This document shows, piece after piece, positions 1 through 64,000 of a stretch of 64,000 nt of DNA (position 1 is the stretch's first letter; every line of letters starts with the position of its first letter). The position numbers and the translations under genes are program-made. This DNA is from an uncultured Olleya sp. (GTDB lineage: Bacteria > Bacteroidota > Bacteroidia > Flavobacteriales > Flavobacteriaceae): contig CANNFD010000002.1 in NCBI GenBank assembly GCA_947503885.1, forward strand, positions 248,001-312,000, given 5' to 3'. The notes under the pieces were generated by a model that saw only the letters and a program-made list of their open reading frames with translations, did not search any database and had not been told where the DNA came from.

Positions 1-414
1 GATCTACTAAATGAAGGTAAACAGCAACTGACGAGTTTATACCCAGAAGTTTTACAAATTGACAATGAAAAAGCACAAGAAATCCGTGAAACTAAAACTG
101 GTTTTGAGGTGACAACAAACAAAAACACCTATACCACAACACGAGTTGTGGTAGCTGTAGGCTATACTAATTTACTTTTTATAAAAGGGCTAGAACAATT
201 TATTAAACCCCACCCTAAAGCTGCTATAGAAAAAGATAGGATTTGGTTAGAAAACACAGATCACCTTATTAAAGAAAACTTATATGTAGCAGGCACCTTA
301 GCGGGTTGGAGAAGTCAATTTGCAATCGCTTCTGGAAGTGGTGCCCATGTTGGAACTGACATATTAACCTTATGGAATAATGGAAAACACACTAAAGTAC
401 ACGACAAAGCCTAG
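1..414 (+). CDS. FAD/NAD(P)-dependent disulfide oxidoreductase family protein, C-terminal part (5' end outside window)
   Basis: The reading frame is open from base 1 (DLLNEGKQQL...) and runs into the ORF that the track begins at 109, so the real gene starts outside the window and the internal ATG is not its start. The visible 137 residues resemble the C-terminal end of thioredoxin-reductase-like flavoproteins: a strand with 'RVVVAVGY', then 'LYVAGTLAGWRSQFAIASG', the usual segment that contacts the flavin just before the last helix. No redox CxxC pair is visible in this part, so it could be a disulfide reductase or another two-dinucleotide-binding-domain flavoprotein. Family assignment is fair; substrate is unknown. 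Confidence 0.6.
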   Translation, partial: DLLNEGKQQLTSLYPEVLQIDNEKAQEIRETKTGFEVTTNKNTYTTTRVVVAVGYTNLLFIKGLEQFIKPHPKAAIEKDRIWLENTDHLIKENLYVAGTLAGWRSQFAIASGSGAHVGTDILTLWNNGKHTKVHDKA

Positions 415-461
415 ATGAAAAACCCTTCTAGAAAAGAACTTTTTTAGCTAATCGCTTCTTT

Positions 462-848
462 ATGTTTTACAGCTATTTTGCTAAAGACGACCATTAAGAT
501 TTAACTTTTTTAAAAGGCATATTTAAAGAGCACGAGCATATCCATCGCAGAAAAGGGAATGACTTTTACTTTATCCACTTAGAAAACGACAAATATTTAA
601 TCCCACAAATTTATAGTTCTGCTTTTAATAAAAAAGGGTTTTTAAATCAAGTCAAGAATGGTGACAATTTAACCTTAAGCATAGAGGGTAATAATGATAT
701 ACATCAGATAGAAAAAGAAGGCGTAAAATATATAGACACTATAAAAAAAGCAGAATTACTAAATAGCAATAATTTTGTTGGGCTAATTTTAGGGGTTATC
801 TTTTTTGTAGTTACTTTAATTTTAATTCCTACTTACTTAAAAAGTTAA
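462..848 (+). pseudogene. Small membrane protein gene interrupted by an in-frame TAA
   Basis: From the ATG at 462 the frame reads MFYSYFAKDDH, hits TAA at 495-497, and continues open to a stop at 846-848 as DLTFLKGIFKEHEH... with a hydrophobic C-terminal segment 'VGLILGVIFFVVTLILIP'. No ATG, GTG or plausible start follows the TAA, and the downstream part reads like normal coding sequence (about 116 residues, one C-terminal membrane helix). The simplest reading is a nonsense mutation in a gene of roughly 128 codons. Alternatives are a sequencing error at the TAA or a non-standard start. I do not recognise the family. It ends 2 bp before the stop of the convergent S41 protease gene. Confidence 0.5.
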
Positions 849-850
849 AA

Positions 851-2443
851 TTAATTTGAGTTTTCAGACAACTCAATAACCTTATCAATCATAACATCAT
901 GCTTATTTAAAATCTTAAAATAAGCTCCATAACCATACAATTGTTCTGCAAGGGATGCTTTTAAGTAATGTTTAACTTCGTCTTTGTAAGCAACAAACAA
1001 TATGTTTGATCGTGTTTTTATTTTCAAAAATTCTTCGAATGATTTTACAACTTGATCAGAAATAGTAAAATTATCAAAAAAGTCTTCTCTAGAAATTTCG
1101 TTATAAAAGCTACGCTTCTTTTCAAGTTCTTCAAAAATAAAATTATTTAAAAACCCTCTTTTTTCTAAAAAAGTCAAAGTTTCGTTTTGCATTTTAGTAT
1201 CATAAGGCACAAAAACATCCGGAATTATTCCGCCACCACCATAAACAGTTTTCCCTTTAGGTGTAGTAAATTTTAAAGAGTCTGCAACTTCAATTTTCTT
1301 TTCATCTAAAAGCTCTCCTCTATTTAAACGGTCTGCAAAGTCATCATAATAATCTCTGTTTCCGTTTTGGTATGAGCGCTGGATGGACCTACCTGTTGGT
1401 GTATAATATTTAGACACTGTAAGCCTTACTGCGCTCCCGTCACCTAACATCATCTCTCGTTGCACTAAACCTTTACCATACGATCGTCTACCAACAATAG
1501 TCCCTTTGTCGTTGTCTTGTAATGCGCCCGCAATAATCTCTGAAGCTGATGCAGAATTTTCGTCTATTAATACATATACATGTCCATTTTCAAAACTTCC
1601 TTTTTTTGTTGCATAGCTTCGCTCTTCTTTACCTTTTTTGTTTCTTGTAAAAACTATTAGTTTATCGTCTTCCAAAAACTCGTCAATAATATTGACAGCA
1701 ATTTCCAAAAAGCCTCCAGGGTTACCTCTTAAATCTAAAGCCAAACTTGTTGCGCCTTGTTCTTTTAATTTAAGCAGCCCTGTTTTAAACTCTTTAAAAG
1801 TACTTTCGGCAAATCGATTAATTTTAATATACCCTAAATTGTCTGTTAACATATAAGCTGCATCAACACTTTTTATGGACACCTCATCCCTTGTTACATT
1901 AAAGGTTAGCAATTTAGGCTCGCCTTTTCTAAAAACTTTTAAGTTTAATTTAGTGTAACGATCGCCTTTTAGCTTATTAACAAGCGAGTCATTATTATAA
2001 CCACCACCTAAAAGCGATTCGCCATTTGCAGATATTATTCTATCTCCACCAACGATTCCCGCCTTAGCACTTGGACCGTTTTCAATTGTTTTAATAACTG
2101 TTATAGTATCTCTAAACGTATAAAAATTAATACCAATACCTACAAAATTACCTTTCATACTTTCGGTAACTTTTTGCATGTTTTCTTTAGGAATATAAAC
2201 CGAATGCGGATCTAGATTATCTAAAATCTCGTTTACAGTTACATCAACAATGCTATCCGTATTTACATCCTCAACATACTCGTAATCAATATAATCAATA
2301 AGCCTATTTAACTTGTCCTTTTTACTATTTGAAGTAAATAACTTGTCTGATGAGTCGCCAAAATTTAACTTTCCGCCAATAAATATCCCTGCTGCAATTG
2401 CAACACCTAATATTAAAGGAAAATATATTTTAGCTTTAGACAT
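851..2443 (-). CDS. S41 family C-terminal processing peptidase (CtpA/Prc-like)
   Basis: A 530-residue periplasmic serine protease that cleaves proteins near their C terminus. It has an N-terminal membrane anchor (residues 5-23), a PDZ domain at about 95-180 and the S41 catalytic domain at about 195-365. The nucleophile motif 'ENSASASE' lies at about residues 295-302 and the catalytic lysine motif 'SYGKGLVQ' at 321-328, so the Ser/Lys dyad is intact. About 150 extra residues follow the catalytic domain, as is common in Bacteroidetes tail proteases. Its ATG overlaps the stop of the upstream deaminase gene by one base (TAATG), so the two are translationally coupled. Physiological substrate is unknown. 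Confidence 0.9.
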   Translation of the reverse strand: MSKAKIYFPLILGVAIAAGIFIGGKLNFGDSSDKLFTSNSKKDKLNRLIDYIDYEYVEDVNTDSIVDVTVNEILDNLDPHSVYIPKENMQKVTESMKGNFVGIGINFYTFRDTITVIKTIENGPSAKAGIVGGDRIISANGESLLGGGYNNDSLVNKLKGDRYTKLNLKVFRKGEPKLLTFNVTRDEVSIKSVDAAYMLTDNLGYIKINRFAESTFKEFKTGLLKLKEQGATSLALDLRGNPGGFLEIAVNIIDEFLEDDKLIVFTRNKKGKEERSYATKKGSFENGHVYVLIDENSASASEIIAGALQDNDKGTIVGRRSYGKGLVQREMMLGDGSAVRLTVSKYYTPTGRSIQRSYQNGNRDYYDDFADRLNRGELLDEKKIEVADSLKFTTPKGKTVYGGGGIIPDVFVPYDTKMQNETLTFLEKRGFLNNFIFEELEKKRSFYNEISREDFFDNFTISDQVVKSFEEFLKIKTRSNILFVAYKDEVKHYLKASLAEQLYGYGAYFKILNKHDVMIDKVIELSENSN

Positions 2444-2874
2444 TAGTCTTCTAATTGTTGTATTAATTGTAAGTCGATACCTGCTTTTTCTAAAAATTTT
2501 AGCCCTGAATCATCTTTATATCCTTGATTATAAACAACACGAATTATACCTGCTTGGTGTATTAGTTTACTACATTCTTTACAAGGTGACATTGTAATAT
2601 AAAGTGTTGCCCCTTTACAAGATTGTGTAGATGATGCTACTTTTAAAATAGCATTAGCTTCAGCATGCAATACATACCATTTAGTATAACCTTCATCGTC
2701 TTCGCAAAAATTTTCAAAGCCACTTGGGGTTCCATTATAACCGTCAGAAATAATCATCCTGTCTTTAACAATTACTGCACCTACTTGTTTTCGCTTACAG
2801 TAGGACAATTTCCCCCATTCTGTAGCAATTCTTAAATATGCTTTATCGTATTTAAGTTGTTTTTGATCTGACAT
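2443..2874 (-). CDS. Deoxycytidylate (dCMP) deaminase family protein
   Basis: A 143-residue zinc-dependent deaminase of the ComEB/dCMP deaminase family, which would make dUMP from dCMP for thymidylate synthesis. The zinc site is complete: 'HAEANAIL' at residues 70-77 (His ligand and catalytic Glu) and 'PCKEC' at 97-101 (two Cys ligands). The length fits the family. It is the first gene of a two-gene transcription unit with the S41 protease; the link between them is a common flavobacterial arrangement but has no obvious functional logic. The exact nucleotide substrate cannot be told from the sequence. Confidence 0.88.
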   Translation of the reverse strand: MSDQKQLKYDKAYLRIATEWGKLSYCKRKQVGAVIVKDRMIISDGYNGTPSGFENFCEDDEGYTKWYVLHAEANAILKVASSTQSCKGATLYITMSPCKECSKLIHQAGIIRVVYNQGYKDDSGLKFLEKAGIDLQLIQQLED

Positions 2875-2991
2875 ATAGAAATAAATAGAAATTAAAACGC
2901 ATCAAATGACGTGTTTATATGTAAACGAAGATACTCGCTTCATATTTTAATTACAATTGTAAATTATAAGTTTATGAAAACTTTAATGAAA

Positions 2992-3582
2992 TTAATTTAA
3001 AAACGGACTGTTTAAAAGCATTGGGATAACCAAACCTACAACTACTGCCGATATAACCATAACCCAATCACGTTTAGAAAACCTAAATACCGTTTGAAAA
3101 ATATAGCTTAAAAACAAAACTACAAAGACGATAATAATTTGAGCGATTTCAATACCTAAAGCAAACTCTATAAGTCTGACAAATTTATTATCACCTTGGT
3201 CAAGACTCATCCTAAACTCTCTAGCAAAACCAAACCCATGAACTAATCCAAAAAACAAAGTAGAAACAAATAATAATCCTATTTTTTGATTTTTAGATAC
3301 CTTTCCTGCAGTAAACACATTGTAGATTGCTACTACCATAATGGTTACCGGGATTAAAAACTCTATTAAATCACCATCAATTTTAACTTTACCATAACTA
3401 GCTAATATTAATGATATAGAATGTCCAACAGTAAACATTGTTACCAACCAAAACACACGTTTCCAGTCTTTAAAAAGATAAGGTACTGCTAATACTATTA
3501 AAAACAAAACATGGTCGTAGGCATTGATATCAAGTACGTGGTTAATACCATATTGTACATTTATCCAAAAATCTTGGAACAT
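2992..3582 (-). CDS. HupE/UreJ family integral membrane protein
   Basis: A 196-residue membrane protein with about six hydrophobic segments. The N-terminal 'GINHVLDINAYDHVLFL' with spaced histidine and aspartate residues, and 'VHGFGFA' in the middle, are the signatures of the HupE/UreJ family, some members of which are nickel or cobalt permeases linked to hydrogenase or urease. No hydrogenase or urease genes lie nearby, so transport of a specific metal is only an inference. It is a single-gene unit, divergent from manA. Confidence 0.75.
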   Translation of the reverse strand: MFQDFWINVQYGINHVLDINAYDHVLFLIVLAVPYLFKDWKRVFWLVTMFTVGHSISLILASYGKVKIDGDLIEFLIPVTIMVVAIYNVFTAGKVSKNQKIGLLFVSTLFFGLVHGFGFAREFRMSLDQGDNKFVRLIEFALGIEIAQIIIVFVVLFLSYIFQTVFRFSKRDWVMVISAVVVGLVIPMLLNSPFLN

Positions 3583-3707
3583 AAATTTTAAATTTTAGGG
3601 TTGTGGTAAATATACGCAAAAACAAAAACGCTATCCAAATTATAGGACGTTTACAGTATTAAAAAAAGGATTTTTTAAAAAACAGTCAAAATATAACGAT
3701 AGTTTGG

Positions 3708-3715
3708 TAAATTTG
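3708..3715 (+). promoter_or_regulatory. Candidate -7 box (TAAATTTG) for manA
   Basis: TAAATTTG matches the Bacteroidetes primary sigma -7 consensus TAnnTTTG and lies 25 bp before the manA ATG. No convincing -33 TTTG is visible at the usual spacing, so this is a moderate call. Confidence 0.4.
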
Positions 3716-3740
3716 AATCCTGAAGAACCCTTATTGATAA

Positions 3741-4712
3741 ATGATATTATACCCTTTAAAATTTCAGCCCCTTTATAAATATAGAATTTGGGGAGGTGAA
3801 AAACTAAAAACTGAACTTGGTAAAAATTATACCGAATCGCTAATTGGTGAATCTTGGGAAATATCTGATGTTAAAAATGATGAAACCGAAGTATTAGAAG
3901 GCCCATTAAAAGGTCAAACACTAAAACAGTTGATTAAAAAGTATAAAAGCGACTTTTTAGGACAATCTGTTTACAACACTTATGGAGAAGAGTTTCCGTT
4001 ACTTATTAAATTTATAGACGCCAAAACACCATTATCCATACAAGTACACCCAAGTAATGAGATTGCTAAAAAGCAACATAACTCATTTGGTAAAAATGAA
4101 ATGTGGTATGTTATGCAAGCAGAAAAAAATGCCGAATTAATCATTGGTTTTAAAGAAAACATTACTCTTGAACAATACCAAAACCACTTAAAAAACAATA
4201 CTATACTAGAAGTCTTACATCAAGAAACAGTAAATAAAGGTGATGCATACTACATTCCGACAGGTCGTGTGCATGCTATTGGCGCAGGAGTGTTACTAGC
4301 AGAAATACAACAAACCTCTGATGTCACCTACAGAATCTATGATTATAATAGGGTTGATAATGCTACCGGTAAAAAAAGAGAGCTTCACACAGAACTAGCT
4401 AAAAATGTTATAGATTTTTCTGCTCATAAAGATTACAAAACACACTATAATAAAACTAAGAATCAATCTAATGTCTTAGTACATTCTCCTTATTTTAAAA
4501 CTAACTATTTAAAAATAGAAGGCACTCTAGATAAAGACTACTCAAAAATAGATTCTTTTATAATTTACATGTGCGTGGACGGGGATGCTAAAATAGAATG
4601 GAAAAAGGACACTTTTACATTAACTAAAGGTGAAACCTTACTACTACCCGCTACGATTAAAAACGTATCAATATCCTCAAAATCTAGCGAATTGCTAGAG
4701 GTTTATTTATAA
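3741..4712 (+). CDS. manA: Mannose-6-phosphate isomerase, class I (short type)
   Basis: A 323-residue cupin enzyme that interconverts mannose 6-phosphate and fructose 6-phosphate, feeding or draining GDP-mannose synthesis. Zinc ligands are visible: 'QVHPSNE' at 101-107 (Gln, His), Glu120 in 'KNEMWYV', and His178 in 'PTGRVHAIGAG'. Length matches the short Bacillus-type class rather than the roughly 390-residue enterobacterial type. A LacI-family gene follows 9 bp downstream on the same strand, suggesting a co-transcribed sugar regulator. Confidence 0.92.
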   Translation: MILYPLKFQPLYKYRIWGGEKLKTELGKNYTESLIGESWEISDVKNDETEVLEGPLKGQTLKQLIKKYKSDFLGQSVYNTYGEEFPLLIKFIDAKTPLSIQVHPSNEIAKKQHNSFGKNEMWYVMQAEKNAELIIGFKENITLEQYQNHLKNNTILEVLHQETVNKGDAYYIPTGRVHAIGAGVLLAEIQQTSDVTYRIYDYNRVDNATGKKRELHTELAKNVIDFSAHKDYKTHYNKTKNQSNVLVHSPYFKTNYLKIEGTLDKDYSKIDSFIIYMCVDGDAKIEWKKDTFTLTKGETLLLPATIKNVSISSKSSELLEVYL

Positions 4713-4721
4713 TAATATATT

Positions 4722-5732
4722 ATGAAAAAAATCACTTTAAAAGATATTGCAAATCATTTTAATGTTTCAATCTCTACTGTTTCTAAAGCTCTAAACAACA
4801 GTCCTGAGATTAGTAAATCTACTTCAAAAAATATTAAAGCATACGCTAAAGCAAATAGCTACACTCCAAACTTTAATGCCTTAAGTTTAAAAAATCAAAG
4901 CACAAAAACTATTGGAATTATTATCCCAAATATGCTTAACTATTACTTTGCACAAGTCTTAAAAGGAATTGAAAAAACTGCTACTAAAAACGGTTATAAA
5001 ATCATTACTTGCATCTCTAACAATTCTTTAAATAAAGAAATAGAAACCATAGAAATGCTATCAACAGGTGTCGTAGATGGATTTATACTATCCGTTGCAG
5101 AAGAAACAGAAACTAAAAATGAATTTAATCATTTTAAAATTTGCAATAAAAAACAAATCCCTTTAGTCATGTTTGATCGTGTTGTGGAAGACATTGATTG
5201 TGATAAAGTAATTACAAACGACTTTATGGCGTCAGTTAATGCTGTTAATTACTTAAAAAATAAAGGGTGCAAAAAAATAGCATTTGCAGGTGCTAATTTA
5301 GACTTAAACATTGGCAAATTAAGACATGAAGGCTATTTGGCTGGTTTAAAAAACAACAACCTAGATATTGACCAAGCAATTATAATTGCAAAACATGAGG
5401 TGTATTACAAAAACCATGAAGCACTTATAAAACCATTATTTGATCAGTCCTTTGACGCTTTAATTACCTCAAACGAGTCTGTTGCAATTGCTGCAATAAA
5501 AATAGCACAACAAAAGGACATAAAAATACCCGAAGACCTTTCAATTTTGGCGTTTTCTAACGGAATTTTAGCCAGACATTCTAACCCAAGATTAAGCACC
5601 ATAAGTCAACATGGTGAAATTATAGGTGAAAGAGCAGCAACTTTACTTATAAATAAATTAGAAAATAACATAACTACCACAACAACTGAAACAATTGAAA
5701 CAGATATTGTTTTAAGAGAATCTTCAAAATAA
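4722..5732 (+). CDS. LacI-family transcriptional regulator
   Basis: A 336-residue regulator. The N terminus 'ITLKDIANHFNVSISTVSKAL' is the canonical LacI helix-turn-helix (residues 4-24) followed by a hinge helix; residues 60-330 form the periplasmic-binding-protein-like effector domain ('KTIGIIIPNMLNYYFAQVLKGIE', 'FDALITSNES'). It probably represses or activates sugar metabolism genes, perhaps including manA just upstream. The effector cannot be read from the sequence. Confidence 0.9.
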   Translation: MKKITLKDIANHFNVSISTVSKALNNSPEISKSTSKNIKAYAKANSYTPNFNALSLKNQSTKTIGIIIPNMLNYYFAQVLKGIEKTATKNGYKIITCISNNSLNKEIETIEMLSTGVVDGFILSVAEETETKNEFNHFKICNKKQIPLVMFDRVVEDIDCDKVITNDFMASVNAVNYLKNKGCKKIAFAGANLDLNIGKLRHEGYLAGLKNNNLDIDQAIIIAKHEVYYKNHEALIKPLFDQSFDALITSNESVAIAAIKIAQQKDIKIPEDLSILAFSNGILARHSNPRLSTISQHGEIIGERAATLLINKLENNITTTTTETIETDIVLRESSK

Positions 5733-5737
5733 AAAAA

Positions 5738-5776
5738 AACCTACAAACCATTAATTATTAACGATTTATAGGTTTA
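5738..5776 (-). terminator. Terminator of the ancestral tRNA-Leu locus (host copy)
   Basis: On the minus strand: AAACCTATAAATC - loop - GGTTTGTAGGTTTTTTTTT, a stem ending in a T run. It lies directly 3' of the tRNA-Leu 3'-end remnant and is homologous to the terminator beside the intact tRNA at 11521-11561. It may also end the lacI transcript from the other side. Confidence 0.7.
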
Positions 5777-5803
5777 AAAAGTACTCAAGGCGGGAATCGA
5801 ACC
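5773..5803. repeat. Left attachment site (31-bp direct repeat, 3' end of tRNA-Leu)
   Basis: Identical over 31 bp to 11559-11589. Bases 5782-5803 equal the last 22 nt of tRNA-Leu (acceptor 3' strand and half of the T arm). It is followed at once by unrelated sequence (TATTAAAACC), so it is an orphan tRNA fragment and not a functional tRNA. Confidence 0.93.
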
Positions 5804-5935
5804 TATTAAAACCACACCCTCCTACAACCTCAACAAAAACAACGAAACTTCAATAAACACCACTATTAAAGGGCATAGCAAAAACAATACAGCAATTGAA
5901 TTAAATTTAATACGATTTAATATGTTGCTAATTTG

Positions 5936-5957
5936 GTTGTCATATGGTTGTCAAACT
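5936..5957 (+). repeat. Paired GGTTGTCA repeats near the left end (candidate integrase arm sites)
   Basis: GGTTGTCATATGGTTGTCAAAC: two direct copies 11 bp apart, about 45 bp before the integrase ATG. A near-identical pair lies at 11491-11510 just inside the right end, in the same orientation. Placement near both ends suggests recombinase or excisionase binding sites; this is inferred. Confidence 0.55.
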
Positions 5958-6000
5958 AGTAAAAATTGTTTAATTTTACTTAGTTCAAAATTTATAAAAT

Positions 6001-7311
6001 ATGGCAACTGCAAAATTTGAGGTACTAAGCAATTCTATTAACGCACCTATTTATTTAAGACTATCAATAAAAAGAGGATTAACACCACGAGCAAAAACAG
6101 GCTTATTTATAAACTCTAAAGACTGGAGTAAAGACACTAAACTACCCAAGCAAAGCAATGCTAAAAATAAAAATCTAAAAACTGATTTGTTGAAACTACA
6201 GGCTTACATACTTGACAAACATAACGAGGCTTACAAAAACAATACAACTACAGACAAGCAATGGCTTGAACATTATATAGATGTTTACTTCAATCGTAAA
6301 GACGAAAACAACACCAAAACAAATGTTACATATTGGATTGAGTACATAATTAAGAACTCACACCTAATGAATAACTCAAAAGGTGGATACGGACTAAGCA
6401 AGAACAGACTAAAGGCTTATAATAGTCTTTTAAATAGGTTTACAGAGTTTCAAGGCAATAAAACAATAAACATTAAAGACCTAGACAACAAAACCTTTAA
6501 CAAGTTTAAAAAGTGGTTGTTTGAAGACAAAGCATATAGTCCAAGTACTGCAACAAAATTTTTAACAGACCTACAAAGAGTAGTCAAAGTCGCATCCGAA
6601 TTTACACCAATTGCAGAAAATTTTAATAGTATTAAATTCAAAAAAGTAAGTACTTATGATGACGATATGAATGTAATAACCTTAACTGAAAATGAAATTA
6701 TTAAAATACAAAAAGCAGACCTAAAAAAAGAAGCATTAATCAACGCAAGAAAATGGTTAATTTTAGCCTGTTACACAGGTCAAAGAGGCGACACCCTATT
6801 AAACAGGATAAAAGAAGAAAACTTTATAAAACGAGGTAATGATTTCACAATAAATATTAAACAAAAAAAAGTAAACCAATCAATTAAAATACCTGTATTA
6901 CCTCAAGTTAGAGAAATTTACGAAAACGGATTGCCTTATAAAATATCCACACAAAAACTCAATGAACACATTAAAACCATTTGTAAAATAGCCAAAATTG
7001 ATGATTTGGTAATGGGTAAAAAAGTTAATAAGGACACGAAAAGAAACGAAAAGAAATTAAGACCGAAATACGAATACATAACAAGCCATACTGGAAGACG
7101 TACTTTTGCTACTATTCATTATTCAAAAATACCAACTCCTTTATTAATGAAAGTAACAGGTCACAAAAAAGAAAGCACTTTTTTAGAATACATTAACCAA
7201 AGCCAAGAAAACCACGTTGATATAATATTAGACTACTACAGAACTCTAGAACTTAAAGAACGTAAAGAACCTGTATTAAATATAGTTGACAAGGCTTCAA
7301 ATCAAAATTAA
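6001..7311 (+). CDS. int: Tyrosine recombinase / integrase
   Basis: A 436-residue site-specific recombinase that would integrate and excise the element at tRNA-Leu. It has an N-terminal arm-binding domain (residues 1-100), a SAM-like core-binding domain (about 105-210) and the C-terminal catalytic domain. The catalytic set is complete: Arg262 in 'YTGQRGDTLL', His363 and Arg366 in 'SHTGRRTFAT', His388 in 'TGHKKESTF' and the nucleophile Tyr397 in 'FLEYI'. This is the Bacteroidetes-type integrase seen in many mobile elements. It lies about 200 bp from the left attachment site, the normal place for an integrase. Confidence 0.95.
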   Translation: MATAKFEVLSNSINAPIYLRLSIKRGLTPRAKTGLFINSKDWSKDTKLPKQSNAKNKNLKTDLLKLQAYILDKHNEAYKNNTTTDKQWLEHYIDVYFNRKDENNTKTNVTYWIEYIIKNSHLMNNSKGGYGLSKNRLKAYNSLLNRFTEFQGNKTINIKDLDNKTFNKFKKWLFEDKAYSPSTATKFLTDLQRVVKVASEFTPIAENFNSIKFKKVSTYDDDMNVITLTENEIIKIQKADLKKEALINARKWLILACYTGQRGDTLLNRIKEENFIKRGNDFTINIKQKKVNQSIKIPVLPQVREIYENGLPYKISTQKLNEHIKTICKIAKIDDLVMGKKVNKDTKRNEKKLRPKYEYITSHTGRRTFATIHYSKIPTPLLMKVTGHKKESTFLEYINQSQENHVDIILDYYRTLELKERKEPVLNIVDKASNQN

Positions 7312-7468
7312 AAACAAAAATAATATTAACTCTTTATTGTTAATACTTTTTTGATTCTTTTTAAATATCTGAAACCCCTTTAAAAACTGCTTGTAGACCT
7401 ACATTTCAACAATCGATGTTAAGAACGTTGACTAGATTTAAAATAATACAACTTAATAAATGTATTTC

Positions 7469-7483
7469 AATTATTATATTTGT
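7469..7483 (+). repeat. Left arm of 15-bp inverted repeat with TATATTTG box
   Basis: AATTATTATATTTGT; its exact reverse complement is at 7585-7599. The TATATTTG at 7475-7482 fits the -7 consensus TAnnTTTG reading rightward. Confidence 0.5.
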
Positions 7484-7489
7484 TATATA

Positions 7490-7579
7490 AACAAAAAGAG
7501 TCCACCTTTTCAAGCAAACTCTTTGAAATTCATTTATTTAGTTAAGTTTTTGCGGACAAACTAAATATTGTATTTTATT
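7490..7579 (-). ncRNA. Candidate small RNA (about 90 nt) of the element
   Basis: A leftward TATATTTG box (7586-7593) would start a transcript near 7579. About 70 nt later the minus strand forms AAAGAGT - loop - ACTCTTTTTG, a terminator-like hairpin with a T run, giving a transcript of about 90 nt with no good ORF. A rightward box at 7475-7482 could read the same hairpin antisense. This is purely a structural inference. Confidence 0.25.
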
Positions 7580-7584
7580 CTGAT

Positions 7585-7599
7585 ACAAATATAATAATT
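7585..7599 (-). repeat. Right arm of 15-bp inverted repeat with TATATTTG box
   Basis: ACAAATATAATAATT, the exact reverse complement of 7469-7483; it carries a leftward TATATTTG. Confidence 0.5.
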
Positions 7600-7725
7600 T
7601 ATAATTAATATCATTTTAATTATATACTTATTTTTAATGAAGACTGATTCTACTATTATAAGTAGTGTTAGTTTAATTCAAAGACTGTTGGTTAAAGTAA
7701 CTCTTTAAATAAATTTTATTTAATT

Positions 7726-8010
7726 ATGAGTAATAACCAAATTCAATTAATTCAGTTATCTACTGAACAACTTCAAAACGTCGTAATTGAGGGCGTAAAA
7801 ACGTATCTAAACGACTTTAGAAAGCAATTAGAACCAAAGACACCAACCGAGTATTTAACACGCCGAGAGGTCGCGAAAATGCTTTCGGTTGACTTGTCGA
7901 CAATTCACAATTGGAAGAAAAAAGGAATTTTAAAAGCCTATCAAGTTGGTGGTCGCGTAATCTTTAAACGTGAAGATGTTGAAAATGCAATAGTTGAACT
8001 TAAAAACTAA
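7726..8010 (+). CDS. Helix-turn-helix excisionase-family DNA-binding protein
   Basis: A 94-residue protein. Residues 43-85 ('YLTRREVAKMLSVDLSTIHNW', then 'GILKAYQVGGRVIFKREDV') form a MerR-like winged helix-turn-helix of the excisionase (HTH_17) type. The N-terminal 40 residues are probably helical. In elements of this type such a protein helps the integrase in excision or represses its promoter. It lies downstream of int on the same strand with the control region in between, and close to the next gene, so 7726-8404 is probably one unit. Confidence 0.85.
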   Translation: MSNNQIQLIQLSTEQLQNVVIEGVKTYLNDFRKQLEPKTPTEYLTRREVAKMLSVDLSTIHNWKKKGILKAYQVGGRVIFKREDVENAIVELKN

Positions 8011-8014
8011 TTGT

Positions 8015-8404
8015 ATGGCAACGCAAACACAAAAACCAAATGTCTATGTTTTTAATGAAATTAACATAGGTAAATATAAGGGCGTAAAACATTACGAACT
8101 TAACGAGCAGACAACCTCATCTGAAAAGTTAGGTAGATATTTAAACATTAGTGTTAACAGAAAATTTGCCTTATCAAACCCAGACTATTGGGTAAAAGTA
8201 AAAGAGGGCAAAAAGTGGAAAACACATTGCTTAACAGGATTGTTTAAAACCAACTTTAAAGAAGTTTACAAAGGAGATGCAGACAGAAAAAAACACCTTT
8301 TGCTTTTTAAATTTGTAGACAATCAAACCAAAGTTATTGTTTACTACTTTGAGAACTACTTCACAAACGATTTAAGCAACGTTTCGCAACAAATTAACCT
8401 TTAG
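8015..8404 (+). CDS. Uncharacterised element protein (129 aa)
   Basis: The ORF track starts at 7994, inside the preceding gene; the ATG at 8015 ('MATQTQKPNVYVF') just after that gene's stop is the more likely start. The protein is basic and rich in Lys, Tyr and Phe, with a run of likely beta strands ('YWVKVKEGKKWKTHCLTGLF', 'KVIVYYFENYF') and no membrane segment. I do not recognise the family. Its size and position beside a possible Rep gene would allow a single-stranded DNA-binding or accessory replication role, but no motif shows this. It is followed by a terminator. Confidence 0.7.
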   Translation: MATQTQKPNVYVFNEINIGKYKGVKHYELNEQTTSSEKLGRYLNISVNRKFALSNPDYWVKVKEGKKWKTHCLTGLFKTNFKEVYKGDADRKKHLLLFKFVDNQTKVIVYYFENYFTNDLSNVSQQINL

Positions 8405-8410
8405 TACTTA

Positions 8411-8446
8411 AACAACAAAAGAGGGCGTAAAAACCCTCTTTGTTAT
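8411..8446 (+). terminator. Rho-independent terminator
   Basis: AACAAAAGAGGG - CGTAAAAA - CCCTCTTTGTTATTT, just after the stop of the 129-aa gene. Confidence 0.75.
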
Positions 8447-8509
8447 TTCAAATGTTGAGGTAACGTGGCAACGCATACCCATAACTCAAATATACAAAAT
8501 TTTATATAA

Positions 8510-9427
8510 TTGCCTTTAGATTTTTTAAAAATAAAGATAGTTGACACTACTACAATAAAGGCATTGTGGGAAAACCCTCTATTGTATTTTCACTCTAAAG
8601 ATGAAACACTTTTAAAAGACAGGGAAACAATACACACTAAAGACAAAAAGCAATATAAAGGAATACTATTTGAACTAACATCATACGCCTTATATATAGA
8701 GTTTAAACCTCATTATTTTTTTAATGACAACAAACACAATGCTAATGATTTTAGTGTTGAGAATTGCATAAAAACACTATCTAAATTTATTAATCTTTTT
8801 AGTTTAAATCCGTTTCATTTACAAGTTATAAATATTGAGTTTGGCGTAAATATAATAATACCAAAAAAACTGATTTGTGTTAAAGAATTATTATTGTGTT
8901 TAGTATTTCATAATAAAAATGCATTTCACACAGACCGAAGATTTCCTTTTACAAGATATAGTTCAAAATCAAATGTTATTGGCAAAACAAATGTATATAA
9001 GATAATAAAAGCCTATGCTAAAGGAGTACAATTTCCAGCAGTAACAGATGTAAATACTTTTAGGTTTGAAGTTAAAAGTAATAGAAAAGAATATATTAAA
9101 AAATTAGGTGTTGAAACATTAAACGATTTACTAAACAAAGACACCTATTTAACTTTAGAAAAACATATTTTAAACGAGTTTGACAACGTTTTAATAATAG
9201 ATGACACAATAACTCCTAAAGTATCAAAGACAAGGCTAAAAACACACCAAAAACGATTAAACCCTATGACGTGGCACAGGTATTTACAAAGCACAAGAAA
9301 TGTTTTTAGGCGTAATTTTAAAGACTACTACAAAACACTTGACACTTGTAAATCACATCTTAAAAAAGAACTAAGGTTATTGATATATAACAAACTTCAA
9401 GAATTAAAAAAAAGTGTGCAGATTTAA
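8510..9427 (+). CDS. Possible phage/plasmid replication initiation protein (gene II/X-like), TTG start
   Basis: A 305-residue basic protein. No ATG occurs before residue 250 and TAA lies directly upstream at 8507, so TTG at 8510 is the only reasonable start. The order of elements recalls the filamentous-phage/plasmid replication family (gene II/X or Rep_trans type): an N-terminal 'DFLKIKIVDT' strand, 'INIEFGVNI', a 'KIIKAYAKGVQF' segment where relatives have 'KIYDKG.Q', and then 'FRFEVKSNRKEYIKKLGVETLNDLL', close to the 'RFEV...LG..TL.DL' pattern. No HUH motif or clear catalytic Tyr can be assigned, so this is a family-level guess. A terminator hairpin overlaps its 3' end. Confidence 0.5.
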   Translation: MPLDFLKIKIVDTTTIKALWENPLLYFHSKDETLLKDRETIHTKDKKQYKGILFELTSYALYIEFKPHYFFNDNKHNANDFSVENCIKTLSKFINLFSLNPFHLQVINIEFGVNIIIPKKLICVKELLLCLVFHNKNAFHTDRRFPFTRYSSKSNVIGKTNVYKIIKAYAKGVQFPAVTDVNTFRFEVKSNRKEYIKKLGVETLNDLLNKDTYLTLEKHILNEFDNVLIIDDTITPKVSKTRLKTHQKRLNPMTWHRYLQSTRNVFRRNFKDYYKTLDTCKSHLKKELRLLIYNKLQELKKSVQI

Positions 9428-9459
9428 ACCTCTATATAGGTTTATTACGCACACTTTTT
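9409..9459 (+). terminator. Terminator with a nested hairpin, overlapping the rep-like 3' end
   Basis: Outer stem AAAAAGTGTGC / GCACACTTTTT with an inner stem AAACCT / AGGTTT. The stem begins inside the last codons of the rep-like gene, and the 3' arm ends in a T run. Confidence 0.75.
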
Positions 9460-9662
9460 ATTTATTACAACTTAACGCAATAGAGTATGTTTTTTAATTA
9501 ATTAATTAATATTAATATTAATGTTTAGTTATTAGAGTTAATTGCTCTTTAGGTTAGCAAATCAATAGTTGTTTAGAATTGATTAATCAAACTTTTTTCA
9601 ATTCCATAAATACTTTATAGTCTAATGTAATATATTAGTACAATTAATCAATTACAATTTTT

Positions 9663-10697
9663 ATGGATAACAAAAGACTCAAACAGATAACTAACCAAAT
9701 ATCTAAGAATTTACAAAGTTGGGATTTTGACAAAGCAATAAGTTTTAGTACAGACGAAACTCAAACAAGAGATTTCTTAATTGAGCCATTTTTTGAATTA
9801 CTCGACTATAGTAAAATGGATGACTATTTACACGAGTATATTGCAGATATGGGAACTAAAAGAGGGCGTCGAGTTGATATGGCTATTAGTTTTGGCAAAA
9901 ACCAACCAACAATTTTAATTGAGTGCAAAAAAGCAACTATAAATTTAACAGACAACCACTTTAGGCAATTAAACGAATATTGTCTTTACACAGAAACTGC
10001 GAAAATTGGCATAGTAACTAATGGAATCGTTTATGATTTTTATGCTCGTAGTAGTGAGAATAATGTAATACTTAATGAAACGCCTTTTTACTCATTTAAT
10101 TTAACAGACTACACCGATGCAGATATTGAAAAATTAGCATTATTCTATAGACCAACATTTGATATTAATTCTGTATTGCAAGAGGCAGAAGACGTGTATT
10201 TTTTAGAAAAATTTGACAATGCTTTATTTGAAACCTTATCAAATCCTGCTGATGATTTTATAAAACTAATTTATAAAAAAATGGGAGGCAAAAGATTAAC
10301 GCAAAACGTATTAAATCAAATTTACGGATTGATAAACTCTAATTCATTAAAAGTTATAGTTGACAGAATAGTATCAAAAGAGATAAGAGAGTCAAATTCT
10401 GGAATTATAACAACTGCCGAAGAAATAAAAGTTTACAATATAATTAAGACAATATTAGCAATGTCTTCTAAAATTAAAGATGCTGAACTAAGTAGAATAT
10501 CATACAGAGATTTTAAAGGCTCTTTTGCAATTATAGTGGATGAAAGTAGTAGAAAGAAAATCTGCTCATTATTACTGCACAAAAATTTAATTGAAATAAA
10601 TAAAGACACCTTTGAGTTAAAAGGAACAAATACAACATCACTTACTGAATTCAAAAAAGAACTTGTTGCATCTGCTTTAAAAAACCTTAGTGAATAG
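9663..10697 (+). CDS. Stand-alone type I restriction HsdR_N-like nuclease-domain protein
   Basis: A 344-residue protein. Residues 20-140 match the N-terminal nuclease domain of type I restriction R subunits, with a PD-(D/E)xK-type core: Asp in 'GRRVDMAISF' and the 'TILIECKKA' Glu-x-Lys, then 'HFRQLNEYC'. The helicase motor of a real HsdR is missing, as are any hsdM or hsdS genes nearby, so it is not a classical type I system. The remaining 200 residues hold helices and a C-terminal 'GSFAIIVDESSRKKICSLL' segment I cannot name. Lying in the cargo position next to the right att site, it is a plausible defence or nucleic-acid effector gene. About 235 bp of AT-rich DNA upstream should hold its promoter. 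Confidence 0.75.
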   Translation: MDNKRLKQITNQISKNLQSWDFDKAISFSTDETQTRDFLIEPFFELLDYSKMDDYLHEYIADMGTKRGRRVDMAISFGKNQPTILIECKKATINLTDNHFRQLNEYCLYTETAKIGIVTNGIVYDFYARSSENNVILNETPFYSFNLTDYTDADIEKLALFYRPTFDINSVLQEAEDVYFLEKFDNALFETLSNPADDFIKLIYKKMGGKRLTQNVLNQIYGLINSNSLKVIVDRIVSKEIRESNSGIITTAEEIKVYNIIKTILAMSSKIKDAELSRISYRDFKGSFAIIVDESSRKKICSLLLHKNLIEINKDTFELKGTNTTSLTEFKKELVASALKNLSE

Positions 10698-10748
10698 TAT
10701 AGCCTAAACATTACGCACGTGAAGATGCTAAATAAAGTATTTTAAAAG

Positions 10749-10865
10749 ATGAAGAACTATAAGAACGACACAAGGTTTACATTGCTTTATAGTAAAACAT
10801 TTTGGATTGTTTTAATTGTTTTATTCATTGCATATTCTATACTTAAATCAATTAACTATATATGA
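10749..10865 (+). CDS. Small single-pass membrane peptide (38 aa)
   Basis: ATG at 10749 gives MKNYKNDTRFTLLYSKTF followed by the hydrophobic 'WIVLIVLFIAYSIL' and a short tail. It was below the ORF-track cut-off. Its TGA overlaps the ATG of the next gene (ATGA at 10862-10865), a strong sign that it is translated. Unknown family; it could be a small membrane effector, an antitoxin-regulated toxin or a phage-type minor coat peptide. Confidence 0.55.
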   Translation: MKNYKNDTRFTLLYSKTFWIVLIVLFIAYSILKSINYI

Positions 10866-11152
10866 ACTTAGAAGAACTACACAAGCATTGCAAAGATGCA
10901 ACACGCAAAGCCTTTAACGAGTATAAAAGGCAAATAGATGTTGCTTTGTTTCCTTTTGATAATTCGGTTAAAGACACACTTCAAGACCAAATGTTAATTG
11001 AAATTGGCAACCCAATAACTAAACACTTTGTAAATAATTACAACCTATCCAGCAAGCAATTAGAATACATTAAAAACACTATTGACCAATATAGACAGAT
11101 TGCATTAAACACTTCAAATAATTACGCCAAACGTTATTTAATTAATGACTAA
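10862..11152 (+). CDS. Uncharacterised small protein of the island (96 aa)
   Basis: Starts inside the stop of the 38-aa peptide gene (ATGA overlap). The product looks all-helical and soluble ('LEELHKHCKDATRKAFNEY', 'QLEYIKNTIDQYRQIAL'). No family recognised. It is translationally coupled to membrane peptides on both sides, so it probably works with them or is regulated with them. Confidence 0.6.
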   Translation: MNLEELHKHCKDATRKAFNEYKRQIDVALFPFDNSVKDTLQDQMLIEIGNPITKHFVNNYNLSSKQLEYIKNTIDQYRQIALNTSNNYAKRYLIND

Positions 11153-11249
11153 TAAAGAGCCTAAGAACTACGCAAACCATTTAATAATTCTGTTATTTAT
11201 TATTGCAGTAGTAATTGCTTTAAAAATTGTCTTTAAACTAACAGAATGA
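11145..11249 (+). CDS. Small single-pass membrane peptide (34 aa)
   Basis: ATG at 11145 lies 8 bp inside the preceding gene, giving MTNKEPKNYANH followed by the hydrophobic 'LIILLFIIAVVIALKIVF' and a short tail, with TGA at 11247-11249 overlapping the next ATG. It is below the ORF-track limit. It has the same plan as the 38-aa peptide upstream: a charged N terminus, one helix and a short C terminus. Confidence 0.55.
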   Translation: MTNKEPKNYANHLIILLFIIAVVIALKIVFKLTE

Positions 11250-11470
11250 CATTATACGAGTTTAACATATTAGACCATAACGAACGTATGGAGGTGGTTA
11301 ATCAAAAAGGCGTTTACTTAGATACATATTCAGAACTAACAGAACGTTGCTTATTATATGCTATAGATATGTTTTTTGTAGAGGTTGTTTATGACGTAGA
11401 CCAAAATAAGATTGTCAACTTGAATAGTTTTAAAACAGGTCACTTATTAGATAAGTATTCAAGTCATTAA
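11246..11470 (+). CDS. Uncharacterised small acidic protein of the island (74 aa)
   Basis: Starts in the stop of the 34-aa peptide (ATGA overlap). The sequence 'MTLYEFNILDHNERMEVVNQ' then 'GVYLDTYSELTERCLLYAID' is typical of short alpha/beta phage or island proteins of unknown function. It is the last gene before the right att site, about 90 bp away. Confidence 0.6.
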   Translation: MTLYEFNILDHNERMEVVNQKGVYLDTYSELTERCLLYAIDMFFVEVVYDVDQNKIVNLNSFKTGHLLDKYSSH

Positions 11471-11490
11471 ATATTGGTTATTTAAATAAA

Positions 11491-11510
11491 GTTGTCAAAT
11501 GGTTGTCAAA
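11491..11510 (+). repeat. Paired GTTGTCAAA repeats near the right end (candidate integrase arm sites)
   Basis: GTTGTCAAATGGTTGTCAAA: two direct copies, matching the pair at 5936-5957 in sequence, spacing and orientation, and ending 48 bp before the right att repeat. Confidence 0.55.
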
Positions 11511-11519
11511 ATAAGAAAT

Positions 11520-11561
11520 TAAAAACCCGTAAACCATTAATAATTAACGATTTACGGATTT
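11520..11561 (-). terminator. tRNA-Leu terminator supplied by the element
   Basis: Minus strand: AAATCCGTAAATC - TTAATTATTAA - GGTTTACGGGTTTTT. Homologous to the host terminator at 5738-5776, but the stem bases differ in a paired fashion (CCGTAAA/TTTACGG here, CCTATAAA/TTTGTAGG there). Confidence 0.75.
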
Positions 11562-11589
11562 AAAAAGTACTCAAGGCGGGAATCGAACC
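11559..11589. repeat. Right attachment site (31-bp direct repeat within tRNA-Leu)
   Basis: Identical to 5773-5803. It includes the 3' 22 nt of the intact tRNA-Leu, so integration left the tRNA whole. Confidence 0.93.
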
Positions 11590-11647
11590 CGCACTCCTAA
11601 GAATCGGATTTTGAATCCGACGCGTCTACCAATTCCGCCACTTGAGC
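11568..11647 (-). tRNA. tRNA-Leu (anticodon CAA)
   Basis: The minus strand folds as a tRNA: acceptor GCTCAAG/CTTGAGT with a G-U end pair, a D arm with GGCGGAATTGGTAGACGC typical of tRNA-Leu, anticodon stem TCGGA/TCCGA with loop TTCAAAA (CAA), a long variable arm TTCTTAGGAGT, and T arm GCGGGTTCGAATCCCGC. Discriminator A; CCA is not encoded. It reads UUG codons and is the integration target of the island. Confidence 0.95.
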
Positions 11648-11731
11648 AATTAGGCATGGCAAAAATAAATATATTTTAGACAAAACCTTTAAAAATAGCG
11701 TCTAATATCCTTAAATACTAAAAAAATATCT

Positions 11732-11739
11732 TAAATTTG
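11732..11739 (+). promoter_or_regulatory. Candidate -7 box (TAAATTTG) for prs
   Basis: TAAATTTG, 52 bp before the prs ATG, matches TAnnTTTG. No clear -33 element. Confidence 0.4.
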
Positions 11740-11791
11740 CACCTCATTAAAAAACACGTAGCCTAAAAACCTACCTAACAACAGATTAACA

Positions 11792-12733
11792 ATGCCAAAT
11801 ACAAAGCCAGAAGCTAAAATATTTTCCATTACGCAAAGCAAAGCTTTAGCAGAGAAAATTGCTAGTGCATACGGAACAGACTTAGGCAAAGTGATTACCT
11901 CAACATATAGCGATGGAGAGTTTCAACCTTCATTCGAAGAATCAATTAGAGGGACTCGTATTTTCATCATTGGATCTACTAATCCAAGTTCAGAAAATTT
12001 AATGGAAATGTTGTTAATGATTGATGCTGCAAAACGTGCTTCTGCAAGACACATTACAGCAGTACTACCTTACTTTGGTTGGGCTAGACAAGATCGTAAA
12101 GACAAACCTAGAGTACCAATTGCTGCAAAATTAGTAGCTAAAATGCTTGAAGCAGCAGGTGCAACTAGAATAATTACAATGGATTTACATGCAGATCAAA
12201 TACAAGGCTTTTTTGAAAAGCCTGTAGATCATTTATTTGCATCAACAATATTTTTACCATACTTAAGAGATTTAAAATTAGACAATTTAACTATTGCTTC
12301 TCCAGATATGGGAGGATCAAAACGTGCTTATGCCTATTCAAAAGCATTAGAGAGTGATGTTGTTATTTGCTATAAACAACGTGCTAAAGCAAATGTTATT
12401 TCTCATATGGAGTTAATTGGAGATGTAACAGGAAAAAATGTAGTTTTAGTAGACGACATGGTAGATACAGCCGGAACTTTAACAAAAGCAGCGGACTTAA
12501 TGATGGAACGTGGCGCATTAAGTGTAAGAGCCATTTGTACGCACCCTATCTTGTCTGGAAATGCCTATGAGCGTATTGAAAATTCAAAACTAGAAGAATT
12601 AATTGTAACAGATTCAATTCCTTTAAAACAAGAAAGTAAAAAAATAAAAGTATTAAGCTGTTCAGATTTATTTGCCGAAGTAATGCAAAATGTACATTAC
12701 AATAAATCAATTAGCTCTAAATTTTTAATGTAG
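11792..12733 (+). CDS. prs: Ribose-phosphate pyrophosphokinase
   Basis: A 313-residue enzyme that makes PRPP from ribose 5-phosphate and ATP for nucleotide, histidine and NAD synthesis. The PRPP-binding loop 'VVLVDDMVDTAGTL' is at about 220-233, the metal/ribose signature 'TMDLHADQIQGFF' at about 130-142, and 'SPDMGGSKRA' in the second domain. Length and motif order are those of class I PRPP synthetases. It forms a natural unit with rplY 61 bp downstream, a linkage common in Bacteroidetes. Confidence 0.96.
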   Translation: MPNTKPEAKIFSITQSKALAEKIASAYGTDLGKVITSTYSDGEFQPSFEESIRGTRIFIIGSTNPSSENLMEMLLMIDAAKRASARHITAVLPYFGWARQDRKDKPRVPIAAKLVAKMLEAAGATRIITMDLHADQIQGFFEKPVDHLFASTIFLPYLRDLKLDNLTIASPDMGGSKRAYAYSKALESDVVICYKQRAKANVISHMELIGDVTGKNVVLVDDMVDTAGTLTKAADLMMERGALSVRAICTHPILSGNAYERIENSKLEELIVTDSIPLKQESKKIKVLSCSDLFAEVMQNVHYNKSISSKFLM

Positions 12734-12794
12734 TCCGATTACAACATCTAACTACTTAATAACGTATTTTAATAATTAAATATAAATAACAAAA

Positions 12795-13421
12795 ATGAAA
12801 TCAATTACAATCAACGGATCTCAAAGAGAAAGCGTAGGCAAGAAAGCAACAAAAGCCTTACGTAATGCTGGTCAGGTTCCTTGCGTACTATACGGAGGAG
12901 ACAAAGCAGTTCATTTCTCAGCAGCTGAATTAGCATTCTCTAAATTGGTGTACACACCAAATGCGCATACAGTTGTAATCGAATTAGAAGGTGGAACAGT
13001 TTTTAACGCTATTTTACAAGATATTCAATTTCACCCAGTAACAGACAGAATTTTACACGTAGATTTCTATCAAGTATTTGAAGACAAAGAAATTACAATG
13101 GACATACCGGTTAATTTTATTGGTAACCCAAGAGGTGTAAGAAATGGTGGTGTTTTACGTAAAAACAAACGTAGTTTACGTGTTAAAGCATTACCAGGAA
13201 ATTTACCAGATTTTATCGATGCTAACATCGAAGAACTTAAGATCGGTAACAAACTTTACATCACTAAGCTAGAAAACGAAGCTTATACTTTCATGCACCC
13301 AGATAACACTGTTGTATGTTTAGTTAGACGTTCTAGAGCTGCTGTAGTTGAAGACGATGATGATGAAGAAGGTGAAGAAGGAGAAGAAGGTGCAGATACA
13401 CCTGAAGCTACTCAAGAGTAA
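12795..13421 (+). CDS. rplY: 50S ribosomal protein L25 (Ctc-type, with C-terminal domain)
   Basis: A 208-residue 5S-rRNA-binding protein of the TL5/Ctc class: an N-terminal L25 domain (1-90, '[20 protein letters not shown]'), a C-terminal beta domain (about 95-180) and an acidic tail ('[16 protein letters not shown]') typical of Bacteroidetes L25. A strong terminator follows. Confidence 0.95.
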
Positions 13422-13440
13422 ACTCTTATTTTAAATATTA

Positions 13441-13478
13441 AAAAAAGCATTCTGTTAATTCAGGATGCTTTTTTATTT
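13441..13478 (+). terminator. Terminator after rplY
   Basis: AAAAAGCATTCTG - TTAATT - CAGGATGCTTTTTTATTTTT; one bulged pair. Confidence 0.85.
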
Positions 13479-13496
13479 TTACAAAAACACTTTATT

Positions 13497-14132
13497 ATGT
13501 TTGAATGGATTATTCAACTTTTTAAAAGCAATAAATCAACAAACTTTATTGAAGAACAAGATCCTATGAAGAAATTTTTAATTGTTGGCTTAGGTAATAT
13601 TGGCGAAAAATATGAAAACACACGCCATAACATAGGTTTTAAAATATTAGATTTTTTAGCAGAAAAAGAAGCAATTGTTTTTGAAACTCAAAAACTAGGT
13701 GACGTCGCTTCGTTTAGGTTTAAAGGTCGAACCTTTATTTTACTAAAGCCTAGTACCTACATGAACTTAAGTGGTAAATCTGTATTATATTGGTTAACTA
13801 AGGAAAAAATTCCTTTAGATAATTTATTAATAATTACTGACGATTTAAATCTACCTTTTGGAAGCTTAAGAATAAAAACCAAAGGTAGCGATGGCGGACA
13901 TAATGGCTTAAAAGATATTCAAGACAAATTAAACACAACTAAATATAACCGCTTTAGATTTGGTATAAGCGATGCTTTTAGCAAAGGAAGACAAGTGGAT
14001 TATGTTTTAGGAGAATGGGACGATGAAGAAAACAAAAAACTACCTGAACGTTTTGAAAAATCTGCAGAGGTCATCAAATCATTTGGTACTGCTGGCATAA
14101 ACAATACTATGAATAATTTTAATGGTAAATAA
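13497..14132 (+). CDS. pth: Peptidyl-tRNA hydrolase
   Basis: Releases peptides from peptidyl-tRNA dropped by stalled ribosomes. Core motifs: 'LIVGLGNIGEKYENTRHNIGF' (catalytic His in TRHN), 'KPSTYMNLSG', 'ITDDLNLPFG' and 'GGHNGLKD'. Two starts are possible: 13497 (211 aa, with a 23-residue N-terminal extension) or ATG 13566 (MKKFLIVGLGN, 188 aa, the usual family length). The first start lies only about 17 nt beyond the upstream terminator, so 13566 cannot be excluded. Confidence 0.92.
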   Translation: MFEWIIQLFKSNKSTNFIEEQDPMKKFLIVGLGNIGEKYENTRHNIGFKILDFLAEKEAIVFETQKLGDVASFRFKGRTFILLKPSTYMNLSGKSVLYWLTKEKIPLDNLLIITDDLNLPFGSLRIKTKGSDGGHNGLKDIQDKLNTTKYNRFRFGISDAFSKGRQVDYVLGEWDDEENKKLPERFEKSAEVIKSFGTAGINNTMNNFNGK

Positions 14133-14164
14133 AAAAAGGAAGCTAATAGCTTCCTTTTTTTTTA
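14131..14164 (+). terminator. Terminator between convergent pth and the reprolysin-type protease gene
   Basis: AAAAAAAGGAAGC - TAATA - GCTTCCTTTTTTTTTT; symmetric enough to act on both strands. Confidence 0.85.
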
Positions 14165-14173
14165 TAATAGTTT

Positions 14174-17100
14174 CTATTTTATAATAAGTTTTCTTGTTGC
14201 TTTTGACTTACCATCAGTAACGCTTAACATATATAAACCAGACTCTACATTATTTAATTTAATGGTTTGATTAAAGTCATTACTATTTTTAAATGAGTCA
14301 TCAAATACACGTCTACCTCTAACATCATAAACGACAACATTAACATCACTACCAAGGTTATTGTTTTTCATTTGAATAACAAATTCTCCATTATTAGGAT
14401 TTGGATAAACATTAAAGTTGCTAAAATCGCTAAACTCATCCACAGACAAAGCTGCCATCACATTAATTCGATAATCTTCAACTTCAGCATCATGTCCATT
14501 TTGACAAGAAGTAGCAGCAGAAAAATATTTGGTAGTTACTCGCATAGTTGTAGCTCCAATTACAGCATCTGAAGGAACAGCAACAATCATTCCTGAATTA
14601 CTTGAAGGACCGTTAGTAACATCATTTGCAGTACCTAGGTCATACGTCTCATTAGCTTCAAATAAACAATTTTGATTCCAATCAATCCAAACACTTGTTA
14701 CACATGTATAAGGCCCATCAGTATTTTGGTTTGTAACTAACGAGTATCCTGTACCTCTATTAACATCTGTAGTTTGAGTCGCTGTAGGATTACTAGTATA
14801 ATCACTATAACCAGAAGGTTTTCCAGAAGGGTTAGCAATAGTCCCAAACTGCACAAAAGTAGTACTCGTAGCGTAGCTTGTATTTGCTACTGATGCACAA
14901 ATACCATCAATAATTGTTAATGGCAAATCAACAGCTTTTGTCTGAGTTGCTGAAGTCCCTGTTACTGTTATTATATAATCACCAGGAGTTGCTCCTGTTA
15001 AACTAGAAACATCAACTTGCAAATCACCATCTGTATTTAAACTAGATGGTGTAAAAGACACGTTTGCAATGGCTAGTGCCGGACTAATAACAGCTGTAAA
15101 ATTAGTAGTTTCAGAAAAACCATTAACTGTTATCATGTTTACATCATATGTAACAGCATCAATACCACATGCTACTTGAGCTCCTGTCTGACTATTTAAC
15201 ACAAAAGAAGGAGTATTACTTATAGGAAAAATTTCTGATAAAGCATAAAAAATATTATCCGCAGCTTCAACCATAACTCTTGCATTGTTAGTATCAGCAA
15301 TAGCTGGTATCGCAACAGTTTCTGAACCATCATTAGGCACACCAGACGCTAAAATAGTTGGAAAAGTTAATCCACCATCTGTAGAGAATTTAATATTTAC
15401 AGTTTGACAATTGATAGTTGCTCCATTAGTTGCACCTACATTCCAAGTTAAAGTTTGATTACTTCCAGAGCCCCAAGCAGGAGGTGTTACGACAGTAAAA
15501 GGTTGATTTCCTACAACTTCCACAACCATTAAATCTGCATCAGTCTGACCAATTCCATTAGCAAAACCACTAGCATTATCTCTAACAATAAAAGAAAAAT
15601 TCATTGTTCTAGCTACTGCAGGAGTAACTTCCCAAGTTGGGGTTAAATTTCCTGCAACGACATCACTATAACTTGGCATATACCTGTCAGGAGAATCTGT
15701 TGGCAGAATCGACCTATACATTGGTCCTGTAGTCCAATTTGGTTGTGGCGCACCATTAGTTGGCGCTTGGGATGGGTCATTTGGACTCCAGTTGTAAGTT
15801 AGACTGGCCAAACCATCAGGATCTGTAGCAGAACCCCTTAATACAAATGCAGTACTAGGTGGTATTGAATAATCAGGACCAGCATCTGCTACAGGTGGTT
15901 GGTTTGTAAGCGCCATAGTTACACCACAATCACTAGTTCCCCCCGGTTGGATGTTTGCTGATATATCTCTAATATTTACATAATTAAAATGGGCATCACT
16001 ATTATTCTGCACATTAGTAGCACAGATACCTGCATACCCCATAATTGAGCTACCAGAAGCAGGCTCAACCTCAGTCATTCCATTACCAGAACGACTACAA
16101 GTATTCATACTATGCCATCCATCAAATTGATGTCCCATCTCATGTGCAACATAATCAATATCAAACGCATCTCCAGTAGGGTTTGCTCTTCCAGTATATC
16201 CTCTACCCTTTTGATTTCCTGTATAAGGCGGTGCTCCATCTAAACATACACAACCTAAACAACCTGCACTACCTCCACCAGAGGTATTAAAGTTATGCCC
16301 GATATCATATAAACTTTCATCATTTAAAGTTGTCGAAATAACTTGTTGTGTTGTTGTATTATATTCTCCTGCCCAAGGATCTGTAAGAGGGTTATAGTAT
16401 ATTAATTGGTCATTTTGATTTATAAAAACTAATGTTATAGCTAAATCTCTTTCATAAACTTCATTTACTCTATTAATGGTAATCGCCATTTGAGCCTGAA
16501 TATTTTGTTTTTTTTGAGCATCAGTTCCTGCTCCAGCAAATATTTCTCCATATTCTCCATTACAAGTTTGTGCTAAACGGTAAGTTCTAAGCTGCATATC
16601 GTCTGTATCTGCTAATGATTTAGCGGTTTGATTAGTTAAAGAACTTAGCTCAACCTTTTCATCTGTTAAACATTCAAAACCTTGTAAGTCCTGTCCTAAA
16701 GCGCTTCTTAAATAAACGATATAAAAGTCATTAGTTGTTGTATAAGGATCAATAAATAATGAGCTTCTTTTACCTGACAAAGACATTGTATGCAATCCAA
16801 ATTGAGTCAAACTAAATCTCATAGTCGCAGTAGGGTCGTCAACACCAACAGCTTTATAAGTTTTAATCATTGGGTTTTTTGCAGCTAATTCTGACTCCAT
16901 AATTGGAGATTCTGATATACTAAATCGCTCTAAATTACCAGAAGCATTAGGAAAATAAGCGATCACATTTGACTTTCCTAAATTTTCGCTTCTTAAAGGC
17001 GCCTCCTTAATAGCTAATTTAAATTTTTCAAGATTTAATGAAAAAATTTGGTAGTCATCCGGGAAAGAGGCCCGTCTTACCTTATCCAAAGTAGATGTTT

Positions 17101-17200
17101 TATCTTTAGTTGACTTTGTCCAATAATCTTGTTGTCCGAAGGACAATACAAATGAAAACATCATAAGTATTGTCCAAAAATTAAGTAGTTGTGTTTTCAT
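14174..17200 (-). CDS. Secreted zinc metalloprotease (reprolysin-like) with GEVED and T9SS sorting domains
   Basis: A 1008-residue secreted protein. A signal peptide (residues 1-22, ending 'LSFGQ') is followed by a propeptide-like region. The metzincin zinc motif 'HEMGHQFDGWH' (HExxHxxxxxH) lies at about residue 352, with 'SSIMGYAGIC' downstream as the Met-turn. Then come Ig-like/FN3-like domains, a GEVED domain near 830-915 ('WIDWNQNCLFEANETYDLG' to 'EVEDYRINV'), and a C-terminal type A T9SS sorting domain ('NVYPNPNNGEFVIQ'). It should be exported by Sec, then moved by the type IX system to the surface or medium. Its 5' end faces another T9SS protease gene. Confidence 0.93.
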   Translation of the reverse strand: MKTQLLNFWTILMMFSFVLSFGQQDYWTKSTKDKTSTLDKVRRASFPDDYQIFSLNLEKFKLAIKEAPLRSENLGKSNVIAYFPNASGNLERFSISESPIMESELAAKNPMIKTYKAVGVDDPTATMRFSLTQFGLHTMSLSGKRSSLFIDPYTTTNDFYIVYLRSALGQDLQGFECLTDEKVELSSLTNQTAKSLADTDDMQLRTYRLAQTCNGEYGEIFAGAGTDAQKKQNIQAQMAITINRVNEVYERDLAITLVFINQNDQLIYYNPLTDPWAGEYNTTTQQVISTTLNDESLYDIGHNFNTSGGGSAGCLGCVCLDGAPPYTGNQKGRGYTGRANPTGDAFDIDYVAHEMGHQFDGWHSMNTCSRSGNGMTEVEPASGSSIMGYAGICATNVQNNSDAHFNYVNIRDISANIQPGGTSDCGVTMALTNQPPVADAGPDYSIPPSTAFVLRGSATDPDGLASLTYNWSPNDPSQAPTNGAPQPNWTTGPMYRSILPTDSPDRYMPSYSDVVAGNLTPTWEVTPAVARTMNFSFIVRDNASGFANGIGQTDADLMVVEVVGNQPFTVVTPPAWGSGSNQTLTWNVGATNGATINCQTVNIKFSTDGGLTFPTILASGVPNDGSETVAIPAIADTNNARVMVEAADNIFYALSEIFPISNTPSFVLNSQTGAQVACGIDAVTYDVNMITVNGFSETTNFTAVISPALAIANVSFTPSSLNTDGDLQVDVSSLTGATPGDYIITVTGTSATQTKAVDLPLTIIDGICASVANTSYATSTTFVQFGTIANPSGKPSGYSDYTSNPTATQTTDVNRGTGYSLVTNQNTDGPYTCVTSVWIDWNQNCLFEANETYDLGTANDVTNGPSSNSGMIVAVPSDAVIGATTMRVTTKYFSAATSCQNGHDAEVEDYRINVMAALSVDEFSDFSNFNVYPNPNNGEFVIQMKNNNLGSDVNVVVYDVRGRRVFDDSFKNSNDFNQTIKLNNVESGLYMLSVTDGKSKATRKLIIK

Positions 17201-17345
17201 ATTTTTAGGTTTTAGTTGTGTTTATTTCCCTAAAGTAGTAAGAAATGTCATAAAAAGTTGAATAAAATCGATTTTACTATTAAAATTTAACACCATAATT
17301 ACTAAATTTTATATAAATTTATCCAATAATTAAAAAAATCCATCG

Positions 17346-20099
17346 ATGAAAAAAATTACACTTTATCTTTTTTCTCTATTATTTTCCTTAAGCCTAGTTG
17401 CTCAAGACGGTAAGAGAGTATCTAATCAACAAAAACTAACACCTGAAAATGCTATTAGTCTTAAAGAGACTGGTTTTATCAAGTGTTCAAGTACAGAGTA
17501 CGAAGCTTACTTAGCTCAACAACACCCAGAAAGAGCTACAGATTACCAGTTTGAAAACTGGATGGCAACTGAAATTGAAAAAGCAAAACAAGAACGCCTT
17601 GCTAATCCTAATGATAAAAGCATGGTGGTTATCTCAATACCTGTAGTGGTTCATGTTGTTCATTCTGGACAACCTATAGGAGTAGCACCAAACATTACAG
17701 ATGCACAAGTAATTTCTCAAATTACTGCAATGAATGAAGACTTTAGAAAAATGTCTGGAACACCTGGAGATGGTACTGGAGTTGATGTAGAGATAGAATT
17801 TTGTCTTGCACAACAAGATGAAAACGGAAACCCTACCAACGGTATTAACCGTTTTGACTCAACTGGATTAGGATCAACAACTTGGTCTGGACCAGGTGGA
17901 AACACTGATACGGTTCTTAAACCTGCAACAATCTGGGATCCAACAAAATACATGAACATGTGGTCTGTAGAATTTACAAATCCATCTTTATTAGGTTACG
18001 CACAATTCCCAAATGCTTCTGGTCTACCAGGATTAAATGCAAACAATGGTGGTGCAAACTCTGACGGTGTTGTTGCCGCATATTCTACTTTTGGTGATAT
18101 TGGTAGTAATGATGGTACATTTATGCTAAACGCTCCTTTTGATAGAGGTAGAACAATGACTCATGAAGTAGGTCACTATTTAGGATTAAGACATATTTGG
18201 GGTGATTCTAACTGTGGAGATGACTACTGTGCTGATACACCAACTCAACAAGGTGCTAGTAGTGGTAATTGTCCAGCGTCAACAACTTGTGATGCTGTTG
18301 CAGATTTAACAACTAATTACATGGATTATTCAAACGATAGCTGTATGAATAATTTCACTCAAAATCAAAAAGATAGAATGTTAGTTGTAATGGCTAATTC
18401 ACCTAGAAGAATGGAATTAAGCTCATCAAATGCATGTAATTCTTCTTCAATACCTTTTATAGACATTTCTCCTGGAACTCCTTCTCCTGGGCAAGTTGCT
18501 GAAGGAAGTGATTGTAACTTCCAAGATTTTACTATTGATTTAACAATTTCATTAGGTGGAAGTGCTGCTTCAACTGTTACTCTTGTAAACAGTGGAACTG
18601 CAACTGAAAACGAAGACTTTGAATTATTAAACAACTCGGTTACATTTGCTGCTGGATCAACAACACCTAGTAACTCTGTAACTTTAAGAATATTTAATGA
18701 TAGTTTTGTTGAAGCTGACGAAACAATTGCATTAACATTAAACGTAACTACAACTGGTGACGCTATAGCAACTACAGCTCCATTTAGTGTTATCGTATTA
18801 AATGATGATGAAGCTGTAACTAACACTTCTACAAACACTATTTTCTATGATGATTTCTCTGACGGAGATAATAATGGATGGGTATTAATTGATGCTGACG
18901 GAACACCTGATGATGACTGGACTGTAGTAGAAGAAGCTAATTGGACTGCTCCATTTGGAATCTACACAGATTTCTTTATGGCATCTTATTCTTGGAATGG
19001 TTCGGTTTACACGCCAGACAATTATATTTCTAGTCCTTTAATTACTATTCCAGCTGGAGCAAACAGTGCCAATCTGAGATATTTTGCAGGATCAGGGTCT
19101 GATGCTACATATTATAATGAAAACTACGAAGTATATGCTTCATCAGCTATAGGGTCTGTTACAAATATTCAAGCAGGAACATTATTAGTTGATACAGTAA
19201 TTCCTGCTCAAGGAGGTGCTTATTACGATGTAGATGTATCTGCATTTATTGGACAAAGCATCTATATTACTTTTAGACACCATGATACTTCTGATGAGTG
19301 GGTGTTAGGAATAGACGAAGTAGGAGTAACAACAGAAGGGACAGTTGATGTACAATCTACAGTTAACACGACTACACCAGACCAAATTAATGTTGTTGGA
19401 CCAGGTCAAGCTTACTCTACAGATGTAAACTCTGGAGATATTATGTTAGACATAGACAATACTGGAGGATTTAACCATGGATGTGCTTCAATATCAGTTT
19501 CTAGAGACGCAACAACTGCTGGAGCAGCTGCTGTTTCTTACGCTGGTGGAACTAACACTGCTGGTTTTGTTACTGCTAAGACATTTGACATTAGCACTAC
19601 TAATGCAAGTACTACTGATGCAGCAACTATTAATTTTTACTTCAAAGAATCAGAAATTGCAGCTTGGGAAGCAGCAACTGGAAACAACAGAAGTGTGTTA
19701 CAAGTTAAAAAAGATGGAACAAATGAAGTTGCGCCAGTAGCAATCTCTGCATTTGGAACAGATGTAATATTAACAGCATCATTTACAACAGGTATTGCTG
19801 ACACGTATTACTTTGGATCTCAATTAGCTTTCTTATCAGTTAATAGTTTTGAATTAGCTAATACTTTATCAATATACCCTAACCCTTCAGTTAATGTATT
19901 AAACATTAAAGTAGCTAACGATAATGATTTACCAAATGCATACAAAGTTTACAACATGCTTGGTCAATTAGTAACTGAGAAAAATATCAATAACGCTCAA
20001 GACCTAACTATAGATACAGCACCATACAGTAATGGTATGTATTTTATTAAAATTTCTAAAGGAGGTAACTCTGCAACGTTCCCTTTTATCAAGAAATAA
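17346..20099 (+). CDS. Secreted zinc metalloprotease (M43 pappalysin/cytophagalysin-like) with T9SS sorting domain
   Basis: A 917-residue secreted protein. Signal peptide 'ITLYLFSLLFSLSLVAQ'; M43 catalytic domain with 'HEVGHYLGLRH' at about residue 274 and Met-turn 'TNYMDYSNDSCMNNFTQNQ' with the usual Cys pairs. A Calx-beta-like domain follows at about 370-480 ('SVTLRIFNDSFVEADETI'), then a jelly-roll/MAM-like adhesion domain at about 500-660 and a type A T9SS C-terminal domain ('LSIYPNPSVNVLNIKV'). It probably degrades extracellular protein or collagen-like substrates. It is divergent from the reprolysin-type gene with 145 bp between, so the pair may share control. Confidence 0.93.
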   Translation: MKKITLYLFSLLFSLSLVAQDGKRVSNQQKLTPENAISLKETGFIKCSSTEYEAYLAQQHPERATDYQFENWMATEIEKAKQERLANPNDKSMVVISIPVVVHVVHSGQPIGVAPNITDAQVISQITAMNEDFRKMSGTPGDGTGVDVEIEFCLAQQDENGNPTNGINRFDSTGLGSTTWSGPGGNTDTVLKPATIWDPTKYMNMWSVEFTNPSLLGYAQFPNASGLPGLNANNGGANSDGVVAAYSTFGDIGSNDGTFMLNAPFDRGRTMTHEVGHYLGLRHIWGDSNCGDDYCADTPTQQGASSGNCPASTTCDAVADLTTNYMDYSNDSCMNNFTQNQKDRMLVVMANSPRRMELSSSNACNSSSIPFIDISPGTPSPGQVAEGSDCNFQDFTIDLTISLGGSAASTVTLVNSGTATENEDFELLNNSVTFAAGSTTPSNSVTLRIFNDSFVEADETIALTLNVTTTGDAIATTAPFSVIVLNDDEAVTNTSTNTIFYDDFSDGDNNGWVLIDADGTPDDDWTVVEEANWTAPFGIYTDFFMASYSWNGSVYTPDNYISSPLITIPAGANSANLRYFAGSGSDATYYNENYEVYASSAIGSVTNIQAGTLLVDTVIPAQGGAYYDVDVSAFIGQSIYITFRHHDTSDEWVLGIDEVGVTTEGTVDVQSTVNTTTPDQINVVGPGQAYSTDVNSGDIMLDIDNTGGFNHGCASISVSRDATTAGAAAVSYAGGTNTAGFVTAKTFDISTTNASTTDAATINFYFKESEIAAWEAATGNNRSVLQVKKDGTNEVAPVAISAFGTDVILTASFTTGIADTYYFGSQLAFLSVNSFELANTLSIYPNPSVNVLNIKVANDNDLPNAYKVYNMLGQLVTEKNINNAQDLTIDTAPYSNGMYFIKISKGGNSATFPFIKK

Positions 20100-20120
20100 A
20101 AGAATAAATAAAAATAATCT

Positions 20121-20157
20121 TAAAAGCCAATTGGATTTAATCCAATTGGCTTTTTTA
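20121..20157 (+). terminator. Terminator after the M43 protease gene
   Basis: AAAAGCCAATTGGA - TTTAA - TCCAATTGGCTTTTTT; perfect stem with T run. Confidence 0.9.
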
Positions 20158-20173
20158 CTTTTGTATTATAATA

Positions 20174-21097
20174 TTGAATACTTTGAAAACAAACCAAAAG
20201 CAAAATACAGTATTAACTATTGGTACTTTTGATGGTGTCCATATCGGACATCAAAAAATTATCAAACAATTAGTTGAAGTTGCTAATAAAAAAGGACTGC
20301 AACCCTCTTTGTTAACTTTTTTTCCACATCCTAGAATGGTGCTACAAAAAGACGTTAACATTAAACTAATTAATACTATAAGTGAAAAAGAATTGCTTTT
20401 AAAGCGTTTTGGAATAACTAATTTAGTAGTAAAAAAATTTACTAAAGAGTTTTCCAGATTAACTGCCGAAGCGTTTGTAGAAGACATATTAGTCAATCAA
20501 TTAAAAGCTAAGCATGTTATAATAGGTTATGACCATCATTTTGGTCGTAATAGAAATGCTAATATCGATGACTTAAAACGTTTTGGAGAACAATTTAATT
20601 TTGAAGTTGAGGAAATCTCCATGCAAGACATTAACGACGTAGCTATAAGCTCTACCAAAATAAGAGCTGCATTAACAGAAGGAGATATAACCACTGCAAA
20701 TGCTTATTTAGGTTACAATTTTATGCTAACTGGTAATATTGTAAAAGGTAAAGGACTAGGAAAAACAATTAATTACCCAACTGCAAATTTACAAATAGAA
20801 GAGTCTTACAAACTTATACCTAAAAAAGGGGTTTATGTTGTGCAAGCTATAATAGACGGTGAATTAAAATTTGGAATGATGAATATAGGCAACAACCCAA
20901 CAGTAAATGGTACAAGCCAAAGTATCGAGATCCATTTTTTAAATTTAGATAAAAATTTATACAGCAAAAATCTATCAATAGAAGTATTACATAGACTTAG
21001 AGATGAACAAAAATTTGAAAGCATAGAGCTACTAAAACAACAACTAGATGCAGACAAAATTAGTACTAATGCCTTTTTAAAAAAGTATGATAAATAA
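20174..21097 (+). CDS. ribF: Bifunctional riboflavin kinase / FAD synthetase
   Basis: A 307-residue enzyme making FMN and FAD from riboflavin. The N-terminal nucleotidyltransferase has 'IGTFDGVHIGHQKII' (HIGH-like) and 'SSTKIRAAL' (FAD synthetase signature); the C-terminal flavokinase has 'GKGLGKTINYPTANL' and 'MNIGNNPTV'. Length and order are standard. The following HTTM gene starts 11 bp before its stop, so the two are coupled. Confidence 0.96.
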   Translation: MNTLKTNQKQNTVLTIGTFDGVHIGHQKIIKQLVEVANKKGLQPSLLTFFPHPRMVLQKDVNIKLINTISEKELLLKRFGITNLVVKKFTKEFSRLTAEAFVEDILVNQLKAKHVIIGYDHHFGRNRNANIDDLKRFGEQFNFEVEEISMQDINDVAISSTKIRAALTEGDITTANAYLGYNFMLTGNIVKGKGLGKTINYPTANLQIEESYKLIPKKGVYVVQAIIDGELKFGMMNIGNNPTVNGTSQSIEIHFLNLDKNLYSKNLSIEVLHRLRDEQKFESIELLKQQLDADKISTNAFLKKYDK

Positions 21098-22406
21098 GTT
21101 TCTGTTTAAACATATAGACAATAGTGCATTAATAGTTTTTAGAATTATTTTTGGTTTATTATGTTTTCTAGAATCTGTAGGAGCCATTTTTACTGGATGG
21201 ATTAAAAATACTTTGATCGATCCAGAGTTTACATTTAATTTTATTGGATTCGATTTTTTACAACCATTACCTGGTAATTGGATGTATTTATATTATTTAA
21301 TAATGGGCTGTTTTGGCTTACTAATTATGGTAGGTTATAAATATAGACTAAGCATGATTGCATTTACAATCCTTTGGTCAGCCACCTACTTAATGCAAAA
21401 ATCATCTTACAACAACCATTACTACCTATTGTGTTTACTAAGTGGGATTATGATATTTCTTCCCGCTAATAAATACGCTTCTTTAGATGTAAAGCTAAAT
21501 CCAAACATTAAACAGTTTAGCATGCCCAGTTGGTGTAAATGGATTTTTGTAGTACAATTGTTTATCCTTTATACATACGCGTCAGTAGCTAAAATGTACC
21601 CAGATTGGCTAGACTTAAGTGTACCAACACAATTATTAAAAAACAAAGCTAATTACCCAATAATTGGAGAAGCTTTACAAAATCAATATTTACCATATAT
21701 AATAGCTTATGGCGGAATTTTATATGACGGATTAATTATCCCTTTATTACTATTTAAACCTACTAGGAAGCTAGCATTTTGGGGATCTATAGTTTTTCAC
21801 TTATTCAACTCGATAGTTTTTCAAGTTGGAATCTTTCCATACTTAGCATTAGCGTTTAGCTTATTCTTTTTTAATCCAGAAACCATCAAAAATATTTTCT
21901 TAAAAAAGAAACCCTTTTACAAAGACAACAAAGTTATAATACCTAGTTACAAACCAATTTTAATAGGGTTTGCATCATTGTATATAGTTATACAAATAAT
22001 ACTACCTATCAGACATCACTTTATAAAAGATAATGTATTGTGGACAGAAGAAGGACATAGACTGTCATGGCGTATGATGTTAAGATCAAAATCAGGGTAT
22101 GCTACCTACAAAGTCATAGACAAAAAAACTAATAAAAAAACGCTCATCCAGTTAGATGATTATTTGACAAAAAAACAACAACGTCTAGTCACAACAAGAC
22201 CCGATGTTATTTGGCAATTTGCACAACATTTAAAAAAGGATTATAAATCTAAAGGCCAAGACATAGCAGTATATGTTAAAGCAAGTGTTAGTGTAAATGG
22301 TAAGCCCTATCACACACTAATAAACCCAGAAGTAGACCTAGCTAATGTTAAATGGGATTACTTTAAACATAGTGATTGGATACTTCCATCACAATTAGAT
22401 AAATAA
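21087..22406 (+). CDS. HTTM-domain membrane protein (vitamin K-dependent gamma-carboxylase-like)
   Basis: A 439-residue multi-pass protein with about seven hydrophobic segments in the first 320 residues. 'NSALIVFRIIFGLLCFLESV', 'SYNNHYYLLCLLSGIMIFLPAN' and 'LPIRHHFI' followed by 'WTEEGHRLSWRMMLRSKSG' are the hallmarks of the HTTM family related to gamma-glutamyl carboxylase. The soluble C terminus follows. Function in Bacteroidetes is not established. It overlaps ribF by 11 bp, as in many flavobacteria. Confidence 0.85.
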   Translation: MINKFLFKHIDNSALIVFRIIFGLLCFLESVGAIFTGWIKNTLIDPEFTFNFIGFDFLQPLPGNWMYLYYLIMGCFGLLIMVGYKYRLSMIAFTILWSATYLMQKSSYNNHYYLLCLLSGIMIFLPANKYASLDVKLNPNIKQFSMPSWCKWIFVVQLFILYTYASVAKMYPDWLDLSVPTQLLKNKANYPIIGEALQNQYLPYIIAYGGILYDGLIIPLLLFKPTRKLAFWGSIVFHLFNSIVFQVGIFPYLALAFSLFFFNPETIKNIFLKKKPFYKDNKVIIPSYKPILIGFASLYIVIQIILPIRHHFIKDNVLWTEEGHRLSWRMMLRSKSGYATYKVIDKKTNKKTLIQLDDYLTKKQQRLVTTRPDVIWQFAQHLKKDYKSKGQDIAVYVKASVSVNGKPYHTLINPEVDLANVKWDYFKHSDWILPSQLDK

Positions 22407-22563
22407 TTATTTTAAAGCAACTAAAATCTTACTACTTTTACAACTTATAATTTGACGTTACAAATTGCGTTTAGGAATATTCGTTTATTTTAAATTTACA
22501 ATAAATACTCGCTCAAACGATGTATAGATTGGAGATTATTTTCACCTTAAAAAATAAATTAAC

Positions 22564-22587
22564 GACACCCTAACTTTAGGTAACGCA
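22564..22587 (-). repeat. Partial copy of the GCGTTACCTAAAG intergenic repeat
   Basis: The minus strand reads TGCGTTACCTAAAGTTAGGGTGTCG, sharing a 13-bp exact block (GCGTTACCTAAAG) with the start of the full element at 28810. Only one end is preserved. Confidence 0.5.
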
Positions 22588-22600
22588 CAAAACAAAAAAC

Positions 22601-23872
22601 ATGTTACAGGTACCATTTATTAGAGAAAACAAAGCGTTAGTTATCAACAGATTAGCAGTTAGAAATCTTGATGCTACAACAATGATTGAAGATGTATTAA
22701 ATTTAGATGATCAGCGTCGTGCTATTCAAACTAAATTAGATGCAATATTAGCAGAGTCCAATGCGATCTCAAAAGAAATTGGTATTTTATTTAAATCCGG
22801 TCAAGCCGAAAAAGCGAATGCTTTAAAAACTAAAACTGCAGCTTTTAAAGAAGAATCTAAAGATTTAAACGAGCAATTAAATACTACTTCCGAAGCTTTA
22901 AACCAATTATTATACAAGATTCCAAATATCCCTCATCAATCAGTTCCTAAAGGAAATAGCGAGGAGGATAATGAAGAAATCTATAGCGAAGGTGACATCC
23001 CTAAATTACATGAAGGTGCATTACCACATTGGGAATTAGCTAAAAAATACGACATCATAGATTTTGAGCTTGGGACAAAAATTGCAGGCGCTGGTTTTCC
23101 TGTGTACAAAGGTAAAGGTGCTAGATTACAACGTGCACTTATCGCTTATTTTTTAGATAAAAATACAAGTGCGGGTTATACAGAGTATCAATTACCACAT
23201 TTAGTAAACGAAGCTTCTGGTTTTGGCACAGGTCAATTACCAGATAAAGAAGGACAAATGTACCATGTTACTGAGGATAATTTATACTTAATCCCAACAG
23301 CAGAAGTACCAGGAACAAATATATTTAGAGACGTTTTACTTAACGAAACTGATTTACCAATAGGCATTACAGGCTACACACCTTGTTTTAGACGTGAAGC
23401 TGGTAGTTATGGTGCGCATGTACGTGGTTTAAACCGTTTGCACCAATTTGATAAAGTTGAAATTTTACGTGTTGAACATCCAAGCAATTCATACAAAGCA
23501 TTGGACACAATGGTGGAACATGTAAAAGAGATATTAAACGAACTAAAATTACCATTCAGAATTTTAAGATTATGTGGTGGAGATACAGGTTTCACCTCTG
23601 CTTTAACTTTTGACTTTGAAGTGTTTTCTACAGCTCAAGACCGTTGGTTAGAAATATCAAGTGTCTCTAATTTTGAAACGTTTCAGGCTAATCGCTTAAA
23701 ATTACGTTTTAAAAATAGTGATGGAAAAAATGAATTAGCACATACTTTAAACGGTAGCTCTCTAGCATTACCTAGAGTATTAGCAGGTATATTGGAAAAC
23801 TATCAAACTGAAAACGGTATTAAAATCCCAGAGGTTTTAGTACCATATACAGGTTTTGAATACATCAATTAA
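22601..23872 (+). CDS. serS: Serine--tRNA ligase
   Basis: A 423-residue class II synthetase charging tRNA-Ser. An N-terminal coiled coil (residues 25-110) binds the long variable arm; motif 2 'FRREAGSYGAHVRGLNRLHQF', the 'TAEVPGTN' loop and motif 3 'LNGSSLALPRVLAGILE' form the active site. All family landmarks are present. Single-gene unit; the 194 bp upstream contain a partial repeat element but no other gene. Confidence 0.97.
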   Translation: MLQVPFIRENKALVINRLAVRNLDATTMIEDVLNLDDQRRAIQTKLDAILAESNAISKEIGILFKSGQAEKANALKTKTAAFKEESKDLNEQLNTTSEALNQLLYKIPNIPHQSVPKGNSEEDNEEIYSEGDIPKLHEGALPHWELAKKYDIIDFELGTKIAGAGFPVYKGKGARLQRALIAYFLDKNTSAGYTEYQLPHLVNEASGFGTGQLPDKEGQMYHVTEDNLYLIPTAEVPGTNIFRDVLLNETDLPIGITGYTPCFRREAGSYGAHVRGLNRLHQFDKVEILRVEHPSNSYKALDTMVEHVKEILNELKLPFRILRLCGGDTGFTSALTFDFEVFSTAQDRWLEISSVSNFETFQANRLKLRFKNSDGKNELAHTLNGSSLALPRVLAGILENYQTENGIKIPEVLVPYTGFEYIN

Positions 23873-24022
23873 TGTGTTTTTTATCGATAAAACTAACGTG
23901 AAATTGTTAAAAAAAACGTTAAAACGTTAAAAAAGACGTTGTTTTGCAACATTTAGCTTGTTTTGTTTTGTAGTTTAAATAAATTAACCTTTATTTGATA
24001 TACCAAACATAACCTACTGATT

Positions 24023-24142
24023 ATGAAAACTATTGCAAGGCTTTTGCTTTTCATATTTCTTTTAGCTGTTATGGTTAAAGTTTTAGATAAAAACTCCGAC
24101 CAAGACAATCATAAAGAAACAATAGCTCAAGTAAAACGATAA
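24023..24142 (+). CDS. Small membrane peptide (39 aa)
   Basis: ATG at 24023: 'MKTIARLLLFIFLLAVMVKV' then a polar tail ('LDKNSDQDNHKETIAQ'). One membrane helix or an uncleaved signal-like segment. It lies in the 440-bp gap between serS and the TPR gene, with a strong hairpin terminator about 90 bp downstream, so the gap appears to be its own transcription unit. It is below the ORF-track cut-off; conservation would have to confirm it. Confidence 0.45.
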   Translation: MKTIARLLLFIFLLAVMVKVLDKNSDQDNHKETIAQVKR

Positions 24143-24230
24143 AATATTAAAATTACATAGATACCCCCAATCAAGTAATTGAATCTTATATTGAATATAT
24201 ATGATTAATAGCACATTTATTAGATTGGCT

Positions 24231-24262
24231 AAATGCCTGAACTTTGTTCGGGCATTTTTTTT
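24231..24262 (+). terminator. Terminator upstream of the TPR gene
   Basis: AAATGCCTGAAC - TTT - GTTCGGGCATTTTTTTT, a 12-bp stem with one G-U pair. It coincides with the ORF-track start of the next gene (24233), showing that start to be wrong. Confidence 0.85.
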
Positions 24263-24310
24263 GCATACTATTTACATTATCTAGCTTTTGGATTTGCTAT
24301 ATTTACACTT

Positions 24311-26095
24311 ATGATGTTTAAACGCTTACTAACAGTAATAATTTTAATGCTTTCTTTTGCAACAAACGCTCAAGAAGATATTGTTGCACGCGAGTATTTT
24401 TCAACTGGACAGTTTGAAAAAGCATTAAGTAGCTATAAAAATTTATACAGCAAAAACACAAACAACAGTGGATATTTGTTAAAAATAATAAAAATAGAAC
24501 AGCAGTTAGAGTTATATAAAGACGCTGAAGTTAGACTTGTAGAAGCAATAGCCAAAAGACCTGCTCCTGACTTATTAATTGAGCTTGGTTATAATTATAA
24601 ATTACAAAAAGACACCATAAACGCACATATTTATTACAATAAAGCAATTGCTACAGTAGATCAAAATCCAAATAATGCATTTCGGGTAGGTCGTACTTTT
24701 GAAAGTTTATCTCTTTTAGAAGAAGCTATAACTACTTATAAAAAAGCTATGGCGCTAAAACCAACGCTTAATTTTAATATTCAATTATCACGTATTTACG
24801 GAGAACAAGGGGAAGTTGAAAAAATGTTTATAAGCTATATTGACTTAATAGAAAGCTCCCCAAACTACATTAACACCATAAAAAGAAGTATTAGCGAGTT
24901 TATATCTGAAGATGACACCAATCCAAACAATGTGTTTCTTAGAAAAACTCTGCTTAAAAAAAGCCAACAATCTCAAGATTTAATTTGGAATGAGATGTTA
25001 AGCTGGTTATTCATTCAGCAAAAGGATTACAACAAAGCTTTTATACAAGAAAAAGCAATCTATAAAAGACAATTAGAAAGTTTAGATCGGCTTGTAGAAC
25101 TAGGATTAATAGCTGAAAACCAAAAACAATATGATGACGCGTTAGCTGTATTTAATTTTATTATTGAAAACACTCAGGATACAGACATGAAGTTAGCAGG
25201 GCATCAAAAAGTGTTACAAATCAAAACTAAAATAGCATTACCAAAAGATTATAACACCATAAATAATAGTTACATTTCTGTTTTTGACACCTATGGTAAA
25301 ACCCCTCAAACACTGGAGTTACAAATTAACTATGCTCACTTTTTAGCATTTTATTTAAATAATCAGGACGAAGCTATTTCAATATTAAAAAACACTTTAA
25401 AATATAATGTTTCAGAGTTAGATCTAGCAGCAGTAAAACTAGAATTAGGAGACATTTTAATTTTGGAAGAAAAATTTAACCAAGCCTTAATATATTATAC
25501 ACAAATTGAACGCAACTTAAAAAATAGTACAATAGCACAAGAAGCTAGGTTTAGAATTGCTAAAGCTAGTTACTATAAAGGCGATTTTAAATGGGCAGAA
25601 TCACAGTTAAAAATATTAAAATCGTCAACCTCGCAGTTAACAGCAAATGATGCTTTAGATTTAAAACTGTTAATTAGTGATAACAGAGCCGAAGACTCGC
25701 TTCAAACAGCTTTAACAAAGTATGCTAAAGCAGATTTATATGCATTTCAAAATAAAAATGACAAAGCTATTTTAATATTAGACACTATATTAAAAGAACA
25801 TAAGACAGAAGTTATTGTTCCACAAGCATTACTAAAACAAGCTTTACTATTCGAGAAAAAGCAAGACTTTGAAAAAGCAAAAACAAACTATTTACGCATT
25901 ATTAACGACTTTAAAGATAGTATCTTACTAGATAACGCGTTATATTATCTTGCCCAAATTTTAGTCAATCAACTAGCACAACCGGAAGAAGCAAAAAAAC
26001 TATACGAAAACATTATATTTAATCATTCTGACAGTATTTATGCTGTTGAGGCTAGAAAAAAATTTAGAGCACTTCGCGGGGATGCATTAAACTAA
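24311..26095 (+). CDS. Tetratricopeptide repeat protein, exported
   Basis: The track start (24233) lies inside a terminator hairpin; the tandem ATGs at 24311/24314 give 'MMFKRLLTVIILMLSFATNAQ', a clear signal peptide, so the mature protein is periplasmic (594 codons). From about residue 30 onward it is made of TPR-like helical pairs ('EYFSTGQFEKALSSYKNLY', 'AIATYKKA'-type units, 'SILLDNALYYLAQILVNQ'). Such proteins scaffold envelope complexes; the partner is unknown. Confidence 0.85.
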   Translation: MMFKRLLTVIILMLSFATNAQEDIVAREYFSTGQFEKALSSYKNLYSKNTNNSGYLLKIIKIEQQLELYKDAEVRLVEAIAKRPAPDLLIELGYNYKLQKDTINAHIYYNKAIATVDQNPNNAFRVGRTFESLSLLEEAITTYKKAMALKPTLNFNIQLSRIYGEQGEVEKMFISYIDLIESSPNYINTIKRSISEFISEDDTNPNNVFLRKTLLKKSQQSQDLIWNEMLSWLFIQQKDYNKAFIQEKAIYKRQLESLDRLVELGLIAENQKQYDDALAVFNFIIENTQDTDMKLAGHQKVLQIKTKIALPKDYNTINNSYISVFDTYGKTPQTLELQINYAHFLAFYLNNQDEAISILKNTLKYNVSELDLAAVKLELGDILILEEKFNQALIYYTQIERNLKNSTIAQEARFRIAKASYYKGDFKWAESQLKILKSSTSQLTANDALDLKLLISDNRAEDSLQTALTKYAKADLYAFQNKNDKAILILDTILKEHKTEVIVPQALLKQALLFEKKQDFEKAKTNYLRIINDFKDSILLDNALYYLAQILVNQLAQPEEAKKLYENIIFNHSDSIYAVEARKKFRALRGDALN

Positions 26096-26280
26096 AGTCA
26101 ATAAGTTTAAAAACTTTACTTATTAATACCACATGCGTATTAAATTTAATATAAAATTGAGGGTTTAGTAACTAAAAAAAGACAAAACCCTTTGAGGACG
26201 ACTCAGAACTTATGTTATTTGCAAAAAACATTACTCTAATTGTCATTTCTGTTACAACAGAAATCATTTAAACATAAAAA

Positions 26281-26604
26281 ATGTACATATATAACGTCAC
26301 AATAAATATCGAAGATAGTGCACATGACGAATGGCTAATCTGGATAAAACAACACATTCCAAAAGTTTTAGCAACTGGTAAGTTTGAAAAAGCGACCTTT
26401 ACAAAAGTTATGGTGGAGGAAGATATGGGCGGACAAACCTACTCTATCCAATACAAAACATACTCTAGAGAAGCATTGGATGCTTTTTACAGAGAAGATG
26501 CTGATAAATTAAGACAAGAAGGTCTAAAAAAGTTTGCCGACAAAATGTTAGCCTTTAGAACAGAGCTTCAAATTGTGGATGAGTATTCTGTAACATTTAA
26601 ATAA
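26281..26604 (+). CDS. DUF4286 family protein
   Basis: A 107-residue small protein: '[21 protein letters not shown]', then '[11 protein letters not shown]', then '[18 protein letters not shown]', the DUF4286 pattern widespread in Bacteroidetes. A ferredoxin-like alpha/beta fold is likely. It sits 28 bp upstream of rsmA, a conserved linkage in the group, and is likely co-transcribed with rsmA and mgtE. Function unknown. Confidence 0.85.
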
Positions 26605-26632
26605 TTCAGCTAAAGCTGAAAAAAACCTTTTT

Positions 26633-27424
26633 ATGGCAAATCAAAACAATCATCAAGTTAAAGCAAAAAAATTCTTAGGGCAACACTTTTTAGAAGACGA
26701 AAGTATTGCTAAAGATATTGCAGACTCATTAACTTTAAATGGTTATAAAAACGTTCTCGAAATTGGGCCAGGAATGGGTGTGTTAACAAAATACTTACTT
26801 AAAAAACCAATTACTACTTACGCTATCGAAATTGATACAGATAGTGTAGAATACCTTAAAAACAACTATTTAAATTTTGCTTCTAGAATTATAGAAAAGG
26901 ATTTTTTAAAGTATGATTTAAGCGAAACTTTTAATGACCAACCTTTTGCTATAATTGGTAATTTTCCTTATAATATATCCACTCAAATAGTTTTTAAAAC
27001 TTTAGAGCTACGGGATCAAATTCCAGAATTTTCTGGAATGTTTCAAAAAGAAGTTGCACAACGTATCTGCTCTAAAGAAGGCAGTAAAGTTTACGGTATA
27101 TTATCCGTTTTGACACAAGCGTTTTATGATGCCGAGTACTTATTTACGGTGCCTCCAACAGTTTTTAATCCTCCACCTAGAGTTGAGTCTGGTGTGTTAA
27201 GATTAATAAGAAAAAAAGATTACAGCTTACCTTGCGACGAAAAACTATTTTTTAGAGTCGTAAAACAAGCCTTTCAGCAACGCAGAAAAACAATGCGTAA
27301 TAGCTTAAAAACATTTGATTTGTCTGATAGTTTAAAAGCAAATGCTATCTTTGACAAGCGACCAGAACAAATAAGCGTAGCGCAATTTTTAGAGTTAACT
27401 AGCCTAATCGAAAACGACAAATAA
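26633..27424 (+). CDS. rsmA: 16S rRNA (adenine1518-N6/adenine1519-N6) dimethyltransferase
   Basis: A 263-residue methyltransferase that dimethylates two adjacent adenines in helix 45 of 16S rRNA. Motif I '[13 protein letters not shown]' (SAM binding), motif IV '[10 protein letters not shown]' and '[10 protein letters not shown]' are all present. The N-terminal '[17 protein letters not shown]' is the usual family opening. It lies in an operon with DUF4286 and mgtE. Confidence 0.96.
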
Positions 27425-27431
27425 TTATTTG

Positions 27432-28802
27432 GTGGAAGACAATCAGAACATACAATTTCAGCTTACTGACGCACTTATTGAGCAAGTAGAGTTACTTATC
27501 GAACAAAAAAACGATAAAGAACTACGTGGACTTTTAGAAAATTTTCACTATGCTGATATTGCCGAAATCCTAGACGAAGTTAATCTAGAAGATGCAATGT
27601 ATGTTATTAAACTTTTAGATTCTGAAACCACATCTGATGTCCTAATGGAATTAGATGAGGACAATCGAGAAAAAGTTTTAAGAAACCTATCCTCTAAAGA
27701 GATTGCAGAAGAAATTGAAGAACTTGATACCGATGATGCAGCAGATATTATTGCCGAGTTACCGGAAGAGCGTCAAGCTGAAGTAATTTCTAAAATAGAA
27801 GACCAAGAACATAAAGCCGAAATCCAAGAACTTTTAGCCTATGACGAGGATACAGCAGGGGGATTAATGGCAAAAGAGCTTGTAAAAGTTTACGAAACAT
27901 GGACAGTAGCAGGATGTTTACGTCGTATACGTGGTCAAGCACAACACGTTAGTCGCGTCCATTCTATTTATGTCGTAGACAAACAAGAAAAACTTTTAGG
28001 TCGACTATCATTAAAAGACCTAATAACCGCAAAAAGTGACCAAAAAATAGCCGAATTATCTAATAGCAATGTAGACTATGTTTACGTTGAGGAAGATGTA
28101 GAAGAGGTTGCCAAAATAATGCAAAAGTATGACCTAGAAGCCATACCAGTTGTAGACCAAAACAAAACACTATTAGGTCGTATTACTATTGACGATATTG
28201 TAGATGTTATCCGTGAAGAAGCCGACAAAGATTACCAAATGGCAGCAGGTATCTCTCAAGACGTAGAGGCTGATGATAGCATCTTAAAACTAACCAAAGC
28301 ACGATTACCATGGTTACTAATTGGTATGTTTGGTGGGCTAGGTGCAGCAAGTATAATCGAAGGGTTTAACGACTCCATGGGCGAGTTTGTTATCCTTCTA
28401 AGTTTTGTCCCATTAATACAAGCAACCGCAGGAAATGTAGGGGTACAATCCTCTGCAATTGTCGTCCAAGGATTAGCAAACAACAGTATAGATGGCAAAA
28501 TAATTAAACGCCTTTTAAAGGAGTCCCTACTGGGATTAGTTAACGGATTAGCAATAGCACTTATAGCAATAGTAGTCACACATTTTATTTTTAAAACACC
28601 ATATTTAATATCAGTAACTATAGCAATAGCTTTAATTGCTGTAATAATTATGGCAGCATTAATTGGTACATTTATACCAATATTTCTTGAAAAAAGAGGG
28701 ATTGATCCAGCAGTAGCAACAGGACCATTTATCACAACAAGTAATGACGTCTTTGGTATCTTACTTTACTTTTTAATTGCAAAATCAATATTAGGTTTTT
28801 AA
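27432..28802 (+). CDS. mgtE: Magnesium transporter MgtE
   Basis: A Mg2+ channel of about 456 residues: cytosolic N domain (1-130), two CBS domains (about 130-255), a connecting helix, and five membrane helices with the signature 'PLIQATAGNVGVQSSAIVVQGL'. The ORF track starts at TTG 27429, but the next codon GTG (27432, MEDNQN...) is a better start; neither is ATG. It follows rsmA by a few bases. Confidence 0.93.
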   Translation: MEDNQNIQFQLTDALIEQVELLIEQKNDKELRGLLENFHYADIAEILDEVNLEDAMYVIKLLDSETTSDVLMELDEDNREKVLRNLSSKEIAEEIEELDTDDAADIIAELPEERQAEVISKIEDQEHKAEIQELLAYDEDTAGGLMAKELVKVYETWTVAGCLRRIRGQAQHVSRVHSIYVVDKQEKLLGRLSLKDLITAKSDQKIAELSNSNVDYVYVEEDVEEVAKIMQKYDLEAIPVVDQNKTLLGRITIDDIVDVIREEADKDYQMAAGISQDVEADDSILKLTKARLPWLLIGMFGGLGAASIIEGFNDSMGEFVILLSFVPLIQATAGNVGVQSSAIVVQGLANNSIDGKIIKRLLKESLLGLVNGLAIALIAIVVTHFIFKTPYLISVTIAIALIAVIIMAALIGTFIPIFLEKRGIDPAVATGPFITTSNDVFGILLYFLIAKSILGF

Positions 28803-28809
28803 ATAATTT

Positions 28810-28897
28810 GGGCGTTACCTAAAGGTCGTGTCATCCGTTATATCTTTTTTTGCCATATATGGTAGCAAAAAAAGGATGCCACTTCTACCACTAACGC
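28810..28897 (+). repeat. Intergenic palindromic repeat, copy A (GGGCGTTA...TAACGC)
   Basis: Starts GGGCGTTACCTAAAGGTCG and ends CACTAACGC, so its ends are inverted repeats (GCGTTA/TAACGC). The centre forms a hairpin CTTTTTTTGCCATATATGGTAGCAAAAAAAGG. It resembles repeats I associate with flavobacterial intergenic regions, and copy B is at 40358-40454. Confidence 0.6.
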
Positions 28898-28953
28898 TTA
28901 AAATCCTTACTTTTAAAACAAAACTCTAGTTACACATTAGAAGCAATCTAATT

Positions 28954-29892
28954 ATGAAAATACTTCACATAGACTCTAATCATCCACTACTTATCAATCA
29001 GTTAAACGATTTAGGATTTACTAATCATGAAGACTATACCTCATCAAAAGCAGATATTCAGCAAAAAATAAACCAATATGATGGCTTTATTATTAGAAGT
29101 CGCTTTAGTATTGACGCCAATTTTTTAGACGCAGCAACAAACCTAAAATTTATTGGACGTGTTGGCGCAGGATTAGAAAACATAGACTGTGATTACGCAA
29201 CAAGCAAAGGCATTGCATTAATTGCTGCACCAGAAGGCAATCGTAATGCAGTTGGAGAACACTGCTTAGCAATGCTCCTATCTTTATTTAACAAGCTAAA
29301 TAAGGCCGACAAAGAGGTTAGAGCTGGAAAATGGCTACGAGAAGATAACAGAGGTTTAGAATTAGACGGAAAAACAGTGGGTTTAATTGGCTATGGCAAC
29401 ATGGGTAAAGCATTTGCAAAAAAACTAAGAGGCTTTGATGTTAAAGTGTTATGCTACGACTTAAAACCAAATATAGGGGACGCAAACGCCACACAGGTAA
29501 GCTTAACAGAGCTGCAGGACAAAGTAGATGTTTTAAGTTTACACACACCAGAAACAGCTTCTACAATAAATATGATTAACACCAAACTAATAAATGGATT
29601 TAAAAAACCATTTTGGTTAATTAATACTGCACGTGGTAAGAGCGTGGTTACAACAGACCTGGTTTCAGCATTAAAAACTGGAAAAATATTAGGGGCAGGA
29701 TTAGATGTATTAGAATACGAAAAATCATCCTTCGAGAATTTATTTAGCGACAACAATATGCCAGAAGCCTTTAAATACTTAATACAGTCTGACAATGTTT
29801 TACTGTCACCACATGTAGCGGGATGGACCATAGAGAGTAAGGCAAAACTAGCACAAACCATTGTAGATAAAATTAAAGCAAAATTTTGCTAA
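28954..29892 (+). CDS. D-2-hydroxyacid dehydrogenase (SerA-like)
   Basis: A 312-residue NAD-dependent dehydrogenase of the D-isomer-specific family. 'VGLIGYGNMGKAFA' is the Rossmann GxGxxG at about 140-153; the catalytic Arg is in 'NTARGKSVV', Glu in 'GLDVLEYEK' and His in 'LLSPHVAGWT'. 'VGRVGAGLENIDCDYA' is typical. It could be phosphoglycerate dehydrogenase for serine synthesis, but no ACT domain or adjacent serC is present, so another 2-hydroxyacid is possible. Confidence 0.88.
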   Translation: MKILHIDSNHPLLINQLNDLGFTNHEDYTSSKADIQQKINQYDGFIIRSRFSIDANFLDAATNLKFIGRVGAGLENIDCDYATSKGIALIAAPEGNRNAVGEHCLAMLLSLFNKLNKADKEVRAGKWLREDNRGLELDGKTVGLIGYGNMGKAFAKKLRGFDVKVLCYDLKPNIGDANATQVSLTELQDKVDVLSLHTPETASTINMINTKLINGFKKPFWLINTARGKSVVTTDLVSALKTGKILGAGLDVLEYEKSSFENLFSDNNMPEAFKYLIQSDNVLLSPHVAGWTIESKAKLAQTIVDKIKAKFC

Positions 29893-29918
29893 CTTTATTC
29901 AATTAAAAACTACCACAA

Positions 29919-30377
29919 ATGACCTCTCAAGCAGACACCCCTCAGGAGTATATTAATCAACTACCAGAAGACAGAAAAGCACCTATCACCAAATTAAACA
30001 ACCTAATATTAAAACACATGCCCAAAGGGTTAGAAGCCGGAATGGGATATGGGATGCTAGCCTATTATGTGCCAAAATCTATATATCCACCAGGTTACCA
30101 CTGCAAGCCTTTTCCCCCATTACCTTTTATAAATTTAGCTTCTCAAAAAAACTTTATCGCACTATACCATTCTGGTTTGTATGCAAAAAAAGAATTATAC
30201 GATTGGTTTGTTACAGAATATCCTAAACATTGTAAATACAAGTTAGATATGGGAAAAAGTTGTATTCGATTTAAAAAAATAGATGACATCCCTTATGATT
30301 TGATAGAGGAATTATTAGGAAAAATGAGTGTAGAAGAATGGATAACAATTTATGAAACAGCTTTAAATAAAAAATAA
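29919..30377 (+). CDS. DUF1801 domain protein (YdhG-like)
   Basis: A 152-residue soluble protein with the DUF1801 pattern: 'TPQEYINQLPEDRKAPITKL', 'GMGYGMLAYYVP', 'FINLASQKNFIALYHSGLY' and 'KSCIRFKKIDDIPYDLI'. Biochemical function is unknown for the family. It is 26 bp after the dehydrogenase and 1 bp before the VOC-family gene, so the three form an operon. Confidence 0.88.
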   Translation: MTSQADTPQEYINQLPEDRKAPITKLNNLILKHMPKGLEAGMGYGMLAYYVPKSIYPPGYHCKPFPPLPFINLASQKNFIALYHSGLYAKKELYDWFVTEYPKHCKYKLDMGKSCIRFKKIDDIPYDLIEELLGKMSVEEWITIYETALNKK

Positions 30378-30378
30378 A

Positions 30379-30768
30379 ATGAAAAAACGTGTTACAGGAA
30401 TTGGAGGTTTGTTTTTTAAGACAAAAGATCCAAAAGCAACTAAAGATTGGTACAATAAACACTTAGGTTTTAATACCGACGATTACGGATCTACCTTTTG
30501 GTGGAAAGATAAAGAGGGAAACGATTGCTCCACACAATGGAGTCCTTTTGATAAAGACACTAAATACTTTGAACCTTCTGAAAAAGAATTTATGTTTAAC
30601 TACCGTGTAGAAAACCTACACGAGTTAATTGCAGTTTTAAAAGAAGAAGGCGTGACCGTGGTTGGAGAAATTGAAGAATACGACTATGGTAAGTTTGGTT
30701 GGATTTTGGATAATGAAGGCAATAAAATTGAGCTGTGGGAACCTATAGATAAAACATTTTTAAAATAA
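30379..30768 (+). CDS. VOC family protein (glyoxalase/bleomycin-resistance fold)
   Basis: A 129-residue protein with two beta-alpha-beta-beta-beta units: 'GGLFFKTKDPKATKDWYNKH' at the start, and 'FGWILDNEGNKIELWEP' with the metal-ligand-type Glu near the end. The fold is certain, the reaction is not; candidates are lyases, dioxygenases or resistance proteins. It follows the DUF1801 gene directly. Confidence 0.85.
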   Translation: MKKRVTGIGGLFFKTKDPKATKDWYNKHLGFNTDDYGSTFWWKDKEGNDCSTQWSPFDKDTKYFEPSEKEFMFNYRVENLHELIAVLKEEGVTVVGEIEEYDYGKFGWILDNEGNKIELWEPIDKTFLK

Positions 30769-30819
30769 CCATTTATAATTGTAATATATTAGCCCTCAGA
30801 AAATTAATACAAACAAACC

Positions 30820-31362
30820 ATGAGTGAAGATAAAAAAAGTGTTGAAGACAAAACAGAGGACGCTATAAACAAAATAGAAGACAACGTTGAAAATGTAACG
30901 GAAGACACAAAAGAAGCTTCTAAAGAGACTTTAGAAGCGGTAAAGGATAAAACCAATGAAGTTGTAGATAAAGCAGAATCTAAATTTGAAGAACTTAAAG
31001 AAGATGCTAAAGACACCTTTGAAAAGGCAAAAGCTAAAGCTAATGAGTTTTTAAACGAAGACGCTAAAGAGTTTATGGATGATGCTAAAGAAAAAGCATC
31101 AAAGTTTGCAGACGAAGCAGGTGATAAATTTGAAGATTTAGCTGATGAAGCTAAGGAAACTTATCAAAATGCTAAAGCTAAGGCAACAGAATTTATTAAT
31201 GAAGACGCTAAAGAACTTTTAGATGACGCTAAAGAAAAAGCATCTAAATTTGCAGATGAAGCTGGTGATAAACTTGAAGATTTAGCTGAAGATGCTAAAG
31301 AAGCGATTGAAGAAACTACCAAAAAAACTAAAAATTTTTTCCAAAGGTTATTTGGAAAATAA
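30820..31362 (+). CDS. Low-complexity Lys/Glu/Ala-rich helical protein with two 48-residue tandem repeats
   Basis: A 180-residue, highly charged, all-helical protein. Residues about 66-113 and 114-161 are near-identical 48-residue units, each containing 'EDAKE', 'DDAKEKASKFADEAGDK' and 'EDLA', preceded by a more divergent 60-residue copy. It ends in a basic/aromatic tail 'TKKTKNFFQRLFGK' that could bind membrane. The pattern resembles LEA/YtxH/apolipoprotein-like amphipathic proteins connected with stress. No signal peptide. Function is inferred only. Confidence 0.7.
   Translation: MSEDKKSVEDKTEDAINKIEDNVENVTEDTKEASKETLEAVKDKTNEVVDKAESKFEELKEDAKDTFEKAKAKANEFLNEDAKEFMDDAKEKASKFADEAGDKFEDLADEAKETYQNAKAKATEFINEDAKELLDDAKEKASKFADEAGDKLEDLAEDAKEAIEETTKKTKNFFQRLFGK
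31015..31302 (+). repeat. Tandem 144-bp repeat (2 units) inside the helical protein gene
   Basis: Two consecutive 144-bp units encode near-identical 48-residue blocks (for example both read '...DDAKEKASKFADEAGDK...'). Codon usage differs at some silent sites, so the duplication is not brand new. Confidence 0.7.
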
Positions 31363-31378
31363 TTAAAACATAAATTTA

Positions 31379-31412
31379 AAAAACCAAAATCTGTATTGAT
31401 TTTGGTTTTTTA
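31379..31412 (+). terminator. Terminator after the helical protein gene
   Basis: AAACCAAAATC - TGTATT - GATTTTGGTTTTTT. Confidence 0.85.
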
Positions 31413-31422
31413 TGTATATTTA

Positions 31423-31450
31423 TAAACGTGATATTGCAATATCACGTTTA
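31423..31450. promoter_or_regulatory. Perfect 28-bp palindrome, candidate ArsR-type operator
   Basis: TAAACGTGATATTGCAATATCACGTTTA equals its own reverse complement. It lies 25 bp upstream of the ArsR-family ATG and immediately after a TATATTTA -7-like box, so a bound dimer would block transcription. The spacing and AT-rich core fit ArsR/SmtB operators. Autoregulation is inferred. Confidence 0.7.
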
Positions 31451-31475
31451 CATTAACAAAATTAGTCATTAGTAT

Positions 31476-31802
31476 ATGGGTTTTTCAAAAAAACAACTAT
31501 TTAATACGTCTCAAAATCAAGTCGCTAATTATACTAAAGTATTAGGTCATCCAGCAAGAATAGCAATGATCCAACATATCAGCGAGCATAAAGATTGTAA
31601 TTGTAATGCACTAGTTAAAAGCACAGGCTTATCACAACCTACAATATCTCAGCATCTTGGTGAAATAAGAAAAATAGGATTACTTAAACAGAAAGTAGAA
31701 GGTAAAAACCTATTCTATTCTATCGATTTAGAGCAACTAAATGAATGTAGACGTGTTGTTAATGACTTTTTTGTAAAGACACAGGTTAATTGCAATAAGT
31801 AA
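31476..31802 (+). CDS. ArsR-family transcriptional regulator
   Basis: A 108-residue winged helix-turn-helix protein: 'YTKVLGHPARIAMIQHISEH', then recognition helix 'LSQPTISQHLGEIRKIGLL' and wing 'KVEGKNLFYSIDL'. Cys residues in 'KDCNCNALV' sit where metal- or thiol-sensing ArsR members have alpha3 ligands ('ELCVCDL' type), so it may sense As(III), another metal or a reactive sulfur species. No transport or resistance gene is next to it, so the target may be itself or a distant gene. Confidence 0.88.
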   Translation: MGFSKKQLFNTSQNQVANYTKVLGHPARIAMIQHISEHKDCNCNALVKSTGLSQPTISQHLGEIRKIGLLKQKVEGKNLFYSIDLEQLNECRRVVNDFFVKTQVNCNK

Positions 31803-31807
31803 AATTA

Positions 31808-33646
31808 TTAGCGATCAGTATTAGGTTTATCACCGTTCTGCTCAGTAAACTTACGTTCTAACTCTGCTTGAAACTCTTCCATTACAGGTCGAACTGTACT
31901 TTCTGGTAGGTCAGCAATTTTAATATACATCAACCCATCAACTGCATTATTAAATAAAGGGTCAACATTAAATGCTACTAAGCGTGCATTTTGTTTAATA
32001 TACTTTTTAAGTAATACTGGTAATCTTAGAGCACCTGGCTCAATCTCGTCAATAATTTTATCAAACTTATTTAAATCTGCTTCAGTAGAGTCAAATACAA
32101 AGTCTTTATCTGCGTCTTTAAGTTTTACTTTAAACTCTTTTTTAGGATGCACATATTGTGCAACATATGGGTCGTAGTAATGAGATTTCATAAACTCAAT
32201 CATTAATGATTTTGAGAACTCTGAAAACTGGTTACTAATGCTTACTCCTCCAATTAAATATTTATGTTCTGGATGTCTTAAGGTTGTATGTACAATTCCT
32301 TTCCATAATAAAAATAAAGGCATTGGTTTTTGTTGGTACTCTTTAATAATAAATGCGCGTCCCATCTCAATAGACTCACTCATCATTTTATAAAGCTCAG
32401 GTTCAAAACCAAAAAGATCTTGTAAGTAAAATCCATTAATACCATAGTTAGCAAAAATTTGAGAGCCAAGTCCCATTCTGTAAGCTCCTGCTAAAACATT
32501 AGCTTCGCTATCCCATAAAAATAAATGGTGATAATAATTATCAAACTCATCTAAATCTATTGGTTCGTTAGTACCCTCTCCTACTTCCCTAAAAGTTATT
32601 TCTCTTAAACGTCCAATCTCACGAAGTAGATTTGGCATATCTTGAGCGGTAGACAAGAAAACCTCGTAGTTTTTACTTGTTAGTAATTTACAGTCTTTGT
32701 CTCTTAAAAAATCTACCTCTTTTATCATAGCCTCTTGGCTAACAGGAGTAACTATTTGCTTGGGTGCTTTAACAGATTTGGGTGCTTTAAGACTTGATGA
32801 AATGGTATCTATAATTTTCTCTTTAGGCTCAAAAGCATTAGATAACATATAAGTTTTTCTTCTTATAAATTCTGAAAATTCTAAAAGTGATTCATGCTCA
32901 GCTTGATCTTTTATAGAAATTGGTTTACCAATTCTAACCTTAATAACTCTTCTTTTTTGAGTTAATAATTCTGAAGGTAATTTTGCTGTCCTAAAGGTGT
33001 CATTAATTTTAGATAGCTTATAAAATAATTTACTGTTTTTAGCATGAAAATAAATTGGAACAATTGGCACATTTGCCTTTTGGGCTAACTTCATCGCTGC
33101 TTCTTCCCAAGGTCTGTCGACTACAAGCTTACCGTCTCTATAAGTTGACACTTCTCCTGCCGGAAATATACCTAATGGATGCCCGTCTCTTAAATGTGAA
33201 ATTGCGCTTTTAAATCCTGCAATACTAGACTTAACATCTTTTCTATCTTCAAATGGATTAACAGGCATTATGTATGGCTTCATCGGCTCTATACGATGTA
33301 ACAAAAAATTTGCAATAATTTTAAAATCATCTCTTTGTTCAAGCATTAGTTTTAAAAGTAAAATACCATCAATACCTCCAAGCGGATGATTAGAAACTGT
33401 AATATAAGCTCCGTCTTTAGGTAGACGTTTTAAGTCTTCTTCAGGAATTTCAAATTTAATTTGAAATTCGTCTAAAATCCCATTTAAAAACTCTAAATGT
33501 GACAAATGTTTGTTACGATCATAGATTTTGTTTAAAGTTGAAATCTTTAAAACCTTCATTAATAACCAACCAACAAAAGTCCCTAAAAACCCATATTTAT
33601 TGAGCTTTATAGCTTTTGAAACTTCTTTTGCAGTGACTAATCCCAT
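31808..33646 (-). CDS. OlsF-like bifunctional acyltransferase (PlsC + GNAT fusion) for aminolipid synthesis
   Basis: A 612-residue fusion. The N-terminal half is a PlsC-type acyltransferase: 'SNHPLGGIDGI' (HxxxxD) near residue 90 and 'GIFPAGEVST' (motif III). The C-terminal half (about 330-570) is an Acetyltransf_5/OlsB-like GNAT domain ('EIGRLREITFREVGEG', 'LFLWDSEANVLAGAYRMG', 'SIEMGRAFI'). The same order is known in OlsF of Flavobacterium and Serratia, which makes ornithine lipids by two acylations. The amino acid headgroup (ornithine, glycine or another) cannot be read here. It converges on the ArsR gene with only 5 bp between. Confidence 0.82.
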   Translation of the reverse strand: MGLVTAKEVSKAIKLNKYGFLGTFVGWLLMKVLKISTLNKIYDRNKHLSHLEFLNGILDEFQIKFEIPEEDLKRLPKDGAYITVSNHPLGGIDGILLLKLMLEQRDDFKIIANFLLHRIEPMKPYIMPVNPFEDRKDVKSSIAGFKSAISHLRDGHPLGIFPAGEVSTYRDGKLVVDRPWEEAAMKLAQKANVPIVPIYFHAKNSKLFYKLSKINDTFRTAKLPSELLTQKRRVIKVRIGKPISIKDQAEHESLLEFSEFIRRKTYMLSNAFEPKEKIIDTISSSLKAPKSVKAPKQIVTPVSQEAMIKEVDFLRDKDCKLLTSKNYEVFLSTAQDMPNLLREIGRLREITFREVGEGTNEPIDLDEFDNYYHHLFLWDSEANVLAGAYRMGLGSQIFANYGINGFYLQDLFGFEPELYKMMSESIEMGRAFIIKEYQQKPMPLFLLWKGIVHTTLRHPEHKYLIGGVSISNQFSEFSKSLMIEFMKSHYYDPYVAQYVHPKKEFKVKLKDADKDFVFDSTEADLNKFDKIIDEIEPGALRLPVLLKKYIKQNARLVAFNVDPLFNNAVDGLMYIKIADLPESTVRPVMEEFQAELERKFTEQNGDKPNTDR

Positions 33647-33688
33647 TTATTTTTTTCTTATTAGAGATTACAAATGTAATCAATAGAT

Positions 33689-34939
33689 TTATTTAGTTAC
33701 TATTTGTAATGTTTCTTGAAACATTTGCTTTAATAATACTGTTTTTCCTGTTTCCAATTCTTTTATAGCTTTTGGGTTGTAATGTCTTATTGTATACAAA
33801 GATACGTTATCATTACAGGTCACTTTAAATTTAGCTTTTAAATGTAATAATAAAGACTCTAAATTATTATAGCTATTATCAAAACAAACGGAGAAACTAA
33901 TTGCGGAATTTTGAATCACATCAACTTTCATTTTATACTTGGACAGTAAGTTAAAGATTTCGCTAATATTGTCTTCTACTATATAAGAAAAATCAAGAGT
34001 TGACAACGATAAAAGCACTTGGTTTTGTTTTACAATAAAACAGGGGACTTTAGGTAAAATTCCTTCGGTTTTACTAACAACTGTACCATTGGCTGTTGGA
34101 TTTAAAAATGACTTTACGTATAACGGAATTTCTTTTCGTTGTAATGGTTGTAACGTTTTGGGATGAATAACTGATGCGCCATAAAAGGCCAACTCAATTG
34201 CTTCTGTGTAGGATATAGAGTTTAGTAATTGTGACTGTTCAAAATGTTTAGGGTCTGCATTTAAAACCCCAGGTACATCCTTCCATATTGTTACACTTTC
34301 TGCATTTAAACAATAAGCTAATATAGCAGCTGTATAATCACTACCCTCACGCCCTAAAGTTGTCGTAAAATTGTTTTTATCACTAGCTAAAAAACCTTGG
34401 GTAATATTTAGCTTATTAGTGTCTACTTTTTTAGTTATCAATTGCTGGGTTAAGTCCCAATTTACATTGGCACGACGGTAGTAATCGTCTGTTTTAATTA
34501 ATTGTCTAACGTCAAGCCAATTATTATTAAATCCTTTTAAATTTAAATAATGACTTATAATTGTTGTGGATAACAACTCGCCAAATCCTATAACTTGATC
34601 ATACACAAAATTATAATCTGGAGATTTATTAGTTATTAAAAAGCTTTTTAACTCTTCAAAAAGGGTATTAGTTTCATTAAAAACTGGGTGGTTTTTATTT
34701 TCAAAAAGGGCTAAAACAATGTCATTATGGTAAGTTATTATATGTTGAACTGCACTTTGTAATTGTGTTTTGTCATTAAAATAACAACCAATTACTTGCT
34801 CTAAAGCATTAGTCATTTTGCCCATTGCAGATACAACTATAATTGTATTTTGATGACCCACTTGCTCTAATACCGAAATCAAGTTTTTAACACCTCTAGC
34901 ATCTTTAACGGATGCTCCACCAAATTTAAATACTCTCAT
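33689..34939 (-). CDS. Aspartate kinase
   Basis: A 416-residue enzyme for the first step of lysine, threonine and methionine synthesis. 'RVFKFGGASVKDARGVKNL' is the kinase N-terminal signature, 'TTLGREGSDYTAAILAY' the substrate-binding loop and 'VTIWKDVPGVLNADPK' the nucleotide-proximal segment. The C terminus (about 300-410) has degenerate ACT-like regulatory sequence. It is monofunctional, with no homoserine dehydrogenase fused. It follows the GNAT gene with no gap. Confidence 0.92.
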   Translation of the reverse strand: MRVFKFGGASVKDARGVKNLISVLEQVGHQNTIIVVSAMGKMTNALEQVIGCYFNDKTQLQSAVQHIITYHNDIVLALFENKNHPVFNETNTLFEELKSFLITNKSPDYNFVYDQVIGFGELLSTTIISHYLNLKGFNNNWLDVRQLIKTDDYYRRANVNWDLTQQLITKKVDTNKLNITQGFLASDKNNFTTTLGREGSDYTAAILAYCLNAESVTIWKDVPGVLNADPKHFEQSQLLNSISYTEAIELAFYGASVIHPKTLQPLQRKEIPLYVKSFLNPTANGTVVSKTEGILPKVPCFIVKQNQVLLSLSTLDFSYIVEDNISEIFNLLSKYKMKVDVIQNSAISFSVCFDNSYNNLESLLLHLKAKFKVTCNDNVSLYTIRHYNPKAIKELETGKTVLLKQMFQETLQIVTK

Positions 34940-35419
34940 TTATATATTCTCAATATAATTTTTTATACTTTTTTCATCCATTTGCACTAAAAACCAATCT
35001 TTTAAAAGGGTTGCGCCTTTACTTTGGTAAAACTTAATTGCTGGTTCATTCCAATCTAAAACTTCCCAACAGATTCGTTTTACACCTAGACTATAGCCAT
35101 ACTTAATAACTTCATCTAAAAGTAATGTGCCAAGCCCTTCTCCTCTATACTCATCTTTTACAATTAAATCTTCTAAATGTACAGTTTGACCTTTCCATGT
35201 AGAAAAACGAAGATAAATTAATGCTATAGCTACTATTTCCCCCTCTTTTTCAGCAACAAAACATGTAAATAATGGTTGTTTACCAAAACCATATTCTAAT
35301 AAATCTGCTTCAGTAACAATTACTGCATCAGGTTCTTTTTCATAAACAGCTAACATTTTAATTAAGCCAAGTATAGCTGAAACATCCCTCTTTTCGGCAA
35401 AACGAATAGTAAATTTCAT
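34940..35419 (-). CDS. GNAT family N-acetyltransferase
   Basis: A 159-residue protein of the diamine/thialysine acetyltransferase-like GNAT group: 'FTIRFAEKRDVSAILGLI', acetyl-CoA loop 'LIVKDEYRGEGLGTLLL' (RxxGxG) and 'ICWEVLDWNEPAIKFYQSKGA'. The acceptor substrate may be a polyamine or lysine analogue. Its stop abuts the aspartate kinase start, so the two are co-transcribed, perhaps a lysine-metabolism link. Confidence 0.9.
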   Translation of the reverse strand: MKFTIRFAEKRDVSAILGLIKMLAVYEKEPDAVIVTEADLLEYGFGKQPLFTCFVAEKEGEIVAIALIYLRFSTWKGQTVHLEDLIVKDEYRGEGLGTLLLDEVIKYGYSLGVKRICWEVLDWNEPAIKFYQSKGATLLKDWFLVQMDEKSIKNYIENI

Positions 35420-35538
35420 AAAACTTTAATTTAATCAAATATAGTTTAAGAATTAATAGTAAACCAAATTATGAACAACTACAACGTTATAATTGCTAAA
35501 AAATACGATATTTGCGCAAACAACTACATTTAGAACAC

Positions 35539-36546
35539 ATGTCTAAAAAAAATCAAACGCTAGGAGAATTTATAATAGATAATCAAGCGTCTTTTAAGTA
35601 CACCTCTGGAGAGCTTTCTCGATTAATAAACTCAATTCGTTTAGCTGCCAAGGTAGTAAACCACGAAGTAAACAAAGCAGGTCTTGTTGATATTATTGGA
35701 GCTGCTGGAGATACAAACATCCAAGGTGAAGACCAACAAAAATTAGATGTTTATGCTAACGAAAAATTTATCCAAACCTTAACTAATCGTAATATTGTTT
35801 GTGGTATTGCAAGTGAGGAGGAAGATGATTTTATTACCATTAACAGTCAGGATGATAACAATCAAAATAAATATGTTGTCTTAATGGACCCCTTAGACGG
35901 ATCATCAAATATTGATGTTAATGTGTCTGTAGGTACTATTTTTTCTGTTTATAGACGTGTTACTCCTGTTGGAACACCAGTGACTATTGAAGACTTTTTA
36001 CAACCTGGCAACCAACAAGTCGCTGCAGGATATGTTGTTTACGGTACCTCGACAATGCTAGTATACACAACAGGTCATGGTGTTAATGGATTTACTTTAA
36101 ATCCTGCAATCGGAACTTTTTACTTATCTCATCCAGACATGCAGTTTCCTGAAGATGGAAACATTTACTCTGTAAACGAGGGTAATTATACACATTTCCC
36201 ACAGGGTGTAAAAAACTACATTAAATATTGCCAAATGGAAGAAGGTGATCGACCATATACCTCAAGATATATTGGATCATTAGTTTCAGATTTTCATAGA
36301 AACATGATTAAAGGAGGTATTTATATGTACCCAAAAAGTTCTAAAAACGAAGATGGTAAGTTAAGATTACTTTATGAGTGTAACCCTATGGCGTTTATTG
36401 CAGAACAGGCCAATGGAAAAGCTAGTAATGGTTTTAAAAGAATTATGGATATAGAACCTACAGAGTTACACCAACGTGTTCCTTTTTTCTGCGGAAGTAA
36501 AAACATGGTACTCAAAGCAGAAGAGTTTATGCAAAAGACCAATTAA
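35539..36546 (+). CDS. fbp: Fructose-1,6-bisphosphatase, class I
   Basis: About 335 residues. '[20 protein letters not shown]' is the metal-binding signature, 'EEEDD' the upstream acidic cluster and 'GGIYMYP' with '[18 protein letters not shown]' the sugar site. It hydrolyses fructose 1,6-bisphosphate in gluconeogenesis. The ORF track starts at a TTG (35512) that sits in promoter-like sequence (ATATTTGCG); ATG 35539 ([12 protein letters not shown]) fits the family start. Confidence 0.95.
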
Positions 36547-36570
36547 ATGTTAATATGTCCTATTTTTTGT

Positions 36571-36578
36571 TATTTTTG
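36571..36578 (+). promoter_or_regulatory. Candidate -7 box (TATTTTTG) for the GTPase/kinase operon
   Basis: TATTTTTG fits TAnnTTTG, 17 bp before the first ATG of the operon. A short leader would result. No clear -33 element. Confidence 0.35.
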
Positions 36579-36595
36579 ATATATAAATTATCCTA

Positions 36596-36952
36596 ATGGC
36601 AAAGACAGACAAAATCAACGAAACAAACATGCAAAATTCATCTGAAGCTACTTCTAAGATAGATGCAATTAAACAACTTATTTTTGGTGAAAACATGCAG
36701 GCTTACGATAGTGAGTTTGAAACACTAAAGAAAGATATTCTTAGTAAAAAGCAAGAATTAGAAGCATTAATGGAAGAGGTAAAGTCTGAGTTACTTCAAA
36801 ATATTGACAACCTAAGTACAGATATCAATATTAGAATTACAGAACTTGAAAACTCTTTTGAAGACAAAGCAGACGCTTTAAACCAAAGCAAGGTTGACCG
36901 TAAATTACTTGGCGAACTATTTACAAAATTAGGCGAAAAAATAAGTCAGTAA
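36596..36952 (+). CDS. Coiled-coil protein, first gene of the GTPase operon (118 aa)
   Basis: A 118-residue acidic protein; residues 40-118 are heptad-rich ('SEFETLKKDILSKKQELEAL', 'DINIRITELENSFEDKADAL'). No signal peptide or membrane segment, so it is cytosolic. No family name recognised. 15 bp separate it from the next gene, and the four genes to 39799 read as one operon, so it may be a scaffold or adaptor for the GTPase module. Confidence 0.75.
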   Translation: MAKTDKINETNMQNSSEATSKIDAIKQLIFGENMQAYDSEFETLKKDILSKKQELEALMEEVKSELLQNIDNLSTDINIRITELENSFEDKADALNQSKVDRKLLGELFTKLGEKISQ

Positions 36953-36967
36953 TAACTTGATTTACTA

Positions 36968-37786
36968 ATGAATCAAGAAGATAAATTAAAGATTTTAAAA
37001 GACATCTTACTTAAAGATGAGCATGAGTATGCCTTGTCCATAGAAGAGAAACTTTTAAAACTTGAAGACTTAATTACCAAGCAAAATAATTTATCAAAGC
37101 ATATAGACCCTATCCTAGAAGAAAAACTAGAAGAGTTTATAAAAGAAATGCCAAAAACATTAGGCCCAACTATTACACAAACCTTAAAGGAGGAAATTAA
37201 AAACTCTCAAGATGCTGTAGTAGAAGCGCTTTACCCTATCATGGGTAAAATGATTAAAAAATATATCCAGAAAGAAATCCAAATACTTTCAGACAATATA
37301 AACAAAAGTGTAAACAACACTTTTTCTTTTGAAGCATTTAAAAGAAAATTTTGGTCAAAAAAGACAGGGGTTTCTGAAGCTGACTTAATATTACAAAATC
37401 AGTTTAAGCCTAAAATAGAACAAATAATGGTCATTGAAAGTGGTTCTGGTTTAATCGTGTCTGAGTATTCTAAGACTAAAGATATAGATCAGGACACTGT
37501 AGCAGGAATGTTAACAGCTATAAAAAGCTTTGCACAGGATGCTTTTACTGCCGAAATGCAAAATTTAGAGTATATTGAGTATGAAAATTACCATATACAT
37601 CTTCAAAACTTCTCTAATTATTACATTGCTGTAGCTATTTCTGGAGCACTGACCGCAACATTTAGAAGCAAACTTGAAGATAAATTGTTAGATTTTGCAC
37701 AAAATATTATAAATAAAACCGATTTAAAAAATAGCGATATTTTTAACTCTAAATTAAAAGCCTACTTTGAAAATGAAGATATCTAA
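36968..37786 (+). CDS. Helical protein with C-terminal roadblock/longin-like domain (272 aa)
   Basis: Residues 1-130 are long helices ('EEKLLKLEDLITKQNN', 'VEALYPIMGKMIKKYIQKEI'). Residues about 150-250 look like a roadblock/longin-type alpha/beta sensor domain: 'IEQIMVIESGSGLIVSEYSK' (two strands), 'DTVAGMLTAIKSFAQDAF' (helix), then 'YIEYENYHIHLQNFSNYYIAVAISG' (three strands). The same N-terminal plan precedes OmpA domains in some bacteria, but no OmpA domain is present here. Roadblock proteins such as MglB often act as GAPs or co-regulators of small GTPases, and the next gene encodes one. The role is inferred from this pairing. Confidence 0.65.
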   Translation: MNQEDKLKILKDILLKDEHEYALSIEEKLLKLEDLITKQNNLSKHIDPILEEKLEEFIKEMPKTLGPTITQTLKEEIKNSQDAVVEALYPIMGKMIKKYIQKEIQILSDNINKSVNNTFSFEAFKRKFWSKKTGVSEADLILQNQFKPKIEQIMVIESGSGLIVSEYSKTKDIDQDTVAGMLTAIKSFAQDAFTAEMQNLEYIEYENYHIHLQNFSNYYIAVAISGALTATFRSKLEDKLLDFAQNIINKTDLKNSDIFNSKLKAYFENEDI

Positions 37787-38279
37787 AAAAATAGTTTTAA
37801 TAGGTCACTTTGGTGTCGGAAAATCATCCTTAATTAGACGATTTGTTGAAGACACTTTTAGCGAAGACTATAAAGTAACTATTGGTGTACATGTTTTAAA
37901 AAAGGAAGTTACTATACCTGAAACAAATGATGACATCACACTTGTAATTTGGGATCTTGAAGGTAATGACGACATTACTAACACAAGACCGTCTTATCTT
38001 ATTGGCACAAACGGATTTTTGTATGTGTTTGATATGACAAGACCTACCACTTACGAGAAATTAGAATTTGACCTTAACTACATAAAAGAGCGTTACCCAA
38101 ACATCCCAATGCGAGTTATAGGTAATAAAAAAGATTTAGTAACAAACGAGTTTATAAAGCAAAATAAAGACGTTTTTGGACGTTTTGTAGATTTTTACAC
38201 TAGTGCTAAGTCTGGAAAAAATGTAGACGATGTTTTTTCTAATTTAGCGCAAGCTTTACTTAAAGAAGCAAAAAAATAA
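37773..38279 (+). CDS. Ras/Rab-like small GTPase
   Basis: A 168-residue GTPase. G1 'GHFGVGKSSL', switch I Thr in 'YKVTIGV', G3 'WDLEGND', G4 'GNKKDL' and G5 'TSAKSG' are all present in order, with a Ras-type core and no extra domain. At the position of Ras Gly12 there is Phe, and at Gln61 there is Asn, so intrinsic hydrolysis is probably slow. The ATG at 37773 is preferred to the TTG at 37767. The gene overlaps the roadblock-like gene by 14 bp and its stop overlaps the kinase ATG by one base, so all are tightly coupled. Confidence 0.9.
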   Translation: MKISKKIVLIGHFGVGKSSLIRRFVEDTFSEDYKVTIGVHVLKKEVTIPETNDDITLVIWDLEGNDDITNTRPSYLIGTNGFLYVFDMTRPTTYEKLEFDLNYIKERYPNIPMRVIGNKKDLVTNEFIKQNKDVFGRFVDFYTSAKSGKNVDDVFSNLAQALLKEAKK

Positions 38280-39799
38280 TGTTAGAGCAGTACAAAAAAG
38301 AGCATTCACAATCAGTCAATCAGTATATTATTGTCCAATTAGACGGAACAGTAGTAGAGTCTGACGACGTTATTTTTCCAAAAATAGTTGGTAAAAACAT
38401 CTCAACTATTCATCCTTTTTTTGAAAGCATACACGACGCTTTAAAAGAAAACAATAAAAGACATATCTTTTCTTGTATCCATTTAACAAATACAAATAAC
38501 CAAACAATAATAACAGATGTTATTATTAAAACATTTGATGGCAAAAAGCTACCTCTTATTGTTATATTAGACTTAACTGTACATTACAATAATTACCAAA
38601 CTACAGCACAGGTAAGAAATGAATCTGTAATAAACTCGCAAATTCTAGAATTAAAAAATGAGTACCTTCAAGAAAAGGAAGCGTTTAAAAACACTTTTAT
38701 TGCTAATTTTAGTCATGAGTTAAGAGACCCGTTAACAGGTATATTAACTTTTTCAGACATACTAAAAAAGACAAACTTGAGTGATGAGCAGCTTAACTAC
38801 TTAAAAGTAATAGACTCTTCATCAAACTATTTAAAACAATTAATAGAGGATATTTTAGACATCTCTAAAATTGAAGCAGGTAAATTAGAATTAGTAATTA
38901 AGCCTTTTAATATAAGAGAATTATTAGAAGACATTAAAAATGTTTTCACAATAAAAGCACAACAAAAAGATTTAGAGCTGATAACTAATTTTAACGATAA
39001 TTTACCAGAGATAATTGGTGGAGACGCCTTAAGATTAAGACAAGTTTTATCAAACTTATTAGAAAACGCTATCAAATTTACCGAAGTCGGCACCATTACA
39101 TTTAATGTTTCACTTAACCAAATCAGAGCCCAAAAAGCAAGTATTCATTTTCAAATAATAGATACCGGAATAGGTATCCCAAAAGAAAAAACAGAAGACA
39201 TCTTTACCAGTTTTACCCAACTTAATAATGCACAAGTCTATAAAGGTGCTGGATTAGGTTTGGCAATAGCAAAACACCTAGTCAGTTTAACACATAGTAA
39301 GATTAGCGTAGATTCTACAGTAGGAGAAGGCAGTACGTTTTCTACTAACATCAATTTTGTTTTAGACCACAGTTATAAAAACATACCTAAAACTAAAGAG
39401 AAAACTTCGAGACCAAAATCAGATAAAAAGTACAGTATACTTTTAGTTGAAGATTCAGAAATCACCCAATTATCAATATTAAAAATATTAGCCTCAAAAG
39501 GTAATTACTTTTTAGATATTGTAACAAAAGGAGAAGACGTTATTCCTCGAATAGAAAACTCAGAATTTGATTTAGTATTAATGGATATTAAATTACCAAA
39601 CAGTTTTGGAGACGAGATTACTAAGCTAATTAGAAAAATGCCAGAACGCGAGCACAAAAAGGTACCAGTAATAGCACTGACTGCCCGAGTTATGAAAGAC
39701 GATTTAAAACGTTATAAAAAAGCAGGCATAAACGACGTAATAAAAAAGCCTTTTAACGAAGACGCCTTAATGTCCAAAATAGAAGAATATTTAAAATAA
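38279..39799 (+). CDS. Hybrid histidine kinase/response regulator (PAS-like, HisKA, HATPase, REC)
   Basis: A 506-residue cytosolic hybrid kinase with no membrane segment. Residues 10-110 are PAS-like; a short coiled coil leads to HisKA with phosphoacceptor His in 'FSHELRDPLTGIL' (about 145), N box 'LLENAIKFT', G1 'DTGIGIP', G2 'GAGLGLAI', then a REC domain at about 385-505 with 'LLVEDSE', the phospho-Asp in 'DLVLMDIKLP', 'ALTARV' and 'IKKPF'. The usual T after HELR is D here. No DNA-binding output exists, so signal leaves by protein contact, possibly with the GTPase encoded just upstream. Confidence 0.92.
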   Translation: MLEQYKKEHSQSVNQYIIVQLDGTVVESDDVIFPKIVGKNISTIHPFFESIHDALKENNKRHIFSCIHLTNTNNQTIITDVIIKTFDGKKLPLIVILDLTVHYNNYQTTAQVRNESVINSQILELKNEYLQEKEAFKNTFIANFSHELRDPLTGILTFSDILKKTNLSDEQLNYLKVIDSSSNYLKQLIEDILDISKIEAGKLELVIKPFNIRELLEDIKNVFTIKAQQKDLELITNFNDNLPEIIGGDALRLRQVLSNLLENAIKFTEVGTITFNVSLNQIRAQKASIHFQIIDTGIGIPKEKTEDIFTSFTQLNNAQVYKGAGLGLAIAKHLVSLTHSKISVDSTVGEGSTFSTNINFVLDHSYKNIPKTKEKTSRPKSDKKYSILLVEDSEITQLSILKILASKGNYFLDIVTKGEDVIPRIENSEFDLVLMDIKLPNSFGDEITKLIRKMPEREHKKVPVIALTARVMKDDLKRYKKAGINDVIKKPFNEDALMSKIEEYLK

Positions 39800-39832
39800 A
39801 AAAAAGCGAACTTTTAAGTTCGCTTTTTTTAT
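39799..39832 (+). terminator. Terminator of the GTPase/kinase operon
   Basis: AAAAAAGCGAACTT - TTAAGTTCGCTTTTTTT; also positioned to end the convergent TerB-like gene. Confidence 0.9.
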
Positions 39833-39850
39833 ATATCTAAACCAGAAATA

Positions 39851-40282
39851 TTATCTATTCATAGTTTTAATTTCATCTGTAAAAGTATCCAAATCAACAC
39901 CTTCATGCACCAACTCTAAAGCCTTGTGTGTAACATACTTAGCATTACTAGATTTAAATCCTAAACCAACACATAAACGCTCTAAAATAGCAGTCTGTTT
40001 AGGCCCTTCAATATGATCAGCCCAAACCATTCTAGCCAAATCATATAAACGCTCTAAACGCTGATCGTAAGAGGTTGGAGGGTTAATTGGGTGCTCTTTA
40101 TAATCTATTAAGATCTGCTCATATTCGCCTTCACTAATATCTAAATTACGTGCTAAACGATCTAAAAACGCTTTCTCAGCCTCACTAATCACACCATCAC
40201 TCATCGCTACACGTACAATTGCAGCAAAATGATCCTCATTACGCTTTTTAAATCCACTATCGAATAAATCTGAAAATGACAT
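39851..40282 (-). CDS. TerB-like protein (DjlA-type co-chaperone N-terminal domain)
   Basis: A 143-residue all-helical acidic protein: 'FAAIVRVAMSDGVISEAEKAFLDRLA' holds the TerB metal-binding type motif (D-G-x-x-x-x-x-E). 'LYDLARMVWADHIEGPKQTAIL' is the second half with a repeated D..E pattern. TerB domains bind metal and associate with membranes; a role in tellurite resistance should not be assumed. Single-gene unit. Confidence 0.85.
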   Translation of the reverse strand: MSFSDLFDSGFKKRNEDHFAAIVRVAMSDGVISEAEKAFLDRLARNLDISEGEYEQILIDYKEHPINPPTSYDQRLERLYDLARMVWADHIEGPKQTAILERLCVGLGFKSSNAKYVTHKALELVHEGVDLDTFTDEIKTMNR

Positions 40283-40357
40283 ACTATTTTATTTAATATT
40301 TAGACTACAAATATAGTTAAACCCCACACCTTTTAAAATTAAAAGTTTCTTTTTTTG

Positions 40358-40454
40358 GGCGTTTATTTTGCACCTTTTTAATTGGTGCAAAAAACCAGGC
40401 TCTCGTGGCTCGCTCTCTGCGAGGAGCTCAGACAAACCACTCCATCCTTAACGC
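40358..40454 (+). repeat. Intergenic palindromic repeat, copy B (GGGCGTTT...TTAACGC)
   Basis: Begins TTGGGCGTTT and ends ATCCTTAACGC like copy A, with two internal hairpins: TTTTGCACC/GGTGCAAAA and CTCGC-TCTCT-GCGAG. It is distinctly GC-richer than its surroundings and lies in the 264-bp gap between the TerB-like gene and mfd. No ORF. Confidence 0.6.
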
Positions 40455-40522
40455 ATCTGCCAATGGTAATTTTTAAAAAGTTAATTTTTGTAAATCTAAA
40501 AGCTATTATTTTAAGCATTGCT

Positions 40523-40530
40523 TATATTTG
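40523..40530 (+). promoter_or_regulatory. Candidate -7 box (TATATTTG) for mfd
   Basis: TATATTTG, 16 bp before the GTG start, fits TAnnTTTG; implies a very short leader. Confidence 0.45.
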
Positions 40531-40546
40531 CATAAACTAAAGTTAA

Positions 40547-43500
40547 GTGAGTAAAACCTTAATCTCGCAGACCTATTTACAGTCTTTGCAATTGCAAAAA
40601 CTGCAAACTGCTATTGCCCAAACCCAAAGTAAAACACATTTAAAAGGACTAGTAGGCTCTTCATTATCCTACATTATCACACAAAGTTTTAAAGAAACAC
40701 AACTTCCGTTTTTACTAATATTTAACGATAAAGAAGAAGCTGCTTTTTACCTAAACGACCTAGAACAACTAATCAATAAAACAGACGTCCTTTTTTATCC
40801 AGGCAGCTACCGCAGACCCTATCAAATAGAAGAAACCGATAATGCTAATGTCCTGTTACGTGCAGAGGTTTTAAACCGTATTAACTCGCGTAAAAAACCA
40901 GCTATAATAGTCACATATCCTGATGCATTATTTGAAAAAGTTGTCACCAGAAAAGAACTAGAACGTAACACCTTAAAAATTACTGTAAACGATAGTTTAT
41001 CAATAGATTTTGTTAACGAAATCCTTTTTGAATACAAATTTAAACGTGTCGATTTTGTAACAGAACCTGGAGAGTTTTCTGTACGTGGTGGAATTGTAGA
41101 TGTGTTTTCATTTAGTCATGACGAGCCTTATCGTATCGAGTTTTTTGGTGACGAGGTTGATAGTATCAGGACTTTTGATGTCGAGACCCAGCTGTCTACA
41201 GAGCAAATTAAAAAAATTAGCGTCATACCAAATGTTGCTAATAAATTAATGGACGAGTCAAGACAAAGCTTTTTAAAATACATAGCACAAAAAACAGTCG
41301 TATTTGGTAAAAACTTTGACTTAACCTTTGATCGTGTCGACGATTTTTTTGATAAAGCAATTGCTGCTTTTGTTAAACTTAACAAAGACATTAAACACGC
41401 AGAACCATTAGAGTTGTTTTGTAACGCTGCCGAACTTAAAAAGCAATTATTAGACTTTAGTATTGTGGAGCTTGGTAATAATACCGTTTTTAATACAACT
41501 CAAACCATACAACATAACACCACACCTCAACCTGCATTTAACAAGCAGTTTAATTTATTAATAGACAATTTAAACAGTAATCATAATAACGATTACACCA
41601 ATTATATAGCTTGCGTTAGCGAGCAGCAAGCCAAACGTTTTCATGATATTTTTGACGATGTAGAACAAGATGTACATTATCAAACCGTAACACTATCGTT
41701 ATACCAAGGGTTTATAGACCATGACAATAAAATTGTTGTGTATACAGACCATCAAATTTTTGAGCGTTATCATAAGTTTCATCTTAAAAATGGATATGCT
41801 AAAAAACAAGCCATTACATTAAAAGAGCTAACTAACCTTGATATTGGCGACTATGTAACACATATAGACCACGGGATTGGAAGGTTTGGTGGATTACAAA
41901 AAATAGATGTCGAGGGTAATAAGCAAGAAGCCATTAAGTTGGTTTATGGCGAGCGTGACGTGCTTTACCTAAGCATCCACTCGTTACATAAAATTACAAA
42001 GTTTAATGGTAAAGATGGTAAACCACCAAAGGTTTATAAATTAGGTAGTAAAGCATGGAAAACTCTTAAAGAAAAAACCAAATCTAGAGTTAAACATGTT
42101 GCTTTTAACCTTATCAAACTATATGCAAAGCGTAAATTAGAAAAAGGGTATCAATACAAACCTGATAGTTATTTACAACACGAGCTTGAAGCGTCTTTTA
42201 TTTATGAAGACACTCCGGATCAAATTACTGCAACTGCAGACATAAAAGCAGACATGGAAAGTGAGCGTCCAATGGACCGCTTAATCTGTGGGGATGTTGG
42301 TTTTGGAAAGACAGAAGTAGCCATTCGTGCTGCTTTTAAAGCAGTAGACAATGGTAAACAAGTCGCTATTTTGGTGCCAACAACTATTTTAGCGTTTCAA
42401 CATCATAAAACAATTACAGAGCGTTTAAAAGATTTTCCGGTAACTGTAGATTATGTTAACCGTTTTAGAACTGCTAAACAAAAACGCGAAACACTAGAAA
42501 AATTAGAAAAAGGGCATGTAGATATTATTATCGGTACCCACCAATTAGCAAGTAAAAATGTAAAATTTAAAGATTTAGGTTTACTGATAGTTGACGAGGA
42601 ACAAAAGTTTGGTGTCGCAGTAAAAGAAAAGCTAAAAACTTTAAAAGATAATGTGGATGTATTAACACTAACTGCTACTCCAATACCTAGAACGCTACAA
42701 TTTAGTTTAATGGCAGCAAGAGATTTATCGGTTATTACTACGCCACCACCAAACCGATATCCAATAGAAAGTCACGTTATTAGATTTACAGAAGATGCAA
42801 TTAGAGACGCTGTAAGTTATGAGATTGAACGTGGCGGTCAAATCTATTTTATTCATAATCGTATAGAAAATATCCGTGAAGTCGCAGGGCTAATCCAGCG
42901 TTTAGTGCCTGATGCTAAAATAGGGATTGGACATGGACAATTGGAAGGCAAAAAATTAGAAAATTTGATGCTTAGTTTTATGGATGGCGAATTTGATGTT
43001 TTAGTAAGCACAACAATTATCGAAAGTGGTTTAGATGTCCCTAATGCAAATACCATTTTTATAAATAACGCCAATAACTTTGGATTAAGTGATTTGCACC
43101 AAATGCGTGGTCGTGTTGGACGTAGCAATAAAAAAGCCTTCTGCTATTTTATAACTCCAGAATACTCTGCAATGACTGACGATGCTAGAAAACGTATCCA
43201 AGCTTTAGAGCAATTTACAGAGCTAGGAAGTGGCTTTAATATTGCAATGAAAGATTTAGAAATACGTGGCGCAGGAGATTTATTAGGTGGCGAGCAAAGT
43301 GGGTTTATTAACGAAATTGGTTTTGATACCTATCAAAAAATCCTAAATGAAGCGATTGAAGAGCTAAAAGAAAATGAGTTTAAGGACTTGTATAACGAAC
43401 CATTAGAAGATAAAGAATACGTTAAGGATATTACTATTGACACAGATATGGAATTATTATTTCCTGATGATTATGTTAATAATATTGCTGAAAGATTAAG

Positions 43501-43885
43501 TCTGTACACACAGCTAAACAACTTTAAAACAGAAGCTGAATTAACCGAATTTGAAACACAACTTGTCGATCGTTTTGGAGAACTACCAACACAAGTCGTA
43601 GACTTAATAAATAGTGTACGTATCAAATGGATTGCTACTAAATTAGGAGTTGAAAAAGTAATAATGAAAAAAGGCAAACTAATTTGTTATTTTATAAATG
43701 ACCAAAAAAGTAGTTTTTATCAAAGTCCTAACTTTTCTAAACTTTTACAATACGTACAATCGCATCCACAAGCTTGTAAAATGAAAGAAAAACAAACCAG
43801 AAATGGCTTACGTTTATTACTTACCTTTGAAAACATTAAAACGGTCAAAAAAGCACTAAACGCTTTACAACCTATTTTGGAATAG
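40547..43885 (+). CDS. mfd: Transcription-repair coupling factor
   Basis: A 1112-residue ATP-dependent translocase that removes stalled RNA polymerase and recruits UvrA. UvrB-like N-terminal domains (1-330), RNAP-interaction/CarD domain 'DIGDYVTHIDHGIGRFGGL' (about 430-500), then helicase motifs 'GDVGFGKTEVAIRAAF' (Walker A), 'DEEQKFGV' (motif II), 'TLTATPIPRTLQ' and 'MRGRVGRSNKKAF' (motif VI), and a C-terminal TRCF domain. The start is GTG. Confidence 0.97.
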   Translation: MSKTLISQTYLQSLQLQKLQTAIAQTQSKTHLKGLVGSSLSYIITQSFKETQLPFLLIFNDKEEAAFYLNDLEQLINKTDVLFYPGSYRRPYQIEETDNANVLLRAEVLNRINSRKKPAIIVTYPDALFEKVVTRKELERNTLKITVNDSLSIDFVNEILFEYKFKRVDFVTEPGEFSVRGGIVDVFSFSHDEPYRIEFFGDEVDSIRTFDVETQLSTEQIKKISVIPNVANKLMDESRQSFLKYIAQKTVVFGKNFDLTFDRVDDFFDKAIAAFVKLNKDIKHAEPLELFCNAAELKKQLLDFSIVELGNNTVFNTTQTIQHNTTPQPAFNKQFNLLIDNLNSNHNNDYTNYIACVSEQQAKRFHDIFDDVEQDVHYQTVTLSLYQGFIDHDNKIVVYTDHQIFERYHKFHLKNGYAKKQAITLKELTNLDIGDYVTHIDHGIGRFGGLQKIDVEGNKQEAIKLVYGERDVLYLSIHSLHKITKFNGKDGKPPKVYKLGSKAWKTLKEKTKSRVKHVAFNLIKLYAKRKLEKGYQYKPDSYLQHELEASFIYEDTPDQITATADIKADMESERPMDRLICGDVGFGKTEVAIRAAFKAVDNGKQVAILVPTTILAFQHHKTITERLKDFPVTVDYVNRFRTAKQKRETLEKLEKGHVDIIIGTHQLASKNVKFKDLGLLIVDEEQKFGVAVKEKLKTLKDNVDVLTLTATPIPRTLQFSLMAARDLSVITTPPPNRYPIESHVIRFTEDAIRDAVSYEIERGGQIYFIHNRIENIREVAGLIQRLVPDAKIGIGHGQLEGKKLENLMLSFMDGEFDVLVSTTIIESGLDVPNANTIFINNANNFGLSDLHQMRGRVGRSNKKAFCYFITPEYSAMTDDARKRIQALEQFTELGSGFNIAMKDLEIRGAGDLLGGEQSGFINEIGFDTYQKILNEAIEELKENEFKDLYNEPLEDKEYVKDITIDTDMELLFPDDYVNNIAERLSLYTQLNNFKTEAELTEFETQLVDRFGELPTQVVDLINSVRIKWIATKLGVEKVIMKKGKLICYFINDQKSSFYQSPNFSKLLQYVQSHPQACKMKEKQTRNGLRLLLTFENIKTVKKALNALQPILE

Positions 43886-43919
43886 TTTTTGAAATTATAA
43901 TAAAAAATCATAGATAATA

Positions 43920-45275
43920 ATGTTTAAAAAAATACTTTTTTTATTAGCAATACTGCCAAGTGTTATCCTGGCACAAAACACAATAAAAGGAACATTTACA
44001 CCAGCAGAACAATTTAAGTTTGCCTTTTTATATCAAGTTACTGCAGACACCTCTATTTTTGTTGATAATGCTGATATTGCAGAGGATGGCAGCTTTGTTT
44101 TTAATCTTAAAAACACGCAAGCACCAGGGACTTACCGTATAGTTTATGCACAGCCACAAGACCAGTATAACTTCGATTTTTTATATAACAACGAAGACAT
44201 AGAGCTAACTTTTGACTTAGACAAAGGTTTAGAGTTTTCAACTTCAGAAGAAAATAAATTATGGACCTCTTATAACAAAAGCATGTCTATGATTGGTCAA
44301 AGTTTAAATGCATTTTATACTGCTGGAGGTGACAACGAAGACGATTTTAAAAACATAATTAATATTCTTAAAACTACTCAAACAGAGTTTGAAAAAGCTG
44401 CAGAAGGTAAGTTAGTATTAAACTTTATAACTGCTAGTCAACCATATATTCCAGAACACTTAATTGACGCTAAGACATTTACAGAAAACGCTAAAAACGC
44501 TTATTTTAAGCATATTAATTTTGGTAATCCTGTGCTTCAAAATTCAAACTTTTTAATTGAAGCAACTTTAAATTATGTATTCAATTTTATTGATAGTGAA
44601 GGCCAAAACAAATCTTACATTAACAACATAAACACTGTAGTAAAAGCAATAGGCAATAATCCAAAGGTTAAAAAAATATTGTTAGAGATTTTATGGAATC
44701 AATTTGCTATTGAAGAGGTTGAGCCAGTTGCCAACCATATTGCAAACGCACATTTATTAGCTTTAGCTAAAGCTGAAAATGATACAGAATTAATTAGCCA
44801 GTTAACCTATTTTTTAAACGCTTCTGTTGGTAATACTGGTAAAGACTTTGAAATAGTAATTTATGACAAAGAAGGCGAAGCTACTGTTACTAACCTATAT
44901 GATTTAAAAGACGCTAACAATTATTTAATCGCTTTCTGGAGCACAACATGCTCGCATTGTTTAGATGAAATTCCTGCGTTGCACAAATACGCAGAAACGT
45001 TAGAAAAAGGACAATTAAAAGTAATTGCAATTGCATTAGACGAAGACCGTTACAGATGGAAAAACATGACTTATGATTTTCCTGAGTTTTACCACGTGTT
45101 TGGAGAAGGTAAATGGGATAATGAAATAGGAAATAATTACAATGTAAAATCTACACCAAGTTATTTTGTGCTAGATAAAGACAAAAAAATAATTAAAAAG
45201 CCTTACGATTTTGAAACTTTTAAAGCCTATTTTAAAACGCTTCCTGCACCAAAAAAAGAAATTAAAAAAGAATAA
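43920..45275 (+). CDS. TlpA-like thioredoxin-fold lipid/periplasmic protein with DUF4369-type N-terminal region
   Basis: A 451-residue exported protein. Signal peptide (1-18, 'ILFLLAILPSVILAQ'); residues 19-120 resemble the beta-rich DUF4369 domain seen before thioredoxin folds in Bacteroidetes; the C-terminal third is a TlpA/AhpC-type thioredoxin with 'FWSTTCSHCLDEIPAL' (CxxC near 344-347) and cis-Pro 'VKSTPSYFVLDKD'. It probably reduces or isomerises disulfides in the periplasm. Partner unknown. A terminator follows. Confidence 0.88.
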   Translation: MFKKILFLLAILPSVILAQNTIKGTFTPAEQFKFAFLYQVTADTSIFVDNADIAEDGSFVFNLKNTQAPGTYRIVYAQPQDQYNFDFLYNNEDIELTFDLDKGLEFSTSEENKLWTSYNKSMSMIGQSLNAFYTAGGDNEDDFKNIINILKTTQTEFEKAAEGKLVLNFITASQPYIPEHLIDAKTFTENAKNAYFKHINFGNPVLQNSNFLIEATLNYVFNFIDSEGQNKSYINNINTVVKAIGNNPKVKKILLEILWNQFAIEEVEPVANHIANAHLLALAKAENDTELISQLTYFLNASVGNTGKDFEIVIYDKEGEATVTNLYDLKDANNYLIAFWSTTCSHCLDEIPALHKYAETLEKGQLKVIAIALDEDRYRWKNMTYDFPEFYHVFGEGKWDNEIGNNYNVKSTPSYFVLDKDKKIIKKPYDFETFKAYFKTLPAPKKEIKKE

Positions 45276-45296
45276 TTTATATTATTAATATAGACC

Positions 45297-45327
45297 ATAA
45301 AGCTTCGAGAAATCGAAGCTTTTTTTA
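45297..45327 (+). terminator. Terminator after the TlpA-like gene
   Basis: AAAGCTTCGA - GAAA - TCGAAGCTTTTTTTAT. Confidence 0.88.
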
Positions 45328-45430
45328 TGTGTTATATAAACGTTTCAATCAATTAGACATTGCTATTTAAACAAGTTAAAAAAGACTGTAAACACAATAA
45401 AAAAGGAGGCTTAACCCAAAATACACATCC

Positions 45431-45468
45431 AAAAATCATATATTAGTTGTTATATAACACGCTAGCAC
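45431..45468 (+). repeat. Direct repeat left of the esterase gene
   Basis: AAAAATCATATATTAGTTG... through ...ACGCTAGCAC; matches 46333-46369 with a few mismatches and one 1-nt gap, about 902 bp apart. It includes the palindrome GTTATATAAC. Confidence 0.5.
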
Positions 45469-45491
45469 TAATTTAATAAAAAATAATAATC

Positions 45492-46304
45492 ATGAAAAAA
45501 ATAGTCTTATATCTCATACTTATAGTTTTTACATTTAGTTGCAAAAACAAAACAATTACATACAATGACCCAATTCCAGAACACGATAGTTTAATTATTG
45601 CTTCTAAATATGTAAATGAAGACCGAGTTATCAATATTTGGACACCACCAAACTATAAACAAACTACAGATAGTCTACCTGTATTATATATGCCTGACGG
45701 AGGAATAAAAGAAGATTTTCCGCATATAGCAAATACATTAAAAAAATTGTTAACCGAAAATAAAATACCACCTTTTATCTTAGTCGGTATTGAAAATACT
45801 GAAAGAGGAAGAGATTTATCAGGTTTTTCTGAAGCTGAATATGACAAGCAATTTTGTCCAGTTACTGATGGAGCTAAAGACTTTAGAGCATTTATTTATG
45901 AAGAGTTAATACCGCAGGTAAATAAAAAATATAGAACCAAAAATAAAAAAGGAATCATCGGAGAATCCCTTGCTGGACTTTTTGTTATGGAAACATTTTT
46001 TATTAAACCAGAAACATTTGATTTTTACATCGCTATGGATCCCTCACTTTGGTGGAATGACCAATATTTAATGAAAAATGCAGATTCATTAATAGCTAAT
46101 TTTCCTAATAAAAATATTAAAATATGGTTTGCAGGTTCTGATGCAAAAGACATCTCACAAACAACAAGAAATATTGAAAAGACCTTCAAAAAGAATAATA
46201 ATAAAAACCTGACTTGGAAATATTCTGACGAACCAAACCAAAAGCATAATACAATATTTAGAGCTACAAAAGAAAAAGCATTGATTTGGACATTAAACGA
46301 ATAA
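45492..46304 (+). CDS. Alpha/beta hydrolase, esterase (IroE/Fes-like) lipoprotein
   Basis: A 270-residue lipoprotein: signal 'VLYLILIVFTFSC' with a lipobox Cys at about 17. The body is an esterase-D type alpha/beta hydrolase: 'LPVLYMPDGGIKED' (oxyanion side), nucleophile elbow 'GIIGESLAGLFV' (GxSxxG with Ser), and a late His in 'QKHNTIFR'. It may cleave siderophore or sugar esters in the envelope. It is bracketed by imperfect direct repeats, suggesting a cassette-like insertion. Confidence 0.82.
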   Translation: MKKIVLYLILIVFTFSCKNKTITYNDPIPEHDSLIIASKYVNEDRVINIWTPPNYKQTTDSLPVLYMPDGGIKEDFPHIANTLKKLLTENKIPPFILVGIENTERGRDLSGFSEAEYDKQFCPVTDGAKDFRAFIYEELIPQVNKKYRTKNKKGIIGESLAGLFVMETFFIKPETFDFYIAMDPSLWWNDQYLMKNADSLIANFPNKNIKIWFAGSDAKDISQTTRNIEKTFKKNNNKNLTWKYSDEPNQKHNTIFRATKEKALIWTLNE

Positions 46305-46332
46305 AAAGTAATCTTATCCAGAAAACAAAATT

Positions 46333-46369
46333 AAAAAGCATGTATAGTTGTTTTGTAATACGCTACCAC
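46333..46369 (+). repeat. Direct repeat right of the esterase gene
   Basis: AAAAAGCATGTATAGTTG... through ...ACGCTACCAC; partner of 45431-45468 (21 of the last 25 bases identical). Confidence 0.5.
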
Positions 46370-46395
46370 ATATATGAAAAAACCTAAACTCAAGA

Positions 46396-46882
46396 ATGAC
46401 AAATCTTAAAACACCTCTTGGACTATTTGCCTTTTCATATTTGATTTACGGAATTGTGATGAATATTCGAATGTTCATAGAACAAATGTGGCCTACATAT
46501 TTATTCATCATTTCAATGATTATTGGATTGATTCCCGTAACTTTTTTTTAGTTTATATGCTAATAATAAATAGTAATAGCGAATACTATTCTAATGTTCA
46601 AAACTCAATTAAAGAGAATACAACATATTTAAAAACGGAATTTGGATTGACGAAAAAGACACACTAATTGGAATTGAAATTAAAAATCGGAAATGAATAA
46701 TGTTTTATAAAGGAATGGAAACTGACTCAAGCGATATTTATGACTACAAGGTGACTAATAAATTGTCCGAATATGCAAATACTAAATTAAGACCAACTGA
46801 GTTTTTAATATTGACCAATAACTCGGATACTCTGAAATATGAAATACTTGAATATAATCAAGAGTTATTAAGCCTAATGTAA
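46396..46882 (+). pseudogene. Decayed gene(s) with stop and frame changes
   Basis: ATG 46396 opens 51 codons of membrane-type sequence ('LGLFAFSYLIYGIVMNIRMF') ending at a TAG after a T run. Further on, 'NGIWIDEKDTLIGIEIKNRK' runs into TGA and continues in the same frame as 'IMFYKGMETDSSDIYDYK' (the track's 46700 ORF) to 46882. If TGA were TGG (Trp) the sequence would read through naturally, and an earlier frame change is also needed. The three pieces look like remains of one or two small genes. No family recognised. Confidence 0.5.
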
Positions 46883-47058
46883 TTTCCGAGAGGAAATATA
46901 TTAACTTATAAAATAAAATCGTCTAGTAACACCTTGAATAATTAATTACTTTTTTAGCCTACTTACCAAAACTCACACGGACATAAAATATAGTTTTGAC
47001 TAACTAACTTTATCGTATCAACACGATACTTATTTAAAGTCATTACAAAAACAAAATC

Positions 47059-47418
47059 TTAAAAATGATAAAAAGCATCTTTTAAGTGTTCTATCTTAAA
47101 CTGTTTATTATCTTTTACAATTGCAATAATATCAAAACGGACTTCTACATCTAACCCATTTACGGTAACATACTCGTCCACCGCTTTTACTAAACGTTGG
47201 ATTTGTTTTGGTTTTACAAAGTCTTGAGGGTTACCAAACGTAGTTGTTGATCTTGTTTTAACTTCGATAATTGCTAAAACATCTTCTTTTTGTGCTATTA
47301 TATCTACCTCAGCCTTATCAAACCTGTAGTTACGTTCAATAATTTCGTAGTTATTTTCAACTAGAAAATTAACTGCTAGTTGTTCGCCTTTTTTACCAAG
47401 TTCGTTATGGTTAGTCAT
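47059..47418 (-). CDS. YraN family (UPF0102) endonuclease-like protein
   Basis: A 119-residue protein with a minimal PD-(D/E)xK-type fold: 'NELGKKGEQLAVNFLVEN' with the first Glu, 'DKAEVDIIAQKEDVLAIIEVKTR' with the D-E-K core. The family is widespread and thought to act in DNA processing or recombination, without a firm role. Its start overlaps the stop of the LD-carboxypeptidase gene by one base. Confidence 0.92.
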   Translation of the reverse strand: MTNHNELGKKGEQLAVNFLVENNYEIIERNYRFDKAEVDIIAQKEDVLAIIEVKTRSTTTFGNPQDFVKPKQIQRLVKAVDEYVTVNGLDVEVRFDIIAIVKDNKQFKIEHLKDAFYHF

Positions 47419-48425
47419 TATTTTTCAAAAACTACTGTCGCTTTTTCTTTTTCAACATTTAATGTTAATTGTCTACCTAAAATCAAAGCTCTGTTATCAT
47501 CTTCGTGTCCTGCTGGCATATTAAAAGCTATTGGAAAGTCGTAATCAGATAAGGCTTCTAAAACAAGTTGCTCTATGGATGTTCCCCATTTTGTAGTGTT
47601 TTTTCGCAGCTTACTCATATCTCCAACAATAACTCCTTTACAATTATCAAAATAACCCGCTCGTTTTAAACTTTGAAGCATCCTATCTATATGGTATTTA
47701 TATTCGCCAATCTCTTCAATAAATAATATTTTACCAGAGGTATCAATACTGTCTTTAGAGCCCAACATGGTGTGTAAAATAGTTAAATTTCCTCCCACTA
47801 AGACTCCTGTTGTCTTACCTTCTTTATTATAACTTGACCCTTTTAGCGTGTAGCTTAAAGGCTTACCAAAAATGGTGTTTTTAAACGTTGTTATACTGTC
47901 TTCAATATCAGACAAGTTTTCTGGCAAACTTACACCCATTATAGCATGTAGTGTTTGCACTCCTAAATTATGTATTTGATTATGTAAAGCAGTAATATCG
48001 CTATAACCGATAACCCATTTTGGCTGATTTAAAAATTTAGTATAATCTAATTTATCTAAAATTCTAACGGTACCATAACCACCACGTGCAGACCAAATTG
48101 CTTTAATTTTTGGGTCGTCCAAAGCTGACTGAAAATCTTCGCAGCGTTCTTGATCTGTACCTGCAAAATGATTGGCTTGATTAAAGACATGCTTACCAAT
48201 AACAACATGTAAGTCCCAACTTTCTAAAAGTTTTTTGGCACGATTAACTTCTTCTGTTCTGTTTTTTAAAACACCTGAAGGTGCAACAATAGCAACAGTG
48301 TCTCCTGTTTTTAAATAAGGTGGCTGTATCAATTTAGTTTCGGTTTTATTTTGCGCAAATCCTATATAATTTCCGAAGAAAAAAATAGTACAACACACAA
48401 TCAATAATAATCTATTTTTTGACAT
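47418..48425 (-). CDS. LD-carboxypeptidase (peptidase S66)
   Basis: A 335-residue enzyme that trims the terminal D-Ala from murein tetrapeptides in cell-wall recycling. '[16 protein letters not shown]' and '[14 protein letters not shown]' (nucleophile Ser in GYSD) are the S66 signatures, and '[20 protein letters not shown]' and '[10 protein letters not shown]' hold the Glu and His of the triad. An N-terminal segment '[20 protein letters not shown]' is a signal peptide, unlike cytosolic LdcA, so it acts in the periplasm. Confidence 0.92.
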
Positions 48426-48497
48426 AGTGTAAAATTACATTTTTTTTCTAAATGGCTATCAAATTGCGTATTTTTACACCATCAAAAGAAAACAAAA

Positions 48498-50546
48498 ATG
48501 TCAAAAAGATATACTATTACTGCAGCACTACCTTATACCAATGGACCAATACATATTGGACATTTAGCAGGGGTTTACGTGCCAGCAGATATTTATGCTA
48601 GATACAAAAGATTAACAGGTAACGATGTTGCATTTATTTGCGGTAGTGATGAGCATGGTGTGCCAATTACTATAAAAGCTAAAAAAGAAGGGGTTACCCC
48701 TCAAGAAATTGTTGACAGATATCATAAAAATATAAAAGAATCTTTTAAAGAGTTTGGGATTACTTTTGACAATTACTCGCGTACGTCAGCAAAAATACAT
48801 CATGATACAGCATCTGAGTTTTTTAAAACTTTATATGATAATAATGAGTTTGTTGAAGAAGTGTCAGAACAATTATACGACGCAGAAGCTAATCAGTTTT
48901 TAGCCGATCGTTTTGTGATTGGAACCTGTCCAAAATGTGGTAACGAAGAAAGTTATGGTGACCAATGCGAAAAATGTGGAACGTCACATAATGCTACCGA
49001 TCTAATTAATCCTAAATCAGCAATTACAGGTAATGTCCCAAGCTTAAAAGAAACAAAACACTGGTTTTTACCTTTAAATAAGCACGAAGCATTTTTAAAA
49101 GAATGGATATTAGAGGGTCACAAAAAAGATTGGAAACCTAACGTTTACGGACAATGTAAATCTTGGATTGACGACGGTTTACGTCCTCGTGCAGTAACAA
49201 GAGATTTAGATTGGGGAATACCGGTTCCTGTGCCTGGAGGTGAAGGAAAAGTGCTTTACGTATGGTTTGATGCACCTATTGGCTACATCTCTTCTACTAA
49301 GGAGTGGGCAACTAGAGAGGGGAAAGACTGGGAAGCATATTGGAAGGATAAAGACACAAAATTAGTGCACTTTATTGGTAAGGATAATATTGTGTTTCAT
49401 TGTATTATTTTTCCAGCTATGTTAAAAGCAGAAGGCAGTTATATTTTACCCGATAATGTACCAGCTAACGAGTTTTTAAACTTAGAAGGTAATAAATTAT
49501 CGACTTCTAAAAACTGGGCGGTTTGGTTACCTGAATATTTAGAAGATTTTCCAAATCAGCAAGATGTACTACGTTATGCATTAACAGCAAACGCACCAGA
49601 AAGTAAGGATAATGACTTTACTTGGAAAGATTTTCAAGCAAGAAACAATAACGAGTTGGTAGCTATCTTCGGAAACTTTATCAATCGTGTGGTCGTTTTA
49701 ACTAATAAATATTACGAAGGGGTGGTTCCAACACCTGCTGAATACTCTACAATTGACGAAGAAACTTTAGCAACAGTCAAAGCATATCCTGCAGTTATTG
49801 AAAGCTCTTTAGAACGTTACCGTTTTAGAGAAGCTGGTCAAGAATTAATGAATCTTGCTAGACTAGGAAACAAGTATCTTGCAGATGAAGAACCTTGGAA
49901 ACTAGTAAAAACTGACGAAGCCCGCACAAAAACAATCATGTTTGTTGCCTTGCAAATAGCAAGTGCACTAGCAACTTTATCAGAGCCATTTTTACCTTTT
50001 ACATCTACTAAATTAAAAAACATCCTTAATACAAATGAGAACTCTTGGAGCGATATTTCTTCAAAAGACATACTACTTCCATCAGCACATAAAATTGGTA
50101 AAGGAGAATTGTTGTTTAGTAAAATAGAAGATGAAACTATCCAAAAACAATTGGACAAATTAGAAGCTAGCAAAAAAGCTAATGAAGCTGCAAACAAAGT
50201 AGTCGAGCCTCAAAAAGAAGAAATCACTTTTGATGATTTTACTAAGTTAGATTTACGTGTCGGTACTATTTTGGAAGCCCATAAAATGCCAAAAGCTAAA
50301 AAACTTTTAGTATTAAAAGTAGATACCGGTATTGATGTTAGAACAATAGTATCTGGTATTGCAGAAAGTTTTACAGCAGAGGAAGTCGTTGGTAAAAAAG
50401 TAACCGTTTTGGTTAATTTAGCACCAAGAGCTTTACGCGGTGTAGAGAGTCAAGGTATGATTTTAATGACAGAAAACGCAGCGGGCAAATTGGTATTTGT
50501 AAATCCCGATGATGCTAGTGTTAATAATGGTTTACATATTAGCTAA
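48498..50546 (+). CDS. metG: Methionine--tRNA ligase
   Basis: A 682-residue class I synthetase. '[14 protein letters not shown]' (HIGH), the zinc knuckle '[17 protein letters not shown]', 'NKLSTSKNW' (KMSKS variant) and a C-terminal tRNA-binding OB domain ('[18 protein letters not shown]', about 575-682) are present. Single-gene unit, with a perfect terminator after it. Confidence 0.97.
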
Positions 50547-50558
50547 CAAGTTAACAAC

Positions 50559-50602
50559 TAAAACACCTATGGTAAAATTAAATTTTACCATAGGTGTTTT
50601 AA
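50559..50602 (+). terminator. Terminator after metG
   Basis: AAAACACCTATGGTAAAATT immediately followed by its inverse AATTTTACCATAGGTGTTTT; about 20 bp of perfect stem. The next 270 bp before the lipoprotein gene hold no gene; a TCTTTG box near 50848 may be its promoter. Confidence 0.9.
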
Positions 50603-50875
50603 TTTAAAATTATATAATAACAACAGTTTTAACAACCCTCTTCTTCAAACCTTACTCAAGTACAATTCTAGTTACCTTTTAGGAAAATATATCCAAAAAG
50701 CTAGACTTTATACTTTTAATAGGTTTACCTTATAGATATAAAAACATCCTGTTTTTTTTAATTACACTACACTTTCAAGGAAAGTGGTAATTATATAAGT
50801 CATAAAATTAATCTTGTAATACAAAACCTAATCTTGTGTTGCATCTTTGTAACACAATCAAATCAATTAATTAAT

Positions 50876-51346
50876 ATGAAACAAATTATAACAGTTTTGT
50901 TTTTAAGTCTGCTATTTAGTTGCGGATCTTCAAAAACAGTAAGAGAGTCTAAAAAAACCATAAAAGGAGAATGGGTTTTAAGCACTATAAATTATAGCGA
51001 AGCCGGAACCTATAACGTTACACTTTTAAATGATGCGTCTAAAGCGTGTTTTGAACAAAGTACTTGGAAATTTATCCCAAACAACAACTCTGGAATTTAT
51101 ACTATAAATGACTCAAATTGTAGTATCGGTGAAAGATTTTTCAATTTCACTATTCAGGAAGTAGACCAAACGACTGGTTTATACCATTTTCTTTTAAAAC
51201 CAACAGATGCTAAAAGTAATAGCGAAACTAATCAAGGTTTTAGATTAAAACTAGCACAACTATCTGACACAAACATGAGATGGGAACAAACACTTACAGT
51301 AGATGGAAAACCATTTACAATTAACATGAACTTTTCAAAATTATAA
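50876..51346 (+). CDS. Lipocalin-like lipoprotein
   Basis: The track start (50834) overshoots; ATG 50876 gives 'MKQIITVLFLSLLFSC', a lipoprotein signal with lipobox LFSC. The 156-residue product then has the small beta-barrel pattern of bacteroidetal lipocalin-like domains ('IKGEWVLSTINYSEAGTYNV', 'STWKFIPNNNSGIYTI', 'MRWEQTLTVDGK'). Ligand unknown. It lies 5 bp before the OmpA-family gene, forming a two-lipoprotein operon. Confidence 0.82.
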   Translation: MKQIITVLFLSLLFSCGSSKTVRESKKTIKGEWVLSTINYSEAGTYNVTLLNDASKACFEQSTWKFIPNNNSGIYTINDSNCSIGERFFNFTIQEVDQTTGLYHFLLKPTDAKSNSETNQGFRLKLAQLSDTNMRWEQTLTVDGKPFTINMNFSKL

Positions 51347-51351
51347 AAACT

Positions 51352-52059
51352 ATGAAATCTATATTTAATAAATTATCAATTAGCGTTTTAACTTTAGCAT
51401 TGGTAGTTAGTTTTACTAGCTGTAGCAGTGTAAAAAACGCAAATAACAAACAAAAAGGTGCTGTAATTGGTGCAACTGGTGGTGCTATTTTAGGTGCTAT
51501 TATTGGTAACAACGTTGGTAAAGGTGGTAATGGCGAATTAGGAGCTGTTATTGGTGGTGTTGTTGGTGGTGGTGCTGGTGTACTTATTGGAAACAAAATG
51601 GACAAGCAGGCTCAAAAAATTGAGGAAGAAATCCCTGGTGCAGTAGTGGATAGAGTTGACGACGGTATTGTTGTTACTTTTGACGAGAATAGTGGTGTGT
51701 ATTTTGACACTGCTAAGTACAATATTAATAGTGCATCACAACAAACACTTAATAAGTTAGTTGCAGTTTTTAAAGAATATCCAGACACAAATATTTTAGT
51801 TGTTGGTCACACAGATAGTGTTGGTAGCGAAGAAAATAATATGATATTATCTAAAAACAGAGCTTATGCAGTGACTAATTACTTAACTAATCAAGGATTA
51901 AGTAGTGGACGTTTTACTACTAATTGGTTTGGAGAATCTCAACCAACTAATGATAATAGTACTGCTGAAGGTAGAGCAAAAAACAGACGTGTAAACGTTG
52001 CAATTTTACCAAATCAAAAAATGATTGACGACGCTAAAATGGAGTCTGGAGAAAACTAG
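51352..52059 (+). CDS. OmpA family lipoprotein with glycine-zipper segment
   Basis: A 235-residue lipoprotein: signal with lipobox 'VVSFTSC', a glycine-zipper stretch (about 40-80, 'GAVIGATGGAILGAIIGNN'), then an OmpA peptidoglycan-binding domain (about 115-225: 'VYFDTAKYNINSASQ', 'LVVGHTDSVGSEENN', 'RAKNRRVNVAIL'). It should anchor the outer membrane to peptidoglycan. Second gene of the operon with the lipocalin-like protein. Confidence 0.93.
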   Translation: MKSIFNKLSISVLTLALVVSFTSCSSVKNANNKQKGAVIGATGGAILGAIIGNNVGKGGNGELGAVIGGVVGGGAGVLIGNKMDKQAQKIEEEIPGAVVDRVDDGIVVTFDENSGVYFDTAKYNINSASQQTLNKLVAVFKEYPDTNILVVGHTDSVGSEENNMILSKNRAYAVTNYLTNQGLSSGRFTTNWFGESQPTNDNSTAEGRAKNRRVNVAILPNQKMIDDAKMESGEN

Positions 52060-52107
52060 AATTCTTTTCGATTTTGTTCGGAAAATTAAGCAGAGTTAAA
52101 TATATTA

Positions 52108-52144
52108 CAAGACCTTATTTATATAATTAATAAGGTCTTTTTTT
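52108..52144 (+). terminator. Terminator after the OmpA gene, abutting the tex start codon
   Basis: AAGACCTTAT - TTATATAATTA - ATAAGGTCTTTTTTT; the T run ends directly before the ATG of tex at 52145. Confidence 0.85.
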
Positions 52145-54265
52145 ATGCTTTTAAAATACATTATTTCTCGTACTAACTTAAACGAAACTTCAGTAAAAAA
52201 CACTGTAGATTTACTTAATCAAGATGCAACCATCCCTTTTATTTCTAGATATAGAAAAGAAGCAACTGGTAATTTGGACGAAGTACAAATTGGTAATATT
52301 GTTAAGTATAAAGACGAATTTGAAGCTTTAGAAAAACGAAAAACTGCCATACTAAAAGCTCTTGAAGAACAAGATGTTTTAACAAGTGAATTGCAACAAA
52401 AAGTAGAAGCCTGTTTAGACCTAACTACACTTGAAGATTTATACTTACCCTACAAAAAAAGCAGAAAAACTAAAGCCGAAACTGCACGTAAAAACGGATT
52501 AGAACCATTAGCTAAAATCATCATGTCTCAAAATGCAAATGATGTTGAATCTGTTGCGTTTAAATATGTAAAAGGAGACGTTAAAACTGTTACTGATGCT
52601 TTGGAGGGCGCACGACATATTATTGCCGAGTGGATTAATGAGCGTACTGATATACGTAATAATTTACGTAAACAGTTGGAGCGTTATGCTATGATTTCCA
52701 CGAAAGTGGTAAAAACAAAAAAAGACGATGAAAACGCTCAGAAATTCAGAGATTATTTTGAGTGGGAAGAGTCCTTAAGTCGTATTCCATCACATAGGTT
52801 ATTAGCTATTTTAAGAGCCGAAAAAGAGGGTTTTATTAGAGTTAAAATTGAAATTGATAAAGTAAAAGCGCTTGAAAATATAGATCGAAAAATAATAAAA
52901 AGTGACAACGCTTGTGCTGACCAATTAGAGTTAGCCATTAGCGATGCTTACAAACGCTTGTTATTTCCATCCTTAAGTAATGAAGCTTTGCAAAAAGCCA
53001 AAGAGAAGGCTGATGAGTCTGCTATTTCGGTGTTTGCTAAAAACTTAAAACAGTTATTATTAGGTTCGCCTTTAGGCGAAAAAAGGGTGCTTGCAATCGA
53101 CCCTGGTTTTAGATCTGGTTGTAAAATTGTTTGCCTTGATGCTCAAGGCGCTTTATTACACAACGAAACCATTTACCCTCATCCTCCAAAAAGTGATAGT
53201 ATTGGAGCCATGAAAAAGCTGTCTACATTAACAGAATCTTATAAAATTGAAGCGATTGCAATAGGAAACGGTACTGCATCTAGAGAAACCGAAGCTTTGG
53301 TCAAAAAGGTGCATTTTAAAAACAACATTCAAGTGTTTGTGGTTAGTGAGGCTGGAGCAAGTATTTATTCGGCTTCAAAAATTGCACGGGATGAGTTTCC
53401 TAATTACGACGTAACGGTTAGAGGTAGCGTGTCTATTGGGCGACGCTTACAAGATCCTTTGGCTGAATTGGTTAAAATTGACGCTAAATCTATTGGTGTT
53501 GGACAATACCAACATGATGTGGACCAAAGTAAGCTTCAAAAACAATTAGATGTTGTGGTAGAAAATTGTGTTAATAGTGTTGGTGTTAATATCAATACTG
53601 CAAGTACCTCTTTATTAAGTTATGTCTCCGGAATTGGACCTAAGTTAGCTGAAAATATTTTTAATTACCGAAATGAAAATGGTGTTTTTACTAGCAGAAA
53701 CGACATTAAAAAAGTACCAAGATTAGGTGGTAAAGCGTTTGAACAAGGGGCTGCTTTTTTAAGAATAAAAGACCCTAAAAATCCATTAGACGACTCGGCA
53801 GTACACCCAGAAAGTTACAAAATAGTCGAAAAAATGGCTAAAGATTTAAAGGTAACATTGGAGGAATTAATTGGCAACGCTACTTTACTTAAACAAATAG
53901 ATTTAAAAAAATATTGTACAGATACTGTTGGATTACTTACACTTGAGGATATTATTAAAGAGCTTGAAAAACCAGGTTTAGATATTAGAGAGGAGGCTAA
54001 AGTATTTACTTTTAATCAAAATATTAAAACTATAAATGACTTGGTTGCTGGTCAATTATTACCAGGAATAGTCAATAACATTACCAACTTTGGGTGTTTT
54101 GTGGATGTTGGTATTAAAGAAAGTGGCTTAATACACGTTTCAAACCTGTCCGATAGCTTTGTTAAAGATGTAAATGAGCACGTCCATTTACACCAACAAG
54201 TAATTGTTAAAGTATTAGAGGTTGATGTTCCGCGAAAGCGTATTCAATTAAAATTACATAAATAA
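52145..54265 (+). CDS. tex: Tex-family RNA-binding transcription accessory protein
   Basis: A 706-residue Tex protein: N-terminal helical region ('DATIPFISRYRKEATGNLDE', the family opening), YqgF/RNase H-like domain ('RVLAIDPGFRSGCKIVCLD'), helix-hairpin-helix pair ('NTASTSLLSYVSGIGPKLAE') and C-terminal S1 domain ('QLLPGIVNNITNFGCFVDVG'). It binds nucleic acid and influences transcription. The family-typical N terminus supports the start although a terminator sits right against it. Confidence 0.96.
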   Translation: MLLKYIISRTNLNETSVKNTVDLLNQDATIPFISRYRKEATGNLDEVQIGNIVKYKDEFEALEKRKTAILKALEEQDVLTSELQQKVEACLDLTTLEDLYLPYKKSRKTKAETARKNGLEPLAKIIMSQNANDVESVAFKYVKGDVKTVTDALEGARHIIAEWINERTDIRNNLRKQLERYAMISTKVVKTKKDDENAQKFRDYFEWEESLSRIPSHRLLAILRAEKEGFIRVKIEIDKVKALENIDRKIIKSDNACADQLELAISDAYKRLLFPSLSNEALQKAKEKADESAISVFAKNLKQLLLGSPLGEKRVLAIDPGFRSGCKIVCLDAQGALLHNETIYPHPPKSDSIGAMKKLSTLTESYKIEAIAIGNGTASRETEALVKKVHFKNNIQVFVVSEAGASIYSASKIARDEFPNYDVTVRGSVSIGRRLQDPLAELVKIDAKSIGVGQYQHDVDQSKLQKQLDVVVENCVNSVGVNINTASTSLLSYVSGIGPKLAENIFNYRNENGVFTSRNDIKKVPRLGGKAFEQGAAFLRIKDPKNPLDDSAVHPESYKIVEKMAKDLKVTLEELIGNATLLKQIDLKKYCTDTVGLLTLEDIIKELEKPGLDIREEAKVFTFNQNIKTINDLVAGQLLPGIVNNITNFGCFVDVGIKESGLIHVSNLSDSFVKDVNEHVHLHQQVIVKVLEVDVPRKRIQLKLHK

Positions 54266-54266
54266 A

Positions 54267-54301
54267 AATACCACCAATCTAAACACTAGAATGGTGGTAT
54301 A
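54267..54301 (+). terminator. Terminator between convergent tex and 54323-54823
   Basis: ATACCACCA - loop - TGGTGGTAT flanked by A-rich and T/A-rich sequence; could serve both strands. Confidence 0.65.
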
Positions 54302-54322
54302 TAATAATGTTAACACTTTATA

Positions 54323-54823
54323 CTATGAAGCCTGTTTAAGGCTAGTAGTTCTGGTTAAACTATCTGAGATTACGTCTTGCCAGTTTTTAGCTCGGCGTGC
54401 CTCGTAATCTTCCAAATAGGCTTCGTCAGTGTCAAAAAAGCTAAGCATTACCACTTCTTTATTTGCTAAATTAAAAGTGATCTTTAAATCTAAATGTTTT
54501 AAACTACTCACTTTATCTTTATCTATTTTATAATCCGATATAACTTCGCAGGATTTGATTTCGGCTAAGTTTAGGTTTAGAACCTGATTGCCTTCTTCTT
54601 TAAAAGCGATATAGCTTAACACTTTTTTATCTTCTGTTAATCCTATAAATTTATTGTTCCAAACTTCTTTTAAATTGTATTTAAATCCATTTGATTTTAA
54701 TAAATTTTCTGCTTTATGTTTTGTTTTTGAAGTGTTATTTAATCCTTTAAAAATAAATATAAAAAAAGGTACAAAAACACTTAATACTACTAGTATTGCT
54801 AGTAATGTGAATGATAATTTCAT
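54323..54823 (-). CDS. Uncharacterised single-pass membrane protein (166 aa)
   Basis: N-terminal membrane helix 'LAILVVLSVFVPFFIFIF' (residues 8-25) and a soluble C-terminal part with alternating strands ('FIGLTEDKKVLSYIAFKEEG', 'LDLKITFNLANKEVVMLSFF'). The arrangement resembles flavobacterial hypothetical proteins with a PH-like domain, but no name can be given. It is about 95 bp from another small secreted-protein gene on the same strand. Confidence 0.7.
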   Translation of the reverse strand: MKLSFTLLAILVVLSVFVPFFIFIFKGLNNTSKTKHKAENLLKSNGFKYNLKEVWNNKFIGLTEDKKVLSYIAFKEEGNQVLNLNLAEIKSCEVISDYKIDKDKVSSLKHLDLKITFNLANKEVVMLSFFDTDEAYLEDYEARRAKNWQDVISDSLTRTTSLKQAS

Positions 54824-54916
54824 TTGTTTTAATTTTTTGATTTAATGTATGATAAATCAATACTAGACCTTTAAGTAAAAGGTAGTATTGCAATAGTTAT
54901 TTAAAATCTATTGCGT

Positions 54917-55261
54917 TTATGTAAACCAATGAAATGGATAAATAATTTGTCTTGTAGACAGTCCAACAGTAATACACTTGCTAGTCTTTTGATACGCCAA
55001 GAAGTTTTCTTGCTGCTCTCTATAAACCGCATTAATTAAACCTAATTGTTTAAAAAATGGATTACTATCGTCTAGTTGTAGGTTAACAATAATTTCTAAT
55101 TGAGAATCTACAATTACTCCTTGACTACTATAAGCAGTACTTGCTTGTACTGTCTGTTGCGGAAAAGTATTATGTACAGTAGTTGTTACCTCGCCCCCCG
55201 AAAAGAAAAACGTAGATAACGCTAAGAAAAAAGAAATAACTAGAAAGTTAAACCTTGCCAT
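54917..55261 (-). CDS. Uncharacterised small exported protein (114 aa)
   Basis: A signal-like N terminus 'NFLVISFFLALSTFFFSGG' and a short mature part with 'DSNPFFKQLGLINAVYREQQ' and an aromatic tail. The mature part reads like a secreted adhesin-like fragment, but no family is recognised. Upstream of 54323-54823 on the same strand; possibly co-transcribed. Confidence 0.6.
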   Translation of the reverse strand: MARFNFLVISFFLALSTFFFSGGEVTTTVHNTFPQQTVQASTAYSSQGVIVDSQLEIIVNLQLDDSNPFFKQLGLINAVYREQQENFLAYQKTSKCITVGLSTRQIIYPFHWFT

Positions 55262-55392
55262 TTTAATACTTTAAATTGTAATACAAAGGTAGAGGATTAC
55301 TTGTTAAGAAGATGCTAAATTTTTTAAATGAAGTTCATTTTTTTATGAAGTGGCTAAGCCTTAAATTTAAGACTTAAACCATAGTTGTATTA

Positions 55393-56298
55393 ATGCTTAA
55401 AATAGCCTACCATCCTATTTATTGTCACCCATTACCCGAAGGACATCGATTTCCGATGTTAAAATACGAGTTACTTCCTGAGCAGCTAATTCATGAAGGG
55501 ACTTGTATTGCAAACAACTTTTTTGAACCTAAGAGGATGTTGGACGAAGCACCAATCTTAGCGGTTCACGATCCTGAGTATTTTTACGACCTACTAAATA
55601 TAACTTTAGACCAACGTGCTGCAAGAAAAATAGGTTTTCCTTTAAGTGAAGTTTTAATCGAGCGCGAAATAACGATTGTAGATGGCACTATAAAAGCTAG
55701 CGAGTATGCTTTAAAAAATGGTATTGCTATGAATATTGCTGGAGGCACACACCATGCGTATACAAATCGTGGGGAAGCATTTTGCATGCTTAATGACCAA
55801 GCAATTGGCGCAAGATATCTTCAAAAAAAAGGATTAGTAAATCGTGTTTTAATTATCGATTTAGATGTGCATCAAGGTAATGGTACTGCCCAAATATTTA
55901 AAAATGATGCTTCAGTATTTACTTTTTCCATGCATGGACAACATAATTATCCATTTAAAAAAGAGCAAAGCGATTTAGATATTGCACTAGAAAACAATAT
56001 TGGAGATACCGAGTATCTGTCTATTTTACGTGAAACTTTACCTAAACTTATAACAAATTTTAAACCTGATTTTATATATTATTTATGTGGTGTAGATGTA
56101 ATTGCAACAGATAAACTAGGCAAGCTTGGACTTACAGTTACAGGTTGTAAAGCACGGGACCAATTTGTATTAGAAACTTGTAAAACCAACAACATCCCTG
56201 TGATGTGTAGTATGGGAGGCGGTTATAGCCCAGATATTAAAACTATTGTTGATGCCCATGCTAATACTTTTAGACTAGCACAAGATATTTATTTTTAG
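55393..56298 (+). CDS. Histone deacetylase superfamily protein (acetylpolyamine/acetoin-type deacetylase)
   Basis: A 301-residue zinc amidohydrolase: 'GGTHHAYTNRGEAFCMLND' (charge-relay His pair), 'LIIDLDVHQGNGTA' (zinc ligands Asp and His), 'YYLCGVDVIATDKLGKLGLT' (third ligand Asp) and 'MGGGYSPD'. The bacterial members deacetylate polyamines, acetoin-utilisation targets or other small amides. Its stop overlaps the stop of the convergent LytTR gene. Confidence 0.92.
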   Translation: MLKIAYHPIYCHPLPEGHRFPMLKYELLPEQLIHEGTCIANNFFEPKRMLDEAPILAVHDPEYFYDLLNITLDQRAARKIGFPLSEVLIEREITIVDGTIKASEYALKNGIAMNIAGGTHHAYTNRGEAFCMLNDQAIGARYLQKKGLVNRVLIIDLDVHQGNGTAQIFKNDASVFTFSMHGQHNYPFKKEQSDLDIALENNIGDTEYLSILRETLPKLITNFKPDFIYYLCGVDVIATDKLGKLGLTVTGCKARDQFVLETCKTNNIPVMCSMGGGYSPDIKTIVDAHANTFRLAQDIYF

Positions 56299-57038
56299 GA
56301 TTTAAGCTGCTCTAAAAACTGTTGTCTGCGATTACGAGAGACAGGAATTTTTGCTTTTCCTGTCAAGATTACATAGCCTTCATTTAGATATTTTTCTATG
56401 TAGTTTAGATTAATTAAATGAGATTTATGTACTAAATAAAAGTCACTACTTTCCAACAGCTTATGGAAGTGCCCAATACTGTTTGAGCTTAGTAATGGTT
56501 TACCTTCTTTTAAATAAATTTTGGTATAACCATCTTCCCCTTTGCAATGGATGATATTTTCAATTTTTATAAATTCTAAACCATCAACAGATGGTATTAT
56601 AATTTTCTTTTTTTGGAAGGTTTGTATGCCTAAATTTTCTATTAATTGTCTGTTTTTTTGAAGCGATGATTTTTCTTCAATATTTTTCTCTGCATTAGCG
56701 ACAGCATCAACCAAATCTTTGTTATCTACTGGTTTTACTAGATATCCTATTGCACAATGCTTAATAGCTTCTATTGCATAACTATCAAATGCTGTTGCAA
56801 AAACAACTTCAAAATCAGGATTTTCAAACTGTTTTAATACTTCAAACCCGTTTAATTCTGGCATCGCAATATCTAAAAATACTAGGTCTGGTTTTAAAGT
56901 TTTAATAAGCTTTATCCCTTCTTTTGGATTTTGTGAAGTTGCTATAATCTCTACATTTGGGCATAAGCGTTCTAACTTATTTTTAAGTATGGCTAGTGCT
57001 TTACGCTCGTCGTCAATTAATATGGTTTTAATAGTCAT
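56295..57038 (-). CDS. LytTR-family response regulator
   Basis: About 248 residues. REC domain with 'TILIDDERKAL' and phospho-Asp in 'LVFLDIAMPELNGFE', then a LytTR DNA-binding domain ('IIHCKGEDGYTKIYLKEGK', 'FYLVHKSHLINLNYI', 'IPVSRNRRQQF'). The track start at 57050 has an alternative ATG four codons later (57038, MTIKTILIDDE), which fits the family better. It overlaps the histidine kinase gene, its likely partner. Confidence 0.93.
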   Translation of the reverse strand: MTIKTILIDDERKALAILKNKLERLCPNVEIIATSQNPKEGIKLIKTLKPDLVFLDIAMPELNGFEVLKQFENPDFEVVFATAFDSYAIEAIKHCAIGYLVKPVDNKDLVDAVANAEKNIEEKSSLQKNRQLIENLGIQTFQKKKIIIPSVDGLEFIKIENIIHCKGEDGYTKIYLKEGKPLLSSNSIGHFHKLLESSDFYLVHKSHLINLNYIEKYLNEGYVILTGKAKIPVSRNRRQQFLEQLKS

Positions 57039-57852
57039 AATCGTTTTCATTTAAGTCTTCTTTAAAAATTAAAGTGACTATAGTTCCTGTTTTATCAGAC
57101 ACATCTGCACGGTCGATGATTGTAAAATCAATGTTCCAAAGATTACTTTCTTTTAACAACGATAAGCGTTCTTCAAGTACAAAACCAGAATGCTCAGTAT
57201 GTGTTTGATGTTTTTTAGCATTAATCGCTTTGGATTTATTAATACCAATTCCGTCGTCTATGATTTCAACTTTAAAACTATAATCGCTAATAGTTGAAAA
57301 GATAATATTGACCAGTCCTTTTCCTATTTTATGAAAAATACCATGGTTAATTGCGTTTTCTAAAATAGGTTGCAAAATCATTGGAGGCAAAAACAATTCT
57401 TGAGTATCTAGTGCTTTATCTACTTTTATATTAAACTGAAAATCGTCCTCAAAACGGAGTTTTTCAATATCTAAATAGTTTTTTAATAACGAAACTTCGT
57501 TTTCTACAGAGATTCTATCTTTTCTAGAATACTCGAAAAATTGTCTCATTAATTTTGAAAATTTAGAGAGGTAATCTTCACTTTTTTCGACTTCGTTTAA
57601 CTGAATATAATACTGAATTGCATTAAGCGAATTGTGTACAAAATGCGGATTCATTTGTGATCTAAGTGCATTTAACTCTAACTCGTGTAGACGCTTTTGG
57701 TTATTAAGTTTTGTTTCTAGTTGTTCTTGAATTAGTTTGTTTTTACGGGTGTTAAACGTTATAAACAGCAAAATTACAGTAACTAAAAGCAATAATACTA
57801 TTACAAAGATTACTACAAATATGTGGTTTATATTTTGCGAGATTTGAAGCAT
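57028..57852 (-). CDS. LytS-like sensor histidine kinase (His_kinase family)
   Basis: A 274-residue kinase with one N-terminal membrane helix ('VVIFVIVLLLLVTVILLFITF', residues 13-33), a His_kinase domain with 'RSQMNPHFVHNSLNAIQYY' (phosphoacceptor His) and a HATPase with 'PILENAINHGI' and 'EIIDDGIGINKS'. No periplasmic sensor, so input probably comes from the membrane protein encoded upstream, which overlaps by 25 bp, or from the bilayer. Partner of the LytTR regulator. Confidence 0.93.
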   Translation of the reverse strand: MLQISQNINHIFVVIFVIVLLLLVTVILLFITFNTRKNKLIQEQLETKLNNQKRLHELELNALRSQMNPHFVHNSLNAIQYYIQLNEVEKSEDYLSKFSKLMRQFFEYSRKDRISVENEVSLLKNYLDIEKLRFEDDFQFNIKVDKALDTQELFLPPMILQPILENAINHGIFHKIGKGLVNIIFSTISDYSFKVEIIDDGIGINKSKAINAKKHQTHTEHSGFVLEERLSLLKESNLWNIDFTIIDRADVSDKTGTIVTLIFKEDLNENDYDY

Positions 57853-58457
57853 AAAAATGATTTAATAAAACAACTATATAAAATGATATTTAAAATTAAA
57901 ATTGGAATGCGATAATAATAAGTGTTTGAATCAAAAAAAGTCATAAATAACAATAAAGGTAAAAATCCAATATGGTACATTAATACTCCTGTTACTATCC
58001 AAAATTCTGGCATCTTTTGAAACTTAATCACTAAGGGTTTGTGTAATAATTCTGAATAATATAAATACACACAAAATAGCACTAACACAGCACCAATACT
58101 CCACATTACCTTCCAAATACCATTAAAAAAACTTTCAGTAAATAACGAAATTAATATAGACACTGTAAATATTACGGTTACAGGTTTAAACCATTTTTTT
58201 GTTTTTAAAATCAGGTTAAACCAATAAAAATAAAACAAAAAAAGTAGTAGTGATAGGATGTTATATATTGGATAATTACTGTAATTTAAAACTTCTTTCA
58301 TATAAGTTGCTAAACCTTCTGAAAATAAAACTACTGCTATTAAATATAAAAAATAACGCTGTGAAGTTTTCTTAAACTTATTCCAATTTAAAACACCAAT
58401 TATTAAGGCTAATACTAGGATACTCCATAGTGCTATTTTAAGTTGAAATGACGTCAT
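57828..58457 (-). CDS. Polytopic membrane protein of the LytS/LytTR operon (209 aa)
   Basis: Six or seven hydrophobic helices fill the protein ('IALWSILVLALIIGVLNW', 'YNILSLLLFLFYFYWFNLIL', 'FWIVTGVLMYHIGFLPLLLF'). This resembles 7TM-type sensor input modules found fused to LytS-family kinases; here it is a separate gene that overlaps the kinase. It is therefore a candidate sensory subunit. No enzymatic motif seen. Confidence 0.78.
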   Translation of the reverse strand: MTSFQLKIALWSILVLALIIGVLNWNKFKKTSQRYFLYLIAVVLFSEGLATYMKEVLNYSNYPIYNILSLLLFLFYFYWFNLILKTKKWFKPVTVIFTVSILISLFTESFFNGIWKVMWSIGAVLVLFCVYLYYSELLHKPLVIKFQKMPEFWIVTGVLMYHIGFLPLLLFMTFFDSNTYYYRIPILILNIILYSCFIKSFLCFKSRKI

Positions 58458-58459
58458 TT

Positions 58460-58966
58460 TTATAAAGGATATTGAAATTCTACTTTTCCGGGATCTCCCA
58501 TATTTAAGGATTTTACATCTCCTGTATTGGTCCTGCTAGCATTAGGATTGTCTTGAGGTGCTCTGGTAACTTCTGAGTGAGTTGGTGTAAAAAACACTGT
58601 ATTTTTTACTATCCCTGAAGCATCTTGTTTAGCTCCAAAATACATACGCATACCTAAATCCTCTAAACCTAAAGTGTCAGCATTTTTTCTTACGTATTTG
58701 ATATAATTATCTAATTCGTCTAAATCAAACCAAACCTCTCTATAATCTTCAACTACAGGATTATTTGTAGAAGCAATAATTTCGTTTTTAATACTTTCTT
58801 TTAATTTAAAGGCTTCCTCATATTGATTGGCTATTGTGTCTGTTATTAACCCTATTGGCTCTTGATAAACCTGACTACAATCTTTGCCAGACTGGCATTC
58901 TTTAAAAAGTAAAAGCGCTAAGACTAAGCATATAATAAATAACGATTTTGATGCTAAATTTTTCAT
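58460..58966 (-). CDS. Uncharacterised exported protein, first gene of the LytS/LytTR operon (168 aa)
   Basis: N-terminal hydrophobic segment 'SLFIICLVLALLLFKECQSG' (signal anchor or an atypical lipoprotein signal; the Cys is not in a clean lipobox). The soluble part includes 'REVWFDLDELDNYIKYVRKN' and 'LGMRMYFGAKQDASG', a pattern seen in flavobacterial hypothetical proteins of this operon type. Stop and next start are 2 bp apart. It could be a periplasmic input to the sensor; this is inferred. Confidence 0.75.
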   Translation of the reverse strand: MKNLASKSLFIICLVLALLLFKECQSGKDCSQVYQEPIGLITDTIANQYEEAFKLKESIKNEIIASTNNPVVEDYREVWFDLDELDNYIKYVRKNADTLGLEDLGMRMYFGAKQDASGIVKNTVFFTPTHSEVTRAPQDNPNASRTNTGDVKSLNMGDPGKVEFQYPL

Positions 58967-59123
58967 TGGTTGTTGATTTTTAATTAATAGCTAGATTACT
59001 AAGATATAATGTTTTAATTTAACTAGCAGATCCAATTGTTAATGCGCGAGAATAACAAGTCCCTCTGTTAATTAGATTGACTATTATTGTACCGCAATTA
59101 ATATCTTGAGAACTATAAAAAAT

Positions 59124-59153
59124 TAAAACCCAAGACTATACTAGCCTTGGGCT
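59124..59153 (-). terminator. Terminator of the OmpA/lipoprotein operon
   Basis: Minus strand: AAGCCCAAGGCT - AGTAT - AGTCTTGGGTTTT, 17 bp after the stop of 59171-60517. The 200 bp between here and the LytS operon promoter hold no gene. Confidence 0.75.
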
Positions 59154-59170
59154 TGTTAGACTAATTTTGG

Positions 59171-60517
59171 TTAATTATTACATAAGTCGTAACATCTATT
59201 GGCGTCAAAAACTTCAACATCACCGATGTTTCCTTTTGTAGAGGTACCATCTAAACCATCAAAATCGATAAAAATATCTGTATCTTGATTTGCATTTGGA
59301 GCTGCTACAGAAAAGGAGTTATTACCTGTGTAATCAACACCTTGAATCCCATAAATTAAACTTAAGTTGTTAGTTCTATTTCTCATATAATTACCCGTAG
59401 CCCAAAAAGATTCGTCGCAAAACGCACTAATATCTCCATCTTGTTCCGTAGGATAAAAATCAACTCCTCCAGCAGAGTTTTCGCCATCTGCTCCTGCATT
59501 TGCTCCTACAAAATATTGTAAGTTATAGTTCCAGCTTCCACCTTTATTATAACTCATTACTTTAGAGCTATGTGGACCTGTACGCTCTGCAATTAACATC
59601 TGATTTGTTGTTGATGAAAACGCTATATCTGAAATCCTGAGCTGTGTACCAGGTACATTAGGTATTTCTATCACTTCTGCATTTGAAGTTGAAGGAAAGC
59701 TACCATCACTTTGTAATGTTAATGAGTAAATGCTTCTTTCTGGATTTGTAGCAGTCGCTACTCTTGGAAAATAAACTTTTGATTGCCCACTTTCATAATT
59801 TACACCAATACCCCAAATTTGTTCTTCTTGTCTTTCTATTCCAGAAACTAAGTCATCAACACCCCATGGATCATAAGTCTCTAGGACTAACCCTGATGTT
59901 GTTAATCTGTAAATTTTACCATCCTCTAGATTAGTTGCAAATAATTGGTTGTTTAATTTATCATATGCAATGTTACCGATTCCATTACCTACATCTCCCG
60001 TGTTTGGTAGATTAGCAATTTGTACTGCTGTAAAACTAGGTGCTACACATTTGTAAATGGCGCCTGGTCTTGTATTAGAAGATGAAATCCCAATTCCGAA
60101 ATAATAAATATCCGATGCAGCTAAATATATATTTGCAGAGTCGTCAATAGCTATTCCAAATACTTGCCCAATATCTGTCCTAGTCCAATTAGTTGGTGAT
60201 ATAGAAGTTACTTGAGTACTTAGTGTTGTCGTACCCCAGTCATCACCTAAAGGTGCATTAGAGTTTAATTGTGTATTAAAAATTGCGCCAACACTAGCAT
60301 TTGCATCTTCGTCAAAATTAGTAGTTACTGTAAATCCAGAATAATCGTTATTTTGTTGTGTAAAGTCGCACTGTACATTATTTGTGTAACCACAAGCTTC
60401 ATCATCACTACAAGAAAAAGTAACTAGCAATAATGTTGTAGCAAATAATAATTTTATTGTTATGAAAAATCTAGATTCTAAATCTTTATTTTTCGATGTT
60501 ATATATATTGTTTTCAT
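59171..60517 (-). CDS. Secreted beta-propeller-like lipoprotein (448 aa)
   Basis: A lipoprotein signal follows an unusually long polar n-region: 'MKTIYITSKNKDLESRFFI' then hydrophobic 'LLFATTLLLVTFSC'. The body has repeats typical of NHL/SMP-30-like propellers ('FGIAIDDSANIYLAASDIYY', 'NIAYDKLNNQLFATNLEDGK', 'DIAFSSTTNQMLIAERTG'). No T9SS C-terminal domain visible. Third gene after the OmpA protein and a second lipoprotein that shares its N-terminal leader, so the three likely form one surface complex. Confidence 0.8.
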   Translation of the reverse strand: MKTIYITSKNKDLESRFFITIKLLFATTLLLVTFSCSDDEACGYTNNVQCDFTQQNNDYSGFTVTTNFDEDANASVGAIFNTQLNSNAPLGDDWGTTTLSTQVTSISPTNWTRTDIGQVFGIAIDDSANIYLAASDIYYFGIGISSSNTRPGAIYKCVAPSFTAVQIANLPNTGDVGNGIGNIAYDKLNNQLFATNLEDGKIYRLTTSGLVLETYDPWGVDDLVSGIERQEEQIWGIGVNYESGQSKVYFPRVATATNPERSIYSLTLQSDGSFPSTSNAEVIEIPNVPGTQLRISDIAFSSTTNQMLIAERTGPHSSKVMSYNKGGSWNYNLQYFVGANAGADGENSAGGVDFYPTEQDGDISAFCDESFWATGNYMRNRTNNLSLIYGIQGVDYTGNNSFSVAAPNANQDTDIFIDFDGLDGTSTKGNIGDVEVFDANRCYDLCNN

Positions 60518-60529
60518 TAGTTCTAAGTT

Positions 60530-61462
60530 TTAATTAGTAAGACAGAAATTATCAAATCCAATAAACATTTTTCCATAATCCATAAATGGTAAATGAGAGT
60601 TTGTTATCATTATATGATTGACACCCACACCTGGCATTCCGGTTAATGTATTAGTATCTATTGTAAATGTAGCAGTAGACCACGTATTTGTTGTAGTAGA
60701 AGTAATTACTACCTCTCCTAAAAATACAGTATTACTAGAGCCAAATAAATCTAAATTTGAAGGCGTACCTAATCCTGTTGGAGATGCTGGTAATGGGTCT
60801 GTTGCTACATGATTAACACCGTAAACTCCGACTTTTATATCATTAGAAGCTATACTTTGACTCATATTTGCATAATCAAAAGTTAGCGTATAACTACCTG
60901 AGTTTGGTAAAATAGAAGCTGTAAGCTGGTTAAACATACCTTCTCTATAAGTTGCTGGTCTTGATTGGTTTGTAGAGTTTTCTATCCACATTCCAGCAAA
61001 CACACCAGAAGCTGGTGTTGGAGCAACAAAAGAGGCGCTACCAAAGTTAGTAGTTGCATTATCAAAAAGATCTGCAAGACTTCCGCTTTGCCAAAGTTCT
61101 TTCCAGCTTGTTGCTAAATCTATGTCTTCATCCACTACATTGTTTGGATCTCCAGTAATATCTTCAAAATCTCCATTTTGAATAAATCCTGGACACTGAC
61201 TAATAATAGTCATATCAGGAATACATTCGCAAAACTGATTAATTGTTCCATCATTAATACTATCTCCATTAGAATCGCATGGATCTCCATAATTTAATTG
61301 AATGTTTGGACAATCAAACGCTTCATTTTGATCGTAATCACATCCTTCATTACTACAAGAAAAAATAAGTAGTAAAAAGGTAAGCATTACTAACATTTTA
61401 AATCTTATAATAAACAAAGCCTTTAAGTCTTTGTTTTTTAATGTTATATATATTGTTTTCAT
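60530..61462 (-). CDS. Secreted lipoprotein with adhesion-like jelly-roll domain (310 aa)
   Basis: N terminus 'MKTIYITLKNKDLKALFII' closely matches the next gene's leader; a lipobox 'LLLIFSC' follows. After a Cys-rich linker ('CDSNGDSINDGTINQFCEC') comes a 170-residue beta domain opening 'GFIQNGDFEDITGDPN', a pattern of carbohydrate-binding/MAM-like modules in Bacteroidetes. It lies 12 bp before the propeller gene and 91 bp after the OmpA-type gene on the same strand. Confidence 0.78.
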   Translation of the reverse strand: MKTIYITLKNKDLKALFIIRFKMLVMLTFLLLIFSCSNEGCDYDQNEAFDCPNIQLNYGDPCDSNGDSINDGTINQFCECIPDMTIISQCPGFIQNGDFEDITGDPNNVVDEDIDLATSWKELWQSGSLADLFDNATTNFGSASFVAPTPASGVFAGMWIENSTNQSRPATYREGMFNQLTASILPNSGSYTLTFDYANMSQSIASNDIKVGVYGVNHVATDPLPASPTGLGTPSNLDLFGSSNTVFLGEVVITSTTTNTWSTATFTIDTNTLTGMPGVGVNHIMITNSHLPFMDYGKMFIGFDNFCLTN

Positions 61463-61553
61463 TGTTTCAAAGTTTTAAAATAAGTCAAGACAGCTAGCAG
61501 TAGCAAACTAATAGCATTACTGTCTTGACTTGGCATTGATTAATAGCCTCTTT

Positions 61554-63323
61554 TTAGTTTATACAAACTACTTTAAATTCTGTTCTACGGTTAATAGTAT
61601 GCTCACTTTCTGGACATTGCACACCATCTGCGCAACGGTTAAGCAATTCTGACTCGCCCGCACCACGTGCAATTAAACGCTCTCTAGAGATGCCTTTTGT
61701 CATTAAGTAGTTAACAGTAGATTGTGCACGTTTTTGAGATAACTCTTGGTTGTATTGGTTACTACCTCTAGAGTCTGTATGAGAAGACATTTCTACCTTA
61801 ATAGTAGGATTATCTAGCATTAATTTTACAACATAATCCAAGTCTGGACGTGCTGCTGGTAAAATATCCCATTTATCTAAGTTGAAAATAATGTTATCTA
61901 ATTTAATAGCTTGTCCACATGGATTAACACACATTTCAAAATCTATAAATAATGATTTATTTCTATCAATTCCTGATGTAGTGACTTCTACTTCATTTGA
62001 AAAATAACCATCTTTTCTTCCGTTAAGTGCATAAGTTGATGCTTGTTTTAAGTGAAAGATAAAATTACCATCAGCATCGGATAATGTGTTTTTTTGTCCA
62101 GCTTTAATTTTATCTTTTAATAAGATGTCTACGCCTTGAATACCATCAGCAGTATTACACTCGACTACATCTCCTTTTAAAATAAAGTTTAAGTCACCAT
62201 ATTTAATAACTTTTTGTATGCTGTTACCGTCTTTTTTACAAGCTTTAAATTCGTCTTTAGAGATACTAGTTTCTTCTAAACTAACGTTATAAAGTTTTCC
62301 TTTTACAATTAAATCGTCTTCTGCAACATCAGTAAATACAACAACTCCGTAAGAGTTAGTAGTCCCTGACTGTACAATGTTTCCGTTTAAGTCTGTTAAA
62401 ACAACGTCAGTAAATGGCAATGTTTCATCTGTAAATTTATCTCTAGCAGTAACGGTTACTCCACAACCACAAGTTGCGCAACATCTAGGCATATGATCTT
62501 CTCCACAAACCTCGCACACGTCTTCTTTTATTTTTTTATTGAATTTTAATGTTACCCCTGCAAATAGTCCAACAGAAGAGATGTCACAATCACAAGGTTC
62601 TTCTCTTAAAACTGGTCCATTTGGATCTAAATTATTTGAAGGTTGTCCATTTGCTGAATTTCCATCAACTACAGGATGATATCCTGCAGACACACCTAAT
62701 GGTGCATCAAATAACTCTGTTGCTCCAAAATGACGCATATAATACGCACCAGCATTAATTCCAAAATTATCATTTAAGTAATATGTAAAACGCACTTGAC
62801 CTTTAAAAGTAAATACACTTGACACATCATAACCTGCATGAAAATTTAGTGGCATAACTGGAGTAGTACTTTCTAAATATGTTCTTCCGCCTTTAATTGA
62901 AGCTAATCCAAAACGCGTATTAAACTCTGTTGTAAACTTTTTAGATTGACTTCTAAATTGAATATTTGGACCAATCCCATAAAATAATCTAGTAATATTA
63001 TCTTCCGTAAGGTTAAAATTAGTTAACAATGTTGGACCACTTGGATCATATAAATTATCCGTAGGATAGGTGCTTTCTGGCTTGTTCTTGATGTAATCAA
63101 CATCAATACCTAATCCAAACCAATTCCAATAGTAATCTAAAGAGAGACCTAAATCTAAGCCTCCTTTATAATCAATGTAAGGTGTGTTGTTATTATAACT
63201 TGGAAAGTCATAACCAATTCTAGGTGACAACTGAAAATAATTAGTGTCCTCTTGTTGCGCATACGTAGTAAATGCCGAAGCAGATACTAATATAATTAAT
63301 AAAAATTTTAATAGATTTTTCAT
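61554..63323 (-). CDS. Outer membrane protein with beta-barrel, Cys-rich, carboxypeptidase-regulatory-like and OmpA domains (589 aa)
   Basis: Signal peptide 'FLLIILVSASAFTTYAQ'. Residues 25-270 look like an OmpA-type barrel with Tyr/Gly-rich strands. A short cysteine cluster follows ('CEVCGEDHMPRCCATCGCG', about 275-295), then two beta-sandwich units resembling carboxypeptidase-regulatory domains ('VTARDKFTDETLPFTDVVL', 'FILKGDVVECNTADGIQGVD'), and a C-terminal OmpA peptidoglycan-binding domain ('NLDKWDILPAARPDLDYVV', 'VEMSSHTDSRGSNQYN', 'TINRRTEFKVV'). It spans the outer membrane and grips peptidoglycan. First gene of the three-gene operon. Confidence 0.87.
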   Translation of the reverse strand: MKNLLKFLLIILVSASAFTTYAQQEDTNYFQLSPRIGYDFPSYNNNTPYIDYKGGLDLGLSLDYYWNWFGLGIDVDYIKNKPESTYPTDNLYDPSGPTLLTNFNLTEDNITRLFYGIGPNIQFRSQSKKFTTEFNTRFGLASIKGGRTYLESTTPVMPLNFHAGYDVSSVFTFKGQVRFTYYLNDNFGINAGAYYMRHFGATELFDAPLGVSAGYHPVVDGNSANGQPSNNLDPNGPVLREEPCDCDISSVGLFAGVTLKFNKKIKEDVCEVCGEDHMPRCCATCGCGVTVTARDKFTDETLPFTDVVLTDLNGNIVQSGTTNSYGVVVFTDVAEDDLIVKGKLYNVSLEETSISKDEFKACKKDGNSIQKVIKYGDLNFILKGDVVECNTADGIQGVDILLKDKIKAGQKNTLSDADGNFIFHLKQASTYALNGRKDGYFSNEVEVTTSGIDRNKSLFIDFEMCVNPCGQAIKLDNIIFNLDKWDILPAARPDLDYVVKLMLDNPTIKVEMSSHTDSRGSNQYNQELSQKRAQSTVNYLMTKGISRERLIARGAGESELLNRCADGVQCPESEHTINRRTEFKVVCIN

Positions 63324-63530
63324 GATTTACATTTTTAATTTTAGTTATACATCTTTATATAAAGAAGGTCTTAAGTTTGTTACCCTGCTTTTTATAAAAT
63401 TTTGCATTAATTAATGGTTTTATGGAATACTGATATGTAACAAATATCATTAGTAAAACCTTGTAAATAAGACACCATTACCTAACTGGTGGTTTTGAAT
63501 CTATAACATGTCATTATGATTGGATAAAAG

Positions 63531-63566
63531 AAAAGCCTGCTATTAAATAGCAGGCTTTTTTTATGT
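63531..63566 (-). terminator. Terminator of the 125-aa membrane protein gene
   Basis: AAAGCCTGCTATT/AATAGCAGGCTTT stem followed by T runs on both strands. The rest of the 63324-63581 gap (258 bp) shows no gene and should contain the promoter of the OmpA-type operon. Confidence 0.8.
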
Positions 63567-63581
63567 AATAAAAAAGTGATT

Positions 63582-63959
63582 TTAAATACTTTGCAGTAAT
63601 ATTAAACCTAATATTAAGCTAACAAAAGGTAAACTTAGTAGCAACATTAAATTATGACTACTAGCTTTACTCCGGTTAAATTTTGCATTTAAGACTTTTC
63701 TAGTTTTACCGTTATACTTTAACCAATTTTTAATATGAATTGCAAAAGCTGATAACACAAAAAGTGTCCAAGCTTTATCGCTTGAAATTGTAGAGGCATT
63801 CATTTTAGTTAAAAAAGTAGCGACAAACACCCCTAATAAAAAGAATAGTGCTATTTGTAAAGCCGAAATGTACATTAAGGCTATACTATTAGCTTTTTGT
63901 TTAAAACGTGGCTTATACGCTGTAAATACCGTAAAGAAAAATTGATCAAATGTTGTCAT
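63582..63959 (-). CDS. Uncharacterised membrane protein (125 aa)
   Basis: Three likely helices ('ISALQIALFFLLGVFVATFL', 'AWTLFVLSAFAIHIKNWL', 'LMLLLSLPFVSLILGLILL'). The N-terminal region is basic. No family recognised. A terminator lies on each side, so it is a single-gene unit. Confidence 0.7.
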   Translation of the reverse strand: MTTFDQFFFTVFTAYKPRFKQKANSIALMYISALQIALFFLLGVFVATFLTKMNASTISSDKAWTLFVLSAFAIHIKNWLKYNGKTRKVLNAKFNRSKASSHNLMLLLSLPFVSLILGLILLQSI

Positions 63960-63968
63960 ATATATATA

Positions 63969-64000
63969 GAATAAAAAAAACCTGCTACAATGTAGCAGGT
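63969..64000 (-). terminator. Terminator of a minus-strand gene beyond the window
   Basis: Minus strand: ACCTGCTACATTGTAGCAGGTTTTTTTT; the window ends within its 5' arm. It belongs to a gene to the right. Confidence 0.75.

Follow-up and report, generated by a model that had tools for sequence, protein, structure and literature searches.

The segment from about 45344 to 47048 of the window, the 64,000-nucleotide stretch of DNA analysed here, is probably what is left of an array in a chromosomal integron system of the Flavobacteriaceae, decayed and lacking an integrase. This reading, which is drawn from sequence comparison, follows from a copy of attI joined to a recombinase-gene tail, from a decayed attC site, from the absence of the locus at the corresponding junction in congeners and from homologues of its esterase gene that are flanked by attC sites elsewhere. 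The order along the DNA would be the last codons of the recombinase, attI (the left member of a repeat pair), an esterase cassette, an attI-like copy (the right member), a decayed cassette gene and a decayed attC (Table 1). In the intact system, the gene of an XerA-like tyrosine recombinase is followed by an attI with the core YATATAACNA|GTT. Each cassette consists of one gene and an attC of ~132 nt folding on the bottom strand, and would enter at a GTT, either that of attI or that of the attC before it. The attI with its recombinase tail also occurs at other genomic sites, heading arrays devoid of the recombinase, and the window would hold such a head in ruins.

Table 1. Predicted features of the decayed array and of its two flanks, in positions of the window.
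Feature	Position	Strand	Basis
TlpA/thioredoxin-like gene, left flank	43920..45275	+	Pfam, synteny; also left neighbour of the G006 recombinase gene
Recombinase 3′-end remnant, ~23 codon-lengths, frame broken	45346..45414	+	Alignment to the G007 recombinase 3′ end
Predicted attI copy with the left repeat of the earlier note	45439..45463	+	attI model R2, alignment to G007 and G003 attI
Lipoprotein-type esterase (PF00756), putative cassette cargo	45492..46304	+	Pfam; attC-flanked homologues
Second, decayed attI-like copy (putative) with the right repeat	46310..46369	+	Homology to the left copy
Decayed cassette gene, short frames	46396..46882	+	ORF list, no Pfam match, weak similarity to array cassettes
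Decayed attC, 5′ half clear, 3′ half degenerate	46924..47048	+	attC model R1
UPF0102 gene, right flank	47059..47418	-	Pfam; synteny in G001 and G009

The earlier note had described imperfect direct repeats on either side of a single lipoprotein esterase gene, and both parts of this description stand. The left repeat (45444-45468) and the right repeat (46345-46369) are identical at 21 of 25 positions and lie 901 bp apart, start to start. Among the 25-mer pairs in 44500-47500 theirs scores highest, with a weighted score of 30.8 against a maximum of 29.1 for the best pairs of 100 dinucleotide shuffles of this region. When gaps are allowed, the aligned stretch grows to ~90 bp, with a score of 33 that none of 500 shuffles reached (maximum 21.5), and of all matches to the left copy across the 64 kb of the window, the right copy ranks first (34 versus 21 for the next match). 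The esterase between them is intact, with 270 aa, and matches PF00756 at an E-value of 8e-22. A weaker piece that had been placed at about 45331, GTTATATAAACG, is present and adjoins the recombinase remnant, and the gene to the right of the esterase is decayed, as had been proposed: it consists of short frames to which no Pfam family and only weakly the array cassettes of relatives could be matched.

A whole-genome search for the exact 25-mer, with up to 3 mismatches, returned no copies beyond these two, and a search of 300 other genomes of the family gave no match to TTRTAAYACGCTASCAC, a sequence compatible with the right copy. A dispersed exact element was consequently rejected. In the earlier note, a repeat confined to this place was to count as refutation of the cassette reading. 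The exact 25-mer is indeed confined to it, yet diverged relatives, in the form of attI, lie at many sites in the genus.

The region 45346-45480 aligns over ~130 bp to the 3′-terminal part of the recombinase gene of G007 and the attI behind it (score 54, shuffle maximum 30.5, 0/300), and the left copy also aligns to the attI of G003. The attI model R2 recognizes the left copy with 15.3 bits (E 0.0019 over 64 kb), which is its sole match in the window. Judging by these alignments, the left repeat is a predicted attI copy plus a recombinase-gene tail, one of the marks by which membership in the flavobacterial system was assessed. The right copy is homologous to the left one (0/500 shuffles). Its comparison with attI alone was not significant, which weighs against the array reading: 7 of 300 shuffles equalled its score and the attI model search gave no match at this place. 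By its homology to the left copy, the right repeat is a putative decayed, attI-like duplicate of it.

A second mark of membership, attC, is found in decayed form at 46924-47048, where the covariance model R1 gives 32.9 bits (E 9.3e-6 over 64 kb). This site lies beyond the stretch that had been delimited as the cassette, which therefore left out the actual attC. Its folding is no better than that of shuffled sequences, and no attC remains directly behind the esterase, which counts against the reading as a relic array. Also against it, the R′ of the window, GCTACCA, fits the R″, TAGTAAC, at only 5 of 7 positions, and ~17% of random pairs do equally well at the outer four bases. The crossover reads GCT instead of GTT in both attI copies, a further point against, and with an unfoldable attC besides, the locus appears to be a relic and not a functional site. 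No Rfam family was found in the window locus or in two array loci.

The likeness to single-gene cassettes, as opposed to an insertion sequence, holds insofar as an integron-type cassette gene lies between copies of a recombination site. The repeats themselves are not attC-like: neither folds, folding having been one of the checks suggested beforehand, and the scores of the attC model on them are not significant. Model scores and folding being both against it, their identification as attC or as attC halves was rejected.

A comparison of presence and absence in relatives, also proposed beforehand, shows that the locus is missing from the same junction in two congeners. In G001 and G009, the TlpA-like and UPF0102 genes face each other with ~100 bp between their stops, while 1.8 kb separates them in the window. 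This difference is an insertion or loss polymorphism, in either direction. The two genes have different neighbours in the remaining congeners, and the UPF0102 gene was not found in the incomplete genome G006.

The window esterase has counterparts of 73-80% identity in Maribacter, Mangrovimonas, Yeosuana, Formosa and others, and is more distant from the four congener and G052 copies compared (59-63%). These named matches are the basis on which the system is assigned to the Flavobacteriaceae. In Mangrovimonas sp. ST2L15, the esterase gene sits exactly between two attC sites; the Maribacter gene has an attC behind it and that of the congener G006 an attC in front. These attC-flanked homologues suggest that the window esterase was carried as cassette cargo. 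We infer that the window stretch arose via insertion by the recombinase and then decayed. Behind the G006 esterase (L005:960-1180), a stretch that by eye resembles an attC of another subtype, GCTAAC-AATA-GCTAT ... ATAGC-CTAAAC-GTCAACA, was not picked up by R1.

Pattern matches in the window's own genome led to a family of sites of ~132 nt arranged in tandem arrays. The consensus built from 23 of these sites contains 13 base pairs, seven of which show changes on both sides (covariation), and bottom-strand folding of two tested intact sites gave z-scores of -3.4 and -3.8. With model R1, 24-107 attC sites were found per genome in ten genomes of the genus, and attC sites were detected in 41 of 60 relatives. 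The arrays thus share with integrons a make-up of attC-delimited cassettes, with bottom-strand folding of the attC. They also follow the cassette-junction rule, by which R′, the sequence that comes next to a site's crossover, complements the R″ of the cassette's own attC: this applies to 93 of 98 neighbouring sites, against a mean of 10.4 and a maximum of 19 in 1000 shuffles. In G001 (L113:16310-17507), four attC sites with similar scores follow one another at a constant spacing of ~355 nt, probably representing one small cassette repeated in tandem.

The array of the own genome, on contig C6, is headed by a tyrosine recombinase. Relatives of this enzyme at E<1e-40 occur in 37 of the 60 genomes, 36 of which also contain attC, a count that ignores kinship; in the complete genome G023, the recombinase adjoins the array. 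The protein scores 221.4 against the XerA-like NCBIfam model NF040815 (cut-off 220) and 203 against the integron integrase model, below the cut-off of 265. No canonical integron integrase (TIGR02249) exceeds the cut-off in 10 congeners, and the presence of such an enzyme within the genus was rejected on this ground. The alignment to the integron integrase structure 2a3v breaks, with ~43 integrase residues having no counterpart in the recombinase, and the 14 recombinases measured all have a spacing of 63-64 residues at the position of the IntI segment. The IntI-specific additional domain, one of the criteria for an integron, is thus not present. The recombinase presumably catalyses the cassette insertions. 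Its gene is split or interrupted by a stop codon in G003:C3, G005:C1, G034:C1, G015:C15 and others, where large arrays are still found.

The attI core, or a close variant of it, lies just 3′ of the recombinase stop in most genomes. At recombinase-linked attIs, the bases that follow complement the R″ of the first attC at 6-7 of 7 positions in 8 of 9 cases, and an attI serving as insertion point beside the integrase gene, as expected for an integron, is therefore found. In the own genome, attI and the first cassette together form a perfect palindrome, CATATAACTAGTTATATG (contig C6, L065:7857-7874). Additional copies, referred to here as satellite attIs, consist of attI plus the last ~4 to 25 recombinase codons without the recombinase. 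They occur on contigs C1 and C8 of the own genome and in large numbers in G003, G004 and G005, locally one per 1-4 kb, and in several genomes they head integrase-less arrays. The cassettes behind satellite attIs keep the junction rule in 17 of 24 cases (shuffle mean 1.7, maximum 6), suggesting that satellite attIs are used as insertion points. A conserved palindrome, ACGTAGTTNTACGTA, lies ~135-170 nt upstream of many of them (L228-L236; G003, G004, G005) and may mark either a regulator site or the border of the unit that is copied.

We further infer that attI spreads as a unit. With attI multiplied around the genome, one recombinase could feed many array heads. A family-wide integron system of the Flavobacteriaceae, in which an XerA-like recombinase without the IntI-specific domain is accompanied by the multiplication of attI with the recombinase tail, and in which genes like this esterase become bracketed by attI copies, is likely.

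The remnant in the window could also be the stump of an original integron, not a satellite, in which a full recombinase gene behind the TlpA-like gene was deleted down to its last codons. The remnant comes immediately after the TlpA-like gene and its terminator, in keeping with this proposal, and G006 offers a parallel, its recombinase gene beginning 78 bp past the TlpA-like stop and having the same neighbour as the window relic (L133). However, the remnant resembles the recombinase tail of G007 and G003 and not that of G006, and satellites elsewhere carry tails of like extent. The recombinase gene follows a gene for a heavy-metal-binding protein in five other congeners and in the own genome, which also argues against a stump; in other congeners, the TlpA-like gene and the recombinase are ~31-37 kb apart. 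A stump is rather unlikely, and the satellite remains the preferred reading of the remnant.

Two further proposals dispense with attI. In the first, each repeat would be the 3′ end of an attC and so an ordinary cassette boundary, which would agree with their position ~25-30 bp upstream of start codons and with a gapped scan of 20000 positions for attC 3′ ends, in which the left copy came 8th. This is nevertheless improbable, since no 5′ halves accompany the repeats, GCT stands in place of GTT, the attC-model scores and the folding described above speak against it, and the left copy runs on into the recombinase tail. In the second, the repeats would have nothing to do with recombination and would be either a promoter or operator that two neighbouring genes have in common or a fortuitous match of AT-rich sequence. 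A start codon does follow each repeat at ~25 bp, and the left copy contains the palindrome GTTATATAAC; chance is excluded by the shuffles and the ranking over the whole window, and a promoter would account neither for the homology to attI and to the tail of the recombinase, nor for the attC close by, nor for the esterase's past as a cassette, making this proposal very improbable as well.

Among the known systems that come close are the chromosomal (sedentary) integrons such as the Vibrio superintegron, in which a recombinase beside attI is joined to an array of one-gene cassettes. Shared traits include the bottom-strand fold of attC with unpaired bases, the AAC...GTT outer boxes and the R′/R″ junction rule. 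Unlike that of IntI integrons, the flavobacterial recombinase is missing the IntI-specific segment of ~43 residues and does not reach the IntI cut-off; its gene is co-oriented with the array, attI lies behind its 3′ end, and many extra attI copies are present per genome. CALIN elements are similar in being attC-bounded cassette arrays without an integrase gene nearby, whereas many flavobacterial arrays are headed by attI and a recombinase tail, a trait surveyed in the flavobacterial arrays alone. The archaeal XerA (NF040815, site-specific tyrosine recombinase/integron integrase) is matched just above the cut-off and aligns through the region that holds the extra segment in IntI; in contrast to XerA, the flavobacterial recombinase has an N-terminal extension of ~100 residues and is accompanied by cassette arrays.

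In the 2022 survey with IntegronFinder 2.0, a complete integron within Bacteroidetes proper was reported only from Salinibacter (PMC9024848). The integron of Salinibacter ruber M1 resembles the present system as a complete integron in Bacteroidetes as then defined; it comes from a survey with the IntI model and from outside the Flavobacteriaceae, and is set beside the present system by its description (PMC9024848). Bacteroidetes are absent from the attC taxonomy models (PMC8352920), and reviews name the Bacteroidota among integron carriers without detail (PMC8618304). The IntI extra domain is treated as defining and necessary (PMC9668308; PMC2426708). No description of a Flavobacteriaceae integron of the XerA-like type, or of satellite attIs, was found in the literature searched, which comprised open-licence PMC papers. 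By all sequence criteria tested, the flavobacterial system is integron-like; under the IntI-domain definition it is not an integron.

The recombinase, a conserved attI and attC arrays appear intact in the own genome and in most of the Flavobacteriaceae-type relatives sampled. Surveys define integrons by the IntI-specific domain and use attC models built without Bacteroidota, and a system with as many as ~100 cassette sites in one genome can consequently be missed. If the recombinase works, the need for the extra domain in the use of folded attC sites would not be general. Satellite attIs would be a new route by which one integrase serves many arrays.
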